From positions 1 to 41,535 of the forward strand of contig CANFST010000023.1 of assembly GCA_947449695.1 (NCBI GenBank): 41,535 nucleotides of DNA. Reading direction: 5' to 3'. Made by a program: the position numbers and the translations under genes. This DNA comes from Chitinophagales bacterium. Its GTDB lineage: Bacteria; Bacteroidota; Bacteroidia; Chitinophagales; CAIODY01. The notes below the pieces were generated by a model, which saw only the letters and a program-made list of their open reading frames with translations, did not search any database and was not told the DNA's origin. Positions 1-41,535 of this stretch are shown here, piece after piece. Position 1 is the stretch's first letter; every line of letters begins with the position of its first letter.

Positions 1-1
1 T

Positions 2-2524
2 ATGAATACATCTCCTTCCAATTCTTTCTGGCAATTTGATGCCAACTACTGGTTTCAAAAATTAAATACATCAGCCAATGGTTTATCACAAAATGGTGCA
101 GAAAAAATATTGGCGCAATCCAGTAATCAGAAAAAGGAAAAGTCAAGATTTGTAAAAGATGCTTTGCTTTTTATAGGTCAATTTAAAAGTCCACTGATGT
201 TGCTGTTGATTGGCGCAGTAATATTATCAGCCTTTCTGGGCGATACATCTGATGTGTTTATCATTTTGTTTATTGTTTTATCAACGGGGCTGTTAAGTTT
301 TTTTCAGGAAAGAAACGCTGGCAGAGTGGTAGAAAAACTGCAATCGATGATTGCTTTAAAAAGCACAGTCGTAAGAGATAATGTAGCTAAAGAAATTCCT
401 TCCTCACAAATTGTAAAAGGCGATGTGTTGTTGTTTAAAGCCGGCGATATGATTCCTGCCGATTGTATTTTGATTGAAGCGAATGAATTGAATGTAAACG
501 AAGCCAGCCTCACTGGTGAATCGTATCCAGTAAGAAAAGAAGTGGGTGTGATAGATGAACATACCGAATTAGCCAAAAGAAAAAATTGTTTGTGGGAAGG
601 AAGCAACGTGGTAAGCGGCACGGCAAAAGCATTAGTGGTGGCAACTGGCACTGAAACTATTTTTGGAAGTATTGCGCAAAGTGCATCAACATCAGTTGAA
701 ACTACTTTTGAAAAAGGCATCAAAGACTTTGGTTTTTTCTTAATGAAAATTACATTGGTGTTGGCAGTTTTTATTTTAATCGTCAATCTGTTGGGACACA
801 AAGGTGTTGTTGAATCAGCTTTGTTTGCTTTAGCATTAGCTGTGGGTATGGCTCCAGAATTGTTGCCTGCTATCACAACCATTGCTATGAGTGCAGGTGC
901 GAAAAGAATGCTGGATAAAAAAGTAATTGTAAAAAAGCTTAACTCTATTCAGAATCTGGGCGAAGTAAATTTATTATGTACCGATAAAACCGGCACGATA
1001 ACCGAAGGTGCCATCAATGTTTCGGGCTTGGTTGATATATCTGGAAATGAAAATGATTTTGTAAAAACATTGGCTTTCTGGAATGCCAGTTTTGAAACGG
1101 GTTATACCAACCCGATTGATGATGCATTGAAAAAAATAAAAATCACATCAATAATTTCACCCAAAAAAATTGGTGAGATTCCTTACGACTTCATCCGCAA
1201 ATGCCTTAGTATAGCAGTTGACAAAGGCGATGAGAAACTAATTATCAGCAAAGGTGCTTTCAATAATATTTTCAGCATTTGCAAAAGTGTAAGAATGGCT
1301 GATGGAAAAACGGAAGACATTTCTTCACACAATGATGCTATACAACAGTTGTATCAAAGCTTTGGTGAAAAAGGATTTAGAGCAATCGGCGTTTGTTATA
1401 AAAACATTTCTGTCGATTCTATCGCTAAAGAAGATGAAGTAGAAATGATTTTTGCAGGTTTTGTTTTGCTGCAAGACCCTGTAAAAGCAGGTATTACGGA
1501 TACTATTGCTGCTTTGAAAAAATTAGAAGTTGATTTGAAAATCATCACTGGTGATAATAAAAATGTAGCAAAATCAATAGGTGTAGCCATTGGCATAGCC
1601 AATCCTGTAGTGATGACGGGTGAAGAATTATTCAACACCAGCGGAATGGCTTTGGATGTGAAAGTAAAAGAAACACACATTTTTGCTGAAGTAGAACCGC
1701 AACAAAAAGAACGGATTATTCAGGCTCTGCGCAAGTCGTACACGGTTGCTTACATGGGCGATGGCATTAATGATGTGCCTGCTTTAACTGCTGCTGATGT
1801 TGGAATTTCAGTAGAGAATGCTGTAGATGTGGCAAGAGAAGCAGCAGATTTTGTGTTGATGGAAAAAGAATTAATGGTGTTAGTAGATGGCATCCGAGAA
1901 GGAAGAAAAACTTTTAGAAATACGCTGAAATATATTTTCATCAATACAGGTTCTACGTTTGGAAATATGTTTAGTGTGGCTGGTGCTTCTTTGCTGTTGC
2001 CTTTTTTGCCCATGTTGCCTAAACAAATTTTACTCACCAATTTCATCACCGATTTTCCTTACCTCACTGTGGCTTCAGATAATGTGGATGAAGAAGCATT
2101 AGAAAAACCTGGTAAATGGAATCTGAAATTCATTCGCAACTACATGATAATTTTTGGTATTCATAGCTCGTTGTTTGATTTAACAACATTTCTTACATTA
2201 TTATATGTGTTGAAGGTGAAAGAAACTGCTTTTCAAACTGGTTGGTTTGTAGAATCTATTTTAACGGAATTGTTTATTCTCTTTATCATTCGTACCAGGA
2301 AAAACTTTTTCAAAAGCCGGCCAGGAAAATATCTTTTCCTGTTGAGTATTTTAGGATTTATGATTACGATAGCATTGCCTTATATCCCTTACTTTGCTAA
2401 TGCAGTAGGCTTAGTTCCATTGTCATTTGCAAGTATGAGTGCGATGTTATTGATTGTTACTACCTATATTATTACAGCCGATTTATTAAAGGTCTGGTTC
2501 TTTAAAAAATATTCTAACAACTAA
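2..2524 (+). CDS. mgtA: Magnesium-transporting P-type ATPase (MgtA-like, P3B)
   Basis: An 840-residue P-type ATPase, expected to import Mg2+ across the inner membrane with ATP hydrolysis. The actuator loop TGES is at residues 171-174, the phosphorylated Asp lies in DKTGT at 328-332, and the hinge motif GDGIND is at 586-591. The membrane helix 4 motif reads PELLP at 285-289, as in MgtA-type pumps (PEMLP), rather than the PEGLP of Ca2+ pumps or the CPC of heavy-metal pumps. Length is slightly below the usual MgtA length of about 900, with a short N-terminus. The ATG is the second base of the window, so its promoter and any Mg2+-sensing leader are out of view. PPK2 follows 28 bp downstream on the same strand; polyphosphate kinases need Mg2+, so shared expression is plausible but inferred. 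A Ca2+ or other cation substrate cannot be excluded. Confidence 0.9.
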   Translation: MNTSPSNSFWQFDANYWFQKLNTSANGLSQNGAEKILAQSSNQKKEKSRFVKDALLFIGQFKSPLMLLLIGAVILSAFLGDTSDVFIILFIVLSTGLLSFFQERNAGRVVEKLQSMIALKSTVVRDNVAKEIPSSQIVKGDVLLFKAGDMIPADCILIEANELNVNEASLTGESYPVRKEVGVIDEHTELAKRKNCLWEGSNVVSGTAKALVVATGTETIFGSIAQSASTSVETTFEKGIKDFGFFLMKITLVLAVFILIVNLLGHKGVVESALFALALAVGMAPELLPAITTIAMSAGAKRMLDKKVIVKKLNSIQNLGEVNLLCTDKTGTITEGAINVSGLVDISGNENDFVKTLAFWNASFETGYTNPIDDALKKIKITSIISPKKIGEIPYDFIRKCLSIAVDKGDEKLIISKGAFNNIFSICKSVRMADGKTEDISSHNDAIQQLYQSFGEKGFRAIGVCYKNISVDSIAKEDEVEMIFAGFVLLQDPVKAGITDTIAALKKLEVDLKIITGDNKNVAKSIGVAIGIANPVVMTGEELFNTSGMALDVKVKETHIFAEVEPQQKERIIQALRKSYTVAYMGDGINDVPALTAADVGISVENAVDVAREAADFVLMEKELMVLVDGIREGRKTFRNTLKYIFINTGSTFGNMFSVAGASLLLPFLPMLPKQILLTNFITDFPYLTVASDNVDEEALEKPGKWNLKFIRNYMIIFGIHSSLFDLTTFLTLLYVLKVKETAFQTGWFVESILTELFILFIIRTRKNFFKSRPGKYLFLLSILGFMITIALPYIPYFANAVGLVPLSFASMSAMLLIVTTYIITADLLKVWFFKKYSNN

Positions 2525-2552
2525 TTTTTTCAAAAAAATAATTTCAAAAACA

Positions 2553-3302
2553 ATGAGCAAATCAATTCATTTAGATAAATTACCTACTCAGCCAACTGAT
2601 AAGATAACCAAAGCACAAGCCGAAAAAGAAACGGTGAAACTGATTGAAAAACTATCAGTGATACAAAACAAATTATATGCACAACGTGAATATGCAGTAC
2701 TGATTGTATTGCAAGGCATGGATGCATCGGGCAAAGATGGAGCTGTGAAAAATGTTTTTTCAGGTTTGAATCCTGCAGGTTGTAATGTAAAATCATTTAA
2801 AGCTCCGACTGAAGAAGAAATAGCACATCATTTTTTATGGCGCATTAATTTAGAATGCCCTGAAAAAGGAATGTTCAAGATTTTTAATCGCTCACATTAC
2901 GAAGATATTCTTGTGCCTTCGGTGGAGAAATATGTGAATGAAAAAGGTATCAAAGAAAGAATGAGAGAAATTAATTCGTTTGAAAAAGGATTGATACGAA
3001 ACAAAACAATTGTGATGAAATTCTATTTACATGTTTCCCACAATGAGCAATTGCGCCGCTTAGAAGACCGAAAGACAGATGAACACAAACGTTGGAAGTA
3101 TCAGCAAGAGGATGTGGCGGCAATTGCCAAGCACGATGAATACAAAAATGTGTACGATAAAATATTTAAACATTGCAATGAAGAAGCCAAATGGCACATC
3201 ATTCCAGCTGATACAAAATGGTATAAAAATTACAAGATTTTAAAAACAATTGTTGAAACGCTGGAAGAATATAAGATTGATTATCCAGAAGTGAAACTGT
3301 AA
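2553..3302 (+). CDS. ppk2: PPK2-family polyphosphate:nucleotide phosphotransferase
   Basis: A 249-residue cytoplasmic kinase that transfers phosphate between polyphosphate and a nucleoside di- or monophosphate. The P-loop GMDASGKDG is at residues 55-63, and the lid/Walker-B-like region begins at NRSHYED (112-118), both hallmarks of PPK2. The length suits a single-domain enzyme. The sequence alone does not decide between ADP, AMP or GDP as acceptor. It lies 28 bp after the Mg2+-ATPase gene and 65 bp before rfbB. No terminator is visible after it. Family assignment is secure; substrate is not. Confidence 0.92.
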   Translation: MSKSIHLDKLPTQPTDKITKAQAEKETVKLIEKLSVIQNKLYAQREYAVLIVLQGMDASGKDGAVKNVFSGLNPAGCNVKSFKAPTEEEIAHHFLWRINLECPEKGMFKIFNRSHYEDILVPSVEKYVNEKGIKERMREINSFEKGLIRNKTIVMKFYLHVSHNEQLRRLEDRKTDEHKRWKYQQEDVAAIAKHDEYKNVYDKIFKHCNEEAKWHIIPADTKWYKNYKILKTIVETLEEYKIDYPEVKL

Positions 3303-3367
3303 AATTTGTTCAAAAACTATTTCAATGCTATAATTTTATTTTCTTTGTAAATTCAATTTCAATTTTA

Positions 3368-4420
3368 ATGAAAAAGATTTTAATCACCGGAGGAGCTGGA
3401 TTTATTGGTTCGCATGTAGTTCGTTTATTTGTAAATAAATACGCTGATTACAAGATTTTCAATTTGGATGCCTTGACTTACGCAGGTAATTTGGAAAATT
3501 TGAAAGATATTGAGAACAAAGCGAATTATGTTTTTGTAAAAGGCGACATCACCGATGAAAAATTTATCAATGAATTATTTGCTGAAAATGATTTTGATGG
3601 GGTAATCCATTTAGCGGCTGAAAGCCACGTGGATAGAAGCATTTTAGACCCATTGCAATTTGTAAAAACAAATGTAATTGGCACAGTTACTTTATTGAAT
3701 GCTGCAAAAAATAATTGGAAAGATGCGATGGAAGGCAAACGCTTTTATCATGTTTCAACGGATGAAGTTTATGGCACTTTGGGAGATGAAGGTTTATTTT
3801 TAGAAACAACGCCTTATGATCCACACAGTCCGTATTCAGCCAGTAAAGCTAGCTCCGATCATTTTGTTAGAGCTTATCACGATACTTATAAATTACCTAT
3901 TTTGATTTCTAATTGCTCCAACAATTATGGTTCTCATCATTTTCCTGAAAAATTAATTCCATTAGCCATCAACAACATGAAAAATAAAAAGCCTGTGCCA
4001 GTTTATGGTAAAGGCGAAAATGTACGTGATTGGTTATTTGTAGAAGACCATGCACGAGCAATTGATACAATTTTTCACAATGGAAAAAATGGTGACACTT
4101 ATAATATTGGTGGTTTCAACGAATGGAAAAATATCGACTTGATTAATACGCTTTGTAAAATCATGGATAGAAAATTAAATCGTGCTGAAGGTGAAACTGC
4201 AACACTAATCACTTACGTGAAAGATAGAGCAGGACATGATTTGCGCTATGCCATTGATGCTTCAAAATTAAACAAAGAATTAGGTTGGAGTCCATCCTTA
4301 CAATTTGAAGAAGGCTTAGAACGCACTGTTGATTGGTATTTGGCGAACGAAGAATGGTTGAACAGAGTTACATCTGGCGATTATCAAAAGTATTATGATA
4401 CGCAATATGATAAGCGATAA
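3368..4420 (+). CDS. rfbB: dTDP-glucose 4,6-dehydratase
   Basis: A 350-residue short-chain dehydrogenase/reductase that converts dTDP-glucose to dTDP-4-keto-6-deoxyglucose, the second step of dTDP-rhamnose and other deoxysugar synthesis for O-antigen or exopolysaccharide. The NAD-binding GGAGFIG is at residues 8-14, the active-site Thr-Asp-Glu at 131-133 within STDEVYG, and the YxxxK pair at Tyr156/Lys160 (YSASK). Length matches the family. The usual partners rfbA, rfbC and rfbD are not adjacent, so this copy sits alone. It converges on the porin gene with only 6 bp between the stop codons and no clear terminator. Confidence 0.95.
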   Translation: MKKILITGGAGFIGSHVVRLFVNKYADYKIFNLDALTYAGNLENLKDIENKANYVFVKGDITDEKFINELFAENDFDGVIHLAAESHVDRSILDPLQFVKTNVIGTVTLLNAAKNNWKDAMEGKRFYHVSTDEVYGTLGDEGLFLETTPYDPHSPYSASKASSDHFVRAYHDTYKLPILISNCSNNYGSHHFPEKLIPLAINNMKNKKPVPVYGKGENVRDWLFVEDHARAIDTIFHNGKNGDTYNIGGFNEWKNIDLINTLCKIMDRKLNRAEGETATLITYVKDRAGHDLRYAIDASKLNKELGWSPSLQFEEGLERTVDWYLANEEWLNRVTSGDYQKYYDTQYDKR

Positions 4421-4426
4421 TAGGTT

Positions 4427-5740
4427 TTACATTTCCGCATGAAGTCTTACTGAAAAAACATTTGCAGGTCCTCTATCCCTATTGTAGCCAGGGTTTACAA
4501 TTAATTGATAGAATACACTCAAGAATAGATTGTTGCTGTTTAATGCAAATGAATAGTAGGTTTCAAAAACATTCTCTAAACCATAATTCAAATTTCCATC
4601 ACCTAACATAAATCCATTTCCACCAGCTTTTAAATAAGCCTGATGGTCTTTTGAAATGCCTGAAATAGCCAACGCAGCACCCCATGAATCATTTTCCCGT
4701 TTCCATTTATTACCGTTACCAGCAATTCCAAAACTTAATGATTGGTCAATTTCGGTGAAATGCCAAGTTTCATTTTTGCCATCATTCCATCCTGCTCTAA
4801 AAAAAACTCCATAGCTAGAATTAAGCCACTGTTCTACATTTAGGCAAAATCCATATTTTGTTCTGCCGCACATTCTGTTATCAACAATATTTGGGTTAAT
4901 GGGTTCTTGTTGCAAAATTTCTTTGTAATTGCCCATGTCAGTATTGGTTAAAAAACTCATCAAGTGAACTGCGCCATCTTTCTTCTTGAATTGATAATGA
5001 TGAACAAACTCAAAAGTTTCAGCATTGGCTTTTGTTAAATTTGGATTCATTTCACCACCATTAGCAACTGTGGGAACTTGCGATGTAGCCAATCTGAATT
5101 CATTCACAGGATTCACTAATTCAAATAACAAGGTAGGCGTATAACCACGAGTGTTTGCGGCATAATCCCATGCACCATTGTTCATTAATCCCCATGCGAT
5201 AAAATGAGTTCTTGGGTCATGGCTAAATGAATTGAAATCGAAATAATCACCTAAACTAATTTTACCAAAAGTGATTGAAAAATATTTTGTAGGAATATTT
5301 CCGGCTAATTGATTCGCACTACTTACTTGTGGAGTTTGATTGTGGTTGAGGGCAAATAATTGTCTGAGAGCCAATCGAGCTAAATATAATTTTGGTTCGG
5401 TGCTTCCTACGCGAAATGTTTCGCCATTTGTTGAAGAGGCAACACCCAATGCACTGCTCAAACCGCTTCCACCAGCTATTTCGGGGTTGCAAATCAAATT
5501 AGCGTTGTGCCATAAACGGGCTGTTGCAAATAAAGTTACAGTGATAGAAGTTTGTGTTTCTTCGGCAGTTTGCAAGCTGTTATCGCCTGAATAACTTGCC
5601 TTAAACATAGGCTTGTATTGCGTAATAACGGTTGATTGTGCATGAAATGAAAACTGTTTAGATTTTAATGAATCAGATGAGTTGGCAAATGCTGCACAAA
5701 AAAGAAAAACAGAAATTGTAGTGGTAAAAAAAAGTTTCAA
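4427..5740 (-). CDS. OprB-like carbohydrate-selective porin
   Basis: A 437-residue outer-membrane protein with an N-terminal signal peptide (about residues 1-19, ending near AFA-NSS). The mature N-terminus (FHAQSTVITQYKP), the motif NPEIAGGSG followed by GETFRVG, and the C-terminal NPGYNRDRGPANVFSVRLH resemble Bacteroidota OprB-type carbohydrate porins. The expected role is diffusion of sugars through the outer membrane. The only in-frame start that keeps the signal peptide is TTG at 5740; no in-frame ATG is found just upstream and the next Met lies beyond the signal. It is 40 bp downstream of gldD and may be cotranscribed. Family call is by pattern; substrate unknown. Confidence 0.75.
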   Translation of the reverse strand: MKLFFTTTISVFLFCAAFANSSDSLKSKQFSFHAQSTVITQYKPMFKASYSGDNSLQTAEETQTSITVTLFATARLWHNANLICNPEIAGGSGLSSALGVASSTNGETFRVGSTEPKLYLARLALRQLFALNHNQTPQVSSANQLAGNIPTKYFSITFGKISLGDYFDFNSFSHDPRTHFIAWGLMNNGAWDYAANTRGYTPTLLFELVNPVNEFRLATSQVPTVANGGEMNPNLTKANAETFEFVHHYQFKKKDGAVHLMSFLTNTDMGNYKEILQQEPINPNIVDNRMCGRTKYGFCLNVEQWLNSSYGVFFRAGWNDGKNETWHFTEIDQSLSFGIAGNGNKWKRENDSWGAALAISGISKDHQAYLKAGGNGFMLGDGNLNYGLENVFETYYSFALNSNNLFLSVFYQLIVNPGYNRDRGPANVFSVRLHAEM

Positions 5741-5780
5741 AAAAAAATGTTTAATAAAAATTGTAGTGGTTTTGAGCAGA

Positions 5781-6374
5781 TTATTTTTTCCATTTAAAAG
5801 TTTTAATCAAATGCTCAATGTCTTTGAAAACGAATCTGGTGGCTGGTGCTAATGAATCTTCATTCGGTTCGGCATAAAAATATAAAGCACCACGAACAAA
5901 ATGATTCATACTATCCGTAATGTAAAATTGATTGGCACTTGCAGCATTTCCTCTTACCAAAAACATTTGCCCAGCAACACCGTCGGATGGGTGAAATGTT
6001 GATTTATCAATTGCTTCAGCTTTCACACTGTGTTTAAATGTGAGTTGATAAGTATCTTCCAATAAGCGATAAAATACTTTTTTGTCGCCGTGCATTTCTT
6101 TATAACTTAAATGAATATTGGCATTTAATGCCGGAATGGAAATATTCAACCACCAGGGATTTTCGGGTTTCTGTCCGAAAAAATTAGTGTCGGGTTTCAC
6201 AGTTGCATACACTGGATATTCAAATGTGAACGGACCACTATTGTCGAATAATTTATAGCCAGTTCCTTTTGGCAAATGCACTCTTGGATAGCCTTTTGGC
6301 TTAGGTGTAAAATCATCATTATTGCAAGCACTCACTAAAATCGCAATAAAAAGTATAAAAAAAATGTATTTCAT
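5781..6374 (-). CDS. gldD: Gliding motility lipoprotein GldD
   Basis: A 197-residue lipoprotein. The signal peptide ends in the lipobox VSAC, giving Cys17 as the lipidated residue, followed by the acidic NNDD. Downstream, KPKGYPRVHLP and a PFTFEYP segment are typical of GldD, which is required for gliding and T9SS function in flavobacteria. Length is normal for the family (about 190). It stands apart from other gld genes in this window; a terminator precedes it, so it should have its own promoter and may be read through into the porin gene 40 bp downstream. The recognition is from conserved blocks, not a database search. Confidence 0.85.
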   Translation of the reverse strand: MKYIFFILFIAILVSACNNDDFTPKPKGYPRVHLPKGTGYKLFDNSGPFTFEYPVYATVKPDTNFFGQKPENPWWLNISIPALNANIHLSYKEMHGDKKVFYRLLEDTYQLTFKHSVKAEAIDKSTFHPSDGVAGQMFLVRGNAASANQFYITDSMNHFVRGALYFYAEPNEDSLAPATRFVFKDIEHLIKTFKWKK

Positions 6375-6380
6375 TATAAT

Positions 6381-6411
6381 AAAAAAGGCAACCTCAAAAA
6401 TAGTTTGCCTT
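6381..6411 (-). terminator. Intrinsic terminator after the Lys/Asp/Ser-rich gene
   Basis: On the minus strand AAGGCAA pairs with TTGCCTT (plus-strand arms 6385-6391 and 6405-6411), followed by a T tract. It lies in the gap between the repetitive lipoprotein stop and the gldD ATG and should separate the two transcripts. Confidence 0.65.
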
Positions 6412-6433
6412 CAACGACAAAAAGTTTAGGATA

Positions 6434-8602
6434 TTACTCGTCTTCGTCCTCAGCTGATTTTTTTAGTTTATTACTAGCTGATGGCTTTGCTTTAGAGGTT
6501 GATTCATTTTTAGATTTCGTTTTTGGGGCATCGTCCTCATCATCTCCATCATCATTTGATTTTTTTGATTTTGATGCAGTTGTTTTATTATTTTTCTTTG
6601 ATGCTTTAGCATCCTCATCATCGCTATCTTCATCATCGTCTGATTTTTTTGCAGCCTTTACTTTATCACTCGAAGATTTGGAAGTAGATGCTTTTTTCGC
6701 TTTTGCTTTTGGGGCATCGTCCTTATCATCGTCTGATTTTTTTGATTTTGATGCAGTTGTTTTATTATTTTTCTTTGATGCTTTAATATCCTCATCAGCA
6801 CTATCTTCATCATCGCCTGATTTTTTTGCAACCTTCGCAGATGAATTGCCAGAAGATTTTCTAGCATTATTAACCGATTTTTTTACAGGTGATTTTTTTG
6901 AGGTATTATCATCTGATTTTTTTGAATCTGAATCATCGTCTTCATCATCATTTGATTTTGACACTTTAGCAGTTTTTGCTGATTTTGCAGATGAATTAGT
7001 TGATCTTTTTGAAGTATTATCATCATCTTCTTCGTCGTCAGATTTTGATTTTTTAACAACAGATGATTTTGAACCAGTGCTCTTTTCTGAAGTTTTTTTC
7101 TTGTCATTTTCATCTTCTCCATTATCCTCTTTGGATTTAGAAGAAGTTGTTTTATTAGAGCTTACTTTCGATTTCTTAGGTGCCTCTTCTTCATCATCAC
7201 TATCTAACGTTTTTTTAGATTTTGAAACAGATGACTTACCTGAAGATTTTTTAGAAGATTTTGTGTCTGCATTATCATCTTCATCATCATCTGATGATTT
7301 ATTAGATTTCACTTTCTTGTCAGATGATTTGCTGTCAGAATTTTCATCCGAAGACGATTTAGAAGCATTATTTGTAGAACGTTTTGCATAATTAACTGAC
7401 TTTTTAACATTAGGATTTTTACTTTCTTTTGATGAATTTGCTTTGTCATCACCTTCCTCATCAGCATCTTTCTTTTTTGTTGATTTTTTTGAAGAAACAC
7501 TATCATCATCCTCGTCATCAGAGCTAACTTTTTTAGATTTTGCCTTAGCAGATGGTGCGCTATCATCAGATTCATCCACATCTCTTGATTTTGATGTGGA
7601 AGATTTCGTAGCTGATTTCGATGGCTTTGAAGGTGTATCATCTTCATCATCATCTGTTGATTTTGCTTTAGATTTTTTTGGAGGTGCATCATCGCCATCT
7701 TCATCTTCATTTACATGAGTAGATTTCGATTTAGTGGATTTTGCTGGCGCTGCATCTTCATCATCATCCGATGATTTTGCTTTAGATTTTTTTGGAGGTG
7801 CATCATCGCTATCTTCATCTTCATTTACATGAGCAGATTTCGATTTAGTAGATTTTGCTGGCACTGCATCTTCATCATCATCCGATGATTTTGCTTTAGA
7901 TTTTTTTGGAGTTACATCATCGCTATCTTCATCTTCATTTACATGAGTAGATTTCGATTTAGTGGATTTTGCTGGCGCTGCATCTTCATCATCATCCGAT
8001 GATTTTACTTTAGATTTTTTTGGAGTTGCATCATCGCTATCTTCGTCATCATTTGAATGCGCAGATTTTGATTTTGTCGATTTTGCCGGTGCTACATCCT
8101 CATCAGTATTTTCGTCGTTCCCTGATTTCTTTGGGGTATTATTTTTTTCAGGGTTTGGCAAACCAGCATTTTCTGCATCGTAATCACGTTCATTTGCTCG
8201 GTCCTGTGATTTTTTAGTAGCTTCAGGATTTGGATAATTTAAAGGAGTATCTTTAAAAGGCGCAGGTTGCAAATCTGGATTTTCAGATGTAGAGGAGGTT
8301 GTTTTACTATTTTGAGGATTAGTCGATTTTGCAGTACCAGCTTGTGGTTGCATCATATCATCATTCAATACATCATCATCTTTAGAATGTGTTTTGGTAT
8401 CTGTTTTTTTTGAATCTTTTTCTGATTTTTTAGCTCGAGCAGATGCACTGCTCATTCCATCGCTATGCTTAGAAGGCATCATGGTTTGAAAACCGCCAGG
8501 TTGTGGGGCGTCGCCAACATGCTTTGTAGTGCTGCATGCACTTATCAAAAACATAATTGAACCAAAGATGATGCTATAAAAATACTTCAACTGATTTTTC
8601 AT
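6434..8602 (-). CDS. Highly repetitive Lys/Asp/Ser-rich lipoprotein of unknown function
   Basis: A 722-residue protein that begins with a lipoprotein signal (lipobox LISAC, Cys23). Apart from about 140 residues of Pro/Asn/Thr-rich sequence at the N-terminus, it is low-complexity: blocks of Asp/Glu (SDDDED) alternate with Lys/Ser blocks (TKSKS, PKKSKAKS), making a polyampholyte that is almost certainly disordered. Residues of roughly 190-330 are a 38-residue repeat encoded by near-identical 114-bp DNA repeats; a second pair of longer repeats (ASKKNNKTTASKSKK) lies near the C-terminus. No catalytic domain is visible. The frame is real because it has a proper signal peptide, no interrupting stop and a terminator behind it. 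Its anchoring suggests a flexible periplasmic or surface brush; that is inference. The copy number of repeats may vary between strains. Confidence 0.8.
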   Translation of the reverse strand: MKNQLKYFYSIIFGSIMFLISACSTTKHVGDAPQPGGFQTMMPSKHSDGMSSASARAKKSEKDSKKTDTKTHSKDDDVLNDDMMQPQAGTAKSTNPQNSKTTSSTSENPDLQPAPFKDTPLNYPNPEATKKSQDRANERDYDAENAGLPNPEKNNTPKKSGNDENTDEDVAPAKSTKSKSAHSNDDEDSDDATPKKSKVKSSDDDEDAAPAKSTKSKSTHVNEDEDSDDVTPKKSKAKSSDDDEDAVPAKSTKSKSAHVNEDEDSDDAPPKKSKAKSSDDDEDAAPAKSTKSKSTHVNEDEDGDDAPPKKSKAKSTDDDEDDTPSKPSKSATKSSTSKSRDVDESDDSAPSAKAKSKKVSSDDEDDDSVSSKKSTKKKDADEEGDDKANSSKESKNPNVKKSVNYAKRSTNNASKSSSDENSDSKSSDKKVKSNKSSDDDEDDNADTKSSKKSSGKSSVSKSKKTLDSDDEEEAPKKSKVSSNKTTSSKSKEDNGEDENDKKKTSEKSTGSKSSVVKKSKSDDEEDDDNTSKRSTNSSAKSAKTAKVSKSNDDEDDDSDSKKSDDNTSKKSPVKKSVNNARKSSGNSSAKVAKKSGDDEDSADEDIKASKKNNKTTASKSKKSDDDKDDAPKAKAKKASTSKSSSDKVKAAKKSDDDEDSDDEDAKASKKNNKTTASKSKKSNDDGDDEDDAPKTKSKNESTSKAKPSASNKLKKSAEDEDE
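6520..6835 (-). repeat. Imperfect long direct repeat near the 3' end of the Lys-rich gene
   Basis: Two related segments encode ASKKNNKTTASKSKK followed by an acidic block and a Lys-rich tail. On the plus strand their shared core runs from the block around 6555-6610 and again around 6738-6788. Spacing is about 180 bp. They differ by point changes and by short codon insertions in the acidic run. Confidence 0.6.
7687..8142 (-). repeat. 114-bp tandem repeats (38 residues) inside the Lys-rich lipoprotein gene
   Basis: The same plus-strand sequence (catcatcgctatcttcatc) starts at 7687, 7801, 7915 and 8029, a strict 114-bp period. The first three copies differ at only about 5-7 bases each; the fourth, nearest the gene's 5' end, is more diverged, and a degenerate half copy precedes 7687. 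The unit keeps the frame (38 codons). The near identity at DNA level indicates recent expansion by slippage or unequal recombination. Confidence 0.9.
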
Positions 8603-8716
8603 TAGAAAAACAAAAATTTATTGGCTGCTAATTTACTCCTTTTATGTTATTTTTTAAGATTCTGATTCAGAAAACTACGATAATTTATACTTTTCAGGGT
8701 GTGCATTCTCCAACAA

Positions 8717-10006
8717 TCAATTCACACCATATTTTTTTTTGTATTTTTCATACAAATGTTTCTGTCCGTTTTCCAACGAAACTATTCTACCACCAATCAT
8801 CGCTGTTTCAATTTTGTTTGACTTCATATCCAACAAATCGCCGCTGCAAATCAGCAGTGTAGCGTCTTTTCCTTCTTCCAAACTTCCTGCCAGATTATCA
8901 ATACCCAAAATTTTTGCAGCATTTAAAGTGATGCTTTGTAATGCTTCTTCCTTTTGTAACCCATAAGCAGCAGCAGTTCCAGCCACAAAAGCTAAGTTGC
9001 GTTGATTACCACTCCAATCTTTATGTTCTAAACAAAACAACACTCCAGCCCTTTGCAAAACTGTTGGTGTTTTGTAAGGTTGCTGAATATCATCATCATT
9101 CCTTTGAGGCATGGAATGCGTTGAACTTAAAATTACAGGGATTTTTGCTGCCGCAATTTCGCTTGCAACTAAATATGATTCTTCCGCATCTACCAAAACC
9201 CCACTTAAGTTGAATTTTTTGATAAATGCCATCGCAGCTAAAATCTCTTTTGCTGTATGCACATGCACATAAGCCTTTCGAATGCCTGATAATACTGGCA
9301 CCACAGCATCTAACTTTAGGTTTTTGTTTTCTTTTTTTTCTGATGCTGCATAACTTTTTGCATCATTAAAAAGTTGTTCCAATTCATTCAACTGTTGTTT
9401 CCAACGAACATTTATTTCATCATTATTTTCTGTGCCACGATATACTGTTAACGATGGAAAACGAATGTGCAAGCCCCCATCCATCAGCATCACTGCATCC
9501 TCCCAATTCCATGCATCTAATTGCACAACACTGCTCAAGCCGCTTACCAAGCCACCTTGCGGTACGATTTGCGCCATCAACACACCATTAAATTTCACTG
9601 TGGGAATTATTTTTGAATCGGTATTAAAAGCAATAATGCTACGCACATTTGGGTTTAAATTTCCCACTTCCACATTATCTCGTGTTGCCCGTGCTTCTTC
9701 AATTTCCAACAAACCCAATGTAGTATTGGGGGCAATCAAACCTGGATAAATTTGTTTGCCAGTAGCATCTATCATTCTATCAGCTTTCATCAATCGAATA
9801 TTCGTCATCGAACCCATTGAAACAATTTTGTTTTTTTCAATTCTGATAAAACCATTTTCAATTATTTTACCATTGCCCACATGAATCGTTCCGCCTGAAA
9901 TCAAGATGCTGCCTATGTTTGCAGGCGCAGGTGTTGGATTTTGAGCAAAAGAAATTTTTGCAAAAACAAAAACAATCAATAAACTAACTACAATTATTCT
10001 CTTCAT
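8717..10006 (-). CDS. Secreted amidohydrolase-fold protein, probably lacking metal ligands
   Basis: A 429-residue protein with a signal peptide (about residues 1-21, ending FAQN). It has the composite domain of the amidohydrolase superfamily at both ends: ISGGTIHVGNGK near the start, IDATGKQIYPGLI in the middle, and a C-terminal GSLEEGKDATLLI. Where active members carry HxH after PGL(I/V)D, this one reads PGLIAPNTTLGL, so both metal-binding histidines are missing; the late catalytic Asp region reads RNLAFVAGTAAAYG, again without an obvious Asp ligand. It resembles a Bacteroidota group related to imidazolonepropionase-type hydrolases. It may be a non-catalytic relative or use a different centre. 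Its ATG begins 4 bp after the deacetylase stop, so the two are translationally coupled. A terminator is not evident downstream. Confidence 0.75.
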   Translation of the reverse strand: MKRIIVVSLLIVFVFAKISFAQNPTPAPANIGSILISGGTIHVGNGKIIENGFIRIEKNKIVSMGSMTNIRLMKADRMIDATGKQIYPGLIAPNTTLGLLEIEEARATRDNVEVGNLNPNVRSIIAFNTDSKIIPTVKFNGVLMAQIVPQGGLVSGLSSVVQLDAWNWEDAVMLMDGGLHIRFPSLTVYRGTENNDEINVRWKQQLNELEQLFNDAKSYAASEKKENKNLKLDAVVPVLSGIRKAYVHVHTAKEILAAMAFIKKFNLSGVLVDAEESYLVASEIAAAKIPVILSSTHSMPQRNDDDIQQPYKTPTVLQRAGVLFCLEHKDWSGNQRNLAFVAGTAAAYGLQKEEALQSITLNAAKILGIDNLAGSLEEGKDATLLICSGDLLDMKSNKIETAMIGGRIVSLENGQKHLYEKYKKKYGVN

Positions 10007-10010
10007 TTTT

Positions 10011-10631
10011 TCATTTTAATAATTCAAAACTAAAACCTTTTTCCAAAGCATGTTCAATAAATTTTGGCAATGTAAAAATCATTTTTTCATACGCCTTTTC
10101 GCTGTCATGAAACACAATAATTTCATTACTGCGTAAAGGTTTGCGAATGCAATTCTCTAAACATTTTTCTTTAGAAATATTTTTATCAAAGTCGCCACTC
10201 AAGCGGCTCCACATCACTATTTTTGTTTTCGGTTTTAATTCTTTGATTTGCTGGAAACTAATTTTGCCATAAGGTGGTCGGAAAAAATGAGATGAAAAAA
10301 CTTGTTCAGTTTCCATAAAATTCTCGACATATTTTTTCGTTTCAGTTTTCCAGCCATTTACATGATTGAATGTGTGATTACCCACCTGATGCCCGTTTGC
10401 AATGATTTTCTGAAACATTTCAGGATACTTTACCACATTATTTCCAACACAAAAAAAATGTGCTTTCACTTTGAATTCATTTAAAATCAGCAACACCTCT
10501 TTAGTGATTGTTGGATGCGGACCATCATCAAAAGTGAGTACAATATTTTTTGACGTTGAATTATTTTCCCAAATCATTGATGGATACAAAAGCGGCAACC
10601 AGAAAGGTGTTTGCAAAAAATAAGTACCCAT
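10011..10631 (-). CDS. Polysaccharide deacetylase (NodB/CE4 family)
   Basis: A 206-residue NodB-homology enzyme. The metal and catalytic motifs are present: TFDDGPHP (motif 1, catalytic base and metal Asp), HTFNH (motif 2, two metal His), RPPYG (motif 3) and a late VFHDS (motif 5). It should remove N- or O-acetyl groups from a cell-envelope polysaccharide or peptidoglycan. The open frame extends to 10760, but that extension overlaps the small lipoprotein gene in another frame; the ATG at 10631, 1 bp after that gene's stop, gives a typical family length and tight coupling. No cleavable signal is clear; residues near the N-terminus are mildly hydrophobic. Confidence 0.85.
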   Translation of the reverse strand: MGTYFLQTPFWLPLLYPSMIWENNSTSKNIVLTFDDGPHPTITKEVLLILNEFKVKAHFFCVGNNVVKYPEMFQKIIANGHQVGNHTFNHVNGWKTETKKYVENFMETEQVFSSHFFRPPYGKISFQQIKELKPKTKIVMWSRLSGDFDKNISKEKCLENCIRKPLRSNEIIVFHDSEKAYEKMIFTLPKFIEHALEKGFSFELLK

Positions 10632-10632
10632 A

Positions 10633-10869
10633 TTATTTTTGAGATGCAGCTTTTTTTTGCGATTTTTTTGCCAATCTTTTTTCTTCTTGCTCTTTCTTGA
10701 TTCTTGCCTTGTCAGCTGGACAACTTCCTTTTGCTTGTGCAGCATTAAACCTTGCAACAAGTTTCATTTTTTCTCTATCAGCTTTGCACATGCCTTTGTA
10801 TTTGTTGTGACAACTAATGTTCATCAGCATTACAGTTATTATAAATCCTAAAATATATTTAATTTTCAT
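10633..10869 (-). CDS. Small Lys-rich lipoprotein
   Basis: A 78-residue protein starting MKIKYILGF, with a hydrophobic stretch and lipobox MNISC, followed by a short mature part whose C-terminus is dense in Lys/Glu/Ala (KKEQEEKRLAKKSQKKAAS), probably a charged helix. An in-frame ATG at 10890 would add seven residues before this signal and is less likely. Its stop is 1 bp before the deacetylase ATG, so it heads a three-gene operon (lipoprotein, deacetylase, amidohydrolase-like). I do not recognise a family. The signal sequence and spacing support it as a real gene. Confidence 0.65.
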   Translation of the reverse strand: MKIKYILGFIITVMLMNISCHNKYKGMCKADREKMKLVARFNAAQAKGSCPADKARIKKEQEEKRLAKKSQKKAASQK

Positions 10870-10884
10870 ACACATTTTATTTTG

Positions 10885-10912
10885 CCACAAAGGCGCTAAG
10901 ACACAAAGTTTT
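10885..10912. repeat. Intergenic motif of the widespread 'cacaaaggcgctaagacac' type
   Basis: The sequence gccacaaaggcgctaagaca with a trailing cacaaag lies in the non-coding gap upstream of the small lipoprotein gene. Similar G/C-A-C-A-A-A-G-rich strings recur between genes in many bacterial genomes. Only one copy plus a weaker relative (near 28578) is seen here. Function unknown. Confidence 0.4.
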
Positions 10913-11053
10913 TAATTTTCGAAAAGTAATTGTCATTTCGCAGAAATCTATTTTAATATTGATACAGAATTTAAAATAGTTTTATCCTGAATGACTCTAC
11001 CAATCTGCCTTTTACTATTAACCAGTAACAAGTAACCAATAACTCTTTGTTGG

Positions 11054-12058
11054 TTATTTCAATTTTTCTGTCATCAATTTTATTTCCATTATTGCCGACA
11101 TTTTTTCATACAAAATGTTGTACACCGCTGTAGTGATAGGCAATTCAACTTTGTATTTTTGATTTGCTTCCCAAATGCATTTTACTGAATAATAACCTTC
11201 GGCAATCATATTCATTTCTAATTGTGCTGCTTTAACCGAATATCCTTTCCCAATCATCAGCCCAAAAGCCCTGTTCCTGCTGAATTGTGAGTAAGCCGTG
11301 ACCAACAAATCACCTAAATAAGCACTGCCTTTAATATCACGTTCAATGGGATGGACTGCTGCCACAAAGCGTTCAATTTCCTGAATAGCATTTGAAATCA
11401 AAACGGCTTGAAAGTTATCGCCATAGCCCAATCCATGACAAATACCTGAAGCCAATGCAATTATATTTTTCATCACAGCTGCTAATTCCGTCCCATAAAT
11501 ATCTTCCGTAAAATTTGTTTTGATATATCTGCATGCCATCAAATCAGCCATAGCCGAGGCTTTTGAAGTATCAGGGCAACTTAATGTTAAGTAAGATAAT
11601 TTTTCCAAAGCCACTTCTTCGGCATGACAAGGTCCACTGATGACAATGAAATTATTAAAATCAACACCAAAATATTTATTGAAGTATTCAGCAATGATGA
11701 GATTTTCATCGGTATCAGGAATCATTCCTTTGATAGCAGAAACTACAATTTTGTTGTCAAAATTTTTACTGGTTAAATGCTCTAAGGTTGGTCGTAAAAA
11801 TGCCGAAGGTGTAGCAGCAATCACTATTTCAGCATTTTCAATAGCAGCATCAGGGGTTGCATGAAATTTTATTTTTTCAATCGGCAACTCCGCTGAACTA
11901 ATATAATTTGGATTGCGGCGATATTTTTTAATATGCTCTACCACTTCATGCTTGCGAACATACCAATGTAATTGGACATTTTTTTCACTCAATATTTTTA
12001 AGATGGCTGTTGCCCACGAGCCACTTCCAATGATAGCGATTTGTTTTTGTGTATCCAT
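11054..12058 (-). CDS. gpsA: NAD(P)H-dependent glycerol-3-phosphate dehydrogenase
   Basis: A 334-residue soluble enzyme that reduces dihydroxyacetone phosphate to sn-glycerol 3-phosphate for phospholipid synthesis. The Rossmann motif GSGSWA is at residues 11-16, followed later by AIKGM, the SGPCHAEEV segment and the ELAAVMKN segment containing the catalytic Lys. Length is normal. It is divergent from rbfA across 53 bp; a sequence close to the -7 consensus (TATTTTCG, minus strand 12074-12067) lies about 8 bp before its ATG. No terminator is obvious downstream. Confidence 0.95.
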   Translation of the reverse strand: MDTQKQIAIIGSGSWATAILKILSEKNVQLHWYVRKHEVVEHIKKYRRNPNYISSAELPIEKIKFHATPDAAIENAEIVIAATPSAFLRPTLEHLTSKNFDNKIVVSAIKGMIPDTDENLIIAEYFNKYFGVDFNNFIVISGPCHAEEVALEKLSYLTLSCPDTSKASAMADLMACRYIKTNFTEDIYGTELAAVMKNIIALASGICHGLGYGDNFQAVLISNAIQEIERFVAAVHPIERDIKGSAYLGDLLVTAYSQFSRNRAFGLMIGKGYSVKAAQLEMNMIAEGYYSVKCIWEANQKYKVELPITTAVYNILYEKMSAIMEIKLMTEKLK

Positions 12059-12099
12059 TTATGCAACGAAAATAAACAATAGTTGATAGTTGAAATAAT

Positions 12100-12107
12100 T
12101 ATCTTTG
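12100..12107 (+). promoter_or_regulatory. Promoter -7 box (TATCTTTG) for rbfA
   Basis: Exact match to the Bacteroidota -7 consensus TAnnTTTG, with its last G only 4 bases before the rbfA ATG at 12112. A TTG at 12083-12085 could be a weak -33 element, but its spacing (14) is short. The expected start of transcription falls at or next to the ATG, predicting a leaderless mRNA. Confidence 0.6.
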
Positions 12108-12111
12108 CCAA

Positions 12112-12474
12112 ATGAGTGAAAGTATTCGTCAGAAAAAAGTTGCAGAATTAATAAAGGAACAATTGAGTTTGTTGTTTCAAAAAAATGGTTTCTACACATT
12201 GAAAGGCAGTTTGGTAACCATTACCAGCGTTACGATGACGCCTGATTTGTTAGAGGCAAAAGTTTATTTAAGTGTTTTTAATGCAAAAAACAAACAAGAA
12301 ATTTTAGATGAATTAGAAAATCACCATAAAGAAATTCGCCATCAATTAGGTAATAAAATTGCTAAACAAGTTCGACGAGTTCCAGAGTTTAAATTCTTTT
12401 TAGATGAAACATTGGATGAAGTTTTCAAAATGGAAAAACTTTTTGATAAAATAAAAAAAGACGAAAACAAATAA
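12112..12474 (+). CDS. rbfA: 30S ribosome-binding factor RbfA
   Basis: A 120-residue KH-like protein that acts in late maturation of the 30S subunit and 16S rRNA 5' end. The N-terminal SIRQKKVAELIKEQLS, the central VTITSVTMTPDL and the C-terminal RRVPEFKFFLDETLD are typical RbfA blocks. The ATG is set by the -7 box 4 bp upstream. The radical SAM gene begins 34 bp downstream. It is not next to infB or truB here. Confidence 0.93.
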   Translation: MSESIRQKKVAELIKEQLSLLFQKNGFYTLKGSLVTITSVTMTPDLLEAKVYLSVFNAKNKQEILDELENHHKEIRHQLGNKIAKQVRRVPEFKFFLDETLDEVFKMEKLFDKIKKDENK

Positions 12475-12508
12475 TTGATTGCAATTTTAATTATCAATTT
12501 AACTCACC

Positions 12509-13810
12509 ATGAAATCTTTGCATCCAAAAAAATTACCATATTTATTATATGCCGATGCTAACGGCAAAGTTTACGAAGATACCACTATGTATATGGCTGG
12601 GAGAAGCGGTTGGGACGCCGTTGTTCCTGAATTAGAAGATTTAATTGAGATGCCTGAATGCAGCGAATTTTATGTTTTGCCAGGAAGAAAACCAGTTGGG
12701 TTTGATGTAGAAACAGGCGAATATAAAGTAAGAGAAGAAGGCTTTGCAGTTGCAGCCTTTGTTCCACCTGCACACACAACATTATATTTAGCTGCTTACG
12801 AAAAATTACCCGAAGCCCCTACCCTGCCTTTATTTTGTTATAATGCGGTTGGATGGTATAATGAAAAATTTTATGTTGCCTCCACCCGAATTGACAAAGA
12901 TATAAGGCAAGAACCAAAAAGTTTTGACCATGATTTAGTGAAGAAAAATGTAAAAAAAATAACTTCTGAATTTCCGAATAATCGTTTGTTAGCACATATT
13001 GGTAACAATTGTGCTTTAACCTACTATTGTCCAGCTGCCCGAAATTTTTTCTTAGGAAGATTCGAAGCTCCAATTCCTACATCACCTGCTTGTAATGCGA
13101 ATTGTGTAGGTTGTATTTCGTTTCAACCGGCAGACGAAGAAATTACATCATCACACGATAGATTGCAATTCAAACCAACTATTGAAGAGATTGCTGAATA
13201 TACAATTCCACATTTAGAAAATGTTGAAGATGCCATTATCAGTTTTGGGCAGGGTTGCGAAGGTGAACCATTATTAATGTGGGAAACTAATGCTGCAGCT
13301 ATTAAATATATTCGCTCAAAAACTAAAAAAGGAATTATCAATATCAATACAAATGGAAGTATGCCTGATGCAGTAGAAGCCATGTGCAAAGCAGGTTTAC
13401 AAAGTATTCGTGTAAGTATGAATAGTGCACAACCTTCTTTTTACGAAGGATATTATCTTCCAAATAATTACCATTTTGATAACCTTAAAGAATCTATAAA
13501 AGTTGTAAGAAGCCATGGAGGCTGGGCATCTATTAATTATTTTGTTTTTCCAGGAATGACAGATTCTGAAGCAGAATATCAGGCTTTACGTAATTTAATT
13601 ATTGAAACTGATTTAACCATGATTCAATGGCGAAATTTCAATATAGACCCGGATTGGTATTTAGGAAGAATGGGCGTAACAGATTGCTTTGAAACAATGG
13701 GTATTCGAAACATGATGAAGGCATTAAAAGATGAATTTCCTCATTTGCTTTTTGGATATTTCAATCCTCCTGAGAGAACAATTAAAAAAAGTCTGAAAAC
13801 AAAAAAATAA
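12509..13810 (+). CDS. Radical SAM protein of unknown substrate
   Basis: A 433-residue protein with the radical SAM 4Fe-4S motif CxxxCxxC at Cys195, Cys199 and Cys202 (ACNANCVGC), followed by SFGQGCEGEPLL (the GGE-like SAM-binding strand) and ININTNGS. About 190 residues precede the cluster, an unusually long N-terminal extension with no motif I recognise (it includes LLAHIGNNCALTYYCPA, with two extra Cys). There is no C-terminal Cys cluster of the SPASM kind. The GH3-like gene starts 6 bp after its stop, so the two are almost surely co-expressed. It could modify a peptide, cofactor or acyl substrate; substrate cannot be named. Confidence 0.8.
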   Translation: MKSLHPKKLPYLLYADANGKVYEDTTMYMAGRSGWDAVVPELEDLIEMPECSEFYVLPGRKPVGFDVETGEYKVREEGFAVAAFVPPAHTTLYLAAYEKLPEAPTLPLFCYNAVGWYNEKFYVASTRIDKDIRQEPKSFDHDLVKKNVKKITSEFPNNRLLAHIGNNCALTYYCPAARNFFLGRFEAPIPTSPACNANCVGCISFQPADEEITSSHDRLQFKPTIEEIAEYTIPHLENVEDAIISFGQGCEGEPLLMWETNAAAIKYIRSKTKKGIININTNGSMPDAVEAMCKAGLQSIRVSMNSAQPSFYEGYYLPNNYHFDNLKESIKVVRSHGGWASINYFVFPGMTDSEAEYQALRNLIIETDLTMIQWRNFNIDPDWYLGRMGVTDCFETMGIRNMMKALKDEFPHLLFGYFNPPERTIKKSLKTKK

Positions 13811-13816
13811 TTCACT

Positions 13817-15331
13817 TTGTCGTTCTTCAATTCTATTATTTCTTGGTTTTTCAAACAGCGGCTTGACCAGATACAGCGCTTTATGGATGAGCCTTTAGAA
13901 TGTCAAGAACAGGTTTTAGGCAATTTAATTTCATTCGCATCCACCACTGAATGGGGCGAAAAATACAAATATGATGAAATTGAATCAATAGAAGATTTTA
14001 AGAAAAGAGTTCCGCTACAGGATTATGAATCGTTGAAACCCTACATCCAGCGAACAATGCATGGCGAACAGAATTTATTATGGCACAGTGATATTATCTG
14101 GTTTGCAAAATCAAGCGGCACAACAAGCGATAAAAGTAAGTTCATTCCTATCTCACAAGAGTCAATGGATGATTGCCACTATAAAGGAGGAAAAGATGTG
14201 CTCACGATTTACTGCAATAATCATCCTGATACAAAAATATTTAGTGGCAAAGGCTTGGTGATGGGCGGTTCGCACCAAATGAATCCATTAAATGAAAGTG
14301 CCAGTTTTGGAGATTTATCTGCCGTGTTGATTCAAAACATGCCTTGGCTTGGAAGTGTTATTCAAACACCAGATTTGGATGTAGCATTGATGAATGATTG
14401 GGAAAAGAAAATTGAAATGATGATTGCCACGGTTTTGCCGCAAGACATTACCCATATTGCTGGGGTTCCAACCTGGACATTAGTTTTGATTCAAAGAATT
14501 TTAGAACGAACAGGCAAAAAGAATCTTATAGAAGTTTTCCCGAATTTAGAATTATACATTCATGGCGGTGTAAGTTTCACTCCTTATAAAAGTCAGTTCC
14601 AGCAACTTATCCAGGGCAGTCAGATGAATTATTACCAAACCTATAATGCATCAGAAGGATTTTTTGGAATTCAACTTGAACCAGATGCTGATGATATGTT
14701 GCTGATGTTAGACTATGGAATTTTCTATGAATTTATTCCTGCTGAAAACATGGATGAAGAAAATCCCAAAACATTACAATTGAATCAAGTAGAAATTGGA
14801 AAAGTATACGCTTTGGTTATAACCACTAATGGTGGGCTTTGGCGTTATAAGATTGGGGACACAATTTCGTTTACTTCTTTATTCCCATTCAAAATAAAAG
14901 TAGCAGGAAGAACAAAAAATTACATCAATGCATTTGGCGAAGAGTTGATGGTACATAATGCTGATGAAGCTTTGGCTGTGGCTTGCAATCAAACAAATGC
15001 AGTAATTAAAGATTATACTGCTGCGCCAATTTTTTTAACCACCCAAAATAAAGGTGGGCATGAATGGTTGATTGAATTTGAAAAAGCCCCAAGAGATTTA
15101 TTTCAATTCACCACTATTTTGGATGCACATCTACAAAAAATAAATTCAGATTACGAAGCCAAAAGACAAAAAGATATCGCCTTGCAAGCCCCTGTTATTC
15201 ATGCTTTGCAGCCCGACACATTTTATCATTGGTTAAAACAAAAAGGGAAAATAGGAGGGCAACACAAAGTGCCGCGATTGAGTAATGACAGAAAAATTGT
15301 AGAAGAAATTTTGAGAAGTTCAAAATCTTGA
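13817..15331 (+). CDS. GH3-family acyl-adenylating protein
   Basis: A 504-residue member of the GH3 (auxin-responsive promoter) family, ANL-type enzymes that adenylate a carboxylate and join it to an amino acid or other amine. Family signs are the early WGEKYKYDEI, the P-loop-like SSGTTSDKSKFIP (residues around 95-107), YNASEGFFGIQ, and GLWRYKIGDT with VAGRTKNYINAFGEEL near the hinge. It starts at TTG (13817): the residues that follow, SFFNSIISWFFKQRLDQI, match the usual GH3 N-terminus and no in-frame ATG precedes them. It overlaps nothing and is 6 bp from the radical SAM stop. Bacterial substrates of this family are largely unknown. Confidence 0.85.
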   Translation: MSFFNSIISWFFKQRLDQIQRFMDEPLECQEQVLGNLISFASTTEWGEKYKYDEIESIEDFKKRVPLQDYESLKPYIQRTMHGEQNLLWHSDIIWFAKSSGTTSDKSKFIPISQESMDDCHYKGGKDVLTIYCNNHPDTKIFSGKGLVMGGSHQMNPLNESASFGDLSAVLIQNMPWLGSVIQTPDLDVALMNDWEKKIEMMIATVLPQDITHIAGVPTWTLVLIQRILERTGKKNLIEVFPNLELYIHGGVSFTPYKSQFQQLIQGSQMNYYQTYNASEGFFGIQLEPDADDMLLMLDYGIFYEFIPAENMDEENPKTLQLNQVEIGKVYALVITTNGGLWRYKIGDTISFTSLFPFKIKVAGRTKNYINAFGEELMVHNADEALAVACNQTNAVIKDYTAAPIFLTTQNKGGHEWLIEFEKAPRDLFQFTTILDAHLQKINSDYEAKRQKDIALQAPVIHALQPDTFYHWLKQKGKIGGQHKVPRLSNDRKIVEEILRSSKS

Positions 15332-15426
15332 TTAAGTGTGAATAAAATTAATTTCAAAACTTCTTGGAAAAATGATTGGAGTTAAGTTGCTTTGAATTCT
15401 TAACTAAAATCTAAAATAACTACAGC

Positions 15427-15885
15427 ATGAACAAACAAATTTCAAAATCAGTATTTATTTTTTCAATAGCTTTATTTTTTGTATTTGCAATTCTTTCATG
15501 TGGCAATAAAAACATGGAGTTGATAGCCAAAAAATGGAAACTCGAAAAAATTGAAATGCCTGGCCAAGATAGTATGATTGCAAAAATGGATAGTGTTTCA
15601 AAATCAATGTATGACTCTATGATGAAACAAATGATTGAAAAATCCTCTTTTGTATTTACAAAGGAAGGGAAATACACACTTGATATGGGCTTTGCAAAAT
15701 CTGAAGGTACTTTTAAAATCAGTGATGATGGAAAAAATTTAATCACTAAAGAGGTTAGAGATGGTAAAGATGGAAAAGAGGAAACAATGGGTATCCTAAC
15801 ATTAACAGCTGATAAATTTGTAAGCACCCAAAAAGACCCTAGCGGTAAAGAAGTTACCATGACATTAGTTCCAGCGAAAGATTAA
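15427..15885 (+). CDS. Small lipocalin-like lipoprotein
   Basis: A 152-residue protein with a lipoprotein signal (lipobox AILSC, Cys25) followed by LIAKKWKLEKIE and beta-strand-like segments FVFTKEGKYTLDMG and SEGTFKISDDGKNLI. The pattern (W-x-L near the start, then F-x-x-G-x-Y and G-T-F/W) resembles the lipocalin-like lipoproteins of Bacteroidota. A short Met/Ser/Asp-rich insert (residues about 45-65) is low complexity. A strong terminator follows its stop by about 20 bp. Role unknown. Confidence 0.75.
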   Translation: MNKQISKSVFIFSIALFFVFAILSCGNKNMELIAKKWKLEKIEMPGQDSMIAKMDSVSKSMYDSMMKQMIEKSSFVFTKEGKYTLDMGFAKSEGTFKISDDGKNLITKEVRDGKDGKEETMGILTLTADKFVSTQKDPSGKEVTMTLVPAKD

Positions 15886-15904
15886 TTAAAATTATTTCAA
15901 CTAT

Positions 15905-15940
15905 AAAAAAATGACTAAGCAAAATTTAGTCATTTTTTTT
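15905..15940 (+). terminator. Strong intrinsic terminator after the lipocalin-like gene
   Basis: A perfect 14-bp stem: 15905-15918 pairs with 15926-15939 (core atgactaa / ttagtcat flanked by A and T runs), loop of 7, ending in a run of eight T. The A/T arms make it bidirectional. It covers the first codons of the longest possible frame of the next gene, which argues for that gene's later ATG. Confidence 0.85.
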
Positions 15941-15967
15941 GATGAAAAATTATATTCAATCAAACCA

Positions 15968-16876
15968 ATGAAAGAATATTTTAATTTAAACAAAAAAGAT
16001 AGAAATGCAATTCTATTGTTAGGATTAATAATTTTAAGTGTTGCATTAGTTAAATTTTTTGTATTCCCATTACTTTCAAACAATGATGTCGCTTTGAAAG
16101 TGGACAAAATAAATCTTTCCCAAAAAGAAATATCAGAACCAAAATCTGAAATTGAGAATAGAGAATCAGAAGGAACTATAATTGAAAATAAAATAAACTC
16201 TTCGGTCACAGAAATCACTATTGAAAAACCCTTTGACCCTAATACATATTCATTTGAAGATTGGCAAAAAACCGGACTTCCTGATAAATTTTGTAAAACT
16301 ATTTCACACTTTCAAGAGAAAGGAGGTAAATTTAGGAAACCTGAAGATTTGAAAAAAGTTTGGGGAATGAGGGATGAATGGTATGAAAAAATTGCACCAT
16401 TTGTTCAAATTAATTCAATCGAAAAATCAAAAACCGAATCGTTTGCCACTGCAACAAATCACTATACTCCTAAAAAAAAATCTATTATAGAATTGAATAC
16501 TGCCGATAGTTTGCAACTAGATTCGCTGCCATTGATTGGCATGAAAACAGCCAACAGAATTATAAAATACAGAAATTTACTAGGGGGTTTTTATGCCATT
16601 GAACAATTAAAAGAAGTTTGGGGGTTGAAAGATTCGGTTTTGCTTGTAAATGCAAACAGAATAAGGATTGACAACAATCTTATTAAAAAAATAAATGCAA
16701 ATACTGCCACAATTGATGAGATGAAAAAACATCCTTATTTACATTACAATAAAGCTGCAGCAATTTTTAACTACAGGAAAAATCATGGTAATTATAAATC
16801 TATAAATGATTTAATGAATACAAAAATGTTTACAGAAGAAGATTTGAAAAAGATAGAACCTTATTTAGGTTTTTAG
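15968..16876 (+). CDS. Membrane-anchored helix-hairpin-helix (ComEA-like) protein
   Basis: A 302-residue protein starting MKEYFNLNKKDRN, with one N-terminal transmembrane segment (about residues 12-32, AILLLGLIILSV) and then three helix-hairpin-helix repeats: around 85-130 (DPNTYSFEDWQKTGLP), 170-220 (ELNTADSLQLDSLPLIG) and 235-300 (NANTATIDEMKKHPYL). The N-T-A-D-x-x-x-L-x-x-L-P-x-I-G signature is that of ComEA-type HhH domains that bind DNA without sequence specificity. A role in DNA uptake or in holding DNA at the membrane is possible. The frame is open back to 15911, but that start lies inside a terminator hairpin, so 15968 is chosen. It converges on the E1 gene 3 bp away. Confidence 0.8.
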   Translation: MKEYFNLNKKDRNAILLLGLIILSVALVKFFVFPLLSNNDVALKVDKINLSQKEISEPKSEIENRESEGTIIENKINSSVTEITIEKPFDPNTYSFEDWQKTGLPDKFCKTISHFQEKGGKFRKPEDLKKVWGMRDEWYEKIAPFVQINSIEKSKTESFATATNHYTPKKKSIIELNTADSLQLDSLPLIGMKTANRIIKYRNLLGGFYAIEQLKEVWGLKDSVLLVNANRIRIDNNLIKKINANTATIDEMKKHPYLHYNKAAAIFNYRKNHGNYKSINDLMNTKMFTEEDLKKIEPYLGF

Positions 16877-16879
16877 ATT

Positions 16880-18934
16880 TTAGCAATTTAATAATTTCCC
16901 AATCGCTTCGCCAATCATTTCTACATTGGGCAACATCGCTTTCTCTAAACCACTGTTCAAAGCCACAGCTGGTGCGTTCTTTGCGCCGATAGTTTGTACA
17001 GCTGCATCTAAATGCCGAAATAAATCTCGTGCAATTCTGCCAGCCAAACTTTCGACGAAGGAGTTGTGTAAACTTTCTTCGGTTACTAATAGAACCTTGC
17101 CGTGTTTTTTAATGGTGGAGTAAATCAATTCTTCATCATAAGGCAAAAGTGTTCGTAAATCAACTATTTCGACTTGCCCAACAAAATTTTTCGCAGCGTT
17201 GTTGCTCCAATGCACACCCATTCCGTAAGTAATAATACAAATCGAATTTCCGTTTTCAACTTGTGCTGAATCCGCTTCTAAAGCAATTCGTCCTTTGCCC
17301 AATGGAATAATATAATCAGCATCAGGCTCCACAGTTTTTGCATCTTCGGTGCCCGGCACTTTGCTCCAATACAAACCTTTATGCTCTAACATCACTACAG
17401 GATTAGGGTCGTGGAAAGCCGCTTTCATCAATCCTTTCAGGTCAGCCGCATTACTTGGATAAACAACTTTTATTCCTTTAATCGTTGTTAAAAATGCTTC
17501 TACACTTCCGCTATGATAAGGTCCGCCGCTGCCATAAGCACCAATCGGCACACGAATTAAAGATTGCACCGGAAATTTTCCCATTGTCAAATAACAACTC
17601 TTCGCCAACTCCACAATTAATTGATTGATGCCTGTCCAGATATAATCTGCAAACTGCACTTCCACTATGGCTTTCACTCCCACAGCACTCAACCCAACTG
17701 TTGAACCAATGATGTAAGCTTCTTGAATAGCAGTATTAAAAACTCTGTCATCACCAAATTTTTCGGCTAAAGTTGCAGCCTCACGAAATACGCCACCCAA
17801 GCGGCGTCCGACATCTTGCCCAAAAAATATAGCGTCTTTATTGCCTTTTAAAATTTCTTCTACGGCATGCAAAGCCGAATCAACCATAACCACTTTTTCT
17901 TTGCCTTCGGGATTACGATTTCCTTTTTCTTCAGTAATATTTGTTGGTGCTAAATCGTGCAACATCACTGTTGATGGGTCGGGTTCTGCAGCATTAATTG
18001 CTCTTTCAAAGTCAGTATTCACGGTTGCTACAGCCTCGTTGTAAATTTCATTCAATTCATTTTCTGTCGTAATTTTTTCTTCTAACAAAAATTTTCGCAA
18101 CAAAATAAATGGGTCACGGGCTGCATGTTTTGCCAAATCAACTTCGGTACGATACCATTCTTTTCTTACACCGCTTGTATGATGACCTAATAAAGGAACT
18201 TTAGCATGAACCAATATTGGTTTACGGGTTGTTCTACAATAATTGAACGCTTTGCGCATACTATCTAATGCAGCAGGGAAAAGGCTTGCATCAAAACTTG
18301 TGCGTTGCAAACCTTTGAAGCCAGCAGCGTATTCATAAGCATTCATGCTTCGTGATTCATCGCTGCTTACACTAATTCCCCAATCATTATCTTGAACTAA
18401 ATAAATTATTGGCAATTGCTTCAAAGCTGCAAATGATAAGGCTTCGCTGACTTCACCTTCCGTAACAGAACTATCTCCTAATGAACAAACCACCACTGGA
18501 TTTTTATCGGCATCTTTCAGCATTTTTATTTTATCTAAATACTGAATGCCTTGCGCCATGCCTGTTGTTGGAATTACTTGCATGCCCGTAGCGCTTGATT
18601 GATGCGGTATCAGCGGCATATCTTCTCTTCGCGATGATGGGTGCGAATAATAACTTCTGCCACCGCTAAAATAATCATCGCCTTTTGCTAATAATTGCAA
18701 CATCAATTCATACGGTGTAAAACCTAAGCCCAGCAACATACTTTCATCGCGATAATATGGACTTACATAATCATAAGGTTTCAAATGAAAAGCTGTGGCT
18801 AATTGTATGGCTTCATGCCCTCTGCTTGTTGAGTGAACGTATTTTGTGATACTGCGATTTTCTTCATACACTTCCGCCATGCGATTTGCCAAACACATCT
18901 TTCTCCAAGCGTTGAGTAAGGTTTCTTTGCTCAT
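16880..18934 (-). CDS. 2-oxoacid dehydrogenase E1, alpha and beta fused
   Basis: A 684-residue fusion of the two E1 subunits of a branched-chain 2-oxoacid (2-oxoisovalerate-type) or related dehydrogenase complex. The alpha part (about 1-330) has the thiamine-pyrophosphate motif starting GDSSVTEG at Gly153-Asp154 and ending with Asn183 in QDNDW, plus YYRDESMLL and the phosphorylation-loop-like GHHTSGVRKEWY. The beta part (about 345-684) has FFGQDVGRRLGGVFREA, AIVEVQFADYIWTG and the C-terminal transketolase domain. Fused E1 proteins are common in Bacteroidota. E2 and E3 are not adjacent. A -7 box lies 23 bp before the ATG. Substrate among branched-chain acids is inferred from family resemblance. 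Confidence 0.9.
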   Translation of the reverse strand: MSKETLLNAWRKMCLANRMAEVYEENRSITKYVHSTSRGHEAIQLATAFHLKPYDYVSPYYRDESMLLGLGFTPYELMLQLLAKGDDYFSGGRSYYSHPSSRREDMPLIPHQSSATGMQVIPTTGMAQGIQYLDKIKMLKDADKNPVVVCSLGDSSVTEGEVSEALSFAALKQLPIIYLVQDNDWGISVSSDESRSMNAYEYAAGFKGLQRTSFDASLFPAALDSMRKAFNYCRTTRKPILVHAKVPLLGHHTSGVRKEWYRTEVDLAKHAARDPFILLRKFLLEEKITTENELNEIYNEAVATVNTDFERAINAAEPDPSTVMLHDLAPTNITEEKGNRNPEGKEKVVMVDSALHAVEEILKGNKDAIFFGQDVGRRLGGVFREAATLAEKFGDDRVFNTAIQEAYIIGSTVGLSAVGVKAIVEVQFADYIWTGINQLIVELAKSCYLTMGKFPVQSLIRVPIGAYGSGGPYHSGSVEAFLTTIKGIKVVYPSNAADLKGLMKAAFHDPNPVVMLEHKGLYWSKVPGTEDAKTVEPDADYIIPLGKGRIALEADSAQVENGNSICIITYGMGVHWSNNAAKNFVGQVEIVDLRTLLPYDEELIYSTIKKHGKVLLVTEESLHNSFVESLAGRIARDLFRHLDAAVQTIGAKNAPAVALNSGLEKAMLPNVEMIGEAIGKLLNC

Positions 18935-18956
18935 TTTTTATTTTTGAAAAGGGTAA

Positions 18957-18964
18957 CAAAAGTA
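18957..18964 (-). promoter_or_regulatory. Promoter -7 box (TACTTTTG) for the E1 gene
   Basis: Minus-strand TACTTTTG (plus caaaagta) matches TAnnTTTG exactly, 22 bases upstream of the E1 ATG at 18934, which would give a leader of about 18-20 nt. No clear -33 TTTG is seen. Confidence 0.55.
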
Positions 18965-19007
18965 GGGATTTGAAAATTTTGTCTAAATAAAATCTACATT
19001 TATCCAA

Positions 19008-19039
19008 TAAAAAAGGCTGCTTCATAATTGAAACAGCCT
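19008..19039 (-). terminator. Intrinsic terminator after the RRM gene
   Basis: On the minus strand AGGCTG...CAGCCT form a stem (plus arms 19014-19019 and 19034-19039), extended by TTCA/TGAA after one wobble pair, with loop ATTA and a trailing run of T. It lies about 25 bp past the RRM stop. Confidence 0.8.
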
Positions 19040-19063
19040 CTTATTGTTCACAGAAATATTAGA

Positions 19064-19369
19064 TTAGAAATTTCTACGAGGGCGGAAACCACCATTACCA
19101 CCACCATGTCCACGTTCTGGACGTTCTTCACGAGGGCGTGCTTCGTTGCAAGTGATTGCTCTGCCAGCGATTTCTTTTCCATTCAAAGTGTTGATTGCTG
19201 CTGTTGCTTCAGAATCGTTTGGCATTTCTGCAAAGCCATAACCTTTTGAACGTTTTGTAAACTTGTCGGTTACCACTTTTGCTGATGTAACCTGACCATG
19301 GGCTGATAACATGTCTTGTAATTCTGCATCAGTAATGCTCCATGGTAAATTGCCTAAATAAAGATTCAT
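19064..19369 (-). CDS. RRM-domain RNA-binding protein (glycine-rich tail)
   Basis: A 101-residue protein with a single RNA recognition motif: RNP2 LYLGNL at residues 3-8 and RNP1 KGYGFAEM at 42-49. The C-terminus (about 80-101) is rich in Arg and Gly (RPERGHGGGNGGFRPRR). This matches the small bacterial RRM proteins found in cyanobacteria and Bacteroidota, which bind single-stranded RNA and are often cold-induced. Its own terminator follows, and it has about 70 bp of upstream DNA with the near-consensus box TACTTTTA. Targets unknown. Confidence 0.92.
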   Translation of the reverse strand: MNLYLGNLPWSITDAELQDMLSAHGQVTSAKVVTDKFTKRSKGYGFAEMPNDSEATAAINTLNGKEIAGRAITCNEARPREERPERGHGGGNGGFRPRRNF

Positions 19370-19437
19370 AATTGATCTGTTTGAAAATGTTAAATAATGA
19401 GTTGTAAAAGTAAGTATTTATTTGAAAAAGCAAATTT

Positions 19438-21456
19438 TTATTTTTCCGTAAAATTTTTCAATCCCTTTTCTAAAAATGAATTGTATTCGCTTACATTGAA
19501 ATTAGCTGGACTTGGCTCTGTGAGTTGTTTTTCATCGCCGTTTAGTAACACATAATAAGGCTGTGCATTTTTATTGTACCTCGAGATTTGCATGTTAGTG
19601 TATAAATCGCCTGTGGTTTTCATTACATCGCCCTCATAGTTTTTTGTTTGTTTTTCGGAAGGCAAATTTTCTCGGTCATCCACATACAAGCTCACCACTA
19701 CAAAGTCATTACGCAAATGATTCAACACTTTTTCATCGCTCCAAACTGATTCTTCCATCTTTCTGCAATTCACACAACTCCAACCAGTGAAATCAACAAA
19801 TAATGGTTTGTGTTTTTCTTTAGCATAAGCTAATGCCAAATCATAATCATGAAACACATCTAAATCATGTGGCCCCTTTACTGTATGTGCGATGCTTGCT
19901 GCTGAGGCATTTGAGGAAGATGAGCCGCCATAAATATTTGTCCATTTGCCTTCGTTGTAAGATGTTGCTGGTGGAAAGCCGCTGATTAATTTTAATGGAG
20001 CACCCCATAATCCTGGCACTAAATACATTGCAAAGCAAAGAGCTAGTGTTGCAAATAAAAATCTTGGAACAGTTAAATAAGGCAAGCCGTAATCATTTTT
20101 TGGTAAATCATCATCGTGATGAAATTTCAATTTCCCCAATAAATACAAACCCAATAACGCAAACACTACAATCCAAATTACTAAAAATAATTCACGAGGT
20201 AAAGTATTCCAATGATAAGCCATATCTACGTTGGAGTAAAATTTGAATGCTGCTGCTAATTCGATAAAACCAAAAGAAACTTTTATCGTGTTGAGCCAAG
20301 AGCCCGATTTAGGGAGGCTTTGCAGCCAACCTGGAAAAAATGCGAAGAACATAAATGGCAAAGCAAAAATAAATCCGAAGCCAAACATGGCTACCACAGC
20401 GGCTATAGGTGATGCCGATTTTACATTGATTGCCCAAGTGATGAATGGACCTGTGCAACTAAACGATACCAATACCATCGTAAATGCCATAAAGAAAATG
20501 CCCAGCAAGCCGCCACGTTCGCTGGCTTTGTCGCTTTTTTCAATCCATGAATTAGGAATGGTAATTTCAAATGCACCTAAAAATGAAATGGCAAACAAAA
20601 TGAAAATAGCGAAGAATGCCAGATTGAACAATGCACTGCTTGCCCATTTGTTCAAACTATTTCCAACTAAAAATCCGAGCAACATAAATAATATCATGAT
20701 GCTGAAACCATAGATGAGTGCATTGCTCAAGCCTTTTTTCTTGCTTGTACTGCGTTTTGTAAAAAATGAAACTGTCAATGGAATCATCGGAAATACGCAT
20801 GGCATCAGCAATGCAATAAATCCTGCTGCCATTCCTTTTAATAAAATTTGCCACCAAGGCTCGTTAGCGGAAGGTTCGTTGTTGGAGTTTTGAATTTTGA
20901 GTTTTGAATTTTGAGTGGAGTCAATTTTTGATTTTGAATTATAATAGGTGTCCACAATTTTCATTTCCACTTTTTCTTCTTTTTTATCGCCTACATTTTT
21001 CTCTTCACTTTTCAATTCAAAAGTGTATTCTTTTGATTTTGGTGGCAAACATTGATGGTCATCGCAAGTCATGTATTCCATTGTGCAAGCCACTTTTGCA
21101 GATGCAGATTTCAATTTTATTTTTTGTTGAAACGAAACTACACTCTCAAAATATTTCAACGTCATGTCAAAATTTGGGTCGTGTTCTTGAATCATTTTTC
21201 CACCTTCTTTCACATCACCAATCAATATATAATCTTTTGAAGGAGTGAATTTGAACGAAGTAGGCACTGGTCCTTCACTAGTAATATGCTGACTATAAAC
21301 ATGAAATTTAGGATCAATTTTAAAATCAAAACTCAATAAAAATTCACCATTACCTAATGATTTAGAGTTAGTGGAAATGTGGATAGGATTCAATACCTGA
21401 GCAAAAGCAGATACACTAAAAATCAATGCTAATACAACGAGTTTTATTTTCTTCAT
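19438..21456 (-). CDS. dsbD: Thiol:disulfide interchange protein DsbD
   Basis: A 672-residue inner-membrane protein that carries electrons from cytoplasmic thioredoxin to periplasmic proteins. Order: signal peptide (1-19), periplasmic alpha domain with a Cys-rich CTMEYMTCDDHQC, a low-complexity linker (about 175-200), a membrane domain of about eight helices with redox cysteines near Cys220 (MPCVFP) and Cys334 (SCTGP), then a thioredoxin-like gamma domain with CVNC at Cys561/Cys564. The linker includes YYNSKSKIDSTQNSKLKIQ, encoded by a 14-bp tandem repeat. Length is typical for Bacteroidota DsbD. It likely serves cytochrome c maturation or disulfide repair; a cytochrome c gene lies 7 kb away. 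Confidence 0.92.
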   Translation of the reverse strand: MKKIKLVVLALIFSVSAFAQVLNPIHISTNSKSLGNGEFLLSFDFKIDPKFHVYSQHITSEGPVPTSFKFTPSKDYILIGDVKEGGKMIQEHDPNFDMTLKYFESVVSFQQKIKLKSASAKVACTMEYMTCDDHQCLPPKSKEYTFELKSEEKNVGDKKEEKVEMKIVDTYYNSKSKIDSTQNSKLKIQNSNNEPSANEPWWQILLKGMAAGFIALLMPCVFPMIPLTVSFFTKRSTSKKKGLSNALIYGFSIMILFMLLGFLVGNSLNKWASSALFNLAFFAIFILFAISFLGAFEITIPNSWIEKSDKASERGGLLGIFFMAFTMVLVSFSCTGPFITWAINVKSASPIAAVVAMFGFGFIFALPFMFFAFFPGWLQSLPKSGSWLNTIKVSFGFIELAAAFKFYSNVDMAYHWNTLPRELFLVIWIVVFALLGLYLLGKLKFHHDDDLPKNDYGLPYLTVPRFLFATLALCFAMYLVPGLWGAPLKLISGFPPATSYNEGKWTNIYGGSSSSNASAASIAHTVKGPHDLDVFHDYDLALAYAKEKHKPLFVDFTGWSCVNCRKMEESVWSDEKVLNHLRNDFVVVSLYVDDRENLPSEKQTKNYEGDVMKTTGDLYTNMQISRYNKNAQPYYVLLNGDEKQLTEPSPANFNVSEYNSFLEKGLKNFTEK
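20885..20915 (-). repeat. 14-bp tandem repeat in the DsbD linker
   Basis: gagttttgaatttt occurs at 20885-20898 and again at 20899-20912, followed by the start of a third unit, with related tttttgattttgaatt further on. The unit is not a multiple of three, so the two copies are read in different frames, giving NSKLKIQNS-like peptides. It lies between the alpha domain and the first membrane helix of DsbD. Confidence 0.8.
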
Positions 21457-21561
21457 TTGTAATGATTCAATTTAATTTGGTTGCAAGTTCGTAAAAAAAC
21501 AAAAACAATATGAAACTTTAAATGCATAATATTGTTGTCAATATCTAAAATCAATTTTTAT

Positions 21562-22131
21562 ATGACAACAATTAAATACGCAGTAACTTTTATTTTGGTT
21601 TGCTTAATTTCTTTCGCAATGTTTTCATTCCAGACTTCTAATGAAAAAACTATCTATCAATTCAAAATGAAAAACATTGATGGAAAAGATGTTTCACTCA
21701 GTCAATACAAAGGAAAAGTATTGGTTATTGTGAATGTAGCCAGCGAATGCGGTTATACACCACAATACGAATTGCTGCAAAAATTTTATGATCAATATAA
21801 AACCAAAGGTGTTGAGATATTAGGATTTCCAGCCAATAATTTTATGGGACAAGAGCCTGGTACTGATGCTGAAATTAAAACGTTTTGCACCAGTAAATAC
21901 CATGTTACATTTCCAATGTTTTCAAAAATTTCTGTAAAGGGAAGCGATATGCACCCTTTGTATAAATTCTTAACCAACAAATCTGAAAATGGAACTGTTG
22001 ATGAAAGTGTAAGCTGGAATTTTAACAAATATGTAATTGATAAAAACGGAAAAGTAGTTGCTCATTTTGCATCGAAAATAAAACCAACCGATGAAGGATT
22101 TTTGAAAATGATTGATGAGTTATTAAAATAA
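21562..22131 (+). CDS. Glutathione peroxidase family protein
   Basis: A 189-residue thiol peroxidase with an N-terminal hydrophobic signal or anchor (MTTIKYAVTFILVCLISFA). It reduces H2O2 or lipid hydroperoxides, most likely using thioredoxin as in other Cys-type bacterial enzymes. The catalytic residues are Cys63 (ASECGYTPQY; Cys, not Sec), Gln97 (NNFMGQEPG) and Trp152-Asn153 (SWNFNKY). A TTG 30 bp upstream is also open, but the ATG at 21562 gives a clean signal sequence. It is divergent from dsbD (105 bp to its ATG) and ends in a terminator. The signal suggests a periplasmic enzyme. Confidence 0.9.
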   Translation: MTTIKYAVTFILVCLISFAMFSFQTSNEKTIYQFKMKNIDGKDVSLSQYKGKVLVIVNVASECGYTPQYELLQKFYDQYKTKGVEILGFPANNFMGQEPGTDAEIKTFCTSKYHVTFPMFSKISVKGSDMHPLYKFLTNKSENGTVDESVSWNFNKYVIDKNGKVVAHFASKIKPTDEGFLKMIDELLK

Positions 22132-22165
22132 AAAAAAGCCTCTGCATTTTGTAGAGGCTTTTTTT
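22131..22165. terminator. Bidirectional terminator between glutathione peroxidase and T9SS cargo genes
   Basis: AGCCTCTGC pairs with GTAGAGGCT (one G-U pair), loop ATTT, with runs of A before and T after, so it can stop transcription from both convergent genes. Confidence 0.85.
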
Positions 22166-22191
22166 AAGAGAAATATATCATGGTTTTTATT

Positions 22192-23709
22192 TTATTCCTT
22201 CACCACTTTGCTGCGGTAAATGTTGGTAGCCGTTTGCACTTCAACAAAATAAATGCCTGCTGATTGGTTGGATAAATCAATAGAGAATTGTTTTCCGTTT
22301 TGGTTTTGTTTTTCAACAATCATTTGACCAGTTAGATTAAAAACCTTGATGGCAGCATTATTCCAATCATTTGAAAAATTGATGGTGAATGATGAATGGG
22401 TTGGGTTTGGGAAGATATTTAAACCATCATTTTCTGTGCTCAAATTTTCAATACCAACATTGCAATTCAACGCCCCTAACTTATAATTAGGCATGTTGGG
22501 TAAGCCGCCATCACTAAAATGTATAGTAGTTCCATTATAACTACCTACCCTTATTTGCTTTTGAACAAAATTGCAAGCCATGCCAAACGAATCAGGGTTG
22601 TTGATTACATGCAATACATTTGTGCTGCCATAAGTGCTTACATATATTTTGCCATCAGGGGCATTTCGCATTTGCCAAAAATATGTATTAGCTAGTAAAT
22701 GACTTCCATCCCAATTTCCTACATTTATTTTAGAAGAATAAGGATTTGAATTTAGTAAGTCATACTGATACATTTTGAAGCCAGTAGTTGCATATACAAA
22801 TCTGTTATTAGGCGATAGAATTACTGATAAGGCTGGAAAAGTATCTAAAGCATCCTGTGATGGAACTTTTTGATAATTACTTAAAACACCCGTGCATCTA
22901 TCAAAATCATAAATATCCGTTTCGCCAATATGTACATTACTAAGACTATTAAAAATGTAAATTAATTTGCTTCCATCAATTGAAACATTACTCACTCCAT
23001 GATAAATATTATTATCGTAATAAATATTACCTATACTTTGAGTGATTGGCTGATGAATACCTACACTATCAATAAGTATTTTATAAAAAACATTGCTTTG
23101 ATATCTTCGGGCAATCAACCACCAATCTTTTCCATTACCATGACGGATGACAAAAATATTGCATGAATTTAATGAGTCGCAACACAAAATAGTGCTATCT
23201 CTAATTGTAACATCACCCAACCCACCGTTTAAACGTCTGTCCACAAAAACGCATCTAATTTTGCTCGGTAAATAATCTCCACTAGAGTTATATTCTAAAT
23301 CATTATAAAAAAAATAAAACATATTTGAATCCTTAACAAAAGGTAAAATAATTCCACCGTTAACTAAAGGAGTATATCCACCACCAGCTATATATTGGTT
23401 CATATATTTACTACTATCAAAATTATTTCCATGTGGCATGATATGATAAGTTTTATCAAAAATTCTATACCCATTTGCATAAAATAATAAATGACCATTT
23501 TTATCATTAATCATGGCGTTACATTGATTCAAGAAATATGGGTTTGTAGTTGATGAATCAACTGTTGGTGGGTTAGTGTTAAAGTCAATCCCACAATTTC
23601 TTCCTATTACCCAATAATTGTTGCTTTGTGAATAAACCTCACCCCCAACCCCTCTCCAATAGAGAGGGGAGAAATACAAAATGATAATTGCGATAATTAT
23701 TTTTTTCAT
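22192..23709 (-). CDS. Secreted T9SS type A cargo protein, beta-propeller-like
   Basis: A 505-residue secreted protein. Residues about 30-420 carry repeated strand motifs such as NDKNGHLLFYANGYRIFD, LSPNNRFVYATTG and APDGKIYVSTYGS, typical of Bacteroidota beta-propeller surface proteins. The last 80 residues (from NIFPNPTHSSFTINF to SKVVKE) are a type A T9SS sorting domain, so it is exported by the gliding/T9SS machinery and anchored or released. The signal peptide is abnormal: after MKKIIIAIIILYFS comes PLYWRGVGGEV, which is the translation of an interspersed repeat, before YSQSN. The frame is kept. A bidirectional terminator lies downstream. Ligand unknown. Confidence 0.85.
   Translation of the reverse strand: MKKIIIAIIILYFSPLYWRGVGGEVYSQSNNYWVIGRNCGIDFNTNPPTVDSSTTNPYFLNQCNAMINDKNGHLLFYANGYRIFDKTYHIMPHGNNFDSSKYMNQYIAGGGYTPLVNGGIILPFVKDSNMFYFFYNDLEYNSSGDYLPSKIRCVFVDRRLNGGLGDVTIRDSTILCCDSLNSCNIFVIRHGNGKDWWLIARRYQSNVFYKILIDSVGIHQPITQSIGNIYYDNNIYHGVSNVSIDGSKLIYIFNSLSNVHIGETDIYDFDRCTGVLSNYQKVPSQDALDTFPALSVILSPNNRFVYATTGFKMYQYDLLNSNPYSSKINVGNWDGSHLLANTYFWQMRNAPDGKIYVSTYGSTNVLHVINNPDSFGMACNFVQKQIRVGSYNGTTIHFSDGGLPNMPNYKLGALNCNVGIENLSTENDGLNIFPNPTHSSFTINFSNDWNNAAIKVFNLTGQMIVEKQNQNGKQFSIDLSNQSAGIYFVEVQTATNIYRSKVVKE
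23638..23671. repeat. Palindromic interspersed repeat read as part of a signal peptide
   Basis: cctcacccccaacccctctc is followed by caata and gagagggg: an 8-bp stem (23649-23656 with 23662-23669). Strings of this G-rich kind recur in Bacteroidota genomes. It lies inside the T9SS protein gene and encodes WRGVGGE in the minus frame. Confidence 0.65.
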
Positions 23710-24142
23710 TTTTTTGGATAATAATTTTGTTGTTTAATGATTGGGAATGGATTGCATTCGCAGGTAGTGGTTAATGACGATGTTATTGTAATTTTTCCGT
23801 CAGTCTTGATGTTCTGTCGAGTTTCCAAACTCGACAAATTTAATTGACGATTTCAAATCGTCTATTAACCAATGCCGAATTGCACACGAGCGAAGCGAAC
23901 TGATGTACACAAAATAAATAATTAAAATCTAGCTGGCGCAAGTCTGAAGCAAAGCCGGTTAGCGTTTGCCGACTTGTGCCTTTACACTTTGGCACAAGTT
24001 CGCTCTACACAAATCTACGCTGAAACTTGCTCCAGCATCTGCGCTATCTCTAAGGTCGCAATTTTCGACCTTAAAGGTTTCGGTTGACGAAGGAAGCATC
24101 TGTATTTCAATTTTCAAATTTTCTCATCTTCAAATTCTCAAA
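23710..24142. repeat. 433-bp gene-free region packed with palindromes
   Basis: No supported gene lies here. It holds four hairpins: 23815-23836 (gtcgagttt/aaactcgac, 10-bp arms), 23846-23862 (gacgattt/aaatcgtc), 23972-23999 (acttgtgcc/ggcacaagt) and 24051-24073 (taaggtcg/cgacctta), and then an AATTTGA-type repeat up to the stop of the DUF885 gene. The stretch 23930-24090 looks richer in G+C than its surroundings. A plus-strand frame (23966-24379) opens here but is only a chance reading through the hairpins and the antisense of the next gene. The elements look like mobile or relic interspersed repeats. Confidence 0.7.
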
Positions 24143-24144
24143 TT
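24105..24144. repeat. AATTTGAGA-type low-complexity repeat at the DUF885 stop
   Basis: On the minus strand the sequence runs as alternating AATTTGA, GAGAATTTG, AAGATGAG and AAAATTTG units directly after the DUF885 protein stop codon, even overlapping its last A/T bases. Similar strings are commonly seen between Bacteroidota genes. Confidence 0.5.
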
Positions 24145-25882
24145 AATTCCCCATCAACTCCTTAATATATTTCACAGGCGCACTACCGTAACTCAAAAAT
24201 TGTTCGTGGAATTTTTTCAAATCAAATTTGTCGCCCAGCTTTTTCTTTTGTGCTTCACGGAATTCATATATTTCTGTAAAGCCTGTAAAATAGCAACACA
24301 ACTGCACTTGCGTAACCGATACTCTGCGCCACTTACCTTCGGCTTCTGTTTTTTGTTGGAAAGCTTCATCCATCAATAAATGCATGGCTTGTTCTTTCGT
24401 CATGTTTCTTGTGTGAACAGAATTATCTAAAATGGTATTGCAAGTGCTGCGCAAATTCCATTTGTAATACATCAACCACATTTCAGGTTCGTTGTTGCCA
24501 TAACCACTTTCCAGCATCATGCGTTCGCCATACACCGCCCAGCCTTCAATCATGGCATTATTTCCAAACAAAGCTTTAATAATACTTGGCGACTGATTGC
24601 TATACACCAATTGGGTATAATGACCAGGGATGGCTTCGTGAATGTCGAGGATTTGCAAAATGTATTTATTGTATTCACGTAAATAGCTTTCGGCTTTTGC
24701 TGCGTCCCAGTTTTTCATCGAACCCACATTATAATAAGTGTTGCCATTTTTATCGTAAGGACCAGGCGCAGAGATAGAAGCACCAGCCACACCAGCCATG
24801 TAAGCAGGTTCTTTACGCACCACCAATGGTTTTTTAGGGTCGATGTAAATCAGGTTTTTATCGTTGATGAATTTCACCAACTCAGGCAATTGATGTTCGA
24901 TAGTAGTTTGGAACGAATCAGGAGAAGTGTGTGTTAAAGAAATTTTATCAATCACTTGTCGAATCAATTTCAAAGTGTCAGTTGGTTTTGCAGCACTGCC
25001 CATGTATTTGTTCCACAATTGATTCGATAACTCAAACATTTTTTGATGCAATTCCTTTTTGTGGTCAATCGCTTTTTGATACATTTCATCAGCCGTATAG
25101 CTCGATTGAATATCAAAATCAAATTTCTTAGCGTAGAGTTCTTTCCCTAAACGGAAACTTCTTGGTGTTTTGTTATCTAATTTCTTCAAAAAATCAGCAT
25201 AGTCTTTCACGGCTTTGGCTGCGGCTTTGGCAGTTTCAGCCATTAACTGTTTTTGCCCATCGCTCACATTTATTTTCTTCAAAGAATCCATAAAATCAGT
25301 TTCAAAAACTGAAACACCGCCCAAGTTTTGGTCAATGGCTAATTGCGTATGTTCAATTGTTGGATTTTTAATGTTGGCTTTTGCCGCTTCATAATAAGCA
25401 GCAATGTTTCTCATTTTAATGCACATGTCATTCATACGTTGCATGAGTGGCAAATAATTGCCATTCAGCAATTCACTGAAACTACCGCAAACATTATATT
25501 CCGAAGGATTCCATTCCCACGATTTCATTTCATTGATACTCCAAATAGTAGAGTTCAACTGATTTTCAATCATGCGATAATCAGTTTTATTATTGCTTGA
25601 TAAACTGTTTAAATTAAATTGCTTCAGTGAATCTAAATTTGCTTTTGCAAAATTTAATTCCACAATTCTTTCCGCTTCATTCGGCACAATCAATGCCGTA
25701 TCATATTTATGATAACCCTGACTGGAAGCCCAACCCGGATATACTTTCCAAAGATTTTCTACAAACTGTTTTTTGTAAGCATCAAATTTTGCATCAGAGT
25801 TTGAAGTGTTGTTAGTTGCTTGTTTTGAGTTGCAAGCAAATGCAATGCAAGCAAATGCAAGAAGCGAAAATAGTTTTTTCAT
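24143..25882 (-). CDS. DUF885 family metallopeptidase-like lipoprotein
   Basis: A 579-residue lipoprotein (lipobox AFAC, Cys17). The centre of the family is the zinc-binding-like HEAIPGH at His415-Glu416...His421, similar to HExxH of gluzincin peptidases (HEAxPGH is the usual DUF885 form), with GWAVYGERMMLE soon after as a candidate third ligand region. N-terminal residues 30-330 are helical. Members are thought to be periplasmic or surface peptidases; substrate unknown. It starts 19 bp after the lysS stop, so it is probably transcribed with lysS. A repeat string abuts its stop. Confidence 0.85.
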   Translation of the reverse strand: MKKLFSLLAFACIAFACNSKQATNNTSNSDAKFDAYKKQFVENLWKVYPGWASSQGYHKYDTALIVPNEAERIVELNFAKANLDSLKQFNLNSLSSNNKTDYRMIENQLNSTIWSINEMKSWEWNPSEYNVCGSFSELLNGNYLPLMQRMNDMCIKMRNIAAYYEAAKANIKNPTIEHTQLAIDQNLGGVSVFETDFMDSLKKINVSDGQKQLMAETAKAAAKAVKDYADFLKKLDNKTPRSFRLGKELYAKKFDFDIQSSYTADEMYQKAIDHKKELHQKMFELSNQLWNKYMGSAAKPTDTLKLIRQVIDKISLTHTSPDSFQTTIEHQLPELVKFINDKNLIYIDPKKPLVVRKEPAYMAGVAGASISAPGPYDKNGNTYYNVGSMKNWDAAKAESYLREYNKYILQILDIHEAIPGHYTQLVYSNQSPSIIKALFGNNAMIEGWAVYGERMMLESGYGNNEPEMWLMYYKWNLRSTCNTILDNSVHTRNMTKEQAMHLLMDEAFQQKTEAEGKWRRVSVTQVQLCCYFTGFTEIYEFREAQKKKLGDKFDLKKFHEQFLSYGSAPVKYIKELMGN

Positions 25883-25901
25883 AATTTAATTAATTTTGTA
25901 T

Positions 25902-27422
25902 TTAAGATATATTCTCTGCTTTCATTTGCGGAAAAAATAAAACTTCCTGAATTGAATTGGAGTTAGTCATAATCATGCTCAATCTATCAATGCCAATGCC
26001 CAAACCAGCTGTAGGCGGCATGCCATATTCTAATGCCCGTAAGAAATCTTCATCCAACACCATCGCTTCATCATCACCACGTTTACCTAATTCCAACTGA
26101 TCTTCAAATCTTTTGCGTTGGTCAATCGGGTCATTTAATTCACTGAATGAATTACACAATTCTTTCCCGTTGCATATCGCCTCAAAGCGTTCAACCATTC
26201 CAGGTTTCGAGCGATGTGCCTTTGCTAACGGACTCATCTCAACAGGATAATCAGTAATGAAAGTTGGTTGAATTAATTTGGCTTCGGCAAATTCGCCAAA
26301 TAACTCATCAATTATTTTTCCTTTGCCCATTTTTGGGTCGATGTGCAGATTTAATTTTTTTGCAGCTTCACGGAGTTGTTCTTCATTCATGCCGTCAATG
26401 TCAATTCCAGTATATTCTTTAATCGCTTCAAACATTGTGAAACGTTTCCAAGGGCGTTTAAAATCAATTACATTTTCACCCACTTGAACCTTTGTTGAAC
26501 CTGTTACATCAATCGCAACTTTCTCTACCATTTCTTCCACCAAATCCATCATCCAGTTGTAATCTTTATAAGCTACATACAATTCCATTTGTGTAAATTC
26601 AGGATTGTGAAAGCGACTCATCCCTTCATTTCTGAAATCCTTTGAAAACTCGTAAACACCATCAAAACCACCTACAATCAATCGTTTTAAATACAACTCA
26701 TTAGCAATACGCATATACAAAGTCATATCCAATGTATTGTGATGTGTTTTGAACGGACGGGCAGCTGCGCCACCATACAACGGTTGAAGGATAGGCGTTT
26801 CAACTTCCATGTAAGTTTTGGCGTTTAAATACTCTCTCATGCTGTTCACCAATTTGGTGCGCTTTAAGAAAATTTCTTTCACTTGCGGATTCACAATCAA
26901 ATCTACATAACGCATTCTGTAGCGTTGTTCAGGATTAGTGAAGGCATCATGCACTTTTCCATCTTCATCCACTTTCACTACTGGCAAAGGTTTTAAAGCT
27001 TTACTCAATAATTTTATTTCTTTACAATGAATAGAAATTTCACCCGTTTTCGTTCTAAAAACATAACCTTTTATTCCAATTATATCGCCCAAATCAAACC
27101 AATGTTTGAAAACTTCTTCGTACAAACTTTTATCTTCTGTTGGACAAATCTCTTCGCCTTTTACATAAAATTGAATTTTGCCAACACTATCCTGCAAAAC
27201 TGCAAAGGCAGCCTTTCCCATGATTCTTTTGCTCATCAATCTTCCAGCAAAACTGATTTCTTTCAACGATTCATCTTCGGCATTTGCTTCAAATTTTTCA
27301 ATGATTTCTTTGGATGAAAAAGTCATCTCCCATGTTTCAGCAGGATAGGGATTGATGCCTTTATCAATTAATTTTTGTAGAGTTTCTCTGCGTTGAATTT
27401 CTTGTTCGCTTAATTGTTGCAT
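25902..27422 (-). CDS. lysS: Lysyl-tRNA synthetase, class II
   Basis: A 506-residue enzyme that charges tRNA-Lys. N-terminal OB-fold anticodon domain (about 50-160, [16 protein letters not shown]), then the class II catalytic core with motif 2 [18 protein letters not shown] and motif 3 [12 protein letters not shown] near the C-terminus. Length and motifs are normal. The open frame reaches a TTG at 27443, but that codon sits within the -7 promoter box TACTTTTG, so the ATG at 27422 (MQQLSEQEI) is the start. The DUF885 gene follows after 19 bp. Confidence 0.95.
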
Positions 27423-27440
27423 TTCTAAAATTTTGGAATG

Positions 27441-27448
27441 CAAAAGTA
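27441..27448 (-). promoter_or_regulatory. Promoter -7 box (TACTTTTG) for lysS
   Basis: Minus-strand TACTTTTG ends 18 bases before the lysS ATG at 27422, giving a leader of roughly 14 nt. It excludes the upstream TTG start, which lies within the box. No good -33 element is seen. Confidence 0.6.
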
Positions 27449-27641
27449 TAGATTAAAAAAAAGATTAGCACTTTGATAAAACAAAATATTTTTAACAGCA
27501 GCTTAAAATAGACTTAATATAAAATAAGGGCTGAGCCAAACAAGCTTAATTAAATACCATAGTTTAATAAATGTATAGGAGATGAATTATAACGATTGCA
27601 AATGGCTTTGTTATATACATTTACACTATCGTATGAAAAAA

Positions 27642-27983
27642 TTATACTGAAAAAGAGGTGCCGCAGCCACAAGTTTTTGTAGCATTCGGATTTTTAAAAG
27701 TAAAACCTCTATCATTTAAACCGCTGCCAAACTCTACTTCCATGCCTGCCAAGTATAATTCGTGAGCTCTGTTTAATAAAATAGGTATGCCTTCAATTTC
27801 AAAATGCATATCGCCAGTTTGGTCGTTGTCAAATTCTAAAACATACGTCATCCCGCTGCAGCCGCCACCTTTCACACCAATTCGCAATTTTTTTTCAGCT
27901 GATTCTTTTTCATAAATTCTTTTAATTTCAGCAATTGCATTTTCAGTAAAATGAACTGGCAAAGTTTGAGTAATTGTTTCCAT
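27642..27983 (-). CDS. Iron-sulfur cluster assembly accessory protein (IscA/ErpA/HesB type)
   Basis: A 113-residue A-type carrier that binds and passes on Fe-S clusters. The three conserved cysteines are Cys42 (KGGGCSGM) and Cys105/Cys107 (CGCG at the C-terminus), and GSGLNDRGFTFKNPNA precedes them as usual. The gene stands apart from suf or isc genes. It has its own -7 box 19 bp upstream. It might supply the radical SAM protein in this window, as any Fe-S protein; that is inference only. Between its stop and lysS lie about 200 bp in which I see no gene. Confidence 0.92.
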   Translation of the reverse strand: METITQTLPVHFTENAIAEIKRIYEKESAEKKLRIGVKGGGCSGMTYVLEFDNDQTGDMHFEIEGIPILLNRAHELYLAGMEVEFGSGLNDRGFTFKNPNATKTCGCGTSFSV

Positions 27984-28002
27984 TTTGATTTTTATCTTGT
28001 CG

Positions 28003-28010
28003 CAAAATTA
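28003..28010 (-). promoter_or_regulatory. Promoter -7 box (TAATTTTG) for the IscA-type gene
   Basis: Minus-strand TAATTTTG (plus caaaatta) matches TAnnTTTG, with a TTTG about 15 bases further upstream as a possible -33 element. It predicts a leader of about 15-18 nt. Confidence 0.6.
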
Positions 28011-28033
28011 ATGATTACAAAAATACAAAACAC

Positions 28034-28041
28034 TAATTTTG
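28034..28041 (+). promoter_or_regulatory. Promoter -7 box (TAATTTTG) for the DUF7935-like gene
   Basis: TAATTTTG ends exactly 4 bases before the ATG at 28046, the same spacing as at rbfA. It predicts a leaderless transcript. The divergent box for the IscA-type gene is 24 bp away. Confidence 0.6.
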
Positions 28042-28045
28042 CAAA

Positions 28046-28573
28046 ATGGTTGAAACAATTTTAGATATATTAAAATACACAATTCCGGCACTAATCGTTT
28101 TTGCAACTGCTTATTTTTCGGTAAAAGCATTTTTAAAAAATTATTTGCAAACACAGGAAATGAAGCTAAAAGAAAACACTAAACACCTTACTGCGCCAAT
28201 TCGCTTGCAGGCTTATGAGCGATTATCTTTATTAATGGAACGCATTGATTTGTTCACTTTGTTACAACGATTAAGAACCCAAAATATGACGGTGGGCGAA
28301 TTGCAACTGTTGATGACCAACCAAATCCGCATGGAATTTGAACACAATTTGAGTCAACAGATATATGTAAGCAATGAATTATGGAATATGATTCGTAGCA
28401 CCAAAGAAGAAATGATAATGACCATTAATCATCAGGCAATGCAGCTTCCACCACAAGCTCCAGCGAAAGAACTGAGCAGAGTAATGTATGAATATTTAAA
28501 CGAATTAGATGGCGTTTTGCCTACACATCGCACTTTGGAAGCTTTGAAAAAAGAAGCAAAAATGATTTTGTGA
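28046..28573 (+). CDS. Membrane-anchored hypothetical protein (DUF7935-like)
   Basis: A 175-residue protein with one N-terminal transmembrane helix (about residues 7-30, YTIPALIVFATAYFSVKAF) and a long alpha-helical cytoplasmic part, including LRLQAYERLSLLMERID-like helices and NQIRMEFEHNLSQQIYVS. This layout matches the conserved Bacteroidota family sometimes listed as DUF7935; I am moderately sure of that name. No catalytic motif is visible. It is divergent from the IscA-type gene and 64 bp before the cytochrome gene, with a repeat-like string in the gap. Confidence 0.7.
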   Translation: MVETILDILKYTIPALIVFATAYFSVKAFLKNYLQTQEMKLKENTKHLTAPIRLQAYERLSLLMERIDLFTLLQRLRTQNMTVGELQLLMTNQIRMEFEHNLSQQIYVSNELWNMIRSTKEEMIMTINHQAMQLPPQAPAKELSRVMYEYLNELDGVLPTHRTLEALKKEAKMIL

Positions 28574-28625
28574 TAGGACACAGATGGCGCTAATTAAACT
28601 GATTTTCACTGATTACAATTCATAA
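28574..28625. repeat. Intergenic 'acacagatggcgctaatt...actgatt' repeat-like string
   Basis: gacacagatggcgctaatta and then actgattttcactgattac lie in the 64-bp gap between the DUF7935-like and cytochrome genes. This type of string is familiar from non-coding DNA of many bacteria. It shares ggcgctaa with the string near 10890. Confidence 0.4.
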
Positions 28626-28637
28626 AAAATATTAATA

Positions 28638-28970
28638 ATGAAAAAAATATTAACGTTATGTGCTATCACCATTGCGTTTGCATGTAATACACCAAAAGAC
28701 AAATCTGGCAATGTTAGTTTAGAAAATGATAAAGACATGATTGCATATGGGCAAACAATTTTTGCAAAAAATTGTCAGCAATGTCATGGAGAAGGCGGTG
28801 TTTCGTTGATGCCGAATATTCCAAATTTAAGCAAAACCACTTTAGTAGATGCCGATGCAATTGGCAATTTAATTTTTCATGGAAAAGGCAATATGCCTGC
28901 GTTTGAAGAAAAATTGGGCGAACCCGAAATCAGAGCTGTGGCTTTATATGTATTGAGTTTAAAGAAATAA
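28638..28970 (+). CDS. Small lipoprotein cytochrome c
   Basis: A 110-residue protein with lipobox AFAC (Cys16) and one haem c site CQQCH at Cys46-His50. Met86 in GKGNMPAF is the likely second axial ligand. It should be a periplasmic or membrane-anchored electron carrier with one class I cytochrome fold. The DinB-like gene starts 6 bp after its stop, so these share an operon with anmK. Partner oxidase or reductase is not seen here. Confidence 0.88.
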   Translation: MKKILTLCAITIAFACNTPKDKSGNVSLENDKDMIAYGQTIFAKNCQQCHGEGGVSLMPNIPNLSKTTLVDADAIGNLIFHGKGNMPAFEEKLGEPEIRAVALYVLSLKK

Positions 28971-28976
28971 TTTTTT

Positions 28977-29477
28977 ATGAACAAAAAATATTTTTTAGAA
29001 TTAGCTGATTACAATATCTGGGCAAATAAAATTGCCATAGATTGGTTGAATCTAATTAATGATGAGCAATGGAAACAAGCCATCCCTAGCAGTTTCAGTA
29101 GTATCGAACAGACAGCCATTCACATTGCAGGGGCTGAAAAAATTTGGATTGACCGCTGGACAAATATCCAAAATCCAGTTTTTTTATCCGCTGAATTTAA
29201 AGGCACAAAAAATGATTTGATAACCATCTGGAAAAAATCATCTGCCGATTTAAAAAGTTTTATTGAAAAATATCCCGAAGAAAATTATCAGCAACCACTC
29301 ACTTTTAAAAGATTGAATGGCGAAGAATATCGAATGGAATTTGCACAAACGTTTTCTCACATCATTAACCATTCTACGTTTCATCGTGGTCAATTAGTTA
29401 CGATGCTGCGCCAAGCTGGTTTTACAAAAGTTACTTCCACCGATTTGATTACTTATTATCGTGTGATTCAAAAATAA
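28977..29477 (+). CDS. DinB-fold protein
   Basis: A 166-residue four-helix-bundle protein of the DinB/YfiT type. Candidate metal-binding histidines are in TAIHIAGAEKIW and HSTFHRGQL, in the usual order. Such proteins often act as thiol-dependent transferases or metal-bound hydrolases, but function here is unknown. It sits 6 bp after the cytochrome gene and 5 bp before anmK. Confidence 0.85.
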   Translation: MNKKYFLELADYNIWANKIAIDWLNLINDEQWKQAIPSSFSSIEQTAIHIAGAEKIWIDRWTNIQNPVFLSAEFKGTKNDLITIWKKSSADLKSFIEKYPEENYQQPLTFKRLNGEEYRMEFAQTFSHIINHSTFHRGQLVTMLRQAGFTKVTSTDLITYYRVIQK

Positions 29478-29482
29478 TTTTG

Positions 29483-30559
29483 ATGAAGTCAGACTCCATT
29501 TATCATGTTATTGGTTTAATGAGCGGCAGTTCACTAGATGGATTAGACGTGGCTTTATGCAGATTTGAAAAAATAAATCAGCAATGGAATTTTGAAATTA
29601 TTGCAGCCGAAACTTTTTCTTATTCATCAGCATTACAACAAAAATTAGTCACACTTCATTTGGCATCAGCAAAAGAGTTGATGGAACAAGATGCTGAATT
29701 GGCAAGGCTTTGGGCAATGATGGCAAATGATTTCACAAAGAAAAATGAAATCAAAAAAGTAGATTTTATTGCATCACACGGTCATACCATTTTTCACGAA
29801 CCACTAAATAATTTCACTACTCAAATTGGGAATGGAGCTTCGATTGCTGCATTAACGGGCATTTCAACCATTTGCGATTTTCGCTCGACTGATGTTGCAT
29901 TAGGCGGACAAGGCGCACCGCTTGTGCCTATGGGCGATTTGTTGTTGTTTAAAGATTATGATGCTTGTTTGAATTTAGGCGGCATTTGCAATATCACTTT
30001 GAAAAACGGAAATGATTTTTCAGCGTTTGATATTGCACCATGCAATCAAGTGCTCAATTTTTTTGCAAAAGAATTGGGAAAATATTTTGATGAAAATGGA
30101 AATTATGCAAGCAACGGAAAAGTTAACTTGGAAATTTTACAACAATTAAATGATTTAGATTTCTATAAAACCAAAACTGCTAAATCCTTATCTAATCAAT
30201 ACTCTAACACCTTGATTGAAATTTTGCAAAAAGAAAATTCGACAGAAAACAAGTTACGAATTGCAGTGGAACACATTGCTTTTCAAATTTCATTGGTGTT
30301 GAATTCTTCTGAAAATAATTCACAGAAAAAATGTTTGGTAACTGGTGGTGGTGCTTTTAATTCATTCTTAATTGAAACATTAAAATCAAAAACTGATTGG
30401 CAAATTATTATTCCTGATAAAAAATTGATTGCTTTCAAAGAGGCTTTAATCTTCGCTTTTTTGGGTGTGTTGCGTTGGCGAAAAGAAACGAATGTTTTGC
30501 AAAAAATTACCGGAGCAAAAAAGGATAGTTGCAGCGGTACGATTTATTTTGGAGAATGA
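29483..30559 (+). CDS. anmK: Anhydro-N-acetylmuramic acid kinase
   Basis: A 358-residue sugar kinase that phosphorylates and opens 1,6-anhydroMurNAc during peptidoglycan recycling. Family blocks: GLMSGSSLDGLDVAL near the start, FIASHGHTIFHEP, IGNGASIAALTG, CDFRSTDVALGGQGAPLVP, and VTGGGAFN near the C-terminus. A TTG directly before the ATG also reads in frame; ATG at 29483 is chosen. Its 3' end overlaps the AlgJ-like gene by 16 bp in convergent orientation. MurQ is not next to it. Confidence 0.94.
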   Translation: MKSDSIYHVIGLMSGSSLDGLDVALCRFEKINQQWNFEIIAAETFSYSSALQQKLVTLHLASAKELMEQDAELARLWAMMANDFTKKNEIKKVDFIASHGHTIFHEPLNNFTTQIGNGASIAALTGISTICDFRSTDVALGGQGAPLVPMGDLLLFKDYDACLNLGGICNITLKNGNDFSAFDIAPCNQVLNFFAKELGKYFDENGNYASNGKVNLEILQQLNDLDFYKTKTAKSLSNQYSNTLIEILQKENSTENKLRIAVEHIAFQISLVLNSSENNSQKKCLVTGGGAFNSFLIETLKSKTDWQIIIPDKKLIAFKEALIFAFLGVLRWRKETNVLQKITGAKKDSCSGTIYFGE

Positions 30560-31677
30560 TGTGCAAAAATTTCATTTGCTTCTTCTACAAATCCCCAACC
30601 AATACAATGTAAATTACTTACTCGTGCAAATAAAATTATGATTTGATGTGAATTAATTTCTTTTCTTAAATCTAAATCAGATTTATGTTTTGGTTCTTTA
30701 AAATCAAATGAATAAACTTCATTGTTATAATACCAAAACTGCCCGTGTGAAAAGGAACTAAAGAAATAGTAGTTCTGCAATGTCCAGAAAAAACTATCGC
30801 CTAAAACCATTGCTGTAGGCTTTGTTTTGTCCGAATCTTTTTCAAAATATAAATAAGGGTAAGCATATTTATCTCTCGAAAAACCATAAAAAATATTTAA
30901 ACCATCCAACAAATCTCTATCGGTTTGTTGTTCATTTTTTACTTCGATAGAAGGCACTACAACGTTCGGAATATCCACATGTAATTGATGTTCGATAAAT
31001 TTATCTAACGAATCCAAAACCAAACTTCCTGCATACAAAGACCAATGGATTCCATGCCGAGGATATAAAGGATATTTGCTTTTAAGTCGCAAATCAAGAA
31101 GCCATTTATTGTAATTGATGTAGTTGATTTTTTGTTTTTCAAATTCGTTAATAAAAATTTCATAGTTACGATGCCCTTGTTTTTGTTTGCTTAAACTATC
31201 AGGAAAATCGTTTGGATAGAAATAAGCTTTATCAGCTGCAACTACTGTGATTAGTAGCTTTCCATGCGCTGTTAATGAATCCTGCAATTTTTTTATTTCG
31301 CTTACATTTTTTTGGATTTGATTTTCACCAATAAAATCCAATCCATTATAAGCATCTATATAACCACGTTCGAACATCACTTCATGTTTACCAATAATCA
31401 CATCACGGGCATGTGGTTTCCCGAATAATGAAAATTGAATTTGGTTATTTAATCTTATAAAATCGGCTCGTAAATTAAATGCATCATTCACATGCTTTTC
31501 TTTTGCCATTTGAAAAGTGCCTCCAAACCAATGTTTGAAGCTAAAACTACTGTCAGTGGCAATTTCAATATCACCTTTTAATCCTTTCATTTTAATCAGG
31601 TGTGTGAATTCATTTTGAAATAAAATCCAGATGACTGAAGTAAGAAGAATGAACGATATGTAGAATTTTAATTTCAA
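30544..31677 (-). CDS. AlgJ/AlgX-like polysaccharide O-acetylation protein
   Basis: A 377-residue protein with one N-terminal transmembrane or signal segment (about 5-22) and a periplasmic SGNH-like domain. It has KHVNDAFNLRADFIRLNNQIQ, a VIIGKHEVMFERGYI segment, ARHGIHWS-like YPRHGIHWSLYAG and ATAMVLGDSFFW, matching the AlgJ/AlgX group that works with MBOAT acyltransferases to O-acetylate exported polysaccharide. It starts 6 bp after the MBOAT stop at TTG 31677, the only start that keeps the membrane segment. His in GIHWS and Ser in GDSFF are likely catalytic. Target polysaccharide unknown. Confidence 0.8.
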   Translation of the reverse strand: MKLKFYISFILLTSVIWILFQNEFTHLIKMKGLKGDIEIATDSSFSFKHWFGGTFQMAKEKHVNDAFNLRADFIRLNNQIQFSLFGKPHARDVIIGKHEVMFERGYIDAYNGLDFIGENQIQKNVSEIKKLQDSLTAHGKLLITVVAADKAYFYPNDFPDSLSKQKQGHRNYEIFINEFEKQKINYINYNKWLLDLRLKSKYPLYPRHGIHWSLYAGSLVLDSLDKFIEHQLHVDIPNVVVPSIEVKNEQQTDRDLLDGLNIFYGFSRDKYAYPYLYFEKDSDKTKPTAMVLGDSFFWTLQNYYFFSSFSHGQFWYYNNEVYSFDFKEPKHKSDLDLRKEINSHQIIILFARVSNLHCIGWGFVEEANEIFAHHSPK

Positions 31678-31683
31678 GAAAAA

Positions 31684-33135
31684 TCAGAATCGGAAATAAA
31701 TAAATGGATTAAAATCAGATGCAGTTATCATAGCAATACAAATGCACAGAAGAAAACCAGTTATCAATGCTATCGATATGGCTTGAAACCACGAAATGCT
31801 TTTCCAATCAATAGTTTCTGCATAGAAATATTGCTGAACTGTTTTTCCTTTTGGAAATAAAACAAAAAAAGAAAACAGCAGACATAAAGTAAAATAAGTG
31901 TAAAACTCTTTATCAATAAACAGCTGCTGTATCTTAAATGAAGTTTGATTAAAACTAAAAAGTTGATAAATAAACTGAATAGAATTATGCCAATGTTCTA
32001 ATCGAAAAAACACCCAGCCAATAGCAACAATAAAAAATGTAAAAACGGCTGCAACATATTTTCCAACTTGGTTTAATATTTTCACTAAAAAAATTCTGTC
32101 GGCTATTAAAAACAAACCGTGATATAAACCCCAAATGATAAATCCCCAGGCTGCTCCATGCCATAAACCCGATGCAAGAAAAACCAAAAGCAAGTTAAAA
32201 TACAATCTGGCAGATGATTTCACCCGATTGCCCCCCAAAGGAATGTACAAGTAATTTCGCATCCAGTTGCCTAAAGAAATATGCCAGCGTCGCCAGAATT
32301 CGGTAATGCTTCCAGCTGTATAAGGCTGATTGAAATTTTCAGGAAATCGAAAACCCATCATTTTTCCTAATCCAATTGCCATATCGCTATAACCACTAAA
32401 ATCGAAATAAATTTGAAAGGTATAACTCAAAATACCCAGCCAAGCATCGGTTGCGGACAACGAATGAAAATTTTGTGTAAATATTTTATCAGCATAATAG
32501 CCAATGTGGTTAGCTAAAATTACTTTTTTGATCAACCCAATTACAAATAAAAATGCCCCATGAAAAAGTTGTTCGGGTAATACTTTTCGTTTTCTGTTTT
32601 CAATTTGGTCAGCCAATTCATTATAACGAATAATTGGTCCTGCAATTAATTTGGGAAACAATAAAATGTAAGTTTGATAATCCCAAAAATTGTGTAAAGG
32701 CTTATGCACTCGGCGATATACATCTACCACATAAGTAATGGTTTCAAATGTATAAAATGAAATCCCAATTGGTAAAATCAATTTCATCCAACCAATTGGA
32801 TGAACGCCGACAATAGAAAAAACAGCATTGAGATTTTCAATAAAAAAATTGGAGTACTTGAAATAAAAAAGCAACCCCACATTCACACTCACTGATATGA
32901 AAAGAAAAATTTTCCGTCTGAAATCATTTTTAGAAACATCCATCCATCTTACCAACCAATAATCTAAATAGGTGGTGAATAATAAAACAAAAATAAATTT
33001 TGGAGCACCCCAACTGTAGAAAAAAACGCTTGTTAAAAGAATAGTTATATTGCGCCAACGAAGAGGAGTGAGGGCATAAGCCAACAAAAAAACAGGCAAA
33101 AAATAAATCAAGAAAATAATGCTGCTAAAAACCAT
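31684..33135 (-). CDS. MBOAT-family O-acyltransferase (AlgI-like)
   Basis: A 483-residue multi-pass membrane protein (about ten to twelve helices). It has the MBOAT signature: FWRRWHISLGNWMRNYLYIPLGG, and the conserved His326 in LWHGAAWGF. In alginate-type systems AlgI transfers acyl groups across the membrane to a periplasmic partner, here the AlgJ-like protein 6 bp downstream. Upstream thioesterase and hydroxyacyl-CoA dehydrogenase genes are within 16 and 6 bp gaps, so all four look like one operon. No polymer synthase is in view. Confidence 0.92.
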   Translation of the reverse strand: MVFSSIIFLIYFLPVFLLAYALTPLRWRNITILLTSVFFYSWGAPKFIFVLLFTTYLDYWLVRWMDVSKNDFRRKIFLFISVSVNVGLLFYFKYSNFFIENLNAVFSIVGVHPIGWMKLILPIGISFYTFETITYVVDVYRRVHKPLHNFWDYQTYILLFPKLIAGPIIRYNELADQIENRKRKVLPEQLFHGAFLFVIGLIKKVILANHIGYYADKIFTQNFHSLSATDAWLGILSYTFQIYFDFSGYSDMAIGLGKMMGFRFPENFNQPYTAGSITEFWRRWHISLGNWMRNYLYIPLGGNRVKSSARLYFNLLLVFLASGLWHGAAWGFIIWGLYHGLFLIADRIFLVKILNQVGKYVAAVFTFFIVAIGWVFFRLEHWHNSIQFIYQLFSFNQTSFKIQQLFIDKEFYTYFTLCLLFSFFVLFPKGKTVQQYFYAETIDWKSISWFQAISIALITGFLLCICIAMITASDFNPFIYFRF

Positions 33136-33151
33136 AATTGATTTTTTGTAC

Positions 33152-33574
33152 TTAAAATTTTCCTTGTAATTGTTCTACCTTGTTTTTCAGTTCATCAGGA
33201 AATGCAACTTTTGTATTAGTGTTAAAATCATACATCACAATTACATCATGAGCTTCGGCACAAAGTTCATTTTGCTCGTTAAATATTTTATGATGAATTC
33301 CAAAACTGCTGTTGCCTATAAATTCAATTCTTGCTTTTATTTGGCAATTGCCAGGAAAGTGCAATGGTTTTGCAAAATCACATTTTACTGAGGCTAAAAT
33401 TGGCCCTATTTTTTTTTCTTCAAACAATTTTGAAATGCCTGATTGTTCCCAATAATGCACTCGTGAAGCCTGAATATATTTGAAATAAGAAACATTGTTG
33501 ATGTGTCCGAACAAATCCATTTCACTCCAATCTAATCGGAGTTGTAAAGTGAATGGAAAAATATTTTCTGACAT
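33152..33574 (-). CDS. Acyl-CoA thioesterase, hot-dog fold
   Basis: A 140-residue thioesterase of the 4-hydroxybenzoyl-CoA type. It has LDWSEMDLFGHINNVSYFKY, with the catalytic Asp and the H-x-N-N motif, and a VIVMYDF strand near the end. It should hydrolyse an acyl-CoA. A TTG one codon upstream also reads in frame (33577); the ATG at 33574 is preferred. Gaps of 6 bp (to hbd) and 16 bp (to MBOAT) suggest an operon. Substrate unknown. Confidence 0.88.
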   Translation of the reverse strand: MSENIFPFTLQLRLDWSEMDLFGHINNVSYFKYIQASRVHYWEQSGISKLFEEKKIGPILASVKCDFAKPLHFPGNCQIKARIEFIGNSSFGIHHKIFNEQNELCAEAHDVIVMYDFNTNTKVAFPDELKNKVEQLQGKF

Positions 33575-33580
33575 CAAAAA

Positions 33581-34471
33581 TTATTTTTTGAATTGAGGAC
33601 TTACCACCAAGTCTTTACTGCCTGCAGTGTACACATAAAACCCTTCTCCACTTTTCACACCCATTTTTCCAGCTTGAACCATATTAACTAATAACGGACA
33701 AGGTGCATATTTCGGATTTCCAAAGCCATCGTGCAACACTCGAAGAATTGCTAAGCAAGTATCCAAACCAATGAAATCAGCTAATTGTAAAGGCCCCATT
33801 GGGTGAGCCATTCCTAATTTCATTACCGTATCAATTTCTGCAACACCACCTACACCTTGAAATAAAGTTTCAATGGCTTCATTAATCATCGGCATCAAAA
33901 TTCTGTTACTTACAAAACCTGCATAATCATTCACCACAACTGGAACTTTTCCGATTTTTGTTGATAAATCAACAATGGTTTCACTTACATTTTTTGATGT
34001 AGAATAACCATTAATGATTTCAACCAATTTCATTACAGGCACAGGATTCATGAAGTGCATCCCAATAACTTGTTGAGGTCTTGCTGTGGCAGATGCAATT
34101 TTCGTAATAGAGATAGAAGAAGTATTACTTGTCAGAATGCATTGTTGTGGTGCATTGGAATCAATTTCTTTAAAAATTTTCAATTTCAAATCAACATTTT
34201 CTGTAGCTGCTTCTACTACTAAATCAGCAGTTTTTACGCCTTCAGCAATTAAAATATTGGTTGAAATATTTTTCACACAATCATCAGCTTGTTGTTGAGT
34301 GATGGTTGTTTTAGTAACCATTCGGTCGTTATTTTTCTTGATAGTTGCCAAAGCTTTATCTAAAGCTGTTTGCGCCACATCAATCAAAGTAACCTGATAA
34401 CCATTTAATGCAAATACATGCGCAATTCCATTTCCCATTTGCCCTGCACCAATCACTGAAATATTTTTCAT
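33581..34471 (-). CDS. hbd: 3-hydroxybutyryl-CoA dehydrogenase
   Basis: A 296-residue enzyme that reversibly oxidises 3-hydroxyacyl-CoA with NAD(P). The dinucleotide motif GAGQMG is at residues 8-13. The catalytic region reads IGMHFMNPVPVMKLVEI (His and Glu present), with NRILMPMINEAI and the C-terminal GMAHPMGPLQLADFIGLD. Length matches single-domain HBD/PaaH enzymes. A -7 box lies 27 bp upstream, so it leads the operon with the thioesterase, MBOAT and AlgJ-like genes. It may serve fatty acid or butanoate metabolism generally. Confidence 0.92.
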   Translation of the reverse strand: MKNISVIGAGQMGNGIAHVFALNGYQVTLIDVAQTALDKALATIKKNNDRMVTKTTITQQQADDCVKNISTNILIAEGVKTADLVVEAATENVDLKLKIFKEIDSNAPQQCILTSNTSSISITKIASATARPQQVIGMHFMNPVPVMKLVEIINGYSTSKNVSETIVDLSTKIGKVPVVVNDYAGFVSNRILMPMINEAIETLFQGVGGVAEIDTVMKLGMAHPMGPLQLADFIGLDTCLAILRVLHDGFGNPKYAPCPLLVNMVQAGKMGVKSGEGFYVYTAGSKDLVVSPQFKK

Positions 34472-34497
34472 TTTAAAACTATTTTATTTGAAAGCAA

Positions 34498-34505
34498 CAA
34501 AAATA
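34498..34505 (-). promoter_or_regulatory. Promoter -7 box (TATTTTTG) for hbd operon
   Basis: Minus-strand TATTTTTG (plus caaaaata) matches TAnnTTTG, 26 bases before the hbd ATG. No good -33 TTTG is seen at the right distance. Confidence 0.5.
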
Positions 34506-34631
34506 ATTTAAACAGACTATAATCAGTATTGTTTTCAAATAATTAATTGCCTTTTAAGATTTTATTTCACAATTCGTTCATTTTGAATTGAAACAAAAAA
34601 CCTATTTTTATCCCATTCAATTAATTGGTGA

Positions 34632-35852
34632 ATGAAATTATTTTATAGCATTGTCATTTTAATTTTCACAGCTTCTGTTTTCAGTAGTTGCGATTTATTA
34701 TTCGGTTCGAAAAAAGATACACAAACAGCACAAGTATTTGTAGCTGGAAATATTGACCCGCATTTATACCCTACAAGTGTAGGCTACGTGCCCATTCTAC
34801 CTTTCTTCACTGGTGTTTCAAACCCAGTGGATGTATATGTTGGCTTTGACCAGATGGTTTATGTGGCTGATGATAATGGGGTTGAAATATTTGATATTAC
34901 TGGAAAATTTCAACGCCGAATTTCAATTTTAGGTGCGACTGATATTGTTCAAGACCGACGCCAACACACTTATGTTTGTGGCAGAATATTAAAAGATGTA
35001 ACGGGCGACGGTATCCCGGAAAATCTTCCAGCTGTTTACCATTTGTATGATGCATCGGCAACAGGCGGACCAATTTTTGTAGATACATTAATCCAACCAT
35101 TTTGCGATAACAGTCGCAGCACCAGTGGCTACAGAGCAAGCGATTTGCAAGTGCAATTCACAGGCGTAGCTTGTTTGGCTGATAACAGAATTTATGTAAG
35201 TCGAACAGGACCAGTTAATAATTTAACCACTGTTGCCATTCCTGATAATTCAATTTTGATTTTTGATAAAGATGGAAATAACCTAGGCAATTGCAACGGT
35301 TTAAATCCAACCAATAGTAGTTTGAAATCAGAGTTAAATATTTCTTCTATTGCCACACAACAGGTGCCACCGCAGAGTTACGTAAATGCTTCAGATAATT
35401 TTTTCATTACACAAGCGTCGTCACAAGCCGAATATGGTGTGCTAAATATTTTAGAATATAACGACCCAGTTGCAGGTATCACTTTTGGAGAAAACTCGGC
35501 ATTGTTAAATTTTGATTATTCTAAAGCTAATAGTTTTTTATACAAATCATTTCGTTTTAAAAATGCCACCGATGTATATTTTGCACCAGGAGCAACAGGC
35601 TATGTGTTTGTGGTAGATAATCAAACTGATTCCTTATATCAATTCACCCAAAAAGGTTACGAAGGAGTAAATCCGCCAGCTAACGGTGGCATTACCAAAC
35701 AAATAATTGCTTCATTTGGTGGGGCTGGTAGCGGACCATTTCAGTTTAATCAACCCAGCGGAGTATGCTCATTTAACAAAATTGTTTATGTAGCTGATAA
35801 AGGCAACAACCGAATTTGTCGTTATAAACTAAGTACCGATTTAGAACAATAA
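34632..35852 (+). CDS. NHL/beta-propeller-like lipoprotein
   Basis: A 406-residue lipoprotein (lipobox VFSSC, Cys20). It repeats strand motifs such as PVDVYVGFDQMVYVADDNGVEIFD, NRIYVSRTGP, DVYFAPGATGYVFVVDN and FNKIVYVADKGNNRICRYK, the pattern of NHL/6-bladed propellers, with the last two repeats strongest. No enzymatic motif is visible. The nuclease-like gene follows after 51 bp on the same strand. Probably a surface or periplasmic binding protein; ligand unknown. Confidence 0.78.
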   Translation: MKLFYSIVILIFTASVFSSCDLLFGSKKDTQTAQVFVAGNIDPHLYPTSVGYVPILPFFTGVSNPVDVYVGFDQMVYVADDNGVEIFDITGKFQRRISILGATDIVQDRRQHTYVCGRILKDVTGDGIPENLPAVYHLYDASATGGPIFVDTLIQPFCDNSRSTSGYRASDLQVQFTGVACLADNRIYVSRTGPVNNLTTVAIPDNSILIFDKDGNNLGNCNGLNPTNSSLKSELNISSIATQQVPPQSYVNASDNFFITQASSQAEYGVLNILEYNDPVAGITFGENSALLNFDYSKANSFLYKSFRFKNATDVYFAPGATGYVFVVDNQTDSLYQFTQKGYEGVNPPANGGITKQIIASFGGAGSGPFQFNQPSGVCSFNKIVYVADKGNNRICRYKLSTDLEQ

Positions 35853-35903
35853 TTTTTTCGGCACTATTATTTTTTTTATTTAAAAATTCAACCAAAATAT
35901 TTC

Positions 35904-36914
35904 ATGCGTAAAATTTATTTCCTTTCTATTGCCTTGTGTCTGTTGTTTGTAAAATCAGAAGCACAAAAAAACAGCAACAAAAAAATCTGCATCGCATTTT
36001 ATAATTGTGAAAATTTTTTCGATACCATCAACGATCCAAAAGTAAATGATGAAGAGTTTTTGCCCGATGCTAAAACACAATGGAACACCGCAAAATACAA
36101 CACAAAAAAAAATCACATCGCTCAAGTCATCGGCAGCATGAATGATGACAAAGGTGCTGACTTGATTGGTTTAAGCGAAATTGAAAACAAAAAAGTGTTA
36201 GAAGATTTAATCAGCGAACCTTCATTGAAAAAATATGATTATGGTATTGTGCATTACAATTCAGCCGATGAAAGAGGAATTGATGTGGCATTGTTATACA
36301 AAAAAAGTGTTTTGAAAGTAATTGGCAGTTCAAGTCATCGCATTCATTTCCCATTTGATTCATCCTTAAAAACAAGAGATTTTTTAGTAGTAAAAGGCGA
36401 ATTGAAAAATGGCAAGCAAATTTATTTTTTAGTGAATCACTTTCCAAGCCGCCGCAATGGCTCGGCCGAAAGCGAACCAAAAAGAATTTATGTAGCCGAA
36501 ATTGAAAAGCAGGTGATTGATTCCATCGTAAAAGCCGATGCAAATTCATCTTTTATTGCCATGGGCGATTTAAATGACGAGCCGACGGATAAAAGTGTAC
36601 AGATTTTAAAATCTGCTAATGCTAATTTTACCAATCCTTATGAAGATTTGAAAAAGAAAAATGAAGGTTCAATTTATTACAAAGGTGAATGGAGTATGTT
36701 TGACCAGATTTTAATTAGCTACAATTTGATGGATTGCAAAACATCAAAAGCTTGTTATGAAACTAATAGCTGCACAATCTATAAACCCAGTTTTGTTTTA
36801 GAACAAACGCCCGGAAAATATTTCGGCGCACCTTTCAAAACCTTTGCTGGCTCAAGATATTTCGGTGGTTACAGTGATCATATGTCGGTTTATATCTTAT
36901 TATATTTGAAATAA
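35904..36914 (+). CDS. Secreted endonuclease/exonuclease/phosphatase family protein
   Basis: A 336-residue EEP-fold enzyme with a signal peptide (about 1-20, ending SEAQ). Motifs in order: FYNCENFFD (metal Asn), LIGLSEIENK (metal Glu), VNHFPSR (catalytic His), MGDLNDEPTD (catalytic Asp and Asn), and YSDHMSVYI at the C-terminus (Asp-His pair). It is expected to hydrolyse a phosphodiester, for example extracellular DNA or a phospholipid. It follows the propeller lipoprotein by 51 bp. The specific substrate is not fixed by the motifs. Confidence 0.88.
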   Translation: MRKIYFLSIALCLLFVKSEAQKNSNKKICIAFYNCENFFDTINDPKVNDEEFLPDAKTQWNTAKYNTKKNHIAQVIGSMNDDKGADLIGLSEIENKKVLEDLISEPSLKKYDYGIVHYNSADERGIDVALLYKKSVLKVIGSSSHRIHFPFDSSLKTRDFLVVKGELKNGKQIYFLVNHFPSRRNGSAESEPKRIYVAEIEKQVIDSIVKADANSSFIAMGDLNDEPTDKSVQILKSANANFTNPYEDLKKKNEGSIYYKGEWSMFDQILISYNLMDCKTSKACYETNSCTIYKPSFVLEQTPGKYFGAPFKTFAGSRYFGGYSDHMSVYILLYLK

Positions 36915-37005
36915 TACCGTTCTACTTTCTAAAAATCCGTTTAATTTTTCCCTTAATCACCTGCCTTTTTTAAAGCTAGTTAAAAAAATAAAGTAAATCT
37001 ATTAT

Positions 37006-37041
37006 TGAAATAGGTATTTCAACGCATTGGTACCTATTTCA
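37006..37041. promoter_or_regulatory. 11-bp inverted repeat upstream of the fibre gene
   Basis: TGAAATAGGTA (37006-37016) and TACCTATTTCA (37031-37041) are perfect inverted copies with a 14-nt gap, and the left arm plus four bases is itself a palindrome (gaaata-gg-tatttc). It lies 60 bp before the fibre ATG in a gap with no other feature. It could be an operator or an mRNA hairpin. No T run follows, so it is not a typical terminator. Confidence 0.5.
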
Positions 37042-37100
37042 CAAAGTTTGAATTTTGCTTGGCATAAAAAACCATGAATCAAACAAAATAGATTTTCAAA

Positions 37101-40100
37101 ATGAAAACGATAAAATTATTTATCAGCATAGCATGTCTGGTAATAGTTGCAAAAACAAATCAGGCACAAAATGTAGGTATTGGTACTAACACACCAAGCG
37201 CTTCCGCAAAGCTCGAATTGAGTGACCCTAACAGAGGTTTTTTGCCACCAAGAGTTGCATTAACTGCAACTTCAAATATTTCTTCACCTGTAGCTTCTCC
37301 GGCTGCTGGTTTGATGGTTTATAATACAGCAACTGCAGGAAGCGGTTCCACTGCTGTAACACCAGGTTATTATTATTGTGATGGGACACAATGGGTGCGT
37401 ATGATTGCACCTGCCACAACTGCTACCACAAATACCTTATCTACTTCAGGCAATGTTATTACCTCAACAGTAAATGGCACAGTTGCAACAGCAAATTCTG
37501 TAAATTCGAATTCAACTTCCTTAAGCGGTACTAATTTAACAACAACGGTAAATGGTGTGGCAGCAACAGCATTAGATTTAACACCAGCTATCACTTCTAC
37601 GGCCTGGAGTTTAACGGGGAATAGCGGAACAACTGCTGGTACGAATTTTATCGGCACAACTGATAATATTGATTTCAGAATAAAAAGAAACAATGTGAAT
37701 GCTGGTTTAATAGGGTTAACCAATACAGCAATTGGTATAAACGCAGGAAATATTTCAAGCATCAGCGGCTCTAGTAATGCAGCTTTCGGTAATGCTGCTT
37801 TAAATTCAATCACAACTGGTAATTCGAATGTTGCAATTGGTGTAAAATCATTATATAGCTTAACCACTACCTCAAACGCAGTAGCAGTAGGCGATTCAAC
37901 ATTGTACAACAATTCAACTGGCAATCAAAATACAGCAATTGGTTCAAAAACTTTATACACGAATACATCAGGAAGTTACAATACGGGTGTTGGTTCGAAA
38001 AGTTTATATGCTAATACATCAGGAACTGGAAATACAGCAATGGGTGTAAATGCTTTATATACTAATGGTTCTGGTGGTTCTAATACTTCTATCGGTTATA
38101 ATTCGATGTATTACAACACGACAGGTGGAAAGAATACTGCATTAGGTTATTATTCATTATTTAAAAATACTTCGAGCAGCAATAATACAACAATAGGCTA
38201 TCAAGCCATGTATAATTCAACAACAGGGTATTCCAACGTTGCTATTGGTACGAATGCTTTTTACAACAACACAACCGGTGCAAATATGGTTGCAGTGGGC
38301 GATAGTGCATTGTATAACCAAACAAGCGGTTGTTCTGCAAATACTGCCATTGGTAGTAAATCAATATTCTCCAATACTTCTGGAAATTATAACTCTGGCT
38401 TAGGTTTTAAATCTCTTTATACCAATACTTCTGGTTCTCAAAATACTGCATTGGGTTATATGTCGGGCTATTCCAACACCACAGGCGCAGGTGGTACAGC
38501 AACTGGCTACAATGCTTTATATTCTAATACGACAGGAGGTTATAATTCAGCATTTGGTAATCAGGCTATGCAAAGCAATACAACTGGTTCACAAAATGTG
38601 GGCATTGGCACATGGGCGTTATCATCCAACACAACTGGCGATAACAATACTGCTGTTGGTGGTTCAGCGTTAGGAAACAATACAACCGGAACACAAAATG
38701 TGGCTATTGGGCAATCAGCATTATCATCCAACACCACAGCAAGTAATAACGTAGCCATTGGACAGTCTGCATTAGGCAGTAATACAACTGGTTCACAAAA
38801 TGCAGCCATAGGTCAATCTGCATTAGGTAGCAACACAACTGGTAGCAATAACATGGCGATGGGGCAATCTGCATTGGGTTTAAACACTACGGGTTCAAGC
38901 AATGTGGCTATTGGTCAGTCTGCATTAGCTGCAAATACCACAGGCGCAAGCAACGTAACGGTTGGTGGACAATCACAACAAAAAACTACAACAGGCAGTT
39001 ACAATACCAATCTAGGTGGCTTAGGCTTAGGTAATAATACTACAGGCAGTAATAATACATCAATGGGTTACCAAGCACTTTATAACGCCACAACCGGGAG
39101 CAATAAAACTGCAATGGGTTATCAAGCAGGTATGAGCGATACTTTAGGTTCTAACAATACATTTATTGGTTATGGTGCTGATGCATTAAGAACAAATTAT
39201 TCTAACGCCACAGCCATTGGTTATAATGCAAAGGTAGGTGCAAGCAATAGTATGGTGTTGGGTGGAACTGGCGCAAGCGCTGTGAATGTGGGGATTGGAA
39301 CAACTACACCAAGTTATTTACTGCATGTTTCAGGCACTGGTGGCAGTGTACAAGGTAAAGTCGTAAGTACAGCAACAACCGACCGAACTATTTTGAGTGC
39401 TTTCAACACAGGTACTAATGGTGGCATGTTAGATATGAGAGCTTATGGCTCAAGTTATTCAGAAACCAGATTTGGTAATAGCATGTCAGGTGCTGCGGCA
39501 TTAATATCTTTAGCTAATGCGCCACTTTATGTTGGTTCATTTACCAATTACGATATGGTATTAGGAACTAACGATGCCGAAAGAATGCGCATTACTGCGG
39601 CTGGCAATGTTGGTATTGGTCAATCATCACCAGGTTCGGCATTAGATGTAAAAGGTACCTTACGTTTATCAGGCTCAACATCAGGTTATGTTGGCTTGAA
39701 GGGTGCAGCAGCAGCAGGTTCTACTACTTATACTTTGCCAAGTGCTGATGGAACTGCCGGGCAAGTATTAAAAACGGATGGTGCTGGCAATTTAAGTTGG
39801 GTAACTGCTGGCGGTGGAAGTGGATGGGGTTTGACAGGTAATAGCGGTACTACAGCCGGAACCAACTTCGTTGGAACTACTGATGCACAAGATTTAACTT
39901 TTAAAAGAAACAGTGTAACAGCTGGAAACATTGGTGCTACAAGCACTTCACTGGGTGTTTCTTCTTCAGCAACTGGAACAAATTCCTTAGCATTAGGCTA
40001 TAGCGCTTCATCAACGATGGCAAATAGTTTGGCTATTGGCAATAATTCACAAGTACAACCAGCTGCAGGAAGTACAGATGATATAGCTATCGGACCATCA

Positions 40101-40910
40101 GCCAATGTAACTGGTGGCAGCGCTTATAATTATTCAACCGCCATCGGTTCTTCGGCGCAAGTACAAAATTCAAACGGTTTAGCAATTGGCAGAAGTGCCA
40201 ATGTGAATTCTCAATATGGAATGGCCATCGGCGATGCAGCGCAAGCCCAAGCTACTTACGCCGTTTCGATTGGAACAAGTGCATACACAAATGGCAGCTA
40301 TTCGGTTTCAATTGGTGGGTCATCACAAGCACAAGGAGCTTATGCTATTTCAATCGGAAAAAGTTCTTACACCAGTGCACAAGATGCTATTGCAATTGGC
40401 GATGGTGCGCAAGCGCAAGGCACAAACAATATTGCTATCGGAACAAGTTTGTATAATGGTAATGCAAACACAGTAGCCATCGGTAATTCAAGTGTCACTT
40501 CTTTAAATTTTAGTGGCGCATCTAACACATCTAATGCTTTAACAATTGGTACTTCTAATTCAAATGGTAATGGTGCTTATTTAACGAAAGGTGGTACCTG
40601 GACAAACGCTTCTGACATAAATTTAAAAGATAATTTTTCAAAAGTAGATGGTAAAGATGTGTTGAAAAAAATAGCTGAATTAGATATTACCAAATGGCGT
40701 TATAAAGGCACTGATGAATATCACATTGGACCTATGGCGCAAGATTTTTACAAAGAATTTCAATTAGGAACCGACGATAAACACATCAGTACCATTGACC
40801 CAAGCGGTGTTTCATTAGCTGCCATCAAAGCATTGAATGAAAAAGTAGAATTGCAACAGCAAGAGATAGATATGCTGATGAAAAAAATTGAAGAGTTAGA
40901 GAAAAAATAA
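37101..40910 (+). CDS. Large fibre protein with two kinds of beta-roll repeat and a C-terminal S74 chaperone domain
   Basis: A 1269-residue secreted protein. A signal peptide (about 1-22, ending NQAQ) precedes an N-terminal VGIGTNTPSASAKLEL block common in Bacteroidota tail-fibre-like proteins. Residues 226-702 are 28 copies of a 17-residue repeat (NxAIGxxALxxNTTGSx). Residues 961-1130 carry YadA-like head repeats, with six regular 14-residue units at 1040-1123 (AIGxxAxAxGxY). Each repeat block follows a near-identical linker (LTGNSGTTAGTNF, residues about 171 and 911). The C-terminus has the peptidase S74/endosialidase-type chaperone: Ser1171-Asp1172 in SDINLKDN, the expected self-cleavage site, then IGPMAQDF and a coiled coil. 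It should form a trimeric surface fibre. No phage genes surround it. Binding target unknown. Confidence 0.88.
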   Translation: MKTIKLFISIACLVIVAKTNQAQNVGIGTNTPSASAKLELSDPNRGFLPPRVALTATSNISSPVASPAAGLMVYNTATAGSGSTAVTPGYYYCDGTQWVRMIAPATTATTNTLSTSGNVITSTVNGTVATANSVNSNSTSLSGTNLTTTVNGVAATALDLTPAITSTAWSLTGNSGTTAGTNFIGTTDNIDFRIKRNNVNAGLIGLTNTAIGINAGNISSISGSSNAAFGNAALNSITTGNSNVAIGVKSLYSLTTTSNAVAVGDSTLYNNSTGNQNTAIGSKTLYTNTSGSYNTGVGSKSLYANTSGTGNTAMGVNALYTNGSGGSNTSIGYNSMYYNTTGGKNTALGYYSLFKNTSSSNNTTIGYQAMYNSTTGYSNVAIGTNAFYNNTTGANMVAVGDSALYNQTSGCSANTAIGSKSIFSNTSGNYNSGLGFKSLYTNTSGSQNTALGYMSGYSNTTGAGGTATGYNALYSNTTGGYNSAFGNQAMQSNTTGSQNVGIGTWALSSNTTGDNNTAVGGSALGNNTTGTQNVAIGQSALSSNTTASNNVAIGQSALGSNTTGSQNAAIGQSALGSNTTGSNNMAMGQSALGLNTTGSSNVAIGQSALAANTTGASNVTVGGQSQQKTTTGSYNTNLGGLGLGNNTTGSNNTSMGYQALYNATTGSNKTAMGYQAGMSDTLGSNNTFIGYGADALRTNYSNATAIGYNAKVGASNSMVLGGTGASAVNVGIGTTTPSYLLHVSGTGGSVQGKVVSTATTDRTILSAFNTGTNGGMLDMRAYGSSYSETRFGNSMSGAAALISLANAPLYVGSFTNYDMVLGTNDAERMRITAAGNVGIGQSSPGSALDVKGTLRLSGSTSGYVGLKGAAAAGSTTYTLPSADGTAGQVLKTDGAGNLSWVTAGGGSGWGLTGNSGTTAGTNFVGTTDAQDLTFKRNSVTAGNIGATSTSLGVSSSATGTNSLALGYSASSTMANSLAIGNNSQVQPAAGSTDDIAIGPSANVTGGSAYNYSTAIGSSAQVQNSNGLAIGRSANVNSQYGMAIGDAAQAQATYAVSIGTSAYTNGSYSVSIGGSSQAQGAYAISIGKSSYTSAQDAIAIGDGAQAQGTNNIAIGTSLYNGNANTVAIGNSSVTSLNFSGASNTSNALTIGTSNSNGNGAYLTKGGTWTNASDINLKDNFSKVDGKDVLKKIAELDITKWRYKGTDEYHIGPMAQDFYKEFQLGTDDKHISTIDPSGVSLAAIKALNEKVELQQQEIDMLMKKIEELEKK
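37776..39206 (+). repeat. 28 tandem 17-residue (51-bp) repeats in the fibre gene
   Basis: Repeats run from residue 226 to 702, all 17 residues except one of 18 (starting MVAVG). The consensus is N-x-A-I-G-x-x-A-L-x-x-N-T-T-G-S-x. DNA copies differ mainly at third codon positions, even where the protein copies are nearly the same, for example copies 19-23 around 38695-38950. Confidence 0.9.
40218..40469 (+). repeat. Six YadA-like 14-residue head repeats in the fibre gene
   Basis: Units start at GMAIG, AVSIG, SVSIG, AISIG, AIAIG and NIAIG, each exactly 14 residues. Less regular relatives precede them from 39981 and one partial unit follows. This is the spacing of left-handed beta-roll repeats in YadA-type adhesin heads. 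Confidence 0.85.
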
Positions 40911-40949
40911 TCACCCCCACCCAATAAGAAATCAATCACTGCAACTTTT

Positions 40950-41535
40950 TTGAAATCATTTTCTAAAATATTATTCTTCCTGATTGGCATTGTTGCCAGC
41001 AAAAATATTTTTGCGCAAAGCAGCAGCACAAAAAATACTGCCAATCAGATTTACATTTCGCCCAATGTGCAATGGAGCGATTGGGGAACCAACTACTCCA
41101 ATGGTACAAGCGGCAACGTTTCAAACAATGGTACATTCATTTTTTATGGTAGAAAATTTACTAACAGTGGGAAATATTCTAGCAGCGCAGGTAGTAAAGA
41201 CAGTTTTATTTCTGCTACTATTGATACCATTGCTGGCACATTTCGCCCCAGATTTTACGATGTGGTTTTCAACAATGGCAGTAACAATTTTGTGATCACA
41301 AATGATAGTGGTATATATGTAAATCATAACGCCAACTTTGCCTCGTTGGTAGCTTCTACTGTAAGAGCCGATAGTAGCACTGGCGCAATTACATTTGCTG
41401 ATAATGCCAATTATACCGGCACTATGAGCAATACCAAACATGTGAATGGGTATGTTACAAAAACCGGCAACGATGCATTTGTTTTCCCTACAGGACATGC
41501 AGGCAAATATCATCCGCTTACTATTACAGCACCAA
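40950..41535 (+). CDS. Secreted surface protein, 5' part (runs off the window)
   Basis: An open frame continues to the end of the window without a stop (195 codons and one base seen). It begins at TTG 40950, giving MKSFSKILFFLIGIVASK then NIFAQ, a good signal peptide, followed by NQIYISPNVQWSDWG, GTFIFYGRKFTNSG, and HVNGYVTKTGNDAFVFPTG. These blocks are typical of large Bacteroidota adhesin-like proteins that end in a T9SS or gliding sorting domain; the end is not seen. It has the same frame as the fibre gene, separated by its UAA stop and 39 bp. The TTG is the only usual start codon between that stop and the signal peptide. Co-expression with the fibre is likely. Confidence 0.7.
   Translation, partial: MKSFSKILFFLIGIVASKNIFAQSSSTKNTANQIYISPNVQWSDWGTNYSNGTSGNVSNNGTFIFYGRKFTNSGKYSSSAGSKDSFISATIDTIAGTFRPRFYDVVFNNGSNNFVITNDSGIYVNHNANFASLVASTVRADSSTGAITFADNANYTGTMSNTKHVNGYVTKTGNDAFVFPTGHAGKYHPLTITAP

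Follow-up and report, generated by a model that had tools for sequence, protein, structure and literature searches.

A palindromic repeat in the signal peptide of a T9SS cargo gene

The window, by which we mean the whole 41,535-nt stretch of DNA analysed here, carries on its minus strand a gene for a T9SS cargo protein of 505 aa (22192..23709). The C-terminus of this protein is a sorting domain (aa 432-502; PF18962, E = 5.9e-16), which also matched TIGR04183. The ORF begins MKKIIIAIIILYFSPLYWRGVGGEVYSQSNNYW, and the N-terminus of the protein reads MKKIIIAIIILYF-SPLYWRGVGGE-VYSQSNNYW. The preliminary description had read this signal peptide as a hydrophobic stretch followed by inserted residues and YSQSN in a surviving protein frame, and both parts of that reading were borne out, the 505-aa frame being intact. 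The in-frame codons for SPLYWRGVGGE (residues 14-24) occupy 23638..23670 on the minus strand, as seen from the sequence, an alignment with nine homologues and a nucleotide alignment. They separate the hydrophobic core from the cleavage region around the conserved VYSQ.

A search of 40 relatives detected homologues of the T9SS protein in 22, and the window's own genome (G000) holds several paralogues. The signal peptides of the homologues pass from a hydrophobic core to a conserved xxS/A↓Q site (arrow, cleavage) without the inserted residues. The orthologue comparison that had been proposed gave the expected result: these residues are missing from all nine aligned homologues, so that among ten aligned N-termini they are unique to the window protein, which is longer than its nine relatives by a net seven to eight residues. 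Relative to the orthologue in G002, a related genome, the window gene has a net gain of 21 nt, with 11 residues where G002 has LSTK. Since this orthologue is only ~53% identical, the exact bases lost from the window gene are uncertain. The extra residues are in frame, but the event resembles an exchange of a few codons (about four for about 11) more than a clean insertion.

The effect on cleavage was estimated by simple geometry, counting the residues from where the hydrophobic core stops up to the conserved VYS↓Q. The core of the window protein ends 14 residues before VYS↓Q, whereas the distance is 4-8 residues in most homologues, with three outliers at 0, 1, and 11. The insert also supplies two candidate alternative cleavage sites, GVG↓GE and VGG↓EV. 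Given the longer distance and the alternative sites, a shifted cleavage is probably the effect of the insert. Export should persist because the hydrophobic core is untouched; the signal peptide would thus still work, with a shifted cleavage site, and the insert is probably tolerated. Upstream of the gene, positions 23720-23790 translate as the final part of a different gene (YNNIVINHYLRMQSIPNH, then a stop). The same tail precedes paralogues at three other loci (L005, L006, and L018), which suggests that the T9SS gene was copied together with its upstream flank.

Structure, family, and distribution of the repeat

The extra residues had been described as the translation of a stem-loop, and the arms of that stem-loop (23649-23656 and 23662-23669) indeed fall within 23638-23670. 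On the coding strand, the repeat reads CCCCTCTC-TATTG-GAGAGGGG-TTG-GGGGTGAG. All three tracts are given on the minus strand: the pyrimidine arm of the stem, CCCCTCTC, at 23662..23669; the purine arm, GAGAGGGG, at 23649..23656; and GGGGTGAG, at 23638..23645, a predicted third-strand (reverse Hoogsteen) tract. The complete unit of 35 nt spans 23637..23671 on the plus strand, where its C-rich strand is CCTCACCCCCAACCCCTCTCCAATAGAGAGGGGAG; its outer end is CCTCACCC, and its hairpin end faces the gene start. Computed folding of the hairpin as single-stranded DNA gave -8.9 kcal/mol (z = -3.95). In the window, CCCCTCTC occurs only as the two stem arms, with 0.17 occurrences expected by chance. The earlier observation was correct, as the stem-loop is translated at residues 14-24, folds into a good hairpin and has its arm sequence nowhere else in the window.

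The repeat also conforms to the rule published for finding class II intrastrand triplexes, which requires a Y arm, a loop of 1-6 nt, an R arm, a second loop of 1-6 nt and a third strand, with GGC, TAT, or AAT triads and a stem of at least six. It has eight triads, no mismatches, and loops of 5 and 3 nt. This perfect 8-triad site is unique in the 41.5-kb window, and none arose in 40 Markov shuffles. By its sequence, the window stem-loop is a repeat of the BoxC/PIT/"triplex motif" (TM) type. The family is already known, its members having been orphan repeats since the 1990s; BoxC/PIT/TM_ECO repeats have been recorded in more than 260 genomes of many phyla (PMC4666352, Holder et al. 2015). The window repeat shares their layout, in which a Y arm, a loop, and an R arm are followed by a short linker (TT in type A) and a G-rich third strand that ends in TGAGG, and it shares their class II triads. 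It differs in being coding and in frame, whereas in E. coli all copies were described as intergenic, with no mobility genes nearby (PMC4666352); an intergenic position does not define the family in other phyla. Two more small palindromes, GTCGAGTTTCCAAACTCGAC and GACGATTTCAAATCGTC, lie in the intergenic stretch 23800-23900.

The repeat had been called interspersed, with further copies to be sought in the same genome. This search returned no second copy in the 99-contig draft of G000, either at up to three mismatches over 21 nt or with a looser structural pattern. Multiple copies per genome are usual for the family without being part of its definition; G000 has one copy found, and other genomes of the order have several. 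The term thus applies across genomes rather than within the window's genome: within the order, the motif was matched in 45 of 396 genomes and the reversed control pattern was listed in one. The motif was also found in Chloroflexi, Cyanobacteria, Planctomycetes, Proteobacteria, and others. Out of 97 repeat copies, 46% lay in ORFs of at least 150 aa, against 81% of random positions. Coding copies are therefore depleted yet common, and a preference of the copies for coding sequence was rejected. At least 120 DNA stretches with the repeat were seen on viral contigs (L172-L291), and no DUF559 domain was found near the copies at these loci.

In the sister genome G001, the looser structural pattern had three exact matches. 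The first is an in-frame part of a DAO-type oxidoreductase (DE-VPLSFGEGLGVR-LQT). Its orthologues in G000 (90% identity) and G002 (87%) lack the repeat, and comparison with them shows 15 nt replaced by 36 nt, so that this clean empty site records a frame-preserving replacement. The second lies in frame within a KDO-transferase-like protein, and the third forms an end of the DUF559 cassette carried by leucyl-tRNA synthetase (LeuRS). All examined copies of this genus are translated in frame. As the preliminary description held, the palindromic repeat of the window has become coding sequence within the signal-peptide region of a protein whose homologues lack it. Rickettsia palindromic elements (RPE) are likewise small palindromic repeats placed in frame in unrelated, often conserved proteins (PMC2229807). 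They measure 105-146 bp (reviewed in PMC2229807) and have another sequence, whereas the window unit is about 35 nt long and belongs to a family whose copies flank a nuclease gene on both sides. Assignment of the window repeat to RPE was rejected on unit length.

DUF559 next to the repeats and inside host genes

DUF559, a PD-(D/E)XK, Vsr-like endonuclease domain, was first met between two repeat copies while host ORFs were being scanned, in LeuRS, a DEXH helicase, HsdM, and a type ISP enzyme. The nearest solved structure was 3HRL, an endonuclease-like protein (E = 1e-16). Among the relatives, a sample biased to the window's order, a class II repeat lay within 250 bp of the domain at 16 of 28 DUF559 loci, versus none of 45 control loci comprising Y1 transposases, the oxidoreductase family, and the T9SS family (Fisher p = 6e-9). 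The other 12 of the 28 had no repeat at the threshold used, with a finder that covers one palindrome type only. DUF559 was present in 19 of 20 repeat-bearing genomes from several phyla, which had been chosen for carrying the repeat; in this set, a repeat lay within 250 bp at 23 of 30 DUF559 loci and on both sides at 11. When the loci were pooled and the repeats binned by distance from the domain in steps of 250 bp, 72 of 86 fell into the first bin. Starting from loci picked by the repeat alone, DUF559 was found at eight of 118, seven times within 130 bp, and at none of 57 controls; the majority of such repeat loci (110/118) thus have no DUF559 nearby. In E. coli, where no mobility genes were reported next to these repeats, the DUF559 gene ycjD adjoins TM_ECO no. 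9 at about 1,351,206, ~200 bp from the ycjD end, so that here the family is tied to DUF559 in that species too. No DUF559 gene was detected in G000, so that the window copy lacks a candidate mover within the same genome. The link between DUF559 and BoxC/triplex repeats was not found in the literature searched, which was mostly open access, and an earlier description is possible. A literature search with the repeat-encoded peptides returned no match.

Inverted repeats bracketing DUF559, the arrangement that defines the proposed element, were found in the LeuRS gene of G001 and at L033, L131, and L168. At all four, CCTCACCC lies outside and the hairpin inside, and the whole measures about 0.5 kb; the window copy corresponds to a solo end. 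The bases just outside CCTCACC match in inverted orientation at both ends of one element (TTGA, AG, and CC) and differ between these four elements. The repeat arms vary among other DUF559 loci (L353, L379, L358, L370, and L417), with CCCCTCTC, TCCCCCTT, CCCCTCCT, and TCCCCTCC observed. As the two ends of one element agree while the arms differ between loci, coevolution of the nuclease and its ends is suggested.

The LeuRS of G001 contains DUF559 followed by TTPSPLERGQGVRS. It is filled, whereas the LeuRS of G000, 96% identical to it, is empty; most other LeuRS have 32-34 residues at the cassette site. DUF559 lies in frame in LeuRS in at least eight genomes (L033, L053, L056, L127, L351, L353, L168, and L428). 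By inspection, the LeuRS cassettes occupy two recurring sites, one of which holds a solo repeat in L042. Further hosts of in-frame cassettes were HsdR, HsdM, Eco57I/ISP and other RM enzymes, helicases, and a MeaB-type protein. One HsdR (L360:1-3309) contains both DUF559 and GIY-YIG in frame together with repeated PPLEGWLKAGVV peptides, which are likely the translation of another palindrome family.

Homing endonucleases of inteins and introns are similar in being small endonucleases that recur at fixed sites in conserved genes. The DUF559 cassette differs in having palindromic ends and in being kept as coding sequence. Pfam scans of the filled host proteins contained no intein (Hint) domain, and an intein was rejected on that ground; a group I or II intron was likewise rejected as the carrier, there being no Rfam intron in the filled loci. 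The pairing of REP/REPIN with RAYT (TnpA-REP) is also comparable, in that a short palindrome is dispersed by, and flanks, one nuclease-type gene. There the nuclease is of the Y1 type, whereas here it is DUF559 (PD-(D/E)XK). A link of the present repeat to RAYT/Y1 transposases was rejected, with a repeat within 1.5 kb at none of 10 Y1_Tnp loci.

Origin of the window copy

We consider it probable that the window stretch is a solo BoxC/PIT/TM palindrome, the lone end of a DUF559 selfish element, which entered the gene as an in-frame replacement in the signal peptide. In that case, a selfish element of only about 0.5 kb that encodes DUF559 would have the palindromes of the family as its terminal inverted repeats, and the full element would sit in frame in host genes, repeatedly LeuRS, without an intein or a known intron. 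We infer that DUF559 acts on the ends in their folded, single-stranded form, recognising and moving them much as RAYT does with REP, although the nuclease is unrelated; the mobility of both repeat and element is read from sequence comparisons. Solo ends could be minimal copies mobilised in trans or leftovers after the middle was lost. Frame-keeping events would be the sole survivors inside genes, which would account for the recurrent peptides. The broader claim, that BoxC/PIT/TM palindromes are the ends of widespread DUF559 selfish elements that insert in frame into essential genes, leuS among them, with no splicing involved and with solo copies as footprints that seed new peptide segments, we regard as plausible and somewhat favoured by the same data.

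If a G/C-rich stem-loop had arisen in the signal peptide by chance, a single copy in G000 would be expected, as found, yet this reading is refuted by the 35-nt match to a family that 45 of the 396 genomes contain, against a single listing for the reversed control, and by the site being the only perfect 8-triad site of the window; its probability is close to nil. The repeat could instead have been co-opted, the added residues being selected for tuning export or cleavage of the T9SS protein. The insert does lie exactly between hydrophobic core and cleavage site, brings new candidate cleavage positions and leaves the 505-aa frame intact, but it is limited to one gene of one genome and absent from the nine aligned homologues, and similar inserts occur in unrelated cytoplasmic proteins. 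Moreover, some T9SS paralogues in G000 are broken, so that selection on this family may be weak, and we hold co-option to be very improbable.

The more serious competitor is an ordinary BoxC/PIT palindrome whose spread is independent of DUF559, with DUF559 genes landing in repeat-rich, unstable places and the window copy arising by illegitimate recombination. The many repeats lacking DUF559 nearby (110/118 loci) agree with it, as do sites that resemble replacements rather than clean insertions, and the published study of the E. coli copies found no mobility genes nearby and linked the repeats to local instability. It accounts poorly for DUF559 being bracketed by both ends, in consistent inverted orientation and within single host genes, including in copy-poor genomes such as G001, and for a LeuRS that is filled in one sister genome and empty in the other. 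We therefore judge it unlikely, though clearly less so than co-option.

If a solo end of a DUF559 element is the true origin, BoxC/PIT repeats gain a mover and a biology, that of a tiny nuclease cassette translated inside essential genes, and DUF559 acquires a testable function. The peptides LTPNPSPKERG, SPLxWRGVGGE, and PLSxGEGxGVR, which recur in many unrelated proteins, would be accounted for, and selfish DNA would have a route for adding residues to proteins, here to a secretion signal.

Two other features of the window are repetitive. An acidic, lysine/serine-rich repeat protein at 6434-8602 contains four units of 114 nt in tandem, which are up to 91% alike, as well as numerous 54-nt copies. 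A large ORF at 37101-40910 (1269 aa) has repeated 51-nt units (NTAIGxxAL-like), and its product is probably an adhesin or fibre-like protein.
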